Shown in pieces: positions 1 to 49,480 of a stretch of 49,480 nt of DNA. Source of the stretch: Prolixibacteraceae bacterium (GTDB lineage Bacteria; Bacteroidota; Bacteroidia; Bacteroidales; Prolixibacteraceae). Where the stretch lies: contig WTWZ01000031.1 of NCBI GenBank assembly GCA_009773765.1, positions 1 through 49,480 on the forward strand, read 5' to 3'. The translations under genes and the position numbers were made by a program. Each line of letters starts with the position of its first letter. The first letter of the stretch is position 1. The notes below the pieces were generated by a model, which saw nothing but the letters and a program-made list of their open reading frames with translations, was not told the origin of the DNA and ran no database searches.

Positions 1-196
1 TTTTGAGGGGTTCCAGCACGGCACGGCCTGAAGCCACAGCCCCCGATGATACAACAACCACTTCCACCCCGTTTTTCCGGAGAAAAGCAACCTGGTCAAC
101 CAAATGGGCAATCCGAGAAACGTTCAGCGTACCGTCGGATTTAGCCAGAACATTGCTGCCAATTTTTACTGTTATTTTTTTGTACCTGAAATGCAT
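1..196 (-). CDS. proB: glutamate 5-kinase, N-terminal part (cut by window edge)
   Basis: The first 65 codons are visible. They read MHFRYKKITVKIGSNVLAKS, then a stretch containing LVDQVAFLRKNGVEVVVVSS followed by GAVASGR. The KIGSNVL and VVSSGAVA motifs are those of the amino-acid-kinase fold of ProB, which phosphorylates glutamate in the first step of proline synthesis. The start ATG at 196 lies 6 bases after the proC stop, so the two proline genes are probably cotranscribed. The C-terminal part, including any PUA domain, lies outside the window. Confidence 0.88.
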   Translation of the reverse strand, partial: MHFRYKKITVKIGSNVLAKSDGTLNVSRIAHLVDQVAFLRKNGVEVVVVSSGAVASGRAVLEPLK

Positions 197-202
197 GAAC
201 TG

Positions 203-1006
203 CTATTTCTTTGTTTTTTCGATTTTTTTGAATGACGCCATTACACCCTGAATGAGCGACGAACTAAAACCTTTGTGCTCCATTTCGTTTAACCCGGTAA
301 TGGTAATTCCCATCGGCGTGGTAACCTTGTCGATTTCACGTTCGGGGTGATTTCCCGATTGCAAAATTAGTTCAGTAGCGCCTTTAACTGTTTGTGCTGT
401 AATAAACTGGGCCATTTCGGCGCTAAAACCTATTTCAATACCGCCCTGCATGGCTGCCCTGATGTAACGCAAAGCATAGGCAATTCCGCACGATGAAAGC
501 ACTGTGGCAGCCGCCATTAGTTCTTCCCCAATTTCAATGGTTTTACCCAGTTTATCGAACATTTCGATAACATACTTTTTATACGGGGCAGTATTTTTGT
601 TTGACGATATACAGGTTAGCGACTCCTGCAACGCAATCGCGGTGTTGGGCATCACCCTGAAAATTGGAATTTCCTTGCCTGCCATCTCGCTGATTTCATC
701 CATGCTGACACCGGCAACTATAGAAATCAGTATTTTACCTGAATTCAATTCAGATTTGATTTCCTCAATTACCTGTGCAATATGATAGGGTTTTACAGCT
801 AATAAGGCAACTTCGGCTGCCTTTACCGCTTCCAGATTATCGTAACTAACCGTTACGCCCAGTTTTTTCATTTCTTCAAGACTTGACTCCCTTTTGTCGG
901 TGGCAATAATATCGGCAGGTTTCATAAAACCCGATTTTATTAACCCGACAGCAATGGCACTTCCCATGTTTCCCGCCCCAATGATGGCAAATTTTCTGTT
1001 TTCCAT
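203..1006 (-). CDS. proC: pyrroline-5-carboxylate reductase
   Basis: A protein of 267 residues, the usual ProC length. It makes proline from pyrroline-5-carboxylate using NAD(P)H. The N-terminal Rossmann motif GAGNMGSA is at residues 10-17. The middle carries AVKPYHIAQV and FRVMPNTAIAL, and the C-terminal dimerisation part has GATELILQSG and VTTPMGITITGLNEME, all typical of the family. It follows argD on the same strand and precedes proB. The arginine-proline arrangement is also seen in Bacteroides genomes. The 105-bp gap to argD carries a 16-bp inverted repeat. Confidence 0.95.
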   Translation of the reverse strand: MENRKFAIIGAGNMGSAIAVGLIKSGFMKPADIIATDKRESSLEEMKKLGVTVSYDNLEAVKAAEVALLAVKPYHIAQVIEEIKSELNSGKILISIVAGVSMDEISEMAGKEIPIFRVMPNTAIALQESLTCISSNKNTAPYKKYVIEMFDKLGKTIEIGEELMAAATVLSSCGIAYALRYIRAAMQGGIEIGFSAEMAQFITAQTVKGATELILQSGNHPEREIDKVTTPMGITITGLNEMEHKGFSSSLIQGVMASFKKIEKTKK

Positions 1007-1031
1007 AATTTGTATCTTTTTCTAAACCAGA

Positions 1032-1076
1032 CTTCGACTACGCTCAGTCTGACGGTCACCCTGAGCGTAGTCGAAG
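1032..1076. repeat. 16-bp perfect inverted repeat between argD and proC
   Basis: The arms CTTCGACTACGCTCAG (1032-1047) and CTGAGCGTAGTCGAAG (1061-1076) are exact reverse complements around a 13-base spacer. Closely similar palindromes with this core recur between genes in many Bacteroidota genomes, so this is probably a dispersed REP-like element rather than a gene-specific regulator. No T-run follows it on either strand, so an ordinary terminator role is not supported. Confidence 0.8.
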
Positions 1077-1111
1077 GGTGTTAAATCCTTTAAATTAAAT
1101 TTTCTACCTTA

Positions 1112-2272
1112 TCAAAAAACCAATTTCCCGGATAGTGACTCCGAAATATCGGTAAAAACTTTGGTAAAAGCATCAATAAATTCGTCGGCCTGCGCTAAAC
1201 TTAATGTAAGTGGCGGCAGTAACCTGATGATATTCTGGCCTGAAAAACCGGTAAAAATGCCGTGTTCAAACAGCAATTTGTTGCGCAGTTCTTTAACGGG
1301 GAATTTAAACTCGATCCCAATCATTAATCCTTTTCCGCGTATTTCGTAACCGGAACTTATTTCGGCAAGTTTGTTCATGATATTATTGCCAACCTTTTCG
1401 GCGTTTTCAACCAGTTTTTCATTTTTGATAACATCGAGAACAGCGGTTCCGGCCGCACAGGCCAAATGATTTCCGCCAAAAGTAGTGCCCAGCATACCAT
1501 GCCATGGTTGAATTTCGGGTTGAATTAAAATTCCCCCCACCGGAAAGCCGTTGCCCATTCCTTTTGCCATAGTTATAATATCAGGACTCACATTGGTGTA
1601 TTGGAAAGCAAAAAAACGTCCGCTCCGACCGTAACCCGACTGGATTTCGTCGAGAATTAAAAGGCTTCCATGTTTTTTGGTAAGTTCAGCTAATTTTTCC
1701 AGAAACGTTTTTTCAGGAATATTTATCCCTCCAATTCCCTGGATACCTTCAACGATAATGGCAGCAACACCGCCATTTTTCATTACATTTTCAGTTGCCT
1801 GGATATCATTTAACGGGAGAATAACCGCGTTTTCGGTTTCGTTTACCGGTGCAATTATTTTTGGGTTGTCGGTTAATGCCACTGCTGCCGAAGTTCTCCC
1901 GTGAAATCCTTTGGCGTAACTGATAAATTTTTTCCGTCCTGTAACAAACGAAGCCAGTTTTATTGCATTTTCATTGGCTTCGGCCCCAGAGTTGCAAAGG
2001 AATAACTGGTAATCGGGACAGCCCGAGATTTTCCCCAGTTTTTCGGCCAGTTCGTGTTGCAAAGGATTTTGTATTGAATTGGAATAAAACCCGATGGCGG
2101 AAAGCTGGTTAGTAATTTTCTGAATATAATGCGGATGGCTGTGACCTATTGAAATTACAGCGTGGCCACCGTACAAATCGAGGTATTTTTTGCCTGCCGA
2201 ATCCCAAACATAACAGCCTCTGGCTTTTACCGGGGTGATATCGAAAAGCGGATAAACGTCAAATAGTTTCAT
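1112..2272 (-). CDS. argD: acetylornithine/succinylornithine aminotransferase
   Basis: A PLP-dependent class III aminotransferase of 386 residues that converts N-acyl-glutamate semialdehyde to N-acyl-ornithine. It has NSGAEANE (94-101), FHGRT, the cofactor aspartate in LILDEIQSG (about 205-213) and the Schiff-base lysine K237 in MAKGMGNGFPVGG. Bacteroides use N-succinyl rather than N-acetyl intermediates; sequence alone does not tell which acyl group is used here. The start lies 9 bases after the argC stop, so it is cotranscribed with argC. Confidence 0.93.
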   Translation of the reverse strand: MKLFDVYPLFDITPVKARGCYVWDSAGKKYLDLYGGHAVISIGHSHPHYIQKITNQLSAIGFYSNSIQNPLQHELAEKLGKISGCPDYQLFLCNSGAEANENAIKLASFVTGRKKFISYAKGFHGRTSAAVALTDNPKIIAPVNETENAVILPLNDIQATENVMKNGGVAAIIVEGIQGIGGINIPEKTFLEKLAELTKKHGSLLILDEIQSGYGRSGRFFAFQYTNVSPDIITMAKGMGNGFPVGGILIQPEIQPWHGMLGTTFGGNHLACAAGTAVLDVIKNEKLVENAEKVGNNIMNKLAEISSGYEIRGKGLMIGIEFKFPVKELRNKLLFEHGIFTGFSGQNIIRLLPPLTLSLAQADEFIDAFTKVFTDISESLSGKLVF

Positions 2273-2281
2273 ATTAATGTT

Positions 2282-3250
2282 TTAAAATGCCACCGGTTTC
2301 AAATTCAGCCCGGTTTTTTCGTCGAGGCCAAACATCAGGTTCATATTCTGAACTGCCTGCCCCGATGCGCCTTTTATCAGGTTGTCGGTAACAGAAATAA
2401 TTACCAGTTTGTTTCCATGTTTTTCAAGATAAATCACGGCTTTGTTAGTATTAACAACTTGTTTTACCCCCGGATTACTTTCGGAAACGAAAACAAACGG
2501 ATGCGATTTATAAAACCCGTTATACAGGCTTTTAGCTTCATCAACTGTTCCAATATAATTGGTGTACACTGAAACAAAAATGCCCCGGGTGTGATTTCCG
2601 CGAATAGGAACAAAGTTGAAATCCTTATCAAACCCCGGTTGCAACTGTTTCAGGCTTTGCAGAATCTCGCCTTCATGCTGGTGCCCGAAAATTTTGTATG
2701 CCGATATATTGCTGCTGCGCCAACTAAAATGCGAGGTTCCGGTGGGTTTTTGCCCGGCGCCTGTTGAACCTGTTATTGCCTGGACATGGACTTCGCCGGC
2801 AAGCAGATTGTTCGCGGCCAGAGGCAAAAGCGCCAGTTGGATTCCGGTGGCAAAACAGCCTGGGTTGGCAATGTATTTTGCGGTTTTTATTTCTTCGCGG
2901 TTCAGTTCCGGTAGTCCGTAAACAAAGTCATTACCTTCTCTTTTTAACCTGAAGTCGTGACTTAAATCGATGACTTTCAATGTTTCAGGCAATTTGTTTT
3001 GTTGTATAAATTCCAACGATTTGCCATGACCCATGCACAGAAAAACCACGTCCACTGAATGGTGCGGCATTTCGGCGGTAAACCGCAAATTTGTTTCGCC
3101 AAGTAAATCCCCGTGAACATCATAAACCAAATTTCCTGCATTGCTTGAACTTTGCACAAAACCGATTTCAGATTCGGGATGATTCAGCAGAATTCTCAGT
3201 AATTCGCCCGCTGTGTAGCCCGCTCCGCCTATGATTCCGACTTTTATCAT
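2282..3250 (-). CDS. argC: N-acyl-gamma-glutamyl-phosphate reductase
   Basis: A protein of 322 residues in the short ArgC form common in Bacteroidota. It reduces N-acyl-glutamyl phosphate to the semialdehyde. The N-terminal NAD(P) motif is GIIGGAGYTAGEL (5-17). The catalytic cysteine is C132 in ANPGCFATGIQL, and the general-base histidine region is GHQHEGEI (189-196). Upstream, where argG would be expected directly, there is an inserted four-helix-bundle gene with repeats. Confidence 0.95.
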   Translation of the reverse strand: MIKVGIIGGAGYTAGELLRILLNHPESEIGFVQSSSNAGNLVYDVHGDLLGETNLRFTAEMPHHSVDVVFLCMGHGKSLEFIQQNKLPETLKVIDLSHDFRLKREGNDFVYGLPELNREEIKTAKYIANPGCFATGIQLALLPLAANNLLAGEVHVQAITGSTGAGQKPTGTSHFSWRSSNISAYKIFGHQHEGEILQSLKQLQPGFDKDFNFVPIRGNHTRGIFVSVYTNYIGTVDEAKSLYNGFYKSHPFVFVSESNPGVKQVVNTNKAVIYLEKHGNKLVIISVTDNLIKGASGQAVQNMNLMFGLDEKTGLNLKPVAF

Positions 3251-3252
3251 TT

Positions 3253-3317
3253 GATTAACGATTTTTGATTAACGATTTTTGATTGCAGATTTGATTAACG
3301 AATATCGATTAACGATT
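3253..3317. repeat. GATTAACGATT direct repeats, left side of inserted gene
   Basis: GATTAACGATT occurs at 3253-3263, 3267-3277 and 3307-3317, with a variant GATTAACGAAT at 3293-3303. A second motif, GATTGCAGATTT, occurs twice between them (from 3281 and from 3321). The same motif appears in opposite orientation on the other side of the four-helix-bundle gene (3740-3778). The block fills nearly all of the space before argC. Confidence 0.85.
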
Positions 3318-3345
3318 TCTGATTGCAGATTTATTGCAATTCAAA

Positions 3346-3711
3346 TCATTTTTTACTGTTGTTCTTTTTTGAGGTTTCTATACTTTTTACAAAAATTGAA
3401 ATCAATTCGTTATTTTCACCGAAACACCAGTCAAGGAGAGTCTTATCATCAGTAAGATTTCCGTATTTAATGATTTTGATATTTATAAAGGTTTCCCGCA
3501 ATTCTTTAAGGCAAACACCCATTTTATGAACAAAATCTTTTGAAGATTCAGCGCTTTGAGCTTCTCCATAATTTAAAGCGGGTGAAGTTCCAGACCTTAC
3601 AAGTTGCCCACTCAGATGATTTCCTGCCTTAGTATCAGGCAAATGGTTCGAAAGTTCAATTATTCTTACAGCAAACCAAATCAGCCTTTCCTCTAATTCA
3701 AATTTATTCAT
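3346..3711 (-). CDS. four-helix-bundle protein (S23/intervening-sequence protein family)
   Basis: A helical protein of 121 residues with the family pattern FAVRIIELSNHLP...HLSGQLVRSGTSPALNYGEAQ...DFVHKMGVCLKELRET. This matches the S23-type four-helix-bundle proteins, first seen as ORFs within 23S rRNA intervening sequences and common as stray genes in Bacteroidota. They are related to the bAvd accessory proteins of diversity-generating retroelements. Their molecular role is mostly unknown. It interrupts the argG-argC junction, is flanked by inverted AT-rich repeats and is probably a passenger rather than an arginine gene. No reverse transcriptase is nearby. Confidence 0.85.
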   Translation of the reverse strand: MNKFELEERLIWFAVRIIELSNHLPDTKAGNHLSGQLVRSGTSPALNYGEAQSAESSKDFVHKMGVCLKELRETFINIKIIKYGNLTDDKTLLDWCFGENNELISIFVKSIETSKKNNSKK

Positions 3712-3739
3712 TTCTCAATCGTTTTAATTTTTTTTCTAA

Positions 3740-3778
3740 AATCGCTAATCTTCAATCGTTAATCCTAAATCGTTAATC
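3740..3778. repeat. AATCGTTAATC repeats, right side of inserted gene
   Basis: AATCGTTAATC occurs at 3754-3764 and 3768-3778, with a variant AATCGCTAATC at 3740-3750. This is the exact reverse complement of the GATTAACGATT motif left of the inserted gene, so the four-helix-bundle gene is bracketed by inverted repeat blocks. The last copy overlaps the argG stop codon. Confidence 0.85.
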
Positions 3779-4967
3779 ACTTTTTGTTTACCTTATGGTA
3801 TATTTTCAATGAGTTTGATAGAATTTTTGTAAACCCTTTCACATCGTCGGCTGTCCATGCTTTTACGGTTTCGCCGTATTCGCCAAAACCTGATTTCATC
3901 AGGTCGTGTTCCGATTCAATTCCCTGTAATTCAAAACGGTACGGCAACAATTTTACAAAAACTTTTCCGGTAACATTTTCCTGTGTGGCTTCGAGGAAAG
4001 TTTCGATGTTTCGCATCACCGGTTCCTGATACATCGCTTCGTGCAAAAACATTCCATACCAGGTCGAGAGTTGATCCTTCCAGTAGGTTTGCCATTTTGT
4101 AAGGGTATGTTTTTCGAGTAAGTGGTGTGCTTTTATTGTCAGTAAAGGTGCGGCGGCTTCAAAACCAACCCTTCCTTTAATTCCGATAATCGTGTCGCCC
4201 ACGTGAATGTCGCGGCCAATGGCATATTTCGACGCTATTTCGTCTAATGCCTGAATGGTTTTCGGACCGTTTTCATACGATTTTCCGTTGATGGTTTTTA
4301 ACTCGCCTTTCACAAAACCCAGCTCAACAAACCGTTCTTCTGTTGCTTCCAACTGGCTCGGATAAGCTTCTGATGGCAATCCCTTATCCGATGTTAAAGT
4401 TTCTTTTCCGCCAACGCTAGTCCCCCACAACCCCTGGTTAATAGAGTATCCCATTTTTGTATAATCTTCAACAACACCATGCTTTTTCAGGTAATCGATC
4501 TCCTGCTGGCGGCTTAACATCAGGTCGCGGATTGGTGTGATTATTTCAATTTCGGGGGCAACCACCTGAAAGGCAAGATCGAACCTAATCTGGTCGTTTC
4601 CGGCGCCGGTGCTGCCATGTGCAATGTAACCTGCCCCTATTTCCTTGGCATAGTTAATGGTTGCCATTGCCTGAAATACCCTTTCAGAACTCACTGAAAT
4701 GGGATATGTATTGTTGCGCAAAACATTTCCGAAAACCATGTAGCGGATACATTTTTCATAATATTCGTTTGTTACGTCGATAGTAACATGCTTTTTCGCT
4801 CCCAGCCGGTAAGCCCGATCTTCAATAACTTTCAGTTCATTTTCAGAAAAACCCCCGGTATTTGCAATGGCTGTGTAAACCTCAAATCCTTTTTCCTCTT
4901 TCAAATATTTAACGCAAAACGAGGTATCCAACCCACCGCTGAAAGCCAAAACCAGTTTTTTATTCAT
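3777..4967 (-). CDS. argG: argininosuccinate synthase
   Basis: A protein of 396 residues, normal for ArgG, joining citrulline and aspartate with ATP. The N-terminal PP-loop SGGLDTS is at residues 10-16. Further family motifs are IAHGSTGAGNDQIRFDLAF, ITPIRDLMLSRQQEIDYL and YSINQGLWGTSVGG. The start is the ATG in MNKKLVLAFSGG. A 149-bp gap separates it from the GNAT gene upstream and holds a possible internal promoter and a 12-bp palindrome. Confidence 0.95.
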   Translation of the reverse strand: MNKKLVLAFSGGLDTSFCVKYLKEEKGFEVYTAIANTGGFSENELKVIEDRAYRLGAKKHVTIDVTNEYYEKCIRYMVFGNVLRNNTYPISVSSERVFQAMATINYAKEIGAGYIAHGSTGAGNDQIRFDLAFQVVAPEIEIITPIRDLMLSRQQEIDYLKKHGVVEDYTKMGYSINQGLWGTSVGGKETLTSDKGLPSEAYPSQLEATEERFVELGFVKGELKTINGKSYENGPKTIQALDEIASKYAIGRDIHVGDTIIGIKGRVGFEAAAPLLTIKAHHLLEKHTLTKWQTYWKDQLSTWYGMFLHEAMYQEPVMRNIETFLEATQENVTGKVFVKLLPYRFELQGIESEHDLMKSGFGEYGETVKAWTADDVKGFTKILSNSLKIYHKVNKK

Positions 4968-4989
4968 AATAATTAATTTTTAATAATTC

Positions 4990-5018
4990 GAGTAATTACT
5001 CCCAGTCCCCCAAAGCTA
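4990..5018 (-). promoter_or_regulatory. candidate argG promoter -7 box and palindromic operator
   Basis: On the minus strand TAGCTTTG (5011-5018) fits the Bacteroidota -7 consensus TAnnTTTG. About 10 bases downstream lies GAGTAATTACTC (4990-5001), a perfect 12-bp palindrome whose TAATTA core resembles the centre of ARG boxes. Its position overlapping or just after the likely start site would suit ArgR repression. No clear -33 TTTG is present, so this is tentative. Confidence 0.4.
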
Positions 5019-5116
5019 ATCTTTATACACAATTATAATTTTGAAAAAACAGGAGAATAAAAAATATTGAGCAATCCATTAAAGGGTGTACTTTTATTAA
5101 AAGATAGTCATAGCTT

Positions 5117-5821
5117 TTAATAAAACAGGGCATTAAAAATACGCGACAGCAATTTCCCGCTTTCATTTATTCTACTGTTTGACTTCTTTTTTGAACGCAA
5201 TTTCGAAGGAGTTAGTTTCCTGATTATATCAAGCAAACTCCTTTTTTTTATGGGTGTTTCTATAGCCTTGTTGTTCTTTTCCCATGCCGGATCATACAAC
5301 ATTCCTGTACAGAGGCATTTGCTGCGATGAGTGCGTGTTAAAATATCGTAGTTTACACAGCTTTTACAGCCGTTCCAAAACTGGTCGTCCATGGTCAGCT
5401 CCGAAAAGGTAACCGGTCGGTAACCCAGCTCGTGGTTTATTTTCATTACTGCCAAACCGGTAGTAAGCCCAAATATTTTTGCATCCGGGAATTTCTTTCG
5501 CGAAAGATCGAATGCCTTGTATTTAATGGCTTTAGCAAGTCCTAACCCCCTGTATTCGTCAACAACAATTAAACCTGAGTTGGCAACAAAGTTTTTGTTT
5601 TCCCAGGTTTCGATGTAGCAAAATCCGGCAAATTTATCCCCATCGAGCGCTATAATAGCTTTTCCTTCTTTTATTTTACCCGTAAGATATTCAAAAGTCC
5701 TTCTCGCAATACCCGTCCCACGCTGCTTGGAAGCAATATCAATGGCATCATTGATGACATCAACATATTTGATATGTTCTTCCCTGGCAACTTCAATTTT
5801 AACATTTTCAAGTGTTTTCAT
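5117..5821 (-). CDS. GNAT-family acyltransferase of the arginine operon
   Basis: A protein of 234 residues. Residues 8-140 look like a GNAT domain, with the acyl-CoA pyrophosphate-binding loop YRGLGLA at 90-96. A C-terminal tail carries four cysteines in the pattern C152-x2-C155-x13-C169-x-C171, a plausible metal site. It lies between argR and argG, where Bacteroides also has a GNAT gene. Bacteroidota lack an obvious classical ArgA or ArgJ in this cluster, so it is a good candidate for the N-acylglutamate synthase, perhaps N-succinylglutamate, but that is inference. It follows argR by 13 bases. Confidence 0.8.
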   Translation of the reverse strand: MKTLENVKIEVAREEHIKYVDVINDAIDIASKQRGTGIARRTFEYLTGKIKEGKAIIALDGDKFAGFCYIETWENKNFVANSGLIVVDEYRGLGLAKAIKYKAFDLSRKKFPDAKIFGLTTGLAVMKINHELGYRPVTFSELTMDDQFWNGCKSCVNYDILTRTHRSKCLCTGMLYDPAWEKNNKAIETPIKKRSLLDIIRKLTPSKLRSKKKSNSRINESGKLLSRIFNALFY

Positions 5822-5834
5822 TCTTTTGTAAAAA

Positions 5835-6314
5835 TTATATTTTGCCTTCGAGTTTTGGCATAATTAAAACCAGTGCATTTATTAAATCAAGTTTCGAGAT
5901 TCCTTCTTTCATAATTACCAGTATCGTGTCGTCCCCGGCAACAGTTCCTAAAATTTCCCATGGTTCGGCTTTATCAATCACTGCGGCAATGGTGTTTGCA
6001 TATCCCGGCTGTGTCCTAATAACAGCCAGGTTGCCGGAAAACCGCAAATCCCTGAAACCATCGGCCAGGTAATTCACCTGATTTTTTTCACTGGTTAATG
6101 CAGGTTTTGTTTCATCTGAAATAATATAAACGTACCCCTTTACCGGATGAGCAACTTTGGCAACCTGCATTTCTTTCAGGTCGCGTGATAATGTAGCCTG
6201 AGTTAATTCGTAACCTTTCGCTTTCAGTTCACCCAATAATTCATCCTGACTGTGTACATTTTCTTTTTGAATTATTTTCCTGATTTCAACCTGTCTTTGT
6301 ATCCGAAACTTCAT
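5835..6314 (-). CDS. argR: arginine repressor
   Basis: A protein of 159 residues, the normal ArgR length. The N-terminal winged helix contains the recognition segment ATLSRDLKEM (40-49). The C-terminal part ends with GTVAGDDTILVIM, the arginine-binding and hexamerisation core with the conserved Asp pair. ArgR-arginine hexamers repress biosynthetic genes through ARG boxes. It is the first gene of the minus-strand operon, so it probably represses its own operon. A candidate ARG box lies 24 bases upstream of its start. Confidence 0.95.
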   Translation of the reverse strand: MKFRIQRQVEIRKIIQKENVHSQDELLGELKAKGYELTQATLSRDLKEMQVAKVAHPVKGYVYIISDETKPALTSEKNQVNYLADGFRDLRFSGNLAVIRTQPGYANTIAAVIDKAEPWEILGTVAGDDTILVIMKEGISKLDLINALVLIMPKLEGKI

Positions 6315-6337
6315 TGCGTATTTTTATACATGAGGGC

Positions 6338-6351
6338 TGCAAATTTATTCA
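6338..6351 (-). promoter_or_regulatory. candidate ARG box overlapping the argR operon -7 box
   Basis: TGCAAATTTATTCA on the plus strand matches 11 of 14 positions of the Escherichia coli-type ARG half-site TGAATAATTATTCA. On the minus strand the same bases contain TAAATTTG (6340-6347), which fits TAnnTTTG. Operator and promoter would therefore coincide. A second AT palindrome, AATTATTTATAATT, lies at 6381-6394. The rest of the gap up to 6617 shows nothing else. Confidence 0.45.
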
Positions 6352-6617
6352 TTTTTTAAACTCAGAATGAAAGGAAGAAGAATTATTTATAATTTACTTT
6401 ATTACCCCGATTGACTTGTATGGAAAAAATATCTTGAATAATAAGGAATAAGGCTAATTTTAGCAAACAAAACTTATTTCAGCATGATATCATCAGCCGG
6501 AAGGAAAAGAAATTTGTCAATTCATTTTGACTATCTCCGAATATACTGGGGTTGAATATTCAATAGCCCGCCTTTCTGTTTGCCGTATGCATCCATTAAT
6601 AAACCGGACGAGCTGGA

Positions 6618-7346
6618 CTATCTGCGGTTCAGCTCCAGGCGCACCTGGGTTTCCAATTCAATTTTTAGCGCTGGGTCAAGGTTAAGCTGGCGTGCAAATT
6701 CCGTAAGATAAGAACGTTCCATAAAACTTTCTTCATCCACCATCATAACGCTGGCGATATACATCTCCGCGGCCATTTCCGGAGTTTTTGCAGCCTTGGC
6801 TACATCCGCGGGGTCAAGCGGCTTATTAAGCTCGGCTTCGAACCAGCGCCTTAATTCCAAATCATTGGTAAGTTTGCTTAATTCCATGTCTAACAATTGC
6901 CGTTCTTTGACATCAACATGGCCATCAGCTTTTGAAGCAGCTACAAGGGCTTTAAGAATTGCCATACTATGTTGCTCAACCTGAGGCTCCGGCAAACGAT
7001 CAATGGTTTGTGGCGCGTTATGCGCAGTTTGTGCATTTTGGGCCTGCCAATTGCTGTAAGCTTTGTAGGCTATCACACCAAGCGCCGCCAGTCCTCCGTA
7101 CATTGCCACCTTGCCACCAACCTTACGGGCTTTTTTGTTGCCAAGCAATAAACCAATAGCGCCACCTGTGGCAACCCCTCCTCCAAAACCGGAAAGCAAG
7201 CCTCCCAATCCGCCACTTCCCGAAAGGAGGTTTCCAAGTCCGCCCAAAGGCGCATTTACATTATTAGATTGCCCACTTCTGTCCTGCACCGTTCCCTGGC
7301 CTGATTTAAGTAACTGATCGAGTATGCTGCTAATATTCATAAACAA
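6618..7346 (-). CDS. DUF533 (YebE-like) membrane-associated TerB-fold protein
   Basis: A protein of 242 residues. The N-terminus is a glycine-rich low-complexity stretch (GGLGNLLSGSGGLGGLLSG), followed by a hydrophobic segment around residues 60-95 (VATGGAIGLLLGNKK, then YGGLAALGVIAYKAYSNWQ). The acidic helical C-terminal domain (about 125-242: SMAILKALVAASKADGHVD...) has the TerB-like DGHVD pattern. The layout matches DUF533/YebE. The function is unknown. The family is most familiar from Proteobacteria, and this copy uses GC-richer codons than the flanking AT-rich DNA, which hints at transfer. It stands alone, reading away from argR. Confidence 0.75.
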   Translation of the reverse strand: MFMNISSILDQLLKSGQGTVQDRSGQSNNVNAPLGGLGNLLSGSGGLGGLLSGFGGGVATGGAIGLLLGNKKARKVGGKVAMYGGLAALGVIAYKAYSNWQAQNAQTAHNAPQTIDRLPEPQVEQHSMAILKALVAASKADGHVDVKERQLLDMELSKLTNDLELRRWFEAELNKPLDPADVAKAAKTPEMAAEMYIASVMMVDEESFMERSYLTEFARQLNLDPALKIELETQVRLELNRR

Positions 7347-7705
7347 ACCTCCCCTAAAAATTTATAAAATTTCATTTTTTAATCCACACAATAAAAATAC
7401 TGTGATAATATATTGGCAAGTTTAATGATATTTTTAATCAATACCATTCGTTAAATATTTTTTAACAAACTGTATTTACCCTCAAAGATTTAACCAGTCT
7501 TATGAAATTTCAAAAAACGTAAAATTATGCAGGCAATTCCGAATATTGGCGTAAATTCAGGAATTCAGTTCCTGAGATTGGCGCAATTTTGGGCATTGAA
7601 AGGCATCCCGACAATATGTTTAAGGAATATTGCGCTTAATGCAGCTTATTATTTTGGGTGGGGTAAAATGAATGATGTAAATTTTAATTTGCCACCTAAG
7701 TATTG
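7347..7705. other. no supported gene
   Basis: AT-rich DNA between the DUF533 gene and the toxin-antitoxin promoter. A 63-codon plus-strand ORF at 7527-7718 has no recognisable motif and ends within the promoter region of the next operon, so it is not called. No terminator or repeat was seen. Confidence 0.5.
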
Positions 7706-7746
7706 TATGTTTGCATAAAACTACCGATACAAGTTTTTATCGATAG
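7706..7746 (+). promoter_or_regulatory. toxin-antitoxin promoter and operator-like inverted repeat
   Basis: TATGTTTG at 7706-7713 fits TAnnTTTG. Just downstream, CTACCGATA (7721-7729) and TATCGATAG (7738-7746) form an inverted repeat matching 8 of 9 positions with an 8-base spacer. This would overlap the start site. Toxin-antitoxin operons usually repress themselves at such operators. Confidence 0.5.
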
Positions 7747-7782
7747 AAAAAGTTAAAAGACAATAATTTAGCGCAGGTAATT

Positions 7783-8001
7783 ATGAAGACAGTTACAGTA
7801 GAGATAAAAAATGATATTGCATTGAAATTCCTGCATAATCTGGAAAGTCTGCATTTAATAAGGCTTGTGGAAAGTAACCCCACACCAAAAAAGCAAAAGC
7901 TTTCCGAACGTTTTGCCGGGTGCCTGACGGCTAAGAGAGCTGATGAACTTCAAACAGAACTTATCCAAATGCGCAAAGAATGGGAAAGAAATTCTTATTA
8001 G
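7783..8001 (+). CDS. antitoxin of a VapBC-type pair
   Basis: A protein of 72 residues: the N-terminus MKTVTVEIKNDIALKFLHNL is followed by a polar helical tail (LSERFAGCLT...ELQTELIQMRKEWER). Similar short proteins commonly precede PIN toxins in Bacteroidota. The end overlaps the toxin start by 22 bases, a usual sign of translational coupling. It would neutralise the PIN RNase and repress the operon. The identification rests mainly on context and general pattern. Confidence 0.75.
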   Translation: MKTVTVEIKNDIALKFLHNLESLHLIRLVESNPTPKKQKLSERFAGCLTAKRADELQTELIQMRKEWERNSY

Positions 8002-8357
8002 ATACCAATGCGTTTATCGATTTCATGGGAAATAAACTGCCTGAAATTGCAAAAAAAGAACTTGCCAAAATTATTGATGAGGAGATAAATATTTCGGTTA
8101 TTAATAAAATTGAACTTTTGGGTTTTGAAAAAGTTGACCAGGAGTTAATTGACTTTGTAAGCTTCTCCAATATTTATCAATTGGATGAGACTATTACTGA
8201 ACTTACTATTGATGTACGCAAAAAATACCGTATAAAATTGCCTGATGCAATAATTGCCGCAACCGCATTACATTATGGTTTTATTTTTGTTACCAACAAT
8301 ACAATGGATTTCGAGAAAATCAAGGACATTAAACTACTGAACCCTTATCATATTTAA
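7980..8357 (+). CDS. PIN-domain toxin (VapC-like RNase)
   Basis: A protein of 125 residues with the PIN pattern of acidic residues: LLDTNAFIDF near the start, VINKIELLGF in the middle, LPDAIIAATALHYG and FVTNNTMDFEKI near the end. These supply the four Asp/Glu that bind Mg2+ in VapC RNases. The length is normal, so it looks intact. It forms an operon with the overlapping antitoxin gene. Confidence 0.88.
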   Translation: MGKKFLLDTNAFIDFMGNKLPEIAKKELAKIIDEEINISVINKIELLGFEKVDQELIDFVSFSNIYQLDETITELTIDVRKKYRIKLPDAIIAATALHYGFIFVTNNTMDFEKIKDIKLLNPYHI

Positions 8358-8628
8358 GGCTTTCCTGCATTCCTCTTTTAATGGAACCATGCTACGTGGT
8401 TAGCCGGAAATTCCGATACACCACTACTTGTGTTTCATTGGAACATCCGGAAACCCCGACCTGTTTTTTATACAAACATGGCATACTTCATTGAAAGTTT
8501 TCTGAAAACATGCGGAGTTCTTAGAGAGGTTTTGATAACACTTGCAAATCCTGATTATAAGCGCGTTGTATTGCCCGATTTTTTCTATTTACCTGCTGAA
8601 AATATTTTTGTAGTTTTACAGTAAAAAT

Positions 8629-8790
8629 TCACACTATGAATGTGCAGGCACAGAAAGCAATAATACCGCCAAATAAGTAGTCTCTTTTGTTAATAGTTCC
8701 TTTTTGTTTGTTTTTAGGTACACAATAAAAAAGACCTATAATTCCGATTATGAGCAAAATGCTCCCTAAAAGTATGTTTTCTGGTTGCAT
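8629..8790 (-). CDS. small two-helix membrane protein (53 residues)
   Basis: An ORF of 53 codons with an ATG start. It begins MQPENILLGS, then a hydrophobic run ILLIIGIIGLFYCV, a basic polar loop (PKNKQKGTINKRD) and a second hydrophobic run (YLFGGIIAFCACTFIV). This hairpin layout and positive loop are typical of small inner-membrane proteins. No family is recognised. It stands alone in an otherwise empty 900-bp gap. Either a real small gene or chance are possible; the ordered composition favours a gene. Confidence 0.5.
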   Translation of the reverse strand: MQPENILLGSILLIIGIIGLFYCVPKNKQKGTINKRDYLFGGIIAFCACTFIV

Positions 8791-9095
8791 CCAAGTATCA
8801 ATTATTTATTTATAAACGACTCTATCATTTTGACAGTAAACTGATTCCAACTATTATTAACTCAAAACTGCAATTTTTTAATTAGACTTCACTCTAAAAT
8901 TAATACAAAAGGTGCAGACTTGTGCCAATAGGGATAAAATTAAAAAAAACTATTTACAACTTGATGCAATCACCTGGAAGCAGGGAAACCCGGCAGTTTG
9001 GTGAAGAAATAACTGCACTTAATGCTGCTTACTTTTTTTTATTACAAATAAACTTCTGTATTTTTATTCATCCAATATGAAATTTTATACAATTC
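8791..9095. other. no supported gene
   Basis: AT-rich non-coding DNA upstream of the carA leader. No ORF with recognisable content, no RNA gene and no clear repeat was seen. A possible -7-like TAATTTTG occurs at 9096-9103, just beyond its end. Confidence 0.5.
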
Positions 9096-9129
9096 TAATT
9101 TTGTACAATGCACTTTTCAGATTTATTTC

Positions 9130-9137
9130 TATTTTTG
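9130..9137 (+). promoter_or_regulatory. candidate carA promoter -7 box
   Basis: TATTTTTG fits TAnnTTTG. A TTTG 26 bases upstream (9100-9103) is too far for an ideal -33 box. The ATG of the leader ORF starts only 9 bases after this box, so the transcript would start almost at the leader start codon. A competing TAATTTTG lies at 9096-9103. Confidence 0.4.
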
Positions 9138-9145
9138 CCCTGTAA

Positions 9146-9241
9146 ATGATTTTTTTTATCATCATTTATTACTTATATGAGAAAGAGATTAAAACTTCTT
9201 ATAACAACAGATTGAGGAAAATGCGTTTGAACTTTTTATAA
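9146..9241 (+). CDS. putative leader peptide upstream of carA (31 residues)
   Basis: An ORF of 31 codons that ends inside the terminator-like hairpin before carA. It begins with a run of eight T (9150-9157), coding MIFFIII, and ends with an arginine-rich segment NNRLRKMRLNFL. The AGA, AGG and CGT codons lie at or next to the left arm of the hairpin. Ribosome position would therefore decide whether the hairpin forms. That resembles pyrBI-type or arginine-responsive attenuation, both sensible for carbamoyl phosphate synthesis. No similar peptide is known to me; the call is inference from layout. Confidence 0.45.
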   Translation: MIFFIIIYYLYEKEIKTSYNNRLRKMRLNFL

Positions 9242-9259
9242 GTCAGGCGCATTTTTTTT
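9218..9259 (+). terminator. intrinsic terminator-like hairpin just before carA (possible attenuator)
   Basis: The arms AAAATGCG (9218-9225) and CGCATTTT (9248-9255) pair exactly. Within the loop TGA/TCA and CTT/AAG can pair to lengthen the stem. A run of eight T (9252-9259) follows. No plus-strand gene lies within 850 bases upstream except the leader ORF, so termination here would act on carA itself, whose ATG is 17 bases downstream. Confidence 0.65.
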
Positions 9260-9276
9260 AAGTTTAAATTTAAAAT

Positions 9277-10347
9277 ATGCTACAATTAAAACAAGCAAAA
9301 CTGACGCTCGAAGACGGCACCGTGTTCATCGGAAAATCGTTCGGGAGCGAAAAGGCAGTAGCCGGAGAAGTGGTGTTTTACACCGGAATGACTGGCTACC
9401 CCGAGAGTTTGACCGACTCATCGTACACCGGGCAGATTCTGGTTTCCACCTACCCGTTGATTGGCAACTACGGGGTGCCGGTAAACCGTATCGAAAATGG
9501 GGTCCATGCTCATTACGAATCACACAAGCTGCACATTACCGCACTGATTGTTTCTGATTACTCGTTCGAATTCAGCCACTGGAATGCAGAAAAAAGCCTG
9601 GCCGACTGGTTAAAGGAATGGGATGTACCAGGCATTTTCGGAATTGATACGCGGGCCTTAACAAAAATTTTACGTGAGAAAGGATCGCTGCTTGGCAAAA
9701 TTGAATTCGACGGCCAACCAATTGATTTTTACGACCCCAACAAGGAAAATCTTGTGGCAGTTGCCAGTTGTAAAGAAATTCAGGTTTATGGAAACGGAAA
9801 ACACAAAGTGGTTTTGATTGACTGCGGCGTGAAAAACAACATCATTCGTTGTTTGCTCAACAGAAATTCAACTGTAACCAGGGTTCCCTGGGATTATGAT
9901 TTTACGGATGAAAAATTTGACGGTGTATTTATCTCTAACGGCCCCGGCGACCCGGCCTTGTGCGATGTAACCGTTGAAAACATTAAAAAAGTTATAGCTG
10001 AAGAAATACCCATTATGGGAATTTGCCTGGGCAACCAGTTGCTAGCCCGCGCCGCCGGAGCAGAAACCTATAAACTAAAATACGGACACCGGAGCCACAA
10101 CCAACCCGTTTTGTTAACCGGGACCAACCGCTGTTACATTACCCCGCAAAACCATGGTTACGCGGTGGCAACCGAAACACTCCCCAACGATTGGGAACCG
10201 CTTTTCACCAACGTAAACGACAACACGAACGAGGGGATCAGGCACAAAACAAAACCGTTTTTCTCAACACAGTTTCATCCTGAGGCTTGGAGCGGGCCTA
10301 CGGATACCGAGTTTTTGTTCGACGATTTTATTAGAAAAATGAAATAA
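9277..10347 (+). CDS. carA: carbamoyl-phosphate synthase small subunit
   Basis: A protein of 356 residues. It is the glutaminase subunit, which passes ammonia to CarB for carbamoyl phosphate, the precursor of both arginine and pyrimidines. The N-terminal CPSase domain begins LTLEDGTVFIGKSFG and has the GEVVFYTGMTGYPE motif. The C-terminal class I glutaminase domain has the nucleophile C250 in GICLGNQ and the H334/E336 pair in QFHPEAW. It is followed by carB after an 88-bp gap holding a palindromic repeat. The leader and hairpin upstream suggest attenuation control. Confidence 0.95.
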   Translation: MLQLKQAKLTLEDGTVFIGKSFGSEKAVAGEVVFYTGMTGYPESLTDSSYTGQILVSTYPLIGNYGVPVNRIENGVHAHYESHKLHITALIVSDYSFEFSHWNAEKSLADWLKEWDVPGIFGIDTRALTKILREKGSLLGKIEFDGQPIDFYDPNKENLVAVASCKEIQVYGNGKHKVVLIDCGVKNNIIRCLLNRNSTVTRVPWDYDFTDEKFDGVFISNGPGDPALCDVTVENIKKVIAEEIPIMGICLGNQLLARAAGAETYKLKYGHRSHNQPVLLTGTNRCYITPQNHGYAVATETLPNDWEPLFTNVNDNTNEGIRHKTKPFFSTQFHPEAWSGPTDTEFLFDDFIRKMK

Positions 10348-10351
10348 CAAC

Positions 10352-10422
10352 AGCCTCTCTTCCGGCCTCTCTCCTAAGGAGATAGGGGTTTTCAGCCCCT
10401 TTGGGGAGGTTAGGAGGGGCTT
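10352..10422. repeat. C/G-rich palindromic repeat between carA and carB
   Basis: The segment contains nested palindromes, for example CTCTCTCCTAAGGAGATAG and CAGCCCCTTTGGGGAGG. Read on the minus strand, its core CCCCTCCTAACCTCCCC followed by AAAGGGG matches the element at 23736-23765 and resembles those at 16651 and 16745. It fills the carA-carB gap and could form strong mRNA hairpins within the operon. Confidence 0.75.
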
Positions 10423-10435
10423 TATTAATACAACT

Positions 10436-13400
10436 ATGATTAAAACAGACATCAAAAAGGCAATAATCCTCGGATCAGGGGCATTGAAAATTGGCGAGGC
10501 CGGCGAGTTCGACTATTCCGGTTCGCAGGCGCTGAAAGCACTGAAAGAAGAGGGCGTGGAAACCATCCTCATTAACCCGAACATTGCTACTATTCAAACT
10601 TCGGTGGACATTGCCGATAAAATTTATTTCCTCCCGATTACCCCTTATTTTGTTGAAGAGGTAATTAAAAAAGAGAAACCACAGGGAATTTTACTCGCTT
10701 TTGGCGGGCAAACTGCTTTGAATTGCGGAGTGGCATTGTTCAGAACCGGAGTGCTTGAAAAATACAATATCAAGGTTGTTGGTACGCCTGTCCAATCGAT
10801 AATTGAAACCGAGGATCGCCAGTTTTTTGCCAATATGTTAGCTGAAATTGGCGTTCACACGCCACGGAGCATTTCGGCAGTAAATATGGAAGAAGCGTAT
10901 GCTGCAGCGCAAAAAGTAGGGTTCCCTATTATTATCAGGGCGGCATATACACTTGGCGGACTTGGTTCAGGGTTCTGTGAAAACAATGAAGAACTTGAAG
11001 TTTTGGCCTCGAAGGCATTTTCATATTCGCCCCAGATTTTGGTCGAGGAGTCGATAAAAGGGTGGAAAGAAGTTGAATACGAAGTGGTCCGCGACAAATA
11101 CGACAACTGTATTACGGTTTGCAACATGGAAAACTTCGACCCGCTGGGAATTCATACCGGTGAAAGCATTGTGGTTGCACCATCGCAAACACTTTCCAAT
11201 TCTGAATATCATAAACTGCGTTCCGTTTCGATAAAAATTATTCGCCGTGTTGGGGTAGTGGGCGAATGCAATGTACAATTTGCACTCGATCCGTTTTCTG
11301 AAGACTACCGGGTAATCGAGGTAAATGCGCGTTTATCGCGTTCATCGGCGCTTGCATCAAAAGCAACGGGCTACCCGTTGGCATTTGTGGCTGCAAAGTT
11401 AGGGCTGGGCTATGGTTTACATGAACTTAAAAACTCGGTTACAAAAGTAACCACCGCCGCTTTTGAACCTGCCCTCGACTATTGCGTTGTAAAAATTCCG
11501 CGCTGGGATTTGACCAAATTTGTGGGAGTGTCGAAAAACCTTGGAAGCTCAATGAAAAGTGTGGGCGAAATTATGGCCATTGGCCGCAGTTTCGAGGAAG
11601 CCATTCAGAAAGGAATCAGAATGATTGGTTTGGGGATGCACGGTTTTGTTGCCAATAAAGAGGAAATCAGCATTAATGGAATTGACGATGAACTGACCAA
11701 CCCTACCGACCGCCGTATTTTTGCCATTGCCGAAGCATTCAATAAAAACTATACAGTTGATGAAATTTACGATAAAACAAAAATCGACCGCTGGTTTTTG
11801 CAGAAACTGAAAAATATTTTCGAACTGAAAAATGAACTTGAAACCATACAATCGCTGGAAGAATTGCCCACTGAACTTTTGAAAATGGTTAAACAGGCTG
11901 GTTTTTCCGATTTCCAGATTGCCCGTTTAGTCCTAAAAAGTTCCAACAAAAACATCAACGACGACCTTATTCGCGTTCGCAACCACCGGAAAACCAAAGG
12001 AATCATACCCTTTGTTAAACAAATTGATACGCTGGCCGGCGAATACCCGGCTCAAACCAATTACCTTTACCTTACCTATCACGGGACAGAACACGATATC
12101 GAATTTAACCACGATAATAAAAAGGTGATTGTGCTTGGATCTGGCGCTTACCGTATCGGCAGCTCAGTGGAATTCGACTGGTGCAGTGTAAATGCAGTAA
12201 AGACCATTCATAAGGAGGGTTACCGTTCAATAATGATTAACTACAATCCCGAAACTGTAAGTACCGATTATGATACCTGCGACCGGTTATATTTCGACGA
12301 GCTTACTTTTGAGAGGGTAATGGATATAATCGACCTTGAAAATCCTCACGGAGTAGTGGTTTCAATGGGTGGACAGATACCAAACAATCTGGCTATGAAA
12401 CTATACAGGCAGAATGTACCTGTTTTGGGTACATCGCCGGTAAAAATTGACAATGCCGAAGATCGCGAAAAATTTTCCTCACTTCTTGACAGGCTAAAGA
12501 TCGATCAGCCGCGCTGGGCAAGACTTTCAACCATTGAAGAAATTCACAGGTTTGTTGATTTGGTTGGTTATCCGGTACTTATCCGCCCATCATATGTTTT
12601 ATCGGGCGCGGCAATGAACGTGGTTTCAAATGCCGAGCAGCTTGAGCATTTTCTCGAAATGGCTGTAAACGTATCAAAAGAACATCCGGTTGTTGTGAGT
12701 GAATTTATTGAGGAAGCCAAGGAAATTGAAATCGATGCAGTTGCAAATAAGGGAGAGATGGTTGCTTACGCCATTTCTGAACATGTTGAATTTGCCGGTG
12801 TACATTCGGGAGACGCCACCATTGTTTTTCCGCCTCAGAAATTATACATCGAAACCATCAGGAGGATTAAAAAAATTGCCCGGGAAATTGCAAGGAACCT
12901 CGAAATAACCGGCCCGTTCAACATTCAGTTCCTGGCTAAAGATAACGATATTAAGGTTATTGAATGTAACCTGCGTGCATCGCGAAGTTTTCCGTTTGTA
13001 TCGAAAGTAATGAAATTGAACCTGATCGAAATTGCGACAAAAGTAATGCTCGGTATCCATGTTCAAAAACCGGACAAATCGCTGTTTGAACTGGATTATG
13101 TTGGGGTAAAAGCACCTCAGTTTTCGTTTGCAAGGTTACTGAATGCCGACCCTGTTTTAGGTGTTGATATGGCATCAACCGGCGAAGTTGGCTGCATTGG
13201 CGAAAATTATTACGAAGCAATTCTTAAAGCAATGCTTTCGGTAGGATATAGAATACCGGTAAAAAATGTTCTTATTTCATCAGGCCCATCGCGGGGAAAA
13301 ATTGAACTGCTCAACAGCGCCAAAATGATGCGCGAACGGGGTTATAACATTTTTGCCACCGAAGGGACAAACCGGTTTTTTACTGAAAATGGCGTTGAAA

Positions 13401-13663
13401 ACACTTTGCTCCACTGGCCCGACGAAGCAAATCAATTGCCAAATACCATCGGTTTTATTAAGGAAAAGAAAATTGACCTGATTATTAATATCCCCAAGAA
13501 TTATACGAGCCGCGAGTTGAAAAACAACTATATAATCCGGAGGAGCGCCATCGATTACAATATTCCGCTTATCACCAATTCGAGGGTGGCCAGCGCATTT
13601 ATTTATGCCATTTGCAAATACGCAATAGAAGATATTTCGATTAAAAGCTGGGACGAATATTAG
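10436..13663 (+). CDS. carB: carbamoyl-phosphate synthase large subunit
   Basis: A protein of 1075 residues, essentially the E. coli CarB length. Two homologous ATP-grasp halves start with ILGSGALKIGEAGEFDYSG and VLGSGAYRIGSSVEFDW. The C-terminal MGS-like allosteric domain contains NVLISSGPSRGKIELL and NIFATEGTNRFF. It builds carbamoyl phosphate from bicarbonate, two ATP and the ammonia from CarA. In E. coli the C-terminal domain binds UMP, IMP and ornithine. A strong terminator follows 18 bases after the stop. Confidence 0.96.
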   Translation: MIKTDIKKAIILGSGALKIGEAGEFDYSGSQALKALKEEGVETILINPNIATIQTSVDIADKIYFLPITPYFVEEVIKKEKPQGILLAFGGQTALNCGVALFRTGVLEKYNIKVVGTPVQSIIETEDRQFFANMLAEIGVHTPRSISAVNMEEAYAAAQKVGFPIIIRAAYTLGGLGSGFCENNEELEVLASKAFSYSPQILVEESIKGWKEVEYEVVRDKYDNCITVCNMENFDPLGIHTGESIVVAPSQTLSNSEYHKLRSVSIKIIRRVGVVGECNVQFALDPFSEDYRVIEVNARLSRSSALASKATGYPLAFVAAKLGLGYGLHELKNSVTKVTTAAFEPALDYCVVKIPRWDLTKFVGVSKNLGSSMKSVGEIMAIGRSFEEAIQKGIRMIGLGMHGFVANKEEISINGIDDELTNPTDRRIFAIAEAFNKNYTVDEIYDKTKIDRWFLQKLKNIFELKNELETIQSLEELPTELLKMVKQAGFSDFQIARLVLKSSNKNINDDLIRVRNHRKTKGIIPFVKQIDTLAGEYPAQTNYLYLTYHGTEHDIEFNHDNKKVIVLGSGAYRIGSSVEFDWCSVNAVKTIHKEGYRSIMINYNPETVSTDYDTCDRLYFDELTFERVMDIIDLENPHGVVVSMGGQIPNNLAMKLYRQNVPVLGTSPVKIDNAEDREKFSSLLDRLKIDQPRWARLSTIEEIHRFVDLVGYPVLIRPSYVLSGAAMNVVSNAEQLEHFLEMAVNVSKEHPVVVSEFIEEAKEIEIDAVANKGEMVAYAISEHVEFAGVHSGDATIVFPPQKLYIETIRRIKKIAREIARNLEITGPFNIQFLAKDNDIKVIECNLRASRSFPFVSKVMKLNLIEIATKVMLGIHVQKPDKSLFELDYVGVKAPQFSFARLLNADPVLGVDMASTGEVGCIGENYYEAILKAMLSVGYRIPVKNVLISSGPSRGKIELLNSAKMMRERGYNIFATEGTNRFFTENGVENTLLHWPDEANQLPNTIGFIKEKKIDLIINIPKNYTSRELKNNYIIRRSAIDYNIPLITNSRVASAFIYAICKYAIEDISIKSWDEY

Positions 13664-13680
13664 ACTGATAATATAATTTG

Positions 13681-13712
13681 AAAAAGCACCAACTCAACGC
13701 TGGTGCTTTTTT
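13681..13712. terminator. bidirectional intrinsic terminator after carB
   Basis: AAAAAGCACCA (13681-13691) pairs with TGGTGCTTTTT (13701-13711), an 11-bp stem with a 9-base loop and flanking A and T runs. It lies between convergent carB and the WalJ-like gene, so it can end both transcripts. Confidence 0.9.
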
Positions 13713-13730
13713 ATTTCATACTATTGCTGT

Positions 13731-14489
13731 TTATAAAATATAAACCTCGCCTGCCCCATAACGGGAGGTGAGTTTAACCTCGAACCGCGTTGTTAATGGT
13801 TGCATCGATTCGTATGCAATTTCGAGGGTGTTATTTTCTTTTGAAATATGGCTAAGGAAAACACATTTTAAATTTTCCCCGGCATGGTTGTGCAATAAAT
13901 CAAAAGCCTGTTTATTCGATAAATGACCAACACCCGACGCAACGCGCTGTTTTAAAAACCAGGGATAACTTCCTTCCCACAACATTTTTTCATCGTAATT
14001 GCTTTCCAGAAAAAGGCCGTCGCAAACGCGCAAATGTTGTGTTACATTTTCACTCTGTTCGCCAATGTCGGTAAAAACGCCAATGTTTTTTTCTTTATAT
14101 TGAACCCTGAAAGAGCAGGGTTCCGATGCATCGTGTTTTTTTAAAAAACTATAAACGGTAAATTCACCAACCTCAATTTTATCGCCCGGGTTAAAAAACT
14201 TTGGAACATCGGGCCTTTGATTTTTGTATGCGTTGTAGTAAGTTCGGGGCGTAATGTAAACAGGCACGCGCATCACCTTTCCAAATACCCGGGCCCCCGA
14301 AAGGTGGTCGCTGTGTTCGTGGGTAATAAAAACGGCTTTTATTTTCATTGGATTCAGAGAACGATCTTTTAACCGCTGAACGATTTGTTTTGCCGAAATA
14401 CCGGCATCGATTAAAACTGCGTCTTTTTCATTGCCTATATAATAGCAATTCCCGTTACTCCCCGATGCAATAGCACAAATCTCAAGCAT
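13731..14489 (-). CDS. MBL-fold metallohydrolase, WalJ/YycJ-like
   Basis: A protein of 252 residues. It has the metallo-beta-lactamase metal motif HEHSDH at residues 57-62, preceded by VLIDAGIS. The opening ICAIASGSNGNCYYIG is characteristic of the WalJ/YycJ family of predicted phosphodiesterases or exonucleases linked to DNA repair and wall stress in Firmicutes. The exact substrate is unknown. The start codon lies 27 bases after the PurF-like stop, suggesting cotranscription. Confidence 0.85.
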   Translation of the reverse strand: MLEICAIASGSNGNCYYIGNEKDAVLIDAGISAKQIVQRLKDRSLNPMKIKAVFITHEHSDHLSGARVFGKVMRVPVYITPRTYYNAYKNQRPDVPKFFNPGDKIEVGEFTVYSFLKKHDASEPCSFRVQYKEKNIGVFTDIGEQSENVTQHLRVCDGLFLESNYDEKMLWEGSYPWFLKQRVASGVGHLSNKQAFDLLHNHAGENLKCVFLSHISKENNTLEIAYESMQPLTTRFEVKLTSRYGAGEVYIL

Positions 14490-14516
14490 TTACTGTTTTT
14501 TGGATGGCGAAAATAA

Positions 14517-15923
14517 CTAAAAATAACCCGACCCATCCCAGCAATGGGTACAAACCTTTTCCTTGGGCAAACCAATTGCATCGGTTAAATCGTGTAACTT
14601 TTGAAATTTCAGCGTAGTAAGACCCAGGTTTTTCCTGATTCTTTCCACCATATTGTTGTATTCAACTGAACCTGGATCCGAATATTTCATCAAATCAACA
14701 TCTTCTGTTCCCTCCAACTGACTGATTGCTGTCCGGGTTGCCAATTCAAGTGTTTTTTTCGATCTTGAAAAATTCAAAAATTCACACGAGTAAGTTAACG
14801 GAGGACAAGCAATCCGCATGTGTACTTCTACTATTCCTTCGGCATGTAAATCGCGGGTATTGTCTTTTAGCTGCGTACCACGCACAATTGAATCGTCAAG
14901 AAAAATCCCGCGTTTTCCTTTAATAATGGCAGGATTTGGAATAAGTTTCATTTTTGCCACAAGGTCGCGTTTCAACTGGTTTTGCGGCATAAAACTGCGT
15001 GGCCAGGTTGGGGTATATTTTGCGTAAGGCCGCATATATGGAATTTTAGCCTGGTTACTGTACCCAATTGCATGCCCGATACCCGAATCGGGAATTCCGG
15101 CAACAAAATCGGCATCCACATTATCGTTTTTTGCCAGCGCCGCACCACAACGGTAGCGGGCTTCTTCCACATTAATCCCTTCGTAATACGATGGCGGATA
15201 TCCGTAATAAACCCAAAGAAATGCGCAAACCTGCATTTTTAGGTTGGGCCTTCGAATCTGTTCGTATCCTTCAGCGGTGATTCTTACAATTTCGCCAGGC
15301 CCCAAAAACTTTTCAATATCATAGTTGAGGTTGGCAAACGAGCAGGTTTCTGAAGCAACTGCAAAACCATGACTGTTCTTTCCGATTATCACCGGGGTGC
15401 GGCCCAGTTTATCGCGGGCGGCAATTATCATTTTTTCGGTGAGGATTAAAATGGAACACGAACCTTTTATTTTATTGAAAACATTTTCAATACCCGAAAT
15501 AAAATCTTCACCATCAGCAATTAACATAGCAATCAATTCCGTGGGATTTACACTTCCCTGGCTGGTTTCTGAAAATGTATGATGATTTTGCAGCATTTCC
15601 TCTTCCAGTTCATCGGCATTCACAATTTTGCTTACGGTTGAAATGGCAAACTTTCCGAGATGGGAGTTTGCCACAATGGGCTGCGCTTCGGTATCGCTTA
15701 TAACGCCAATACCTGAATTTCCTTTGAAACTAACAAGATCGTTTTCAAACTTGGTACGAAAATAACCATCCTCCAAACTGTGAATCGCCCTTTGAAAACC
15801 ATCGTTCGGATTGAAAAAAGCCAAACCCGCACGTTTAGTACCTAAATGTGAATGATAATCGGTGCCATAAAAAACAGGAGAAACACAATCATTTTTTGAA
15901 ATGCAGCCAAAGAATCCGCTCAT
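14517..15923 (-). CDS. amidophosphoribosyltransferase-like protein (PurF family)
   Basis: A protein of 468 residues. The N-terminus MSGFFGC places a candidate nucleophile cysteine at position 7, so a six-residue propeptide would have to be removed, as in other class II glutaminases with a propeptide. The glutaminase-like part carries YHSHLGTKRAGLAF and GIGVISDTEAQP. The C-terminal phosphoribosyltransferase domain has the PRPP loop FLDDSIVRGTQL (about residues 340-352). It resembles PurF, but the N-terminal context is unlike canonical PurF, and Bacteroidota often carry a second PurF-like paralogue of this form. Whether it makes phosphoribosylamine is unproven. Confidence 0.8.
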   Translation of the reverse strand: MSGFFGCISKNDCVSPVFYGTDYHSHLGTKRAGLAFFNPNDGFQRAIHSLEDGYFRTKFENDLVSFKGNSGIGVISDTEAQPIVANSHLGKFAISTVSKIVNADELEEEMLQNHHTFSETSQGSVNPTELIAMLIADGEDFISGIENVFNKIKGSCSILILTEKMIIAARDKLGRTPVIIGKNSHGFAVASETCSFANLNYDIEKFLGPGEIVRITAEGYEQIRRPNLKMQVCAFLWVYYGYPPSYYEGINVEEARYRCGAALAKNDNVDADFVAGIPDSGIGHAIGYSNQAKIPYMRPYAKYTPTWPRSFMPQNQLKRDLVAKMKLIPNPAIIKGKRGIFLDDSIVRGTQLKDNTRDLHAEGIVEVHMRIACPPLTYSCEFLNFSRSKKTLELATRTAISQLEGTEDVDLMKYSDPGSVEYNNMVERIRKNLGLTTLKFQKLHDLTDAIGLPKEKVCTHCWDGSGYF

Positions 15924-15932
15924 AAATTTATG

Positions 15933-15958
15933 GGTTTTGAAAATTGATTTTGAAAACC
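15933..15958. promoter_or_regulatory. near-perfect palindrome just upstream of the PurF-like gene
   Basis: GGTTTTGAAAAT and ATTTTGAAAACC match as inverted arms at 11 of 12 positions with a two-base spacer, 10 bases before the start codon. It could be an operator or a translation-masking hairpin. No -7 box was placed with confidence in the 172-bp gap. Confidence 0.35.
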
Positions 15959-16095
15959 TAAAAATATTGGTTTTACATCTGAAAAATTAAATTACATGCA
16001 ACAGGTTTTCAACAAACTGCCAACAGGTTCCGGCAGGTTTAAAACTTTTTGTCGATTGCATCCGATATTTTTATATTGAAGGTTGAACCGGATTG

Positions 16096-16638
16096 TTATT
16101 TTACCAGTTTAGAAATGGCTTTAAATTCGGGCGCAGCCGATGAACGTGTAAGTTCGAACAGTATGGATTCGTAAGATGCCATCATAATATTTTCGTGCCT
16201 GAAACGCTCTTTTGCCATTTCAATATTTTCTTTGGCCCGCGACGAAACACAATCCATTACCACAATCGGATTAAAGCCCGATTCTTTCAAATCAACCGCC
16301 GTTTGCAACACACAAACATGCGCTTCAATGCCACAAATAATAATGTCACGGGCTCCGGTTCCGTTCAGTTTTTGAATTACAACCGGACTGTCGCAGCAAC
16401 TGAAACCTCGTTTTTCAACAAAGCTGAAATCAGGAATAACTGACTTTAACCCCGGCACTGTTTCTCCCAAACCTTTGGTATATTGCTGGGTTACCAGTAA
16501 AGGGACTTTTAATTCTGATAAACCCTGTATTAAAATCTGACAGTTTTTAAGCAGTGTTTCCCTTTCGTGCATTGCAGGGGCCAATCGCTCCTGGATATCG
16601 ATGATTAAACCGGTGGTAAATTCTTTAGTAATTCGCAT
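16096..16638 (-). CDS. isochorismatase-family hydrolase
   Basis: A protein of 180 residues with the cysteine-hydrolase triad: D14 in LIIDIQERL, K76 in VEKRGFSCC and C109 in GIEAHVCVLQTA. The length and the single-domain layout fit the YcaC-like branch, whose substrates are often unknown. The sequence does not tell which amide or ester it cleaves. Upstream, toward the SIS gene, lie two palindromic repeats, so it may be transcribed separately. Confidence 0.88.
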   Translation of the reverse strand: MRITKEFTTGLIIDIQERLAPAMHERETLLKNCQILIQGLSELKVPLLVTQQYTKGLGETVPGLKSVIPDFSFVEKRGFSCCDSPVVIQKLNGTGARDIIICGIEAHVCVLQTAVDLKESGFNPIVVMDCVSSRAKENIEMAKERFRHENIMMASYESILFELTRSSAAPEFKAISKLVK

Positions 16639-16650
16639 AATATTTTTTTT

Positions 16651-16682
16651 GCCTCCCCTAAATCCCCTCCAATAGAGGGGAC
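16651..16682. repeat. C/G-rich palindromic repeat downstream of the SIS gene
   Basis: CCTCCCCTAAATCCCCTCC followed by AATAGAGGGGACT. CCCCTC (16664-16669) pairs with GAGGGG (16675-16680). It belongs to the same family as the elements at 10352, 16745 and 23736. Confidence 0.75.
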
Positions 16683-16744
16683 TAAAATATCGTTTTAAAT
16701 GAAATTTTTCTTTTAATATTCAGCATTTAAATACACTGAACTTC

Positions 16745-16783
16745 TTATCCCCCCTCCCTTGGAGAGGGCTGGGGAGTGGCCGC
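16745..16783. repeat. palindromic repeat encoding the SIS protein tail
   Basis: Read on the minus strand it contains CTCCCCAGCCCTCTCC, then AAGGGAGGGGGG, and it runs into the SIS stop codon. It codes TPQPSPREGG in frame. It belongs to the same family as the repeats at 10352, 16651 and 23736. Confidence 0.75.
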
Positions 16784-17386
16784 TGCCTGCGCCCTCGATT
16801 TATCGCCCAAATAGCCGCCATGATGCCGTTTTGCATAATCTCCGGCTGTAAACCCTATTTTATTTATCATCGAAACCACAAGCGCATCGCCAATTACAGT
16901 CATTACCGTGGTTGACGTGGTGGGGGTTAAACCCAGCGGACAAACTTCCTGCGGGTTTCCGGTATTGATAAAAACATCGGCCTTCCGGGCAAGAATTCCG
17001 TCGGGATTGCCCGAAATAACAATAAGCGGCAAATTGGGATGTAAATTACCTGCCAGTTCAACCAGTTCAATAATCTCGCGTGTTTTTCCCGAGTTTGAAA
17101 TCAGCAGTAATATATCGTTATTTTGAACGACACCCAAATCTCCGTGCTGCGAATCGCTTGGGTGCAAGAAAACGGCCGGCGTGCCCGTTGAACTGAATGT
17201 TGTTGCAATATTGGCCGCAATCTGGCCAGCTTTTCCCATGCCACTGACCACCAGTTTTCCGTTTTGCCGATGCACTTTGCTGTAAATAAATTCTATAGCT
17301 TTCGAGAAACTGTCGGTTACCGGAATATTTTTGATTGCCTGTGCTTCGTGCTCAATAACTTTTCTAATTGCATCTTCCATATTCAT
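16745..17386 (-). CDS. SIS-domain sugar-phosphate isomerase-like protein with repeat-derived tail
   Basis: A protein of 213 residues with one SIS domain. GMGKAGQIA (49-57), FSSTGTPAVFLHP with DSQHGDLG, and ISNSGKTREI match the KdsD/KpsF/GutQ arabinose-5-phosphate isomerase group. The two CBS domains usual in that group (about 320 residues) are absent. The end departs from the family: after AKRHHGGYLGDKSR it reads AQAAATPQPSPREGG, encoded by a palindromic repeat. Either this is a short SIS-only form with a repeat-extended tail, or the CBS part was lost when the repeat arrived. Confidence 0.78.
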   Translation of the reverse strand: MNMEDAIRKVIEHEAQAIKNIPVTDSFSKAIEFIYSKVHRQNGKLVVSGMGKAGQIAANIATTFSSTGTPAVFLHPSDSQHGDLGVVQNNDILLLISNSGKTREIIELVELAGNLHPNLPLIVISGNPDGILARKADVFINTGNPQEVCPLGLTPTTSTTVMTVIGDALVVSMINKIGFTAGDYAKRHHGGYLGDKSRAQAAATPQPSPREGG

Positions 17387-17546
17387 AATTTTTTATTGCA
17401 AAACTAACCGAAAAATCAGCCGGTATAAACAATGTTTATATTTTTAAACTTTTCTTATGGTTCGCAGGGATGCAAGCAAGCTGAAACGTGCTGAAAAATC
17501 ATAAAAAAACTAACATATTGATAGGTATAGATTTTTAAATATTTGT

Positions 17547-17554
17547 TACTTTTG
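17547..17554 (+). promoter_or_regulatory. candidate sucCD promoter -7 box
   Basis: TACTTTTG fits TAnnTTTG. The nearest upstream -33-like element, ATTG at 17517-17520, is 26 bases away, longer than ideal. This would give a 5' leader of roughly 115 bases before sucC. Confidence 0.35.
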
Positions 17555-17673
17555 GCCGTTATTTTTTTGACTTCTCAATAAAATTTATTGTATAACTGTT
17601 CTCCGGTAAATTTGGCCAAAAGTGAAATTTTTTGCGGATTCTGTTAAACCATAAGATTTAAACAAATTAAAAT

Positions 17674-18813
17674 ATGAAAATTCACGAATATCAGGCCCGA
17701 AATTTATTCAAAAAATACGGTATCCCAGTGCCGGATGGTGTTGTATGCCACTCCATTGAAGATGTAAGGGAAAAAATTCCGAACGATGACAAACTCCGGG
17801 TAATAAAAGCACAGGTCCACGTTGGTGGCCGTGGAAAAGCAGGTGGTGTTAAACTCGCCCGCACCAGGGAAGAAGCAATTGAAAAAGCAGGACAAATACT
17901 TGGTATGGATATCAAAGGGCTTACTGTTGAAAAAGTGCTGGTGGCAGAAGCCGTAGATATCGAAAAAGAGTTTTACGTAGGTTTAATAAACGACCGGAAT
18001 TCAAAATCGGTAACCCTGATGGCCAGCGCCGAAGGGGGTGTTGATATTGAGGAAGTCGCCAAAACATCACCAGAAAAAATTATAAAATTGTCCATCGATC
18101 CAACATTGGGATTAATGGACTGGCAAGCCCGCAAAATAGCGCTTCAACTGATGAATGATCCGGCACAAATCAGGCAGGCTGCCTCTATTTTATCTAAACT
18201 TTACAAATTATATATTGAGACCGACGCCTCGCTCGCCGAAATCAATCCGCTGGTTTTAACACCTGATAAAAGGGTCCTGGCCATCGACGGAAAAATGAAT
18301 TTCGACGATAACGCATTGTTCCGCCAGTCAGAAGTGCTTGCCATGCGCGAGGTAACACCCGACGAACAAAAAGAGATTGATGCCAGTGAAAAAGGCTTGT
18401 CTTACATTAAACTCAATGGCAATATCGGTTGTATGGTCAATGGTGCAGGTTTGGCAATGGCAACCATGGACATGATTAAACTTTACGGTGGCGAACCAGC
18501 CAATTTTTTGGATATTGGAGGATCTTCAAACCCTCAAAAGGTAATTGATGCCATGAATATCTTGTTGAGCGACACCAGTGTTAAAGCAGTGATGATCAAT
18601 ATTTTCGGTGGAATTACCCGTTGTGACGACGTTGCACGCGGTTTGGTTGCTGCTTTAAAGTCAATTCATACTGATATGCCCATTGTGGTCCGTTTATCTG
18701 GAACCAACTCAAGGGAAGGGCTGGAAATCATTAAAGAGTTTGGGTTACCAACAGTTTCAACCATGAGCGAGGCAGCCAAAAAAGCCATTCAGTTAAGTAA
18801 AAGGAAAGTTTAG
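17674..18813 (+). CDS. sucC: succinate-CoA ligase, ADP/GDP-forming, beta subunit
   Basis: A protein of 379 residues, near the E. coli length of 388. It is the ATP-grasp subunit of the TCA-cycle enzyme converting succinyl-CoA to succinate with nucleotide phosphorylation. It begins MKIHEYQARNLFKKYGIPVP and has QVHVGGRGKAGGVKLA, DGKMNFDDNALFR, FLDIGGSSNPQKV and INIFGGITRCDDVARG. It forms a two-gene operon with sucD after a 22-bp gap. The reverse reaction serves the reductive TCA branch in many Bacteroidota. Confidence 0.96.
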   Translation: MKIHEYQARNLFKKYGIPVPDGVVCHSIEDVREKIPNDDKLRVIKAQVHVGGRGKAGGVKLARTREEAIEKAGQILGMDIKGLTVEKVLVAEAVDIEKEFYVGLINDRNSKSVTLMASAEGGVDIEEVAKTSPEKIIKLSIDPTLGLMDWQARKIALQLMNDPAQIRQAASILSKLYKLYIETDASLAEINPLVLTPDKRVLAIDGKMNFDDNALFRQSEVLAMREVTPDEQKEIDASEKGLSYIKLNGNIGCMVNGAGLAMATMDMIKLYGGEPANFLDIGGSSNPQKVIDAMNILLSDTSVKAVMINIFGGITRCDDVARGLVAALKSIHTDMPIVVRLSGTNSREGLEIIKEFGLPTVSTMSEAAKKAIQLSKRKV

Positions 18814-18835
18814 GTTTAACGTTTAGGATAATAAA

Positions 18836-19708
18836 ATGAGCATACTGATCAATAAAGATACAAAAGTGATTGTACAGGGAATTACCGGTCGCGACGGCGC
18901 TTTCCACACATCAAAAATGAAAGATTACGGTACCAACATTGTTGGCGGAATTTCACCCGGGAAAGGCGGCAGCGATGTTGGAGGGATACCTGTTTTCAAC
19001 ACGGTGGGGGAAGCGGTGAAGGCCACTAATGCCGAAGCCTCTGTAATATTTGTACCGGCGCCATTTGCCGCCGATGCCATTCTGGAAGCCAGTTTTGCAG
19101 GTGTTGGGCTGGTCATTTGTATCACTGAGGGCATTCCGGTTCAGGATATGATTAAAGTTACTCCAATCTTGAAACAAAACGGCACAAAACTGATTGGGGC
19201 AAATTGTCCGGGATTAATCACCCCCGGTGAATGTTTAATCGGCATACTTCCATCAATGATTTTTACACCCGGAAACATTGGCTTTATTTCGCGTTCAGGT
19301 ACACTTACTTACGAGGTGGTGAATATGCTTACAGAAGCTGGATTGGGACAGACTACCTGCGTGGGTATTGGTGGCGATCCGGTTTCGGGCCTCTATTACA
19401 GGGATTTGCTCGAAATGTTTGAAAACGACCCTGCCACCGAAGCTGTTGTTTTAATTGGCGAAATTGGCGGCGATGCCGAAGAACAAGCAGCGCAGTATAT
19501 AAAAGTCCACATGAAAAAACCGGTTGTGGCATTTATCGCAGGCCAGTCAGCCCCTGCCGGAAAAAGAATGGGTCATGCAGGCGCAATTATTTCGAGCGGA
19601 TCGGGTACTGCCGAAGAAAAAATTAAAGCATTTACCGCCGCCGGAGTTCCGGTTGCCAAAGAACCAGGAGAAATCCCTGGATTGGTAAAGCAAAAACTGG
19701 GATTGTAA
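18836..19708 (+). CDS. sucD: succinate-CoA ligase alpha subunit
   Basis: A protein of 290 residues, normal length. The CoA-binding Rossmann domain starts [13 protein letters not shown], followed by GGISPGKGG and [12 protein letters not shown]. The phosphohistidine is H247 in [11 protein letters not shown], with [16 protein letters not shown] after it. The histidine carries phosphate between succinyl phosphate and the nucleotide on SucC. A strong terminator lies 62 bases after the stop. Confidence 0.96.
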
Positions 19709-19770
19709 GTTGTTGTTGCAGATTCCTTTCTTTTATTAACAGGAAAAGGATTTCGAAAAATACATCAAAA

Positions 19771-19812
19771 CCGAAAAGGGATGTTTCAGTTGAAATATCC
19801 CTTTTCGTTTTT
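19771..19812 (+). terminator. strong intrinsic terminator after sucCD
   Basis: CGAAAAGGGAT (19772-19782) pairs with ATCCCTTTTCG (19797-19807), and TTTCA/TGAAA pair inside, making a nearly continuous stem of about 18 bp with a two-base loop. Five or more T follow. Confidence 0.9.
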
Positions 19813-19865
19813 GTCAAACGCTGTTGACAGCTAATTCAATTTTGAAAAATATTGTCAATTTTACT

Positions 19866-20018
19866 TCAGTTTAAAATCTCTTTAATCTTCCAGCATTTAA
19901 CCCGAATTTTACTGATTATTGCACCTTCGGGCAGACAGGAATAAACCCCTACCTTCACACTCCAGATTGGCCCCATTTCTTTGGTAAGATAATCGTTTTG
20001 GTTAATTTTTTTGTTCAT
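19866..20018 (-). CDS. small ORF of unknown function (50 residues)
   Basis: An ORF of 50 codons with an ATG start, 24 bases after the stop of the HMA lipoprotein gene on the same strand. It contains GPIWSVKVGVYSC and IISKIRVKCWKIKE. It is polar to amphipathic with two cysteines and no recognised family. It could be a small second gene of the operon or a chance ORF. Confidence 0.35.
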   Translation of the reverse strand: MNKKINQNDYLTKEMGPIWSVKVGVYSCLPEGAIISKIRVKCWKIKEILN

Positions 20019-20042
20019 TGTTTTCTATGTTTATTGTTCTCT

Positions 20043-20360
20043 TTACATTCCGGGTTTAATGGTATATCCCCTCAATTCAATGGCCTTTTCAATTTGGGCC
20101 AATTCAATTTCATTTGCGTTGAATGATACAACCGCAGTGGAATCATTCATACTAACAACCACCGATTCAATTCCTTCCAGTTCATTCACCCCTTTTGTTA
20201 CAGAAGTAACGCACATATCGCAATGCATCCCACCGATATGAATGGTAGTTTCAACAACCTGTTCCGGTTGTGCCCCGGTTTTTTCTTCCTTTATATTTTT
20301 ATTTCCTGACCGACAGGAAATAAAAACAAGAATGATAAACAGATAAAACAAATTCTTCAT
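20043..20360 (-). CDS. heavy-metal-associated (HMA) domain lipoprotein
   Basis: A protein of 105 residues. The N-terminus MKNLFYLFIILVFISC is a lipoprotein signal with the lipid-anchored cysteine at position 16, followed by a short charged linker. Residues about 37-105 form an HMA fold with the metal motif GMHCDMC (C47 and C50), as in CopZ/MerP-type metallochaperones. It would sit on the outside of the membrane and bind Cu(I), Zn(II) or a similar ion. The metal cannot be told from sequence. No metal transporter is adjacent. Confidence 0.88.
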   Translation of the reverse strand: MKNLFYLFIILVFISCRSGNKNIKEEKTGAQPEQVVETTIHIGGMHCDMCVTSVTKGVNELEGIESVVVSMNDSTAVVSFNANEIELAQIEKAIELRGYTIKPGM

Positions 20361-20563
20361 GATTTACACTTTACGGTTAATTATTTACTTTTTTTTGAAC
20401 TCCGCAAAAAACCGGAAAATTCCAACAAATAATATTCCAAAAGACACGCTATTTTGTTTTTGTGAATAATTTAAACCAGTTCATAACAATTGGGGCTAAA
20501 ATCTTATCATTCCCTGCACCCGCCTGGCTCATAACCTGTTTCGGTTTACTATATAAACGAACC

Positions 20564-21064
20564 TTATTTCAGCGCTTCCAATGCCTTATTGTAATCAGGT
20601 TCATCCACGATTTCAGGCACCTGCTGATTGTACACAACTATTCCTTGTTCATCAAGCACAACAACTGCCCTGGAAAGTAATCCCTGAAACGGGCCATCAA
20701 CAATTTCCAATCCGTAATTTTTACCAAAACCGCCGGTTGCAAAGTCTGAAAGTGGTACCACGTTTTCAATACCTTCGGCTCCGCAAAAACGGTTTTGCGC
20801 AAAAGGTAAATCGCGCGAAATGCAAAGCACTTTAGTGTTTTCAAGCCCGGCTGCCAGTTTGTTGAAATTGCGGACAGAAGCAGCACAAGTTCCGATATCG
20901 AGACTTGGGAAAATATTTAAAACAAGTTTGCCCCCCTTAAAATCTGAAAGGCTTACCCGAGATAAATCGCCTTTTACCAGCGAAAAATCCTTTGCTTTTT
21001 CACCCACTTTTGGTAGCTCTCCAATTGTATTAATCTCATTTCCTCTTAATGTAATTTTTGCCAT
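20564..21064 (-). CDS. tpx: thiol peroxidase (atypical 2-Cys peroxiredoxin)
   Basis: A protein of 166 residues, normal for Tpx. The peroxidatic cysteine is C60 in PSLDIGTCAASV and the resolving cysteine is C94 in AQNRFCGAEGIENV, the spacing of the Tpx subfamily. It reduces hydrogen peroxide and alkyl hydroperoxides using thioredoxin. It lies downstream of cysK on the same strand, but a 158-bp gap with a hairpin at the cysK end suggests its own promoter. Confidence 0.95.
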   Translation of the reverse strand: MAKITLRGNEINTIGELPKVGEKAKDFSLVKGDLSRVSLSDFKGGKLVLNIFPSLDIGTCAASVRNFNKLAAGLENTKVLCISRDLPFAQNRFCGAEGIENVVPLSDFATGGFGKNYGLEIVDGPFQGLLSRAVVVLDEQGIVVYNQQVPEIVDEPDYNKALEALK

Positions 21065-21184
21065 AATAATTCAATTTTAATTTTGATTTTTAACTAAAAT
21101 AAAAAACAGATTTCTTGTGTTATTGTTGAGTAAAAACGAAAAATGTTTCAGTTGAAATCAAATCCAACCGTAACTTTTAAATAG

Positions 21185-21228
21185 TTTTAACCACTCTTCG
21201 AAATTGAACGGAATTCGGGTGGTTAAAA
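21185..21228. terminator. terminator-like hairpin at the end of cysK
   Basis: TTTTAACCAC (21185-21194) pairs exactly with GTGGTTAAAA (21219-21228), and part of the interior also pairs. The right arm overlaps the cysK stop codon. A long T-run is missing on the minus strand, so termination may be weak or the hairpin may act in mRNA stability. Confidence 0.5.
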
Positions 21229-22134
21229 CAAGCCATCTACAGACAGATAACGTTCCCCATGATCGTATGAGAATGTCAGAATTCGCGAACCTGATGGTAT
21301 TTCCTTGATTTTTTTTGCCACTGCTGCCAGAGAAGCGCCTGAAGAAATCCCAACAAACAAACCTTCGAGCTTAGCTGCCTTTTGGGTATATTCAAATGCT
21401 TCGTCCCTGCCAATCTGAATAATCCCGTCAAGAACTTCAGTATGCAGGTTTTTGGGGATAAAACCTGCGCCAATTCCCTGAATCGGGTGCGGGCCGGGAG
21501 TTCCGCCACTAATCACGGGGCTTGCTTCGGGTTCGACAGCAAATACTTTAATATTTGGGAATTTTTGTTTTAAGACTTCCCCAACACCCGAAATATGGCC
21601 ACCCGTTCCGACCCCGGTAATCAGGTAATCAAAACCTTCAGGAAAGTCGGCTAAAATTTCCTGCGCGGTAAAATCCCTGTGAACTGCGATGTTTGCCGGA
21701 TTGTCGAATTGTAACGGTATCCAGGCATTTTCAATTTCTGCTGCCAATTCTTCAGCCCTGGCAATAGCGCCTTTCATACCTTTTTCCCTGGGTGTGAGCA
21801 CAAGTTCGGCCCCCAATGCCGACAGCACTTTACGTCGTTCAATACTCATCGACTCGGGCATGGTTAAAATCAACCTGTATCCTTTAACCGCAGCAACAAG
21901 CGCAAGGCCAATTCCAGTGTTTCCCGATGTAGGTTCTATAATCACCGAACCGGCATTTATGATTCCCCTTTTCTCGGCATCTTCCACCATCGAAAGTGCG
22001 ATCCTGTCCTTAATACTTCCCCCTGGATTTGTTTTTTCAACTTTCATCCAGACTTCATAATCAGCAGGATAAAGGCGGTTAATCCGAACATGTGGCGTGT
22101 TGCCAATAGTTTCCAAGATGTTTTGAGCTTTCAT
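21223..22134 (-). CDS. cysK: cysteine synthase (O-acetylserine sulfhydrylase)
   Basis: A PLP enzyme of 303 residues making cysteine from O-acetylserine and sulfide. The Schiff-base lysine is K42 in [20 protein letters not shown] (69-77) binds substrate, and VGTGGHISG holds the PLP phosphate. The length and the motifs fit CysK or CysM; the long C-terminal extension of cystathionine beta-synthase is absent. Upstream lie a cysteine-rich leader ORF, a terminator hairpin and a competing pairing, which together suggest cysteine-responsive attenuation. Confidence 0.93.
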
Positions 22135-22165
22135 AATTTAAAATTAAAATCGGTTAAAAAATTAA

Positions 22166-22195
22166 AAAGGCCTTCCTGATTTTAGGAAAGCCTTT
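22166..22195 (-). terminator. attenuator-type terminator hairpin in the cysK leader
   Basis: On the minus strand AAAGGCTTTCCT (22195-22184) pairs with AGGAAGGCCTTT (22177-22166), a 12-bp stem with one G-U pair and a six-base loop. A U-rich tract TTTTTAATTTTTT follows, 30 bases before the cysK ATG. The left arm CTTTCCT can instead pair with AGGAAAG (22247-22241) inside the leader ORF, so two exclusive structures are possible. Confidence 0.8.
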
Positions 22196-22221
22196 CATAT
22201 ATTATAATTAAATTGTTTCTT

Positions 22222-22299
22222 TTAATTAACATTTAAAACACTTTCCTGCCGTCCGCAGCGGCAGCAACATATTAAGTTGTATTTACTTGTTTTTTTCAT
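22222..22299 (-). CDS. cysteine-rich leader peptide upstream of cysK (25 residues)
   Basis: An ORF of 25 codons starting MKKTSKYNL and continuing ICCCRCGRQE. Four of five consecutive codons are cysteine (TGT TGC TGC CGC TGC). The stop is 27 bases before the terminator hairpin that precedes cysK. The cysteine codons overlap CTGCCG (22264-22259), which pairs with CGGCAG (22251-22246). That second segment overlaps AGGAAAG, the strand able to open the terminator. This is the trp/his-type attenuator layout with cysteine as the sensed amino acid. The ATG lies 8 bases after a TAnnTTTG box, so the message is almost leaderless. Confidence 0.75.
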   Translation of the reverse strand: MKKTSKYNLICCCRCGRQESVLNVN

Positions 22300-22306
22300 T
22301 GTTTTG

Positions 22307-22314
22307 CAAACTTA
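22307..22314 (-). promoter_or_regulatory. -7 box for the cysK leader transcript
   Basis: TAAGTTTG on the minus strand fits TAnnTTTG. Transcription would start a few bases before the leader ATG at 22299. No good -33 TTTG is present at the expected distance. Confidence 0.55.
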
Positions 22315-22345
22315 ACAAAAAATCAGAGAAAAAGTTTTACAGGTA

Positions 22346-23686
22346 TTAATTTTTATACCTCAGCCATTTAAACAACTCTTTCAGGTTTATTTTTTTGCCG
22401 TACATTAAAAGCCCAATCCGGTAAATTTTTGCAGCGGCGGCAATTGCCCCAATGGTAGTCAGAACCAAAAGGAACATCGAAAGTAAAAGTTCCCAGGTTG
22501 GAATTCCGTAAGGAATCCTTGCCATCATTGCCACGGGCGAAGTTAGCGGAATAATGGAAAACCAGAATGCAACCGGCCCTTCCGGATTCCGGGCAATTGG
22601 AAACAGTACCATAATGGATAAAATCAGGGGTATTGTAACCGGAAAAACCATTTGCTGCGAATCCTCTTCGTTATCGACAGCCGCGCCAACCGCGCCAAGC
22701 AGCGAACTGTAAAGAAGATATCCTACGAGAAAATAAAAAATAAAAGTAAAAAGGATAAGTGGAATATTCAGGTTGCCAATCATTTCCATAACTTCCAAAA
22801 CCTTATTTGGTTCAGCAACCTGCGCCATCGCGGGGTTCATCTGCTGCTGGCTTTCCATGATACTCTGCCCCATTTGTTGTGCCGATTCGGGAGTAAAAAA
22901 TCCCTGGGCAACCATTAATACTACCATTCCCAAAACTATCCAGATAGCTACCTGCGTTAATCCAACCAAAGCAGTTCCGATAATTTTGCCGGCCATTAAT
23001 TCGTAAGGTTTTACTGATGATATAATTACCTCGATAATACGGCTTTTTTTCTCTTCCATTACACTCCGCATTACCGTTGCCCCATACATGAAAACAAAAA
23101 AGTAAATGATAAAACCCATGGCATAACTTGCAACAAATGCAATGGCCGATGAGCTTTTCTGTGTTTCCCCGGTAACTGAAACTTTTAAGGTGCTTAACCT
23201 GATGCTGGTTTTAGTGTTCGACAACCTTTCTTCCAAATCAGGTATTCCGGTTTCGTTGATTATTTTTTGCCGTTTGTCATTCTCAATATACCGGCTCAGT
23301 TTGCGCTCTATTTGTTCATTTAATTCAAAAGGTACCTGTTTTTCAGAAATCAACTGCGCTATGTTATTGGTATAAATATCATTCGGAATATAAAGTAACG
23401 CATAGAATCCGCTCCCTTTCATGTTGCTTTTCAGTTGTTCATATTCTTCTTTTGGAATGAATTTATATTTTGTCATGCCTTCTTCACCAAGCTCGTTGAG
23501 AAACAAAGAAGATTCGTCGAAAACTGCAATTGTACGTTCTTTTTTATCGTTATTAATTGATAAAAATATAACCAGGGCAAATACTCCGGCAAACAAAAAC
23601 GGGACAAGCAAAGTCAGAATAATAAACGATTTCTTTTTAACCCTTTTCAGGTATTCATTCTTTAATATTAGTACTGTTTTGTTCAT
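22346..23686 (-). CDS. ABC-2 type transporter permease (NatB-like)
   Basis: A protein of 446 residues. One membrane helix lies near the N-terminus (FIILTLLVPFLFAGVFALVI), then an extracytoplasmic domain of about 140 residues, then five or six helices from about residue 180 (SSAIAFVASYAMGFIIYFFVFMYGATVMRSVMEEK, FFVFM, VALWIVLGMV-like and later segments). This is the ABC-2/NatB layout, with the typical MEEKKSRIIEVIISSVKP motif after the first helix of the core. It pairs with the ATPase gene 44 bases upstream. The exported substrate may be sodium or a drug-like molecule and is not known. Confidence 0.85.
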   Translation of the reverse strand: MNKTVLILKNEYLKRVKKKSFIILTLLVPFLFAGVFALVIFLSINNDKKERTIAVFDESSLFLNELGEEGMTKYKFIPKEEYEQLKSNMKGSGFYALLYIPNDIYTNNIAQLISEKQVPFELNEQIERKLSRYIENDKRQKIINETGIPDLEERLSNTKTSIRLSTLKVSVTGETQKSSSAIAFVASYAMGFIIYFFVFMYGATVMRSVMEEKKSRIIEVIISSVKPYELMAGKIIGTALVGLTQVAIWIVLGMVVLMVAQGFFTPESAQQMGQSIMESQQQMNPAMAQVAEPNKVLEVMEMIGNLNIPLILFTFIFYFLVGYLLYSSLLGAVGAAVDNEEDSQQMVFPVTIPLILSIMVLFPIARNPEGPVAFWFSIIPLTSPVAMMARIPYGIPTWELLLSMFLLVLTTIGAIAAAAKIYRIGLLMYGKKINLKELFKWLRYKN

Positions 23687-23730
23687 CTTTTGATTTTTTT
23701 TTCGAATTACAATCTCGTGTTAATTTTTCT

Positions 23731-24684
23731 TCATTTCTCCCCTTCGGGGAGATTAAGAGGGGCTTGTTTATTTGCCTCTTCAACTGCCCTGATAAATACA
23801 TCGTTCATGCTCGGTATTTTCTCTTCGAACGAAAGAATTTCAGACACGGGAATTAATGCCTGGATTAAATCGTTGTTTGATTTACCGTGCGAATATTCAA
23901 CTGTTATTTGATTTATACGGTTGTTTTCCACGTGGCCCAAAATCTTAAACTGATTGTTTAACACTTGATTCACCACATTGAAACTTCCTTTGTATTTTAT
24001 TTCAAAGACATTCGATTTGTAACGTTCGCGAATTTCATCGGTCTGCCCGTCAACAATTTTAACCGATTTGTTAATAAGAGCAATATGGTCGCACAATTCC
24101 TCAACAGATTCCATGTTGTGGGTCGAGAAAATAATAGTTGCGCCATCTTCCCGAAGTTGTAAAATTTCCTGTTTCAAAAGGTTGGCATTGATTGGGTCGA
24201 AGCCACTGAACGGTTCATCAAAAATCAGCAATTTGGGTTGATGTACTATAGTTGTAATGAACTGCACTTTTTGCTGCATCCCTTTCGAAAGTTCCTCGAT
24301 GTTTTTGTTCCACCAACTCATGATTTCAAATTTCTCAAACCATTTTTTCAGGTTTTTAACCGCGTCATGACGGCTCATTCCTTTCAACTGTGCCAGATAA
24401 ATGGCTTGCTCGCCTATCTTCATTTTTTTGTAAAGGCCTCTTTCTTCAGGTAAATACCCGATATGTTCAATATCGGCCCGGGTCATTTGCCTCCCTTCCA
24501 GAAAAACTTCTCCGCTGTCGGGCGCTGTAATCTGGTTGATTATCCTGATTAGAGTTGTTTTACCCGCTCCATTTGGGCCGAGCAACCCAAAAATGCTTTG
24601 TTTGTTAACTGAAATGCTCACGCCGGTTAATGCTTTTGTATCGGCAAAAACCTTGTTTACATTTCTGGCACTGAAAATTTCCAT
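23731..24684 (-). CDS. ABC transporter ATPase (NatA-like)
   Basis: A protein of 317 residues from the ATG in MEIFSARNVNKVF; an upstream TTG at 24702 would add six residues but is less likely. Walker A is GPNGAGKTT, the signature is ELSKGMQQKV and Walker B is LLIFDEPFSGFDP, followed by the switch histidine in FSTHNMESVEEL. The C-terminal third fits DUF4162, common in NatA-type ATPases. The last residues QAPLNLPEGEK are encoded by a palindromic repeat rather than by family sequence. It forms an exporter with the permease downstream. Confidence 0.92.
   Translation of the reverse strand: MEIFSARNVNKVFADTKALTGVSISVNKQSIFGLLGPNGAGKTTLIRIINQITAPDSGEVFLEGRQMTRADIEHIGYLPEERGLYKKMKIGEQAIYLAQLKGMSRHDAVKNLKKWFEKFEIMSWWNKNIEELSKGMQQKVQFITTIVHQPKLLIFDEPFSGFDPINANLLKQEILQLREDGATIIFSTHNMESVEELCDHIALINKSVKIVDGQTDEIRERYKSNVFEIKYKGSFNVVNQVLNNQFKILGHVENNRINQITVEYSHGKSNNDLIQALIPVSEILSFEEKIPSMNDVFIRAVEEANKQAPLNLPEGEK
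23736..23765. repeat. palindromic repeat encoding the ATPase tail
   Basis: TCTCCCC (23736-23742) and GGGGAGA (23746-23752) are exact inverted arms around TTC, followed by TTAAGAGGGGCT. On the minus strand it reads CCCCTCTTAATCTCCCC, then GAAGGGGAGA, like the carA-carB element. It encodes the last ten or so residues of the ABC ATPase. Confidence 0.8.
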
Positions 24685-24846
24685 GGAATTAAGTTTTGGC
24701 AAATAAGTATTGTTTTAATTTGCCAAATTACAAGTTTGATTTTAAAATCGTTTACAGAATGCTGAAATATTAACTATGACTTTATTTTTCGGATATTTTA
24801 ATCCTAATTTTTGAGATTCATTTTTTCAGAAAAAGTAAAACTGCCC

Positions 24847-24964
24847 TGACTTTGTTACAAAGAATTGACAAAACTGGGTTGACTTTGTTACAAAGAATTA
24901 CTAAAACTGGGTTGACTTTGTTACAAAGAATGTTTATATTTGCCTTGACTTTGTTACAAATAAT
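24847..24964. repeat. four palindromic 19-bp repeats with an exact 33-bp period
   Basis: TGACTTTGTTACAAAGAAT occurs at 24847, 24880 and 24913, and with one change at 24946. Each holds the palindrome CTTTGTTACAAAG. The starts are exactly 33 bp apart, about three helical turns, so all copies face the same side of the DNA. Spacers 1 and 2 are related (TGACAAAACTGGGT and TACTAAAACTGGGT). TATATTTG at 24935-24942, a -7 candidate for the next gene, lies between copies 3 and 4. Copy 4 ends 8 bases before the ATPase start. Confidence 0.9.
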
Positions 24965-24972
24965 GAACAAAT

Positions 24973-26331
24973 ATGAGTTTTAAAAGACATATTTTGAGGG
25001 AGTTGGACTACTGGAGGTCAAGTGTGTTCAGAAAGCCACTCGTTCTGAGAGGTGCGAGGCAGGTTGGAAAGACAACTTTAGTAGGACAATTTGCATCAAA
25101 ATACAAATACAGCATATTTTTAAATCTTGAAAAAGAGGCGGACAAATTTTACTTTGAGGAGTACGATGATGTAAAAACCATCGTTGAAATGCTTTTCATT
25201 GCAAAAAACATCGCTTACAAATCGCTTGGTGAAACGCTGTTGTTTATTGATGAAATCCAGGAATCGCCCAAAGCAATAGGGCTGTTGCGTTATTTTTATG
25301 AAGAGTTACCCAATTTGCACGTTATTTCGGCTGGATCGCTTTTGGAGTTTGCTTTAAAAAAAGTAAAAAGTTTTCCGGTTGGAAGAGTAGAATTTTTATA
25401 CCTGCACCCCTTAAATTTTGCTGAATATCTGGAAGCAATTGGGCACGAAGTTGCAATTGAACAACTTCACAAAATTCCGATAAATCCTTTTGCTCATCAA
25501 ACACTTATGAAGCTGTTTAATAATTATGCTATTTCGGGTGGAATGCCTGAGGCAATAAAAGTATATCTGCAAAACAGAAGTATGGCCGATTTGCCCCGGA
25601 TTTATGAAAGTATTTGGGGAACTTACAAAAACGATGTGGAAAAATATACTACCAACGATACTGAATGGAAAGTAATCAGGCACATTATAAACACAGCTCC
25701 ACTTTATGTTGACCAGCGCGTAAAATTCCAAAATTTTGGCAATTCGAATTACAAGTCGCGGGAAGTCGGCGATGCAATGCGGAATTTGGACGATGCGAAA
25801 ATCATTCAATTAATTTATCCAACAACCGATGTTGAGATACCTGCAAAACCCGATTTGAGAAAATCGCCCCGCCTTCAGTTCCTGGATACCGGAATTCTCA
25901 ACCATTCGTTGGGCATTCAGGGACAAATGCTTGGTGTTGATGATTTAAGTAATGCTTTTAAAGGGGCAATTATTCCACACATCATTACACAGGAACTGAT
26001 TTCGCTGAACACATTTAGTGATAATAAACCCAATTTTTGGGTGAGGGATAAAAAACAGGCATCATCAGAAGTTGATTTGGTTTTTTCGTACAAGGACAAA
26101 CTTATTCCTATTGAAATTAAATCAGGACCAACAGGTAATTTAAAGTCGCTGCATCAGTTTGTTGAAAACACCAACCATCCTTATGCTGTGCGTATTTATG
26201 CAGGAGAATTTCGAATCGAAAAAGTGCAAACACCACAAGGGACTCCCTACATCTTAATGAACCTCCCTTATTATTTAGGAACAAAAATCCCTGAATATAT
26301 TCAGTATTTCATTGAAAACCATTCGCTTTAA
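24973..26331 (+). CDS. AAA-family ATPase with DUF4143 nuclease-like C-terminus
   Basis: A protein of 452 residues. The N-terminal AAA_14 domain has Walker A GARQVGKTT (about 28-36), Walker B TLLFIDEIQES and sensor ISAGSLLEF. The C-terminal DUF4143 part carries EVDLVFSYKDKLIPIEIKSG, a PD-(D/E)xK-like nuclease motif. These ATP-binding proteins are abundant and variably present in Bacteroidota and archaea, and their role is unproven. The gene is preceded by the 33-bp repeat array and ends 5 bases before the convergent actF stop, so it may be a later insertion beside the actA-F operon. Confidence 0.88.
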   Translation: MSFKRHILRELDYWRSSVFRKPLVLRGARQVGKTTLVGQFASKYKYSIFLNLEKEADKFYFEEYDDVKTIVEMLFIAKNIAYKSLGETLLFIDEIQESPKAIGLLRYFYEELPNLHVISAGSLLEFALKKVKSFPVGRVEFLYLHPLNFAEYLEAIGHEVAIEQLHKIPINPFAHQTLMKLFNNYAISGGMPEAIKVYLQNRSMADLPRIYESIWGTYKNDVEKYTTNDTEWKVIRHIINTAPLYVDQRVKFQNFGNSNYKSREVGDAMRNLDDAKIIQLIYPTTDVEIPAKPDLRKSPRLQFLDTGILNHSLGIQGQMLGVDDLSNAFKGAIIPHIITQELISLNTFSDNKPNFWVRDKKQASSEVDLVFSYKDKLIPIEIKSGPTGNLKSLHQFVENTNHPYAVRIYAGEFRIEKVQTPQGTPYILMNLPYYLGTKIPEYIQYFIENHSL

Positions 26332-26336
26332 AAGAT

Positions 26337-27497
26337 TTAAAAATGGTGGTGCAAACTCTCTTTGAGGTATGGGTGGTTTTTGGGCACAAGGCTTGCTTTT
26401 GCCAGCCAGGTGGCAACTACCCAGGCAAAAAGTCCGAGATAACCCAGGAATGTGCCGATTTCGAGCAGCCCAAATTTGGCCTCGTGAACTACGGAAGGCC
26501 AGATAATGTAATACAGCTCGGTATATTGCCCAATCATTAACAAGATGATTACAGGTGTTATAAACATTTTGCTCCGCGAAGTTTTGCGCGGCATTAAAAC
26601 CAAAAATGGTATTAACCAGTTAATGATAATGTTTGCATAAAACAGCACTTCGTATGCCCCGTGCCAGCGTTTCACAAACCAAATGGTTTCCTCGGGGATA
26701 TTTCCGTACCAGATAATCATGAATTCGGCAAAATTAAAATAGCCCCATACGATGCTCGACATAAATATATATCGTGTAAAATCGTGCAGGTGACTTCGGT
26801 TGAGATCCTGTAACTTTCCGGTTTTGTACAATATTATTACAATCAAAGTAATTATTGAGGAGCCGTGCATGAACGCGGCAATAAAACTTTTTGCGGCAAA
26901 AATGGTACTGAACCAATGCGGATCGAGGGATTTGAGCATATCGACAGCAAAAAACGAAAAGGTAATGGCAAGCACAAAAATTAAAACCCTTGAATACATC
27001 TCAGATTTTTCGAAATAAACCATACCGCCAACCTCGTCTTCTTTTAACGAAAACTTCCTCAGCAGTTTCGTCAGTAAAATCCAGGCGCCAAAAAACAGAA
27101 CTACCCTTGCAAAAAAGAAAGGTATGTTCAGGTAAGGCATTTTGTGTTGCAACAGTGGGTCGTTCTGGACCACATCTTCGTGTGTCCATTCGAATATAGA
27201 ATGCATCCCAAAAAACATCAGGAGAAAAAACACCGCTGCAAAAGGAATGTATGCAACCATCGCTTCGGGAACCCTTTTAAACATTGCCGACCAGCCCGAT
27301 TGGGTAATATACTGGATAGCCCCGAAAAATGCAGCGCCAACAGCCAGCGATAAAAAATAGTAGTTGTTCAGCAAATAGTTGGCCCAGGTACGTTTTGCAT
27401 CGAACGCAAAACCCAAGGCAAAGGAAACCACGCCTATGCCAATTAAAACATAGGTAAGCAATTTAAAATTTTTTGATACAACGAGTTGGTCTTTCAT
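26337..27497 (-). CDS. actF: alternative complex III subunit ActF (NrfD-like membrane protein)
   Basis: A protein of 386 residues with about ten membrane helices, such as LTYVLIGIGVVSFALGFAF and YFLSLAVGAAFFGAIQYI, and the motif RWHGAYEVLFYANIIINWLIPFLVL. It is the last act gene in the usual A-B-C-D-E-F order. ActF is a shorter relative of ActC that completes the membrane part of this quinol-oxidising complex. Cytochrome oxidase genes often follow actF in aerobic relatives but are not found here: a convergent ATPase gene ends 5 bases away. Confidence 0.88.
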   Translation of the reverse strand: MKDQLVVSKNFKLLTYVLIGIGVVSFALGFAFDAKRTWANYLLNNYYFLSLAVGAAFFGAIQYITQSGWSAMFKRVPEAMVAYIPFAAVFFLLMFFGMHSIFEWTHEDVVQNDPLLQHKMPYLNIPFFFARVVLFFGAWILLTKLLRKFSLKEDEVGGMVYFEKSEMYSRVLIFVLAITFSFFAVDMLKSLDPHWFSTIFAAKSFIAAFMHGSSIITLIVIILYKTGKLQDLNRSHLHDFTRYIFMSSIVWGYFNFAEFMIIWYGNIPEETIWFVKRWHGAYEVLFYANIIINWLIPFLVLMPRKTSRSKMFITPVIILLMIGQYTELYYIIWPSVVHEAKFGLLEIGTFLGYLGLFAWVVATWLAKASLVPKNHPYLKESLHHHF

Positions 27498-27529
27498 TAC
27501 CGGCTATTTTTTTTGAAGTCCCTAAATTC

Positions 27530-28159
27530 TTATTTCTGTAATACCTGTTTAATGTACATGGCAATTTTCCACCGATCTTCAGGGGTAATCATTGAACCAT
27601 GTTCGCCCATAATCCCCCAACCAACTGTTATCACGTGGAAAATGTCGGCTTCGGGGTTTGCCCTCATTTTTTCGCTGATTAAACTGGCCGGCGGATAGGT
27701 GTATTTTTTATTTACAAACAATGCTCCCTGCCCGTCGCCCTTTTCACCGTGGCACTGCATACAGTAAATGCCATAAGCTACTTTGCCGCGTTCAAGGTTT
27801 GCAGCAGTGTTTTCAATTTCATTTACCAGTATTTTTGCAGCAAGCGCCCTGTCTTCATCTGTTTTCTGATACATGTAAGGCATAAATCCTCGTGGAATAG
27901 TTCCTTCGACCGGGGGCTGCAATGTTTTTCCATCGGCAAAAACCGGATTGGGGGAGTAAGTTTCGTATGCTTGCGAATTAATCATATCTCCAGCATAATC
28001 CCATCCTGTTGTGCGGCGGTTATAATCGCATGATGAAAGAAAAAGGCCTGCAAATAAAATCATTGAAAATATTTGTAAAGGGCATTTCCCAAACAAACAA
28101 AATGAAACCTGGTTTTTTGTCGCAATACTCATATCTTTTAGTCTAAAATCTTTTATCAT
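27530..28159 (-). CDS. actE: alternative complex III subunit ActE (monohaem cytochrome c lipoprotein)
   Basis: A protein of 209 residues with one haem site, CMQCH, in YGIYCMQCHGEKGDG, followed by PPASL and an M near GIMGEHGSM, as in class I cytochromes c. A lipoprotein box LFLSSC (Cys at about 44) follows a long N-terminal stretch. The ATGA overlap with the actD stop supports the first ATG, though a start at M10 or M33 is possible. In the complex ActE carries an electron from ActA toward the oxidase. Confidence 0.87.
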   Translation of the reverse strand: MIKDFRLKDMSIATKNQVSFCLFGKCPLQIFSMILFAGLFLSSCDYNRRTTGWDYAGDMINSQAYETYSPNPVFADGKTLQPPVEGTIPRGFMPYMYQKTDEDRALAAKILVNEIENTAANLERGKVAYGIYCMQCHGEKGDGQGALFVNKKYTYPPASLISEKMRANPEADIFHVITVGWGIMGEHGSMITPEDRWKIAMYIKQVLQK

Positions 28160-28653
28160 TCAATTTCACCAAATTCAGAAATGATTGAATTAATGGCTTC
28201 TGCATTATTTCCTAAACTGTCTTTGTCAATTACCATAACAAACCGGTCGTCGGTGGCACGTTCATGAATAATTTCCGGAACTTTCCCCGGGAAAATTTTC
28301 GCACGCGCTGAAAAGGTAAAAAGTGTAAGAATAGTAATGGAAAGGATTGTAGTAACAATTGTTACAACAATGAATGACGGGAAGGCGTTAAACGGTTTTC
28401 CGCCGTAATTCAACGGCCAGTCGAAAACCGCAGCGTAAGTCATAAAGGCCAAAACCCCTATTGCTGAAAACAACCCGAAAAAGAAAGCGGCATGAGATAT
28501 GCGGGTTTTATTGCCCATCCCTTCCAGAATTTCGTGTACCGGATAAGGAGTATAAACTTCAACAGGCAAAATACCTTTTTCCTTAACTTTTTCAAAAGCT
28601 GAAACCAGACTTTCTTCGTCTTTAAAAACACCGAGAATATAATCTTTATTCAT
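28156..28653 (-). CDS. actD: alternative complex III subunit ActD (DUF3341)
   Basis: A protein of 165 residues from the ATG in MNKDYILGVFKDEESLVSAF. An earlier start at 28701 is possible but would overlap actC by 56 bases; the chosen ATG overlaps the actC stop in ATGAATAA, a usual coupling arrangement. Two membrane helices (HAAFFFGLFSAIGVLAFMTYA and the segment around FIVVTIVTTILSITILTL) flank a loop, and the C-terminal domain has the DDRFVMVID pattern. DUF3341 is ActD, a membrane subunit of unclear direct redox role. Confidence 0.88.
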   Translation of the reverse strand: MNKDYILGVFKDEESLVSAFEKVKEKGILPVEVYTPYPVHEILEGMGNKTRISHAAFFFGLFSAIGVLAFMTYAAVFDWPLNYGGKPFNAFPSFIVVTIVTTILSITILTLFTFSARAKIFPGKVPEIIHERATDDRFVMVIDKDSLGNNAEAINSIISEFGEIE

Positions 28654-30028
28654 GTTTTGCATGTTTAAATTCATTACGGGGTTTGTCGAATTTTGCCACA
28701 CTCTTTAATTCAGAAATAGCAATCATCGGGATAAACCGGAAAAACAGCAGAATGCCCGTTATGAACAACCCGATAGTACCTACAAAGAATCCAACTTCAA
28801 CCCAGGTTGGCGAATACGATACCCAGCTCGAAGGTAAATAATCGCGGCTCAAAGAAGTAACGATGATGTTGTAACGCTCGAACCACATACCGATATTGAT
28901 GATGATTGACACGATGAAAACAACCCAAATATTCCTCCGCATTTTTTTGAACCAAAACAGTTGAGGAACCAAAGCATTCGAAACAAACATGGCCCAAAAC
29001 TGAAAAGCATAATCGCCAAAAATCCGGTTTTGGAAGAACATATAAATTTCATAAGGAGAACCTGAATACCACGCCACGAAAATTTCGGTCAGATAGGCTG
29101 TTGCCATAATAAGGGAGATAAAAATAAGCACCCGGCAAACCGCGTCGATATGCGAATCGGTGATAAAATCGTTCATTTTATACAAACCGCGCATAATTAC
29201 CACCAGAGTAAGCACCATTGCAAAACCCGAGAAAATAGCCCCAACCACAAAATACGGGGGGAAAATGGTGGTGTGCCAGCCAACTTCAACCGAAACGGCA
29301 AAGTCGGTTGATACAATTGAGTGTACCGAAACAACCAGCACTGCAGCAATTCCACCCAAAACAAAACTCAATCCTTCGAACCGGAGCCATTCACGGCTTG
29401 AACCTGTCCAGCCAAAAGCCATTATTCCGTAAACTGCTTTTTTGATCTTCGATTTGGCTGTGTCGCGAATGGTGGCAAAATCGGGCAGCATACCAAAATA
29501 CCAGAAACTTGCCGAAATGAGCAGATAAGCTGAAATGGCCATAAAATCCCAGAAAAGCGGGGAGTTAAAATTCACCCACAGCGGTCCGCGGGTATTGGGA
29601 TACGGGAAAATATAGAAGAACAGCCACGGCCTGCCCATGTGCAATAAAGGGAAAAGTGAAGCGGCCAAAACAGCCACAACGGTCATGGCTTCAGCCGCGC
29701 GGTTGATTGCCGTACGCCATTTCTGCCGCAGGATTAAAAGGAAAATAGAAAAAGCCGTTCCGGCATGGCCGATACCAATCCACCAAACAAAGTTGATAAT
29801 ATCCCATCCCCAGGCCACCGAATTATTGATACCCCAGGCCCCAAGGCCTTCTGACAAAGTAATGTAAATTGCAAAGGCCCCAAAACCCAGCATTCCCAAT
29901 GCGGTCAACAGGGCAAAATACCACCAGCCAGGTGTTTTGGCATGTACCGGCGCCAGAATCTCGTGCGAAATCTGCCCCAGACTTTTGTCGCCTTCAATTA
30001 ATCTTCCTCTTACAGCACTGTTATACAT
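28646..30028 (-). CDS. actC: alternative complex III subunit ActC (NrfD-type quinol-binding protein)
   Basis: A protein of 460 residues with about ten helices in the NrfD/PsrC pattern, including WWIGIGHAGTAFSIFLLI and LHMGRPWLFFYIFPYPNTRG. The histidine and arginine in these loops are typical of ActC, which binds menaquinol at the membrane. The start lies 6 bases after the actB stop, and the C-terminus overlaps actD by 8 bases. Electrons pass from here through the Fe-S clusters of ActB to the haems of ActA. Confidence 0.92.
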   Translation of the reverse strand: MYNSAVRGRLIEGDKSLGQISHEILAPVHAKTPGWWYFALLTALGMLGFGAFAIYITLSEGLGAWGINNSVAWGWDIINFVWWIGIGHAGTAFSIFLLILRQKWRTAINRAAEAMTVVAVLAASLFPLLHMGRPWLFFYIFPYPNTRGPLWVNFNSPLFWDFMAISAYLLISASFWYFGMLPDFATIRDTAKSKIKKAVYGIMAFGWTGSSREWLRFEGLSFVLGGIAAVLVVSVHSIVSTDFAVSVEVGWHTTIFPPYFVVGAIFSGFAMVLTLVVIMRGLYKMNDFITDSHIDAVCRVLIFISLIMATAYLTEIFVAWYSGSPYEIYMFFQNRIFGDYAFQFWAMFVSNALVPQLFWFKKMRRNIWVVFIVSIIINIGMWFERYNIIVTSLSRDYLPSSWVSYSPTWVEVGFFVGTIGLFITGILLFFRFIPMIAISELKSVAKFDKPRNEFKHAKHE

Positions 30029-30034
30029 AAGGTA

Positions 30035-32953
30035 CTATGCTTTTTTGTTTCTAACTTTTACCAAATAACCTACCGACGGCAACGTATGCAACTCTTCGAG
30101 CAGATGATAGTTACGCTCGTTTTTCAGGTATTTCGAAATTTTGCTTTCAGGGTTGTTCATATCGCCAAAAACAAGCGCGCTGGCCGGGCACGACTGAACA
30201 CACGCCGGCTGCACCTCGCCATCTTCAATTTTTCGTCCGGCAACTTTTGCCTCTGTTTTTTTCTCCTGAATACGTTGAACACCGCGCGATCGGATAGTAA
30301 CATCGGGGTTCAGCACCAAACGGCCCAACTCGCTGTTCGATGCAAAATCGAACTCATCATTATTCACATATTTAAACCAGTTAAACCTGCGCACTTTGTA
30401 CGGACAGTTGTTTATGCAATATTTTGTACCAACACACCGGTTGTAGGCAATCTGGTTTAATCCTTCGTCGCTGTGTGGAGTTGCCGAAACCGGACAAACA
30501 TTCTCGCACGGCGCGTTATCGCAGTGCTGGCACATTACCGGCTGATGGAACACTTCGGGATTTTCGGCATGGTTTGAATAATACCGGTCGATGCGGATCC
30601 AGTGCATAATCCTCCGGTTACGCACCTGTTCCCTGCCAATTACCGGGATATTGTTTTCAGCCTGACAGGAAACAGAACAGTTACTGCAACCTGTGCACGA
30701 TGATAAATCAACTGCCATTCCCCAGTGATGCCCCTTAAATTCCATTTCGGGATACAAAGTGACTTTATTTTTTTCGTGTACTTCTTTCAATTCATTGCCG
30801 GCAGCAGGATTCAGTTTCCATTCATTAAAACTGGTTTCACGCACAATCGGACGCCCTTCCATGGAGTGATGTGTTTGCGAAATGGCAAGTTGGTATGTTT
30901 TTGAAGTTTTTTGAACCTGTGCGCCGCTTAACCAGAATTTTCGTGTCCCGTTTTCGATAGTTGACAAAGGGAACATATTTTTTCCAACTCCTTCGCCAAC
31001 CTTTCCTGCAATTTCCCTTCCGTAACCCAACGCCACCGAAATAGTTCCTGCCGCTTGTCCGGGCTGAACAACTACCGGCAATTCAATTCCGTTAACCGTG
31101 ATTACCGATTCGTTTTGAATGCCATTTTCTCCGGCCCATTTTACCGGAACCGAAGCAAAATTATCCCAGCTAACCTTGGCAACCGGGTCGGGCAATTCAT
31201 GCAACCAGGGATTGTTGCCCGCATTCCCGTTACTTAGCGCTACACTTTCGTATAAAACAATTTCCCAACCGTCTGAGGATGGTTTAATTTGAATGATTGC
31301 ATCCGAAAGGCCAGACTGTGTGTAATTCAGTTCAGCTTCCTTTAAAATCGCAGACTCAAAAGTACCCCTTTGCAAACTGTGGTTCCAGAATAATTTTCCG
31401 TCGGTAAATTCGGTTTGCTGGCTGAATAAACTCTCAATCCAGTAATTTCTGACCGTTGTATAAAAATCAGGGGCTTCAAGACCGCCCCATTTCAGCAGCG
31501 ATTCCTGCACCTGGCGGCTGTCGAACAATTTGGAAATGGCTGGTTGTGCAAGACTGTAACTTCCGGTTTTTGGTTCTGCATCGTCCCATGCTTCCAAATA
31601 ATTTGGAGCCGGGCAAACCCAATGGCAGGCCGCGGCGGTTTCGTCAATCCTTTCGGCAAACGACACTGAAAGTTCCAGTCCTTCAACAGCTTGTTTAATT
31701 TCCTGACCGGCAGGATGATTGTAAACCGGGTTAACCCCCCAGCACAACAATCCTGCTACGGTTTTATTTTTAATTTCTGAAATCAATGTTTCAAATTCAG
31801 CATCAATTCCCTGATGTGTATTTAGTGTTTTTGCAGTTAAAACCGTGTTTCCGAAATTGCCAAGCAGGTTGTTAATTCCGTTTACGATTAACTGAATATT
31901 TACATCATTGCTCCCTGAAACCACCAGCGATTTTCCTTCATTTTCAAGCAAATCTGCAACCAGTCCGCTTAAGTCAACTGAAGATGCCGGCACCTGAAAT
32001 GTGGCCAGTCCTTTTGATTTCAGAATTTCGTTGTATAAACTTGCAACAAGCACGCCTTCTTCCGATGGTTTTACCGGGATGCGTACATCGGCATTTGAAC
32101 CGGTTATTGTCATTCCGCTTTCAAACTGATAATGACGGCTCATTTGGTCGCCGGCGCCGAGCAGTTTCCTTCCTTCCGAGTACCCTTTTGTATATTCAAC
32201 ATTCGAAAGCCAGGTTCCCAAAAAATCGGCGCCGAAACTTACAATCACTTTTGCCTTTTCAAATCGGTAATCCGGCACAAAAGCTTTTCCAAACGATAAC
32301 TGATTGGCTTTTAGTATTCCGCTTGCTGAAACGGCGTCGTATTGCAGCCATTCTGCATTTGGATTTTCAGTTAAGAACCGGTTGATTACCGATTTTGTGG
32401 ATGGCGAAATAATGGTTGAAGTAAGCAGCACAACCTTTTTATTTTCGCGTTTCAACTGGCCCAGTTTGTTGGTAATATAACCGTCAACTTCCTGCCAGTT
32501 GGTTGGTTCGCCCCTTTTCAAGGGTGTTTTAAACCGGGCATCATCGTATAAATTTAAAATCGACGCCTGAACGCGGGCCGAAGTTCCCTGCTGCGAAACC
32601 GGCGAAAGGTTGTTCCCTTCAACTTTAATGGGTCGCCCATCGCGAACTTTCACCAAAATGCTGCAATATTCATTTCCTTCGAAATAAGAGGAAGCATAAT
32701 AATTTGCCTGTCCGGGAGTAATCTCTTCAGGTTTAATGAGGAAAGGTATTGCCTTGTTTACCGGCTTGCTGCAACTTGCAACAACTGCAGCGGCTGCCAC
32801 GCTGAACCCAAATGTTTTCAAAAAATCCCTTCTCGACGAACCGGACTGTTGTTGCATCAATTCCCTTTTAGCATTAACCTCCAGTTTTATTTCGGTGTTT
32901 TGAAACAACACAGGGTCTTTAAATTCTTCTATGCTTCTCCAATATTTTGTCAT
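30035..32953 (-). CDS. actB: alternative complex III subunit ActB (iron-sulfur/molybdopterin-like)
   Basis: A protein of 972 residues from MTKYWRSIEEFKDP; a start at 32980 would add nine residues coming from next to the heptamer repeat and is less likely. The twin-arginine motif SRRDFLKTFGFSVAAAAVVAS is at about 40-60. A long molybdopterin-oxidoreductase-like domain lacking obvious cofactor ligands follows. The C-terminal ferredoxin-like domain has clusters CTGCSNCSVSC, CQHCDNAPCENVC, CVGTKYCINNC and ACVQSCPA, enough for several Fe-S centres. It is the electron-transfer core of the complex, exported by Tat. Confidence 0.92.
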   Translation of the reverse strand: MTKYWRSIEEFKDPVLFQNTEIKLEVNAKRELMQQQSGSSRRDFLKTFGFSVAAAAVVASCSKPVNKAIPFLIKPEEITPGQANYYASSYFEGNEYCSILVKVRDGRPIKVEGNNLSPVSQQGTSARVQASILNLYDDARFKTPLKRGEPTNWQEVDGYITNKLGQLKRENKKVVLLTSTIISPSTKSVINRFLTENPNAEWLQYDAVSASGILKANQLSFGKAFVPDYRFEKAKVIVSFGADFLGTWLSNVEYTKGYSEGRKLLGAGDQMSRHYQFESGMTITGSNADVRIPVKPSEEGVLVASLYNEILKSKGLATFQVPASSVDLSGLVADLLENEGKSLVVSGSNDVNIQLIVNGINNLLGNFGNTVLTAKTLNTHQGIDAEFETLISEIKNKTVAGLLCWGVNPVYNHPAGQEIKQAVEGLELSVSFAERIDETAAACHWVCPAPNYLEAWDDAEPKTGSYSLAQPAISKLFDSRQVQESLLKWGGLEAPDFYTTVRNYWIESLFSQQTEFTDGKLFWNHSLQRGTFESAILKEAELNYTQSGLSDAIIQIKPSSDGWEIVLYESVALSNGNAGNNPWLHELPDPVAKVSWDNFASVPVKWAGENGIQNESVITVNGIELPVVVQPGQAAGTISVALGYGREIAGKVGEGVGKNMFPLSTIENGTRKFWLSGAQVQKTSKTYQLAISQTHHSMEGRPIVRETSFNEWKLNPAAGNELKEVHEKNKVTLYPEMEFKGHHWGMAVDLSSCTGCSNCSVSCQAENNIPVIGREQVRNRRIMHWIRIDRYYSNHAENPEVFHQPVMCQHCDNAPCENVCPVSATPHSDEGLNQIAYNRCVGTKYCINNCPYKVRRFNWFKYVNNDEFDFASNSELGRLVLNPDVTIRSRGVQRIQEKKTEAKVAGRKIEDGEVQPACVQSCPASALVFGDMNNPESKISKYLKNERNYHLLEELHTLPSVGYLVKVRNKKA

Positions 32954-32980
32954 AACCTTCTTTTGCCAACTTTGAACCAT

Positions 32981-33040
32981 GAACTCTAAACTCTGAACTT
33001 TAAACTTTAAACTTTAAACTTTAAACTTTAAATTTTAAAC
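32981..33040. repeat. heptamer tandem repeat filling the actA-actB gap
   Basis: About eight and a half copies of a seven-base unit (AAACTTT, with GAACTCT and AAACTCT variants at the left end) occupy the entire space between the actA stop and the earliest actB start. The array ends at the actA stop codon. Confidence 0.9.
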
Positions 33041-34191
33041 TAATAATGACACCTCGAACAGTCGTTTGCCCCAATATTTTCTGCTGTAATTGAGTCGATT
33101 ACACCTGCCTTTAAATCTTCATGAAGTTTTATAAAATGCTCGTAATAGGGATTTTCAACAAAATCCACCTGAGTTTCACGATGGCAGTTGATGCACCATC
33201 CCATAGAAAGATCGCTGTGTTGTTTCATGATATCCATTTCCTGGACCTGGCCGTGGCACTGGGTACAGTCGAGTTTTCCGGAGCCAACATGAACCGCGTG
33301 GCTGAAAAATACATGCTCGGGCAAATTATGAATCCGAATCCACTCAATGGGTTTCCCTTTTTCAACCGCATCAACAATTTTGGCAATTTCAAATTTTCCG
33401 CTGTTTGTCCCTTCGCGGATGATGACATGGCAATTCATGCACAGATTGGTTGCCGGAATACCTGCCGATTTTCCATGTTCAACAGTTGTGTGGCAGTATT
33501 TGCAATCAATGCCATTCTCGGCCACGTGTATTTTGTGCGAAAATTTAACGGGTTGATCGGGAGCGTAATTTTCCTGTCTTCCCAGTCGCATGGCATCGGT
33601 GGCAATCATTTTAACCTGCCAGCCAAATGCGCCAAGAAATATAACAAGCGGTATAATTTTCAATTTTACTTTACTGAAAAAGATTAGATCGAGCAATGCC
33701 CATGTAAGGATTAACCCCAGGAAAAGAAACAGGATAAGGTTGAAATAACTTGGTTTTATGGGGTGCGAACCTTCACGCGCCATATTGTCGAGATAGGCTT
33801 TTACAGTTTTTAAATCTTCCCCGGCAATATTGAAATTTTGATGTGAATCCGACATTTTAACCCCTGAAGGCTGCAAGACTGCTGTCTGAAAGGAAGCAAA
33901 ATCCTTCTCTGCATATTTAATTGCTATTTCGAAAGCAGAAGGGTTCCAGTTTAAGGTATCGGCCTGTTTGATGTTGTGGCACGAAACGCACGACTCGTAT
34001 TTCCTGTCGAATGGCAGCAGGCCCATAAAAAATCTTTTTCCACGTTTAATATCATCGTTTGAATGACCCGATGAAATCACCGATTCCTCAGAAGCCGCAA
34101 TTAATTTTTTCGGAAAAGTAAAAACGGAAAAAACGAAAACGAAAAATAAAAAAGTTTTTAATCCCGTTTTACAGCGAAAATTTTCTCTCAT
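33040..34191 (-). CDS. actA: alternative complex III subunit ActA (multihaem cytochrome c)
   Basis: A protein of 383 residues. A signal peptide (FLFFVFVFSVFTFPKKLIAA) is followed by CVSCH, one internal membrane helix (LILFLFLGLILTWALLDLIF), then CKYCH, CMNCH, CTQCH, CINCH and CSRCH, so six CxxCH haem sites. The ActA of Rhodothermus is described as pentahaem; here the sixth motif may be the first, near the N-terminus. It passes electrons from ActB to ActE or an oxidase. It is first in the operon, with its own promoter. Confidence 0.92.
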   Translation of the reverse strand: MRENFRCKTGLKTFLFFVFVFSVFTFPKKLIAASEESVISSGHSNDDIKRGKRFFMGLLPFDRKYESCVSCHNIKQADTLNWNPSAFEIAIKYAEKDFASFQTAVLQPSGVKMSDSHQNFNIAGEDLKTVKAYLDNMAREGSHPIKPSYFNLILFLFLGLILTWALLDLIFFSKVKLKIIPLVIFLGAFGWQVKMIATDAMRLGRQENYAPDQPVKFSHKIHVAENGIDCKYCHTTVEHGKSAGIPATNLCMNCHVIIREGTNSGKFEIAKIVDAVEKGKPIEWIRIHNLPEHVFFSHAVHVGSGKLDCTQCHGQVQEMDIMKQHSDLSMGWCINCHRETQVDFVENPYYEHFIKLHEDLKAGVIDSITAENIGANDCSRCHY

Positions 34192-34244
34192 TCTGTTCAG
34201 TTTAGAAATAAAACAAAGCAGTGTTTGTTAAAATATCCTTTTAA

Positions 34245-34273
34245 CAAAATTAATCATTAAAAGGTTGCTCAAA
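34245..34273 (-). promoter_or_regulatory. actA operon promoter
   Basis: On the minus strand TTTG (34273-34270), a 17-base spacer and TAATTTTG (34252-34245) make a good Bacteroidota -33/-7 pair about 54 bases before the actA start. Upstream, an imperfect inverted repeat TTGCCCCGGTT (34313-34323) and AACCGGGCAA (34341-34350) might be a regulatory site. Confidence 0.6.
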
Positions 34274-34395
34274 AATTTTGCCCTGTTCAATTTGACATTG
34301 CTAAATATGAACTTGCCCCGGTTTTGGTCAATTTTGTTTCAACCGGGCAAATCTCTGTCTAATTTTTCTAATTTTATCCCCAATCAAAATCAGAC

Positions 34396-35694
34396 GTGAA
34401 AAAACGGTTTAATTCCATCGCGGCATTTCAGTTTTACCAGCTTGTAAGGTATGCTACACTAATACTGACAGGTATTGTTTTTACCAAAACCGCCATTACA
34501 CAAACCGAAATTGGTGAATACGAAACCTTCGTTTTTATAGCGGGGGCAGTAACTTTTTTTTGGCTTAACGGGCTGCAAAAAGCGCTTTTACCGCTTGCTT
34601 CCAATAACAAAAACACAAAAACGCACATTTTCAGCGCGTTTGTAATTCTCCAGGTTTTAAGCATTGTTGCGGCAGTTTTTCTTTTTTTCATACAGCCTGT
34701 ATTTTCAAAATTCCTGCTGAACGGTAAAAGCATTCCAGAAATCGGGCTCCTGCTGGTTTTTATTGTTTTTGGGGCACCGGCAAACCTTATCGAATATTTC
34801 TACTTAATCAAAAAAAGGAATAATTCAATAGTAATTTACAGTATCGTTTCATTTTCTGTTCAGTTTGTACTTGTTGCCTTGCCTGCAGTTTTAGGCCACG
34901 GGATAACACTGGCTTTGCAGGGGTTGGCGCTTTCCTCGGTTTTGCGATATTTCTGGCTTTGGATTATTCTTGTCTCTGGCGGGGAAATCACTTATTCGGG
35001 TGAATTTGTAAAAGAACATCTCAAACTTGGAGGACCTCTGATACTTTCTACCTTTTTAAGCGGTTCTGCCCAATTTGTCGATGGTTTTATTGTCGCCTCT
35101 TATTTCGACGAGGAAACATTTGCCGTTTTCCGTTACGGCGCCCGCGAACTCCCGCTGGCAATGTTGCTGGCCAACGCTTTGAGCAATGCCATGCTTGCCG
35201 ATTTTTCCCAAAAAGAAAATTTGGAACAAAACCTTAGGCAACTGAAGGAAAATGTAACGCGCCTGATGCACTTTTTATTCCCGCTGACTGCTTTTTTGCT
35301 GTTGGTTTCACATCCGGTTTTTCCGGTAATTTTCAACCCGAAATTTGCTGAAAGCGCAACCATTTTCAATATTTATTTACTTCTAATTGTGAGCAGGTTA
35401 ATGTTGCCGCAAACCATCCTGAACGGGTTGCTGATAACAAAACCAATCATGTTTGCGGCATTTCTGGAGTTATCAATCAATGTTTCGCTGAGTTTGATTT
35501 TGGTGCAGTATTTTGGAATTGCCGGTATTGCTTTTGCCACATTCGTAGCTTATCTCTTCGAAAAAATGTACCTTTCGGTTGTTGTTAAAAAGAAATTAAA
35601 TATAAGTTTATCTGAATACATTCCGGTAAAAATTTATTCGGTTTACTCAATATCAATTTTGGTAATTTTTGTTTTTGCTGAATATATTTTTTGA
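34396..35694 (+). CDS. polysaccharide flippase-like membrane protein (MATE/Wzx family)
   Basis: A protein of 432 residues with a GTG start and about 12 membrane helices, beginning YQLVRYATLILTGIVFTKTAI and QTEIGEYETFVFIAGAVTFF. This layout and the YETFVFIAG motif are typical of oligosaccharide flippases of the MOP superfamily that move lipid-linked sugars across the inner membrane. No glycosyltransferase genes are adjacent, so it is an orphan copy. It is divergent from actA and separated by 204 bp holding the act promoter. Confidence 0.8.
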   Translation: MKKRFNSIAAFQFYQLVRYATLILTGIVFTKTAITQTEIGEYETFVFIAGAVTFFWLNGLQKALLPLASNNKNTKTHIFSAFVILQVLSIVAAVFLFFIQPVFSKFLLNGKSIPEIGLLLVFIVFGAPANLIEYFYLIKKRNNSIVIYSIVSFSVQFVLVALPAVLGHGITLALQGLALSSVLRYFWLWIILVSGGEITYSGEFVKEHLKLGGPLILSTFLSGSAQFVDGFIVASYFDEETFAVFRYGARELPLAMLLANALSNAMLADFSQKENLEQNLRQLKENVTRLMHFLFPLTAFLLLVSHPVFPVIFNPKFAESATIFNIYLLLIVSRLMLPQTILNGLLITKPIMFAAFLELSINVSLSLILVQYFGIAGIAFATFVAYLFEKMYLSVVVKKKLNISLSEYIPVKIYSVYSISILVIFVFAEYIF

Positions 35695-35726
35695 TACTTG
35701 GTACTGGATACTTGGTACTGGATACT
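35693..35726. repeat. 14-bp tandem repeat after the flippase gene
   Basis: GATACTTGGTACTG is present twice in tandem plus a partial third copy (GATACT), starting at the flippase stop codon and ending 23 bases before the next gene. It is the same kind of short intergenic tandem array as at 32981 but with an unrelated unit. Confidence 0.85.
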
Positions 35727-35749
35727 AAATTTCTCAAAACTGAAAATAA

Positions 35750-36454
35750 ATGGATTTTATACTCGATAATCAGGAAACTGAACAGAACTTTAAGCAGGTT
35801 TTAAAGCTGGTTAAAGCACGCAAAAGCGGCGAAGTTGCTGATTTGATGAGTCAAAACGGAATAACTTACAAAACAAACTGGGGTGTTTCGGTTATCGATT
35901 TGCGCGAAATCGCCGGCCAGTTTGAACCCAACCATTTACTGGCATTAAAACTCTGGAACAAACAATGGCGCGAAACCATGATTCTGGCAACATTGCTCGA
36001 TGAGCCTAATCAGGTAAGTGAAGAACAGATTGATTTCTGGACAAAAACCTTTGAAAACACAGAAATTGCGGAGCAGGCGTCGGCGAACCTGTGGGTGAAA
36101 ACAAAATATGCGTTTGTAAAAGCACTTGAATGGTGCCGCGGCAAAAAGCATATTATTCGTTTCACCGGGCTTCATTTAATCGGGCGGCTGGCTTTGACGG
36201 ACAAATCGGCCATCGACGAAATGTTTGACCCGTTTTTCGAAGAACTGCCAACTTTGGCAAAAGACAGCAAGCTGAATACAGTTTTTTACCGAACCGTTCT
36301 GGCACTTGGAAAGCGATCGGAATATTTACACCGGCAAACCATTGAACTTGCACAAAACCTGCAAATGAGCGAATCAGAAAATGCTGTAAAACAGGGAGAA
36401 GAGCTTTTTGACGAACTCACGAGCGACTATTTCCGGGCCTCAATTAAAAACTAG
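35750..36454 (+). CDS. AlkD-like DNA alkylation repair protein
   Basis: A protein of 234 residues made of HEAT-like helical repeats. LREIAGQFEPNHLLALKLWNKQWRETMILATLLDEP, with its buried tryptophans, is the signature region of the DNA alkylation repair family (AlkC/AlkD glycosylases). It would remove alkylated bases. The copy looks full length. A terminator-like hairpin lies downstream at 36537. Confidence 0.75.
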   Translation: MDFILDNQETEQNFKQVLKLVKARKSGEVADLMSQNGITYKTNWGVSVIDLREIAGQFEPNHLLALKLWNKQWRETMILATLLDEPNQVSEEQIDFWTKTFENTEIAEQASANLWVKTKYAFVKALEWCRGKKHIIRFTGLHLIGRLALTDKSAIDEMFDPFFEELPTLAKDSKLNTVFYRTVLALGKRSEYLHRQTIELAQNLQMSESENAVKQGEELFDELTSDYFRASIKN

Positions 36455-36536
36455 AAATTAGAAAACTGACTTTAAGGATTCAATTAAAAAAAATTAATGC
36501 CTGTAATTTTTATATTTAACTGAAAACTTGTCATGC

Positions 36537-36560
36537 AAAACCTAAACGGCAGGTTTTTTG
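36537..36560 (+). terminator. intrinsic terminator after the AlkD-like gene
   Basis: AAAACCT (36537-36543) pairs with AGGTTTT (36551-36557) around AAACGGC, followed by TTTG and further T. The short 7-bp stem makes it moderate in strength. Confidence 0.6.
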
Positions 36561-36615
36561 TTTCAATGCTAACACAATTTTAGAAATTTAATGTTGTACA
36601 ATTAATTAAAGTGAT

Positions 36616-37386
36616 ATGATGAATTTAACAAGATCTTCAAATCCGGTTTTAAAAGACGATGTTTTTAGCCGCGATTACAGTTATAACACTGACGCAATGA
36701 CAATTAATGGTACGGTTAATAAAACCGCATTGATGTTGCTGATTGTTATTGCTGCTGCCATATTTGTTTGGAATAAATTTTTTAATACGGTAAGTGTAAA
36801 TCCTGAAGGTGCGGCCGCTACTGTAATGCCGTGGGTTATCGGCGGCGGGATTGGTGGATTGATTACTGCGCTGGTTACTGCATTCCGTCCGAAAAGTGCC
36901 GGAATATCTGCGCCAATTTATGCCATTTTTCAGGGACTTTTGCTTGGTGGAATTTCAGCCATTTTCGAGTCGAGGTACCCCGGTGTGGTGATGCGTGCGG
37001 TGGCTTTAACGCTTGCCGTGTTTTTTGCCATGTTGTTTTTGTACCGCTCCGGAATTATTAAAGTAACCGAAAAATTTAAAATGGGAATTTTTGCTGCAAC
37101 CGCTGGTATTGCAATTGTTTATCTCGTTAGTTTTATCGGCGGGTTATTCGGAATGGAATTTTCATTCCTCCATGGAAACAGTAATCTGAGTATTGGCATC
37201 AGCCTGGTGATTGTGGCCGTTGCGGCATTAAACCTGGTTCTCGACTTTTCATTTATTGAAGATGCAGCAGGTTCCGGCGCGCCAAAATACATGGAATGGT
37301 ACGGCGCTTTTGGTTTGATGGTAACGTTAATCTGGTTGTACCTCGAAATTCTGAGACTGCTGTCGAAACTGGCAAGCAGGAATTAA
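36616..37386 (+). CDS. Bax inhibitor-1/YccA-like membrane protein
   Basis: A protein of 256 residues starting MMNLTRSSNPVLKDDVF. Seven predicted membrane helices follow (for example ALMLLIVIAAAIFVW, VMPWVIGGGIGGLITALVTAF, IYAIFQGLLLGGISAIFE). YAIFQGLLLGGISAIFESRYPG and the acidic C-terminal stretch IEDAAGSGAPKYMEWYGAFGL are typical of the bacterial BI-1/YccA branch. Eukaryotic homologues leak calcium; bacterial members are poorly known. The 3' neighbour starts 8 bases after the stop. Confidence 0.87.
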   Translation: MMNLTRSSNPVLKDDVFSRDYSYNTDAMTINGTVNKTALMLLIVIAAAIFVWNKFFNTVSVNPEGAAATVMPWVIGGGIGGLITALVTAFRPKSAGISAPIYAIFQGLLLGGISAIFESRYPGVVMRAVALTLAVFFAMLFLYRSGIIKVTEKFKMGIFAATAGIAIVYLVSFIGGLFGMEFSFLHGNSNLSIGISLVIVAVAALNLVLDFSFIEDAAGSGAPKYMEWYGAFGLMVTLIWLYLEILRLLSKLASRN

Positions 37387-37394
37387 ACTTTAGT

Positions 37395-38600
37395 ATGCAA
37401 CTCACAGAAGTAACCGATAAAAAAACCCAACGCCAGTTTCACCGGGTGCCGCACCTCATTTATAAAAACGACCCCAATTGGGCGTGCCCGCTGGAAGGAA
37501 TGGTGGAAGACATTTTCGACCCGGCAAAAAACAAAACATTTAAAAACGGGAAGGCAATTCGCTGGATTCTGACAGATGAAAACGGTAATTTACTTGGCCG
37601 GATTGCCGCTTTTATCAACGGAAATACAGCACACACCTACGAACAACCCACCGGTGGTTGTGGATTTTTCGAATGTACAGATAACCAGCAAGCAGCCAAC
37701 CTGCTTTTTAAAGCCGCCGTTAAATGGAACAAAGCCAACGGAATGGAAGCCATGGACGGCCCCATCAATTTTGGAGAGAATTACATTAACTGGGGTTTGC
37801 TTGTTGATGGTTTTATGCCGCAGGGTTATGGAATGCCCTACAACCCACCCTATTATGAAAAACTTTTCCGCAGTTTTGGATTTGAGGTGTATTTTGAACA
37901 ATATTGTTACCACCTCGATTTCACAATTCCATTTCCCGAACGTTTCTGGAAAATTGCAGAATGGATTGCGAAAAAACCTCAATACAACTTCAAACATCTC
38001 GATTTCAGGGAAACTGATAAGTTTGTAAAAGATTTCTGCACCATTTACGATGCTGCATGGTCGTTCCATGAGCATTACAAACCCATCGATCCCGATGATA
38101 TCAAAGATTTCATCAACAGTTCAAAAGCCATTCTCGACCCCGAAATGATTTGGTTTGCTTACCATGAAGAAAAACCAATTGCTCTTTTTGTAATGATTCC
38201 CGACATCAACCAAATACTTCGAAAGCTAAGTGGAAAATTAAACCTTTTGGGTATTCTGAAATTTTTATACTACAAAAACACACAAACCATGACCCGTACC
38301 CGTATTTTCATCATGGGAATCGACCCAAAATACCAGCGATCGGGTGTTGATTCCGCCATTTTCTGGCATCAGAATCAAATCATGAAAAAGAAACCTCAAT
38401 ATACGGAGGTGGAACTGTCGTGGGCCGGCGACTTTAATCCCAAAATTATTGCCGTTTACGAGGCTACCGGCGCGAAACGGGCAAAAACACATTACACCTT
38501 GCGTTACCTTTTCGACAGGGAAAAACCATTTGCCCGGGCGCCAATTATAGGCCCCGAAGCGCTGAATGAAAAAGTTAAAGCCATAACAGGTAAAAATTAG
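37395..38600 (+). CDS. YghO-like GNAT-family protein
   Basis: A protein of 401 residues from the ATG in MQLTEVTDKKTQRQF, 8 bases after the BI-1 stop; a longer ORF from 37296 would overlap that gene and lacks family sequence. FHRVPHLIYKNDPNWACPL, the FFECTDNQQAANLLFKAAVKW region, PYNPPYYEKLFRSFGFEVYF and the GIDPKYQRSGVDSAIF acyl-CoA loop match the long GNAT proteins around YghO. The acyl substrate is unknown. It probably shares a transcript with the BI-1 gene. Confidence 0.78.
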   Translation: MQLTEVTDKKTQRQFHRVPHLIYKNDPNWACPLEGMVEDIFDPAKNKTFKNGKAIRWILTDENGNLLGRIAAFINGNTAHTYEQPTGGCGFFECTDNQQAANLLFKAAVKWNKANGMEAMDGPINFGENYINWGLLVDGFMPQGYGMPYNPPYYEKLFRSFGFEVYFEQYCYHLDFTIPFPERFWKIAEWIAKKPQYNFKHLDFRETDKFVKDFCTIYDAAWSFHEHYKPIDPDDIKDFINSSKAILDPEMIWFAYHEEKPIALFVMIPDINQILRKLSGKLNLLGILKFLYYKNTQTMTRTRIFIMGIDPKYQRSGVDSAIFWHQNQIMKKKPQYTEVELSWAGDFNPKIIAVYEATGAKRAKTHYTLRYLFDREKPFARAPIIGPEALNEKVKAITGKN

Positions 38601-38610
38601 GTTTTCTTTC

Positions 38611-38640
38611 TTGTATAATAGAGAACAATATTTATCTTTG
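38611..38640 (+). promoter_or_regulatory. rpmE2 promoter
   Basis: TTG at 38611-38613 and TATCTTTG at 38633-38640 are 19 bases apart, close to the Bacteroidota -33/-7 spacing. The transcript would have a leader of about 80 bases before the L31 start. Confidence 0.55.
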
Positions 38641-38724
38641 CAGCCCGATTGAAAAAGGATTAATAACAAATAACGAATGGATTGCAGTTTTGGAATGTAA
38701 CCATTCAACAAAAAAAACAGAAAA

Positions 38725-38988
38725 ATGAAAAAAGATATTCATCCGAAAGAATACAGAGTGGTTGCTTTCAAAGATATGTCGAACGGACATACATGGCTTA
38801 CCAAATCGACTGTAAACTCGCGCGAAAAAGAGGTGATTGACGGTGTTGAATACCCGCTTTTTAAAGTTGAGATCTCCAGTTCTTCACATCCGTTTTATAC
38901 AGGTAAAGTTACACTGGTTGACAGCGCCGGACGTGTTGACAAATTCATGACCCGCTACGGCAAACACATGGAAAACAGGAAAAAATAA
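38725..38988 (+). CDS. rpmE2: ribosomal protein L31 type B
   Basis: A protein of 87 residues. MKKDIHPKEYRVVAFKDMSNG and FKVEISSSSHPFYTGKVTLVD with GRVDKFMTRYG are the type B L31 pattern. The zinc cysteines of type A L31 are absent. It is part of the 50S subunit at the intersubunit bridge. It stands alone between its own promoter and terminator. Confidence 0.96.
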   Translation: MKKDIHPKEYRVVAFKDMSNGHTWLTKSTVNSREKEVIDGVEYPLFKVEISSSSHPFYTGKVTLVDSAGRVDKFMTRYGKHMENRKK

Positions 38989-39007
38989 GTTTTTTGTTGC
39001 TATATAC

Positions 39008-39035
39008 AAAGCTCCGAACTCCGGGGCTTTTTTTT
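39008..39035 (+). terminator. intrinsic terminator after rpmE2
   Basis: AAAGCTCCG (39008-39016) pairs with CGGGGCTTT (39022-39030) with one mismatch, followed by a run of T. It is 20 bases after the L31 stop. Confidence 0.8.
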
Positions 39036-39066
39036 GTTTTATCAATTTGGCACAAAATCAATAATT

Positions 39067-39142
39067 ATGGGGAAAATAAAAAATTCAGGATTTCAGCATT
39101 TTTTCGGATTAGGATCGATGGACAATGAAACTGAAATAATAC
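39067..39142 (+). pseudogene. lon: lon 5' fragment, out of frame with the rest
   Basis: ATG GGG AAA at 39067 opens a short Lon-like acidic N-terminus ending SMDNETEII. After ATA ATA (39136-39141) the expected PILPLRNTVL stretch is missing, and the true Lon frame resumes one base later at TTT CCG GGC (39143), which codes FPGVVLPITVGRE. The shift of frame, with about 30 bases lost, breaks the gene. Between 39143 and 39325 there is Lon sequence but no ATG, GTG or TTG in frame. Confidence 0.7.
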
Positions 39143-39325
39143 TTTCCGGGCGTTGTTCTGCCCATTACCGTTGGCCGCGAAGCTTCGCTCGAACTGATTC
39201 GCGATGTAAACCGCGGCAGCAAACTGCTCGGGACCGTTGCACAAAAGGATTACACCATCGATCATCCTAAAACCACCGACATTTACGATATCGGAACGGT
39301 TGCCGAAATCCTGAAAATACTCGAA

Positions 39326-41431
39326 ATGCCCGATGGCTCTACTTCTATTATTATTCAGGGGAAACGACGATACAGGATTGCCGGTTTTGTTTCCGAAACT
39401 CCCTATTTCAAAGCTAAAGTCGAATCGTTAAACGATATAATGCCTGAAAACGACAACGAGTTTAACGCCATTGTCGGCTCGCTGAAAGATCTTTCCATAA
39501 AAATTGCCCAGTTTACTGCCAATGTTCCGCCCGAAGCAACATTTGCTGTAAAAAACATCGAAAACTCATCGTTCCTCATCAACTTTATCTGCTCCAATAC
39601 CGACATTAAAGTTGAGGACAAGCAAAAACTACTCGAAATTGAAAGCCTGAAAGACCGCGGAATCCAGGCCATCAGTTTTCTGGTGCGCGAAGTTCAGATG
39701 CTGGAACTGAAACACGACATTCAGAAAAAGGTAAAAACCGACATTGACCGGCAACAACGCGAGTTTATGCTGAACCAGCAAATGAAAACCATTCAGGACG
39801 AACTGGGCGGAAATCCTGCTGAACAGGAAATTAACGCTTTTAAAGCAAGGGCAAAAACAAAAAAATGGAACGAAGAGATTGCCAAATTCTTTAAAAAAGA
39901 AGTGGAAAAACTAGCCCGGTTAAATCCGGCTGCCGGTGAATATTCGGTTCAGTTTACCTTTTGCCAGACTTTGCTCGATTTGCCCTGGAACGAATACACA
40001 GTGGATAATTTCGACCTGAAAAACGCAAGTAAAGTTTTGGATGAAGACCATTACGGACTTGAAAAAGTAAAGGAAAGGATACTTGAACATCTGGCAGTTT
40101 TGAAATTGAAAAACGACATGAAATCGCCGATTCTCTGTTTGTACGGTCCTCCCGGAGTTGGAAAAACATCGCTCGGAAAATCGGTTGCCCGAGCGCTTGA
40201 CAGAAGTTATGTACGCGTAAGTTTGGGTGGTTTAAACGACGAATCCGAAATCCGCGGCCACCGGAAAACGTACATTGGCGCCATGCCCGGAAGAATTATC
40301 CAGAACATCAAAAAAGCCAAATCATCGAACCCTGTTTTTATTTTAGATGAAATAGATAAAGTATCGAAACATTTTCATGGCGACCCGGCGTCGGCATTGC
40401 TCGAAGTACTCGACCCGGAACAAAACTCAGAATTTCATGACAATTATGTGGAAGCCGATTTCGACCTTTCAAAAGTAATGTTTATTGCCACTGCCAACAC
40501 GCTGAGTACCATCGCTCCCCCACTCCGCGACCGTTTGGAGTTGATTGAAGTGAGCGGTTACCTCGTGGAAGAAAAAATTGAAATCGCCAAACGCCACCTC
40601 ATTCCAAAACAGTTGGAAAACCATGGATTGAAGAAAACCAACGTTACTTTTTCAAAAGATGTAATCGAATTGATTATTGATGGTTACACGCGTGAATCGG
40701 GCGTTCGTGAATTAGATAAAAAACTGGCCAAAGTTATCCGCCGGATTGCAAAAAAAATTGCGTTCGAAGAAACTTACAATAAAAAACTGACAAAGGAAGA
40801 CATCCGCGAATACCTCGGTGTTATTGAGTTTTCGAAGGAAAAATACCAGGGCAACGAATTTGCAGGAGTAGTAACCGGTTTGGCCTGGACAGCAGTTGGC
40901 GGTGAGATTTTATATGTTGAAACCAGCCTCAGCAAAGGGAAAGGCGCGTTAACACTCACCGGGAACCTGGGCGATGTAATGAAAGAATCGGCCATGCTGG
41001 CGCACGAATATTTAAAATCGCACGCCGAACAACTCGGTCTCGATTCCGAAGTTTTCTCCAACTGGAATGTGCATGTTCACGTTCCCGAAGGCGCAATTCC
41101 AAAAGACGGGCCTTCAGCAGGGGTTACTATGGTGACTTCGCTGGCATCGGCATTTACACAGCGCAAAGTAAAGAAAAGCCTGGCCATGACCGGTGAAATA
41201 ACCCTGCGCGGAAAAGTGCTGCCGGTTGGCGGGATTAAAGAAAAAATATTAGCCGCCAAACGCGCCGGAATTACGGAAATCATCCTTTCCGAAGACAATA
41301 AAAAACACCTCGAAGAAATAAAAGACGACTATTTAAAAGGCGTTCAATTCCATTTTGTGAAAACAATTATGGATGTGCTCGACATTGCCCTGCTGAAAAC
41401 CAAAGTGGAGAAAGCGGTGAAGATTGGGTAA
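39326..41431 (+). CDS. lon: Lon protease, lacking a readable N-terminus
   Basis: A protein of 701 residues from the first in-frame ATG ([12 protein letters not shown]); intact Lon is about 800. The AAA+ domain has Walker [15 protein letters not shown] and Walker [12 protein letters not shown]. The protease domain has the catalytic serine in [11 protein letters not shown] and the lysine in [15 protein letters not shown]. Lon is an ATP-dependent protease for misfolded and regulatory proteins. Lon-type sequence continues upstream in frame to 39143, and beyond that a frame break separates it from its start codon. Either this is a pseudogene, a shortened Lon, or a sequencing error. Confidence 0.85.
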
Positions 41432-41484
41432 GCCGGTGTAGTTTTTATTTGCTCACGTGTCTAATCCTTTTTTTGCCATGTTGG

Positions 41485-43158
41485 CTATTTTATAAGTTTT
41501 CTTCCCTTTTCGGTTAACGTATATTTTTGTAATTGACTTTTTGGTTTATCCGGTATTGTCAACTTTATTATTTCCATTTCCAATAGAGGTTTAATATAGT
41601 TTTTGAAGTTCGATGTGTGATTAATTAATCCCAGATGTTTTAATATTTCTTCCCTTGATTGTTCAGATTTAAGGAAATCAATAATTTCGATTGACTTAGA
41701 CACTTTTCTCGTTGACTTAGACACTTTTTGCGCTGACTTAGACACTTTTTGAGCCGACTTAGTCCCTATTTTCTCCCTTATATAGTCAACAACATCAGAT
41801 AAATCATTATCAAGAATACCGCTTAATGTCTGTAAATCAAACCCTTCATTAAAATAAGTGTCGATATCTTCGGTTGTAAGTTTAGTTGATGACTTAGACA
41901 CTAACTTAGTCCCTTTTAACTCAGCATGACAAGGTAATGTTACCAAAAACAATGTTCTATCTTCATCGGTAAAAAACTGCGGTTCGGCATTTCCATTTTT
42001 TGCCATTTGGTCGCGAATTACTGGGAAACCGGTTGCCTTTCCTTCGGTAAGCTTGAGTTCTTTCAAAAAATCGCCAATCCGCCGGTTGCGGTAATCGCGG
42101 GCAATTACCCTGCGTTGCTGTAAATCGGCATTTTTAATTGGCGGCAAAGGGCCCGGATAACTTAAAATTTCAATCCGATCAGGTAACACCTGTATTTCTA
42201 TTGGCTTTTCTTCAGCATAACTTTTATGATACACTGCGTTGCTGATGGCTTCTTCCAAAGCGTTGTACGGATAGTTGCTGATGGTTAAACTTTCAGCCTG
42301 ACCTGTAATTTTTCGGGTTTCTGTTTTAAGGACTTCACTTTTCAAGTAGGCCAGACAATTGCGGATTTGCCGGTGCAACGGTCCCTTAAAAGTTTCCGAA
42401 GTAAAATTTCTGCCAGCTTCGTCCCTGTGAATGGCCAGTTCAATCCAGGCCCGGTTAAAAAAGCGGTGCGGATGACTATTAAAAAACAGAAGTCCGGCAT
42501 TTATCGGCCGTAACGATTCCACAGGCCCGCGGGCAATGTGCATCGCTTTGCATAAATCGGCAAATGGCATTGAAGTACTTTCTTCAAACAAATCGCTGCC
42601 AACTTCCTGCAAAAACTCACGAATCAGGCCCAGTTCCAAATTATTCAGTTTAGATTCCTGATTGATGCGATCGTCAAAAGGCACTTTTGCAGTTAATTCA
42701 ACCAATCGGGTTTGGTTATCTCCCCGGGCAACAATACTCCTGCTGCCTGAGCGGATATAATATTGTCGTCTTGCATCGTCTCCCAAAGTTGATGGACAGG
42801 AGTAAGGGCGCATATCACCGGCGGGGCACCAAACAACCAGAATATGCTGTCCCTCAATTTCATAAGGTTGTGTAACGGGCAGATAATTGGGTTGAATCTT
42901 GTAACAAATCCCAATCAATTCGCCCTGAATCCGGTCGATATTTTCCAAAGTCAAACCATTGGGTGGAAACTGAGGAATACCTTCAATCGCTTTGATACCA
43001 ATGATGATATAACCGCCACCCCAGTTGTTCATGTCGTTGGCAAACGCACATACCGTATGTAATACATCTTCAGGGTTCCAGCCCTCTTTAAATTCGAGCC
43101 GTTCCCATTCAACCACTTTGCCATGAATCAATTCTGATATATTTACCGGTAACGCCAT
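41485..43158 (-). CDS. AlbA_2/Schlafen-type ATP-binding regulator
   Basis: A protein of 557 residues. The N-terminal AlbA_2 domain (about 10-160) has LEFKEGWNPEDVLHTVCAFANDMNNWGGGYIIIGI. A middle HATPase_c_4-like part includes YNALEEAISNAVYHKSY and IEILSYPGPLPPI. The C-terminal part is winged-helix-like (EEILKHLGLINHTSNF...LEMEIIKLT), after a linker of SAQKVSK heptads. Such proteins are putative DNA-binding regulators. The gene lies between two copies of the lon 3' end, which suggests insertion. Confidence 0.82.
   Translation of the reverse strand: MALPVNISELIHGKVVEWERLEFKEGWNPEDVLHTVCAFANDMNNWGGGYIIIGIKAIEGIPQFPPNGLTLENIDRIQGELIGICYKIQPNYLPVTQPYEIEGQHILVVWCPAGDMRPYSCPSTLGDDARRQYYIRSGSRSIVARGDNQTRLVELTAKVPFDDRINQESKLNNLELGLIREFLQEVGSDLFEESTSMPFADLCKAMHIARGPVESLRPINAGLLFFNSHPHRFFNRAWIELAIHRDEAGRNFTSETFKGPLHRQIRNCLAYLKSEVLKTETRKITGQAESLTISNYPYNALEEAISNAVYHKSYAEEKPIEIQVLPDRIEILSYPGPLPPIKNADLQQRRVIARDYRNRRIGDFLKELKLTEGKATGFPVIRDQMAKNGNAEPQFFTDEDRTLFLVTLPCHAELKGTKLVSKSSTKLTTEDIDTYFNEGFDLQTLSGILDNDLSDVVDYIREKIGTKSAQKVSKSAQKVSKSTRKVSKSIEIIDFLKSEQSREEILKHLGLINHTSNFKNYIKPLLEMEIIKLTIPDKPKSQLQKYTLTEKGRKLIK
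41693..41766. repeat. 21-bp in-frame tandem repeat inside the AlbA_2 gene
   Basis: GACTTAGACACTTTT starts at 41693, 41714 and 41735, and a partial copy GACTTAGTCCC starts at 41756, exactly 21 bp apart. On the coding strand the units give SAQKVSK, SAQKVSK and STRKVSK. A related GACTTAGACACT lies about 130 bases farther on within the same gene. Confidence 0.9.
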
Positions 43159-43347
43159 TTTTAATTTATCAGTTGTACAATATTCGTAAAATCATTCATT
43201 GTGATGCTGAAAATACGCTAATTCTTTTTGTTCCATTGTTTTGTCTGTCAAATAACCATCAAATAAACATTTCGCTAAATTACAGATAGTTAAACACAAT
43301 TTCATTATAAATTATCAACAAGTTATCAAATAAGCTTTAGCGTAAAA

Positions 43348-43427
43348 TTCCATTTGCAAAAACAATTATGGATGTGCTGGATATTGCCCTGCTGAAAACC
43401 AAAGTGGAAAAGGTGGTAAATATTGGG
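43348..43427 (+). pseudogene. duplicated 3' end of lon
   Basis: About 80 bases here match the last 81 bases of lon (41348-41428) at roughly 85-88%, including the identical stretch GACATTGCCCTGCTGAAAAC apart from one base. A one-base gap breaks the frame near its start. The in-frame part reads [21 protein letters not shown]. It has no upstream lon sequence and is a remnant. Confidence 0.85.
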
Positions 43428-43601
43428 CAGGGGATGGAAAATCGATGAAATTGAATAAATTGAAAAACAAAATAGCTGAAAAGCGCTGATTACAGGGGAA
43501 CTGAATATGGTTTCTCTTTTTTTTGATTATATTATCCATAACTTGTTTCCCTTAGTTTTTTGAAATTATATCTTTACTGCAATATTTTTCCCGGGTAAAT
43601 A

Positions 43602-43781
43602 ATGGATAAATTAAGATTCTCAGGTCACGAAACTTTTATTGTCAGAACTTTTTGGCCTAAAAAAGGATATGATTTTATAAAACAAGGAGGTAAATTCAGT
43701 TCAGAAGATGCTGTTGTGGAACTGGGAGTAGGTAAAAACATGGTTTTATCAATTAATTTCTATTTGAAAGCTTTGGGATAA
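43602..43781 (+). pseudogene. DUF4007-like N-terminal fragment (59 residues)
   Basis: The 59-residue ORF reads KLRFSGHETFIVRTFWPKKG, then ends with EDAVVELGVGKNMVLSI and a short tail. This is the start of DUF4007 (FSGHETF...LGVGKNMV), normally about 290 residues. The stop is followed after one base by the HNH gene, and no further DUF4007 sequence is seen. It is either a truncated relic or a short protein. DUF4007 proteins, as I recall, often sit with PAPS-reductase-like genes in defence or modification loci. Confidence 0.7.
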
Positions 43782-43782
43782 A

Positions 43783-44895
43783 ATGAAAAATGAAGTCTTT
43801 ACAAATATCAGTAAAATCATAGAAAGAGATAGTAAGGCAACTACTTACAAGTTTGCTCTCTTGCGTGGTGTTATTGATATTATTCAAGATAATTCTCCTT
43901 ACATCTTTTTTTCAAATGACAGAGTTAATTTTCCAATTGGGTTGCTGGTTGAAAAATGGATGTTGTATTACTATCCAATCTTCGAATCGTCAGAATACAT
44001 TCCTCAAATCAAGGGTGAAACAAATCTTGCTTTTGTGGTTCAATTTAAAAAAATCATTTCGGAATATAATAGCATTGGTGGTTTCTCTGCTTTTTACAAT
44101 GACCTGAAAAACAAAGGAATTCCCAAAAATCTGCATTCAGATTTTGTCTCTTTGGCAAAAAAAATTAAAGACACTATTACTCGAATGCCAATGAAATATA
44201 TTGGACGTTCGATTAGCAACGACTACTATTCGATTTTTCGATATGAATCAGGGATGAAAAGTAAAACTTCAACCGGAATTGATGCTGAGTTTTTGATAAA
44301 TAATCTTGGGACATTTTCAATTCCAATTGATTACTACGAAGCATTTCAATTATTGGGAAGTTTTATTAGCGGACAAGATTCAATACTTTTTAAGTGGGCT
44401 GAATTTTCTGTCAGTGCATCTGGGAAAAATCTATCCATCGAAAAAGTTGTTGGCGAAGTTTTAAAAAGTCCAATAACTGAAAGAGATGTTGCAGAATCAA
44501 AACAGATTTTTAAATCCATTTTAAAGAAAGAAGGAAAAGTTTATTGTGTTTGGACCGGCAATCCCATTACAAACTATGATGTTGATCACGTGATACCGTT
44601 TTCAGTTTGGAAAAATAACGATTTATGGAATTTACTGCCATCCGATGCAAAAACGAATAACCAGAAAAGGGATAAAATACCTTCCATTGAATTGATTGAA
44701 AGAAGAAAAGATTTGATTTTCCACTATTGGAATTTGCTAAATGAGAACCAACCACATAGATTTCAGAAGGAAATTCAAGTTGCTCTCTTGGGCAATAATA
44801 TATTTTCCACATGGCAGGATACCGCATTCAAACACTTGCAAAGGAGTTGTAATTACTTGATATCTAATCGAGGATATGCAGAATGGAAAATCTAA
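43783..44895 (+). CDS. HNH endonuclease-like protein
   Basis: A protein of 370 residues. Residues about 250-300 are an HNH domain: CVWTGNPITNYDVDHVIPFS (Asp268-His269), LWNLLPSD and NNQKRDKIP. The N-terminal 250 residues are helical and unrecognised. The HNH core suggests DNA cleavage. It starts 1 base after the DUF4007 stop and overlaps the next gene by 13 bases, so it is in the operon. AT-rich composition differs from the housekeeping genes, as is usual for accessory DNA. Confidence 0.82.
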   Translation: MKNEVFTNISKIIERDSKATTYKFALLRGVIDIIQDNSPYIFFSNDRVNFPIGLLVEKWMLYYYPIFESSEYIPQIKGETNLAFVVQFKKIISEYNSIGGFSAFYNDLKNKGIPKNLHSDFVSLAKKIKDTITRMPMKYIGRSISNDYYSIFRYESGMKSKTSTGIDAEFLINNLGTFSIPIDYYEAFQLLGSFISGQDSILFKWAEFSVSASGKNLSIEKVVGEVLKSPITERDVAESKQIFKSILKKEGKVYCVWTGNPITNYDVDHVIPFSVWKNNDLWNLLPSDAKTNNQKRDKIPSIELIERRKDLIFHYWNLLNENQPHRFQKEIQVALLGNNIFSTWQDTAFKHLQRSCNYLISNRGYAEWKI

Positions 44896-45764
44896 ATTCA
44901 AATTTATACAGCCATCTCACAGCTAAGGAAAGAGAAATTCTTTCTTTCCCCGCAAAGCTTTTGCATAACAAAAGGCTATTGACTGGCAATGTTCTTGATT
45001 TCGGCTGTGGATTTGGGAAAGATGTGGTGTTACTGAAAGAAAAAGGAGTCGATATTATCGGTTATGACAAACATTATTTTCCCGAATATCCAATAGAGAA
45101 ATTTGATACAATCATCTGCTTTTATGTCTTGAACGTATTATTGCCGGAGGAACAAGCCAGTGTTCTAATGGAAGTTTCACTCTTGTTAAAACCAGGTGGT
45201 AAAGCGTTTTTCGCAGTGCGACGAGATATTAAATACGAAGGTTTCAGAACACACAAGATTCATCAAAAACCTACTTTCCAGTGCAATGTGAAGCTGAATT
45301 ACAAGTCAATCTTCAAAAATGAAAATTGCGAAGTTTATGAATACAAACACTACAACCAAATTACAAGAAAAATAAATATTGAATGTCCGTTTTGTAATCC
45401 TAACACAGATAGAGAGTTACTTTTAGAATCTGCTACAGCTTATGCAATGTTTGACAAGTTTCCTGTGAGTAAAGGACATATTTTAATCATTCCTAAAAGA
45501 CATTGCGGTGATTATTTTCATTTAAACTTCAAAGAACAATCAGCATGTTGGTTTATGATGAATAAAGCTAAAGAGATTTTGAAAAGTAGATTTAATCCAG
45601 ATGGATTCAATATTGGCATCAACGTAAACGAATCAGCAGGTCAAACTATTCCACATGTTCATATTCATTTGATTCCTCGTTATTCAGGTGATGTAGAAGA
45701 ACCTGAAGGTGGAGTAAGAGGAGTAATCCCAGAAAAAAGATATTATTCTTTAAAAGAAAAATAG
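44883..45764 (+). CDS. class I methyltransferase-HIT domain fusion protein
   Basis: A protein of 293 residues. Residues 37-47 have VLDFGCGFGKD, the SAM motif I, followed by IIGYDKH and LLKPGGKAFFAVRR, a small class I methyltransferase. Residues about 165-293 are a HIT domain with CPFC at 168-171 and HVHIHLIPR with the catalytic histidines at 258-262. HIT proteins hydrolyse nucleotide phosphoramidates or sulfates. Overlap with the HNH gene and a 3-base gap to the next gene show operon structure. The target of methylation is unknown. Confidence 0.85.
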   Translation: MENLNSNLYSHLTAKEREILSFPAKLLHNKRLLTGNVLDFGCGFGKDVVLLKEKGVDIIGYDKHYFPEYPIEKFDTIICFYVLNVLLPEEQASVLMEVSLLLKPGGKAFFAVRRDIKYEGFRTHKIHQKPTFQCNVKLNYKSIFKNENCEVYEYKHYNQITRKINIECPFCNPNTDRELLLESATAYAMFDKFPVSKGHILIIPKRHCGDYFHLNFKEQSACWFMMNKAKEILKSRFNPDGFNIGINVNESAGQTIPHVHIHLIPRYSGDVEEPEGGVRGVIPEKRYYSLKEK

Positions 45765-45767
45765 AAA

Positions 45768-46874
45768 ATGATTAGAAAAGTAAGACATGTTTTGGGTATT
45801 TCGGGTGGTAAGGACAGCGCTGCACTGGCAATGTACATGAAAACCTACCATCCTGAAATCGACATGGAATATTATTTTTCCGACACGGGCAAAGAACTTC
45901 CTGAAACTTATGAATTGATTGCCGAACTGGAATCTTTTTTAGGAAAAAAAATCTTAAAGTTGGAGGCTAATCACAGCCACAAAAATCCTTTCGACCATTA
46001 TCTGGATATTTACAATGGGTTTCTGCCATCATCAATGGCTCGCTGGTGCACCCAAAAACTTAAACTTGAACCCTTTGAACGCTGGATTAGCAGCGATTTG
46101 GTGATTTCGTACGTGGGAATTCGCGACGATGAGGATCGCGAAGGTTATGTTTCTACAAAGCCTAACATTCAATCCGTTTTTCCATTCCGCAAACATATTT
46201 GGAGTATTGAAGTTCTTCACAAAGTATTACATAATTCAAACAGGGAAAGAATAGCAGAACTTTACAAAATACATGGTAGTGAAGAAATGCTCACTCGTTC
46301 TTTGGAAATTGTTTGGGAACCTCAATCGCCAAAATACCTGTTTTCCCAAAAAATGAAAGATTTACTTCAGTTGAGTATTTCCACTTTTAATCATGTAGTA
46401 TTTAATTTCCTTAAAACTGAAAATCATCCTGTTTCATATTTGAATGAATACTCATTGCTTGATAACGAAGACAGTGTTGATATTAAAAGGGTCTATCAAT
46501 TATTCAGGGAAAACGGGGTAAAAGTTCCGGGTTATTACGAAGAAATTGAATTTGAGGTTAATGGCAAAAAAGGAAAATACAACCGCAGCCGTTCAGGCTG
46601 CTTCTTTTGTTTTTACCAGCGAAAAATTGAATGGATTTGGTTGTATGAACGCCACCCCGAATTGTTTCGTAAAGCTCAGGAATACGAAAAAGACGGATAC
46701 AGTTGGATGGACAGCGAAACACTTGAACAAATTATCCAACCCGAACGGATTGCCCAAATAAAACTGGACTATATTGCCACATTAAAGAAAAAGCTAAATG
46801 GCAAAAGCAAATCAAACAAGTTGATCGATATTTTAGCAGATGATAACGAGGTTTGTGCTAATTGTTTTATCTAA
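45768..46874 (+). CDS. PAPS-reductase/DndC-like ATP-pyrophosphatase family protein
   Basis: A protein of 368 residues with the PP-loop SGGKDSAALAMYM (12-24), SDTGKELPETYELI and ARWCTQKLKLEPF (91-103). The C-terminal SGCFFC (C278, C281) and CANC (C363, C366) look like an iron-sulfur site, as in DndC. DndC-type proteins help insert sulfur into DNA backbones; PAPS reductases act in sulfate assimilation. The HNH and methyltransferase neighbours favour a nucleic-acid role. No dndA, dndD or dndE homologue is in the window. Confidence 0.85.
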   Translation: MIRKVRHVLGISGGKDSAALAMYMKTYHPEIDMEYYFSDTGKELPETYELIAELESFLGKKILKLEANHSHKNPFDHYLDIYNGFLPSSMARWCTQKLKLEPFERWISSDLVISYVGIRDDEDREGYVSTKPNIQSVFPFRKHIWSIEVLHKVLHNSNRERIAELYKIHGSEEMLTRSLEIVWEPQSPKYLFSQKMKDLLQLSISTFNHVVFNFLKTENHPVSYLNEYSLLDNEDSVDIKRVYQLFRENGVKVPGYYEEIEFEVNGKKGKYNRSRSGCFFCFYQRKIEWIWLYERHPELFRKAQEYEKDGYSWMDSETLEQIIQPERIAQIKLDYIATLKKKLNGKSKSNKLIDILADDNEVCANCFI

Positions 46875-46982
46875 TCAATTGGCTGATTGGAATACATATT
46901 GTTCAAAACATATTATCAGTATTCTCAGTTTTGAACCCGGAAATTTCCCTAACTTACACCAAATATTTGTCGTTGAACGGGT

Positions 46983-47272
46983 ATGACCGGAAAAATAACC
47001 AAACTGATTTTCAACCTCCTGAAACCAGTTTTTGCTGTTCTGTTTTATGCAGTAATCCTCGTTTTTATTCCAGCGCTGATTCTTTCGTTGATAATAACCC
47101 ACCCGCCAAAACCTGATTGTTTGCATGACAGGGAAATTTACATCACTACCAACGGTGTTCATCTTGACAATGCGTTGCCTGTGAAAAATATCGAACCTGA
47201 ATTTCTGGACCTGCCTGAAATTTTACGCGAAACAATATTTTTGTCAATTGGCTGGGGCGACTGGGAATCATA
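46983..47272 (+). pseudogene. truncated DUF2459-like membrane protein
   Basis: About 97 codons from the ATG read a membrane anchor (FAVLFYAVILVFIPALILSL) followed by IYITTNGVHLDNALPV and FLSIGWGDWESYI. The NGVHLDNALPV and GWGD motifs are those of the DUF2459 (TIGR02117) family. After position 47272 the sequence changes to transposase-type sequence read on the other strand, so the C-terminal half is gone. The open frame runs on to 47516 but is not family-like. Confidence 0.65.
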
Positions 47273-47470
47273 CATCTGTTGCAGCGGTTCAAATAATGTG
47301 TTGATAACCAGTAAATACTTGTACTCCTTTGGCTTGAGGGGTATTTGCGGACAGGCGTCCAGCAGGGAGTTGATTGATTTGAGGTTACGCTTTGGCAACC
47401 GCAACCGGGCTGCTGCTGCCTTGCGGATTTGCTTGCGCCACTTGTTTTTTTTTGAACTGTTCTCAGGTAA
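47273..47470 (-). mobile_element. transposase fragment, IS5-like
   Basis: The minus strand reads KKNKWRKQIRKA, LPKRNLKSINSLLD and YKYLLVINTLFEPLQQMYD. This matches the central region of IS5-type transposases (KRNL...LL and the LL.I..L..Q..MY helix). Only this part survives, without catalytic residues or inverted ends. It interrupts the DUF2459 gene. Confidence 0.55.
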
Positions 47471-47572
47471 AGCTTGCGTCCGGTTTTTCGGTATGTCCCC
47501 TGACTTCTTCTCATGACGCGCCGGGCAGTAAAGCGTATCTATCAAATCTTCCGGTTGTGGCCCACCCGATGG

Positions 47573-47701
47573 TTATAATTTGGGAAGAACAACTTTATCT
47601 GATTTCTTCCAATCCATAAATTCAGTAGAATCGTTTTCTGCCCAAAATTCACTTGCCTCATCTTCGGTTTTAAAAACCGGTATTTCCTTTATTTTGTTCA
47701 T
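47573..47701 (-). pseudogene. truncated antitoxin (CopG/BrnA-type) fragment
   Basis: A 42-codon ORF: the start IPVFKTEDEASEFW is followed by DSTEFMDWKKSDKVVLPKL. This matches the N-terminal half of a widespread antitoxin family that continues LKPSTKTISLRLP. The sequence stops at KL and the ribbon-helix-helix half is absent; no toxin is adjacent. The break is close to the transposase fragment. Confidence 0.6.
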
Positions 47702-47740
47702 AATAAATTTCACAACCCATTTTTTCTAAATTATCCTTTC

Positions 47741-49225
47741 CTAAATCTGTTCCCACCCAGTCCGGTAGGTGTGCCGAATCCACTCTTCAGCCATTCCGGG
47801 CGCCGGCAGTGTCTGGTACTCTTTCCTGAATTTAGGATCTCCGTTTACGATTTCAAATTCATCTTTGGCCAGAATCCGGATATTATCGGAGGGTAAAATA
47901 TTGGTAAACCGCATATTCACGCCGTCCCATAATAATTTACGCTGCAAACTTTGCAGGCGGACAGCCAATACGCCCAACACCACCATTTCGTTGAGCGGGG
48001 CGGCATAATTGAAGTTGGATGAAGATTCCAGCCGTGAACTTTTGTCTTCTTTGCAAGCCCGTAACCAGTCCTGTTCGTGGCCACCGTCCATTGCATTTGT
48101 GATACGCCTTATCGATTTACGGGGTTGTGAAAAGTTGGCCATTTCGCTGGTTGGTAAAAGTGTGGGATTCTGTGCATAAGTGCCGCACATTATTTTCCCT
48201 TTCGAACCATAAAAAATACAGCCTCCCCCTTCGTCGCCCATTTGTTCGCCAATCTGAAGTTCTGCCGGACGGGGAGGCATTAATCCGCCATCATACCAGT
48301 TCACTGTAACCGGGGGCATTGCCACTTTGGGCAAATTATCGCGGCGCGGAAAATCATATCTGACAAATTGTGCATTTGGCGCCGAGTCTATGTTAAAAGG
48401 GGTTGAGCTGGCCTCCACTGCCACGGGATATTGAAGCATTAATGCCCTGAAAACGGGGTCTAAAATATGGCAGCCCATATCGCCAAGCGCCCCGGTACCA
48501 AAATCCCACCACCCGCGCCAGTTCCAGGGGTGATAAATCGGGTTATACCCTCTGAATTTTGCAGGTCCCACAAACAAATCCCAATTCAGTGTTTTGGGAA
48601 TACGTTTGCTGTCTTTTGGCGCGGCAAGACCCTGCGGCCAGATGGGGCGGTTGGTCCAGGTATCCACATGGGTTACTTCGCCAATTACGCCTGCCCAAAT
48701 CCATTCGCAAATCATCCTGATTCCCTCATCCGAATTACCCTGATTGCCCATTTGGGTGGCCACTCCGTAACGCATGGCAGTCTCCTGTAAAATACGCGAT
48801 TCGTAAACCGAATGTGTTAGTGGCTTTTGCACAAAAACATGTTTCCCGTTGCGCATTGCCAAAACAGCCGGCAAGGCGTGAGAGTGGTCGGGTGTGGCAA
48901 TCATTACCGCTTCAATATCCTTTTGCTGATCGAACATATCGCGGTAATCCGTGTACTTTTTTGCCTGGGGCCAGGTTTTAAAAGCATTTCTTCCGGCATA
49001 ATCCCAGTCCACATCGCACAACGCAACAATGTTTTCGGTTTGCATATTCCGTAGATTGGCGAATCCTTTGCCACCTACTCCAATGCCGGCAATATTTAGT
49101 TTGTCACTTGGTGGTTTATGTCCCAATCCGGCAATAACGCCTGATGGCAAAACAGTTAAACCGATTGCTGATGTGGCTGCTGTTCCAAGGAATGTCCGGC
49201 GGGAAATAGCGTATTCTTTTTTCAT
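47741..49225 (-). CDS. Tat-exported Gfo/Idh/MocA family oxidoreductase
   Basis: A protein of 494 residues. The N-terminal twin-arginine signal SRRTFLGTAATSAIGLTVLP is followed by the NAD-binding GIGVGGKGFANLRNM. ATPDHSHALPAVLAMRNGKH and VFVQKPLTHSVYE carry the catalytic EKP-type lysine region, with Q replacing E. The C-terminal domain contains WNWRGWWDFGTGALGDMGCH. It is a putative sugar oxidoreductase secreted through Tat, common in Bacteroidota that degrade polysaccharides. The substrate is unknown. Confidence 0.9.
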   Translation of the reverse strand: MKKEYAISRRTFLGTAATSAIGLTVLPSGVIAGLGHKPPSDKLNIAGIGVGGKGFANLRNMQTENIVALCDVDWDYAGRNAFKTWPQAKKYTDYRDMFDQQKDIEAVMIATPDHSHALPAVLAMRNGKHVFVQKPLTHSVYESRILQETAMRYGVATQMGNQGNSDEGIRMICEWIWAGVIGEVTHVDTWTNRPIWPQGLAAPKDSKRIPKTLNWDLFVGPAKFRGYNPIYHPWNWRGWWDFGTGALGDMGCHILDPVFRALMLQYPVAVEASSTPFNIDSAPNAQFVRYDFPRRDNLPKVAMPPVTVNWYDGGLMPPRPAELQIGEQMGDEGGGCIFYGSKGKIMCGTYAQNPTLLPTSEMANFSQPRKSIRRITNAMDGGHEQDWLRACKEDKSSRLESSSNFNYAAPLNEMVVLGVLAVRLQSLQRKLLWDGVNMRFTNILPSDNIRILAKDEFEIVNGDPKFRKEYQTLPAPGMAEEWIRHTYRTGWEQI

Positions 49226-49433
49226 ACTTTTATAAACATCGACTAACAGAAAATCGCCTGCAAAATAGAAAAAATATAAGGTTTTACCTACCGTTTAACT
49301 TTTTTGAATTTCCTGTCTGCCCTTTTTCAAAACCAAACCAAACAAATAATTATAGTATTGAAAAAATTCCGGGCATTTTAAAAAAACTGCTTATCCACAA
49401 CAGGCAAGTTGACGAAATGATTAAATTTACTGC

Positions 49434-49480
49434 ATGGAAATAGAAGAAAAATACCCAAAGGATTTTCAAGAATTTCTTGC
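49434..49480 (+). CDS. start of a possible IS1595-type transposase (cut by window edge)
   Basis: The last 15 codons read MEIEEKYPKDFQEFL. This resembles the first residues of IS1595-family transposases (FPKNFQEF...). The visible piece is too short for certainty. Confidence 0.4.
   Translation, partial: MEIEEKYPKDFQEFL

Follow-up and report, generated by a model that had tools for sequence, protein, structure and literature searches.

A putative cysteine-sensing transcription attenuator upstream of cysK in Prolixibacteraceae

In the member of the Prolixibacteraceae studied here, the cysteine synthase gene cysK is very probably controlled by a ribosome-mediated transcription attenuator of the trp/his type that senses cysteinyl-tRNA. 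The candidate element lies in the window, the whole 49,480-nucleotide stretch of DNA that was analysed, and such a regulator had been proposed in a preliminary description of this DNA. As read from the sequences of relatives, the short ORF, its Cys codons, the terminator (3:4) and antiterminator (2:3) pairings with changes on both sides, and the spacing of these parts all recur. The features are as follows.

22307 to 22314, minus strand: TAAGTTTG, an element resembling a promoter -7 box by sequence, ending 7 nt before the leader ATG.
22222 to 22299, minus strand: leader peptide ORF of 25 codons, reading MKKTSKYNLICCCRCGRQESVLNVN* and conserved in the family.
22255 to 22269, minus strand: regulatory codons TGT TGC TGC CGC TGC (Cys Cys Cys Arg Cys), from the sequence.
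22259 to 22264, minus strand: CTGCCG, segment 1 of the 1:2 hairpin of the preliminary description, from the sequence.
22246 to 22251, minus strand: CGGCAG, 3ʹ arm of that hairpin, from the sequence.
22234 to 22247, minus strand: segment 2, the antiterminator strand AGGAAAGTGTTTTA, with its core AGGAAAG at 22247-22241, within the leader ORF; predicted from its duplex.
22184 to 22196, minus strand: segment 3, GAAAGGCTTTCCT, 5ʹ arm of the terminator and common to the antiterminator; predicted from sequence and duplex.
22165 to 22177, minus strand: segment 4, 3ʹ arm of the intrinsic terminator, with a T-rich tract onward to 22156; a covarying stem in 49 relatives.
21223 to 22134, minus strand: cysK, cysteine synthase A, the presumed regulated gene; TIGR01139 above cut-off.

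On the minus strand, the leader ORF is flanked by a 446-codon gene (22346-23686), which from its sequence looks like an ABC-transporter permease, and by cysK, whose ATG is at 22134. The naming of cysK as the downstream gene in the preliminary description holds (TIGR01139 at 402 bits, cut-off 351), and the 25-codon ORF at 22299-22222 with four Cys codons is present as given. The same is true of CTGCCG (22264-22259), CGGCAG (22251-22246), AGGAAAG (22247-22241) and CTTTCCT (22190-22184). The terminator has its T-rich tract and stops 30 nt short of the cysK ATG, as described; however, its stem (22196-22165, -17.7 to -18.2 kcal/mol) is 13 bp long rather than 12, and it begins 25 nt past the leader ORF instead of 27. 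No NCBIfam family matched the 25-aa peptide.

The scheme that we infer, from transcription and translation of the leader to ribosome stalling and the direction of the response, would work as follows. Transcription would begin just 5ʹ of the short Cys-rich ORF. With ample cysteine, the ribosome would pass the Cys codons and segment 2 and reach the stop codon; segment 3 would then pair with segment 4, and RNA polymerase would terminate before cysK. With charged tRNA-Cys scarce, the ribosome would stall on the Cys codons, leaving segment 2 free to pair with segment 3, and the polymerase would read through into cysK. The preliminary description had the same trp/his logic, in which the Cys codons are the sensor and cysK is the target, and it is supported as far as sequence goes.

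The Cys leader is nearly constant within the genus, where 37 genomes were searched and a close CysK was found in 31: all but one of these 31 cysK upstream regions carry it (L032 does not). Among the six genus genomes without a CysK match, G013 and G023 carry a Cys leader followed by the start of a cysK that the contig end truncates. Across the family, 140 genomes were searched and 125 matched at E<=1e-90. The 92 close-orthologue upstream regions were reduced to 91 by removal of one whose last 250 nt were identical; six further close matches lie outside the set, namely G043 and one G102 match, which both fall at contig ends, and those of four g8 genomes. The cysK start of G102, on another contig, has a leader (L248), and a covariance model of the cysK leaders, R1, also matches just before cysK in G073, G075 and G076, outside the set of 91. 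Within that set, 75 upstream regions have a Cys-rich leader and a terminator (72 found by script, L144 and L146, which failed the CCTT filter only, and L014). One (L168) has a seven-codon version, MCCWFLC, with Cys codons right from the start and a terminator; three keep the terminator alone (L153, L157 and L160, in which the upstream gene reaches nearly into the terminator and the leader is absent); and 12 have neither.

Chance is a poor source of such ORFs. A strict rule (an ORF that starts with ATG, spans 10-45 codons and has three or more Cys within 5 residues) is satisfied in 67/91 family cysK upstream regions; dinucleotide shuffles satisfy it in 17 of 4550 cases (0.4%) and the antisense strands in 1 of 91. 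A Fisher test for joint occurrence of leader and terminator (p 2e-9) is given no weight, because it ignores relatedness, the CCTT filter mis-scored L144 and L146 and the L014 terminator had been mis-picked. Across the 72 leaders, both Cys codons are used (TGT 177, TGC 84). The start of the peptide is conserved and the remainder outside the Cys run is variable; the run itself is reduced to CC or CxC in several leaders, and L010, L027 and L147, all from the genus, have just two adjacent Cys.

Structural conservation was assessed in an alignment of 49 leaders, hand-picked from 72 of compact layout with near-identical ones omitted. RNAalifold returned one conserved helix from this alignment, the terminator, in whose stem 95.7% of cells are paired. 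The antiterminator 2:3 pairing has 89.9% of cells paired, compared with 86.1 in shuffles (0/500 as high) and at most 71.1% in slid versions. Changes on both sides number 55 in the terminator against 15.1 in shuffles and 22 in the antiterminator against 7.8 (0/500 shuffles as high), counts that are inflated by the relatedness of the leaders. The covariation score of the antiterminator, 0.266 against 0.194, was likewise reached by 0/500 shuffles, and relatedness inflates this score and the paired fraction too; its number of pairs with a both-side change (3) and of further pair types (9) did not exceed those of shuffles, 358 and 337 of 500 of which were as high. The both-side changes expected of the 2:3 and 3:4 pairings in the preliminary description are thus seen among relatives.

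The antiterminator is also evident from duplex energies. In the window's leader, the 2:3 duplex reaches -15.0 kcal/mol versus -6.2 in shuffles (p 0.005). In 44 non-redundant leaders, the duplex of the ORF after the Cys codons with the terminator arm has a mean of -12.6 versus -7.5 kcal/mol in dinucleotide shuffles, with p<0.05 in 32 and p of 0.05 or more in 12. Own arms pair better than arms swapped within the cysK class (-12.6 versus -11.0; own better in 29/44, Wilcoxon p 0.0016), a modest difference. The G-rich antiterminator strand lies inside the leader ORF, 3ʹ of the Cys codons, and it occurs in reading frames 1, 2 and 0 in 21, 13 and 8 leaders, respectively (2 of 44 unscored). Its presence in all three frames argues that it is kept as an RNA pairing and not as peptide. 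The same evidence bears on the proposal that the ORF is a gene for a functional small Cys-rich protein, for example, a metal or redox peptide, that is a chance neighbour of cysK and is followed by an ordinary terminator. While a short Cys-rich ORF with a conserved start would suit such a protein, and runs of Cys might bind metal, the peptide varies outside a Cys run that can itself shrink to two residues, and the latter half of the ORF, which fits the terminator arm, passes through three frames as the RNA motif stays constant. A functional small protein is therefore a most unlikely explanation.

The terminator itself weighs against a second alternative, in which the Cys ORF acts through translation coupling or Rho and the hairpin is incidental. 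Such a mode has been proposed for actinobacterial cys leaders, which, in the cited passages, lack obvious terminators and for which Rho is one suggestion (PMC1262725). In the family studied here, however, a strong covarying intrinsic terminator with a T-tract stands alongside the leader in 75/91 upstream regions, a median of 37 nt before the cysK ATG (72 leaders), and it is matched by an antiterminator. Coupling or Rho is thus very unlikely as the mode of action, and attenuation at the intrinsic terminator remains the preferred reading.

For attenuation, transcription must include the leader ORF, and a candidate promoter is present at the appropriate position. An element TAnn(n)TTG, a pattern relaxed post hoc after the TATATTGC form was noticed in the genus, occurs no more than 40 nt from the leader ATG in 69/72 leaders versus 19% of shuffles; the stricter TAnnHTTG is found within 45 nt in 43/72 versus 9%. 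The flavobacterial promoter consensus is given as TAnnTTTG (PMC9723704). From the position of the motif, the transcript may start just upstream of the leader ORF, which would make it close to leaderless in much of the genus. In 63/72 leaders the terminator ends no more than 54 nt from the cysK ATG, which leaves little space for a second promoter; in the other 9, the distance is 67-144 nt, enough space for another promoter.

The spacing of the segments fits a stalled ribosome. The last Cys codon and segment 2 are 7-23 nt apart (median 14; 7 in the window's leader), segment 2 and the end of the stop codon 4-32 nt (median 13), and the stop and the terminator 19-39 nt (median 26). With the usual ribosome footprint, a stall at the first Cys codons frees segment 2, and a ribosome close to the stop sits on segment 2 or has only just passed over it. 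Such coverage is less clear in genus g2, whose leaders have about 21 nt between segment 2 and the end of the stop codon. When folding is modelled simply, with a ribosome placed on the Cys codons, segment 3 is predicted to have over half its length paired with segment 2 in 42/44 leaders. The state with the ribosome at the stop gives 0 antiterminator by construction, since the modelled RNA starts 9 nt past the stop, and thus carries no evidential weight. With no ribosome and arm 4 not yet made, 2:3 is favoured in 26/44 leaders, including that of the window, and an untranslated leader might therefore not terminate cleanly.

The comparison supports the 1:2 hairpin weakly. Its arms are present as the preliminary description had them, and folds at this position in the 44 leaders average -6.8 versus -5.0 kcal/mol in shuffles (Wilcoxon p 1e-5). 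However, the hairpin is not clearly conserved: it is singly significant (p<0.05) in 13/44 leaders, the window's own p is 0.24, and own segments 2 are not distinguished from swapped ones (p 0.11, own better in 24/44). Because 2:3 is predicted to form in the window's leader before arm 4 when no ribosome is present, 1:2 would not be expected to act as a strong anti-antiterminator, and the outcome of the folding model does not require it. Conservation among relatives' cysK upstream regions, the check proposed in the preliminary description, thus extends to the ORF, the Cys codons and the 2:3 and 3:4 pairings but not clearly to 1:2.

Leaders of the same kind precede other genes of sulfur metabolism. 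Model R1 was searched in the 140 family genomes and in 395 phylum-wide genomes. The best 20 listed family matches away from known CysK orthologues (G013 and G023 left out) all have Cys-rich peptides, followed by an OsmC-like gene in nine, a second cysK-type gene directly in two, a siroheme-synthase-type gene in six, a cysJ-type gene in two and the G102 cysK in one; in L295, the OsmC-like gene is followed by a second cysK. Representatives of these genes were identified by model and the others were recognised from sequence. The antiterminator arms differ by leader class, being of GGAAAGG, GTGGAGGG and CAGAAGGG types. In three classes of 44, 10 and 8 leaders, related within each class, the duplex with the own terminator averages -12.6, -14.6 and -13.2, respectively, versus -7.9 to -10.6 across classes.

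The window's own genome has a second Cys leader, MKVNSSEIKMNCMACMMCMCCNRFIAEE (model match on contig C101, 64548-64669), which lies upstream of a 112-codon ORF and then siroheme synthase, cysJ and cysI. Its duplex is -4.4 with a shortened arm and -13.9 with the arm plus loop (p 0.025). That the sulfite-reductase operon has a leader built in the same way suggests that the cysK attenuator belongs to a Cys regulon. In the assembly, the cysJ of this genome (L292 near 3500-4600) is interrupted by masked or unknown bases.

Among the best 29 phylum loci, Cys or Cys/Met leaders stand before sulfur or related genes in 8, leaders for other amino acids account for 14, and 7 are unexplained. The 8 include one before a carbonic anhydrase, for which a connection with cysteine is not obvious, and one before a peroxiredoxin and then a cysM-like gene; L237, one of the 7, has CCC but no near gene. 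Of the 14, six precede thrA, with Thr/Ile codons (L215, L219, L220, L225, L228 and L230), six precede ilvD, with Ile/Val codons (L224, L231, L238-L240 and L242), one precedes ilvE, and one, the Asn-rich L221, precedes asnA; asnA alone was checked by model (Pfam), thrA and ilvD being recognised from sequence. The window's own genome adds VVVVV before ilvD (L264), HHGHHG before hisG (L267) and a Leu/Ile-rich leader before leuA (L280), genes likewise recognised from sequence; each of these leaders comes with a terminator and closes its ORF with an antiterminator segment that matches it. Over 23 such leaders (19 phylum and 4 own-genome, three near-duplicate ilvD leaders omitted), the duplex of leader end and terminator arm averages -13.4 versus -7.7 in shuffles, with p<0.05 in 17/23; the six that fail are L217, L223, L224, L230, L231 and L240. 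Separately, L218, L233 and L235 have leaders of the form MKFNICNMFK.. / MRFNLCNMSK.. and a terminator; no gene of at least 90 codons was found within 900 nt of them.

These codons also bear on a third alternative. Terminator/antiterminator pairs are common in riboswitches, and the element could be a metabolite- or protein-binding switch in which the Cys codons are bystanders. However, the codons of sibling leaders fit their downstream genes (Thr/Ile with thrA, Ile/Val with ilvD, His with hisG, Asn with asnA), and RNAalifold found the terminator as sole conserved helix. Moreover, Rfam gave 0 matches above the gathering threshold in the whole window and none at the leaders in 20 relatives' loci, where the 2 matches in total, SAM and SAM-II, are both in L218 and away from its leader. 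A riboswitch-like element is thus an extremely improbable explanation, and attenuation by the leader ribosome is again preferred.

Taken across the phylum, it is moderately likely that Bacteroidota have a Cys regulon controlled by attenuation, with Cys or Cys/Met leaders before cysK, OsmC/second-cysK, siroheme synthase-cysJI, cysH, rhodanese-sulfite reductase, metY-type, metN-type and other genes. These would share one design, in which the antiterminator strand lies at the end of the leader ORF just past the stalled ribosome, and the same design would serve Thr, Ile/Val, Leu, His and Asn genes. If so, it would be the phylum's general means of sensing amino acids.

The range of the cysK leader is narrower. 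Among cysK loci of named genomes, 9/80 have a Cys leader and a terminator: seven from Prolixibacteraceae or unclassified Bacteroidales, each already present in the family set, and two from Ignavibacteria. By similarity to its nearest named relatives, the window probably comes from Prolixibacteraceae as well. This distribution indicates that the cysK leader is mainly a feature of Prolixibacteraceae; Cys leaders as such are, by their model matches, more widely distributed in the phylum. The two Ignavibacteria loci (L057 and L087) have CCC leaders with a terminator before cysK, and a myxobacterium, Pyxidicoccus (L049), has a poly-Cys ORF before cysK without a terminator by the rule used. The other 70/80 loci have no such leader by this rule, two of them (L067 and L109) having less than 200 nt of upstream DNA. 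In genus g3, all eight cysK upstream regions examined are without leader and terminator. Five of them (L152, L166, L167, L171 and L200) contain a palindrome, ATACC(N8)GGTAT, that starts 80-136 nt before cysK and is possibly a repressor site replacing the attenuator.

Leader-peptide attenuation has been indicated before in this phylum. The F. psychrophilum transcriptome gave strong clues of it upstream of amino-acid operons, and the paper's main text names cysteine once, for a protease (PMC9723704). Neither a Bacteroidota Cys leader nor the way in which Bacteroidota sense cysteine was found reported in the open-access full-text literature, a scope that excludes most subscription papers. A broad attenuation survey (Lopatovskaya 2010) is said to exist that may include some of these leaders. 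Bacteroid-trp RNA is, from its name, linked to trp genes. Catalogued as RF01692, it is a Bacteroidetes element too (PMC2864571), and it has no Rfam match to the window or the leaders of the 20 relatives.

In the cysK leader, biosynthetic genes would be under cysteine attenuation by a complete terminator/antiterminator pair, outside the groups in which it was described earlier. Being conserved and made of defined segments, it is directly testable by exchanging a few codons or bases. The matches also suggest that many leader peptides have yet to be annotated in this phylum, whose members matter in guts, soils and seas, and the RNA model offers a way of finding them.

Several known systems resemble this element in part. 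The uORFC-8-2 motif upstream of cysS in Rhodobacterales has a uORF with tandem Cys codons and then an intrinsic terminator, and ribosome-mediated attenuation has been proposed for it (PMC8632094). As described in that source, it is like the cysK leader in both parts, but it controls cysteinyl-tRNA synthetase in alphaproteobacteria, its first stem includes the Cys codons, and these number two, usually at positions 14 and 15. The leader described here stands before cysK and not cysS, and its nearest named relatives are Bacteroidota rather than Rhodobacterales, which places it outside that motif. Actinobacterial cys operons have Cys leaders and, in the cited passages, no conserved terminator hairpin upstream (PMC1262725). 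They share with the cysK leader a short ORF that has Cys codons in runs and precedes genes of cysteine biosynthesis, as mycobacterial leaders do, but the conserved covarying terminator and antiterminator set the cysK leader apart from the actinobacterial type as the source presents it. Mycobacteria reportedly have polycysteine sORFs that are leaderless (Canestrari 2020), and the cysK leader, by its promoter motif, would be nearly so. The preliminary description knew of no Bacteroidota Cys attenuator, which agrees with the open-access literature; its placing of Cys leaders in Actinobacteria was too narrow, given those before Rhodobacterales cysS. With Cys attenuation known in both groups, the mechanism belongs to a known kind, and the combination of signal, target and phylum appears to be new as far as checked. 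Enterobacterial trp/his attenuators consist of regulatory codons, a shared segment 3, a 3:4 terminator and a 2:3 antiterminator. All four are found in the cysK leader, with codons for cysteine, the amino acid made by the downstream gene product, in the leader ORF, an intrinsic terminator and an antiterminator that shares the terminator's 5ʹ arm. Unlike the trp/his attenuators, the cysK leader would take cysteine as its signal, has segment 2 inside the leader ORF and does not clearly conserve the 1:2 hairpin.
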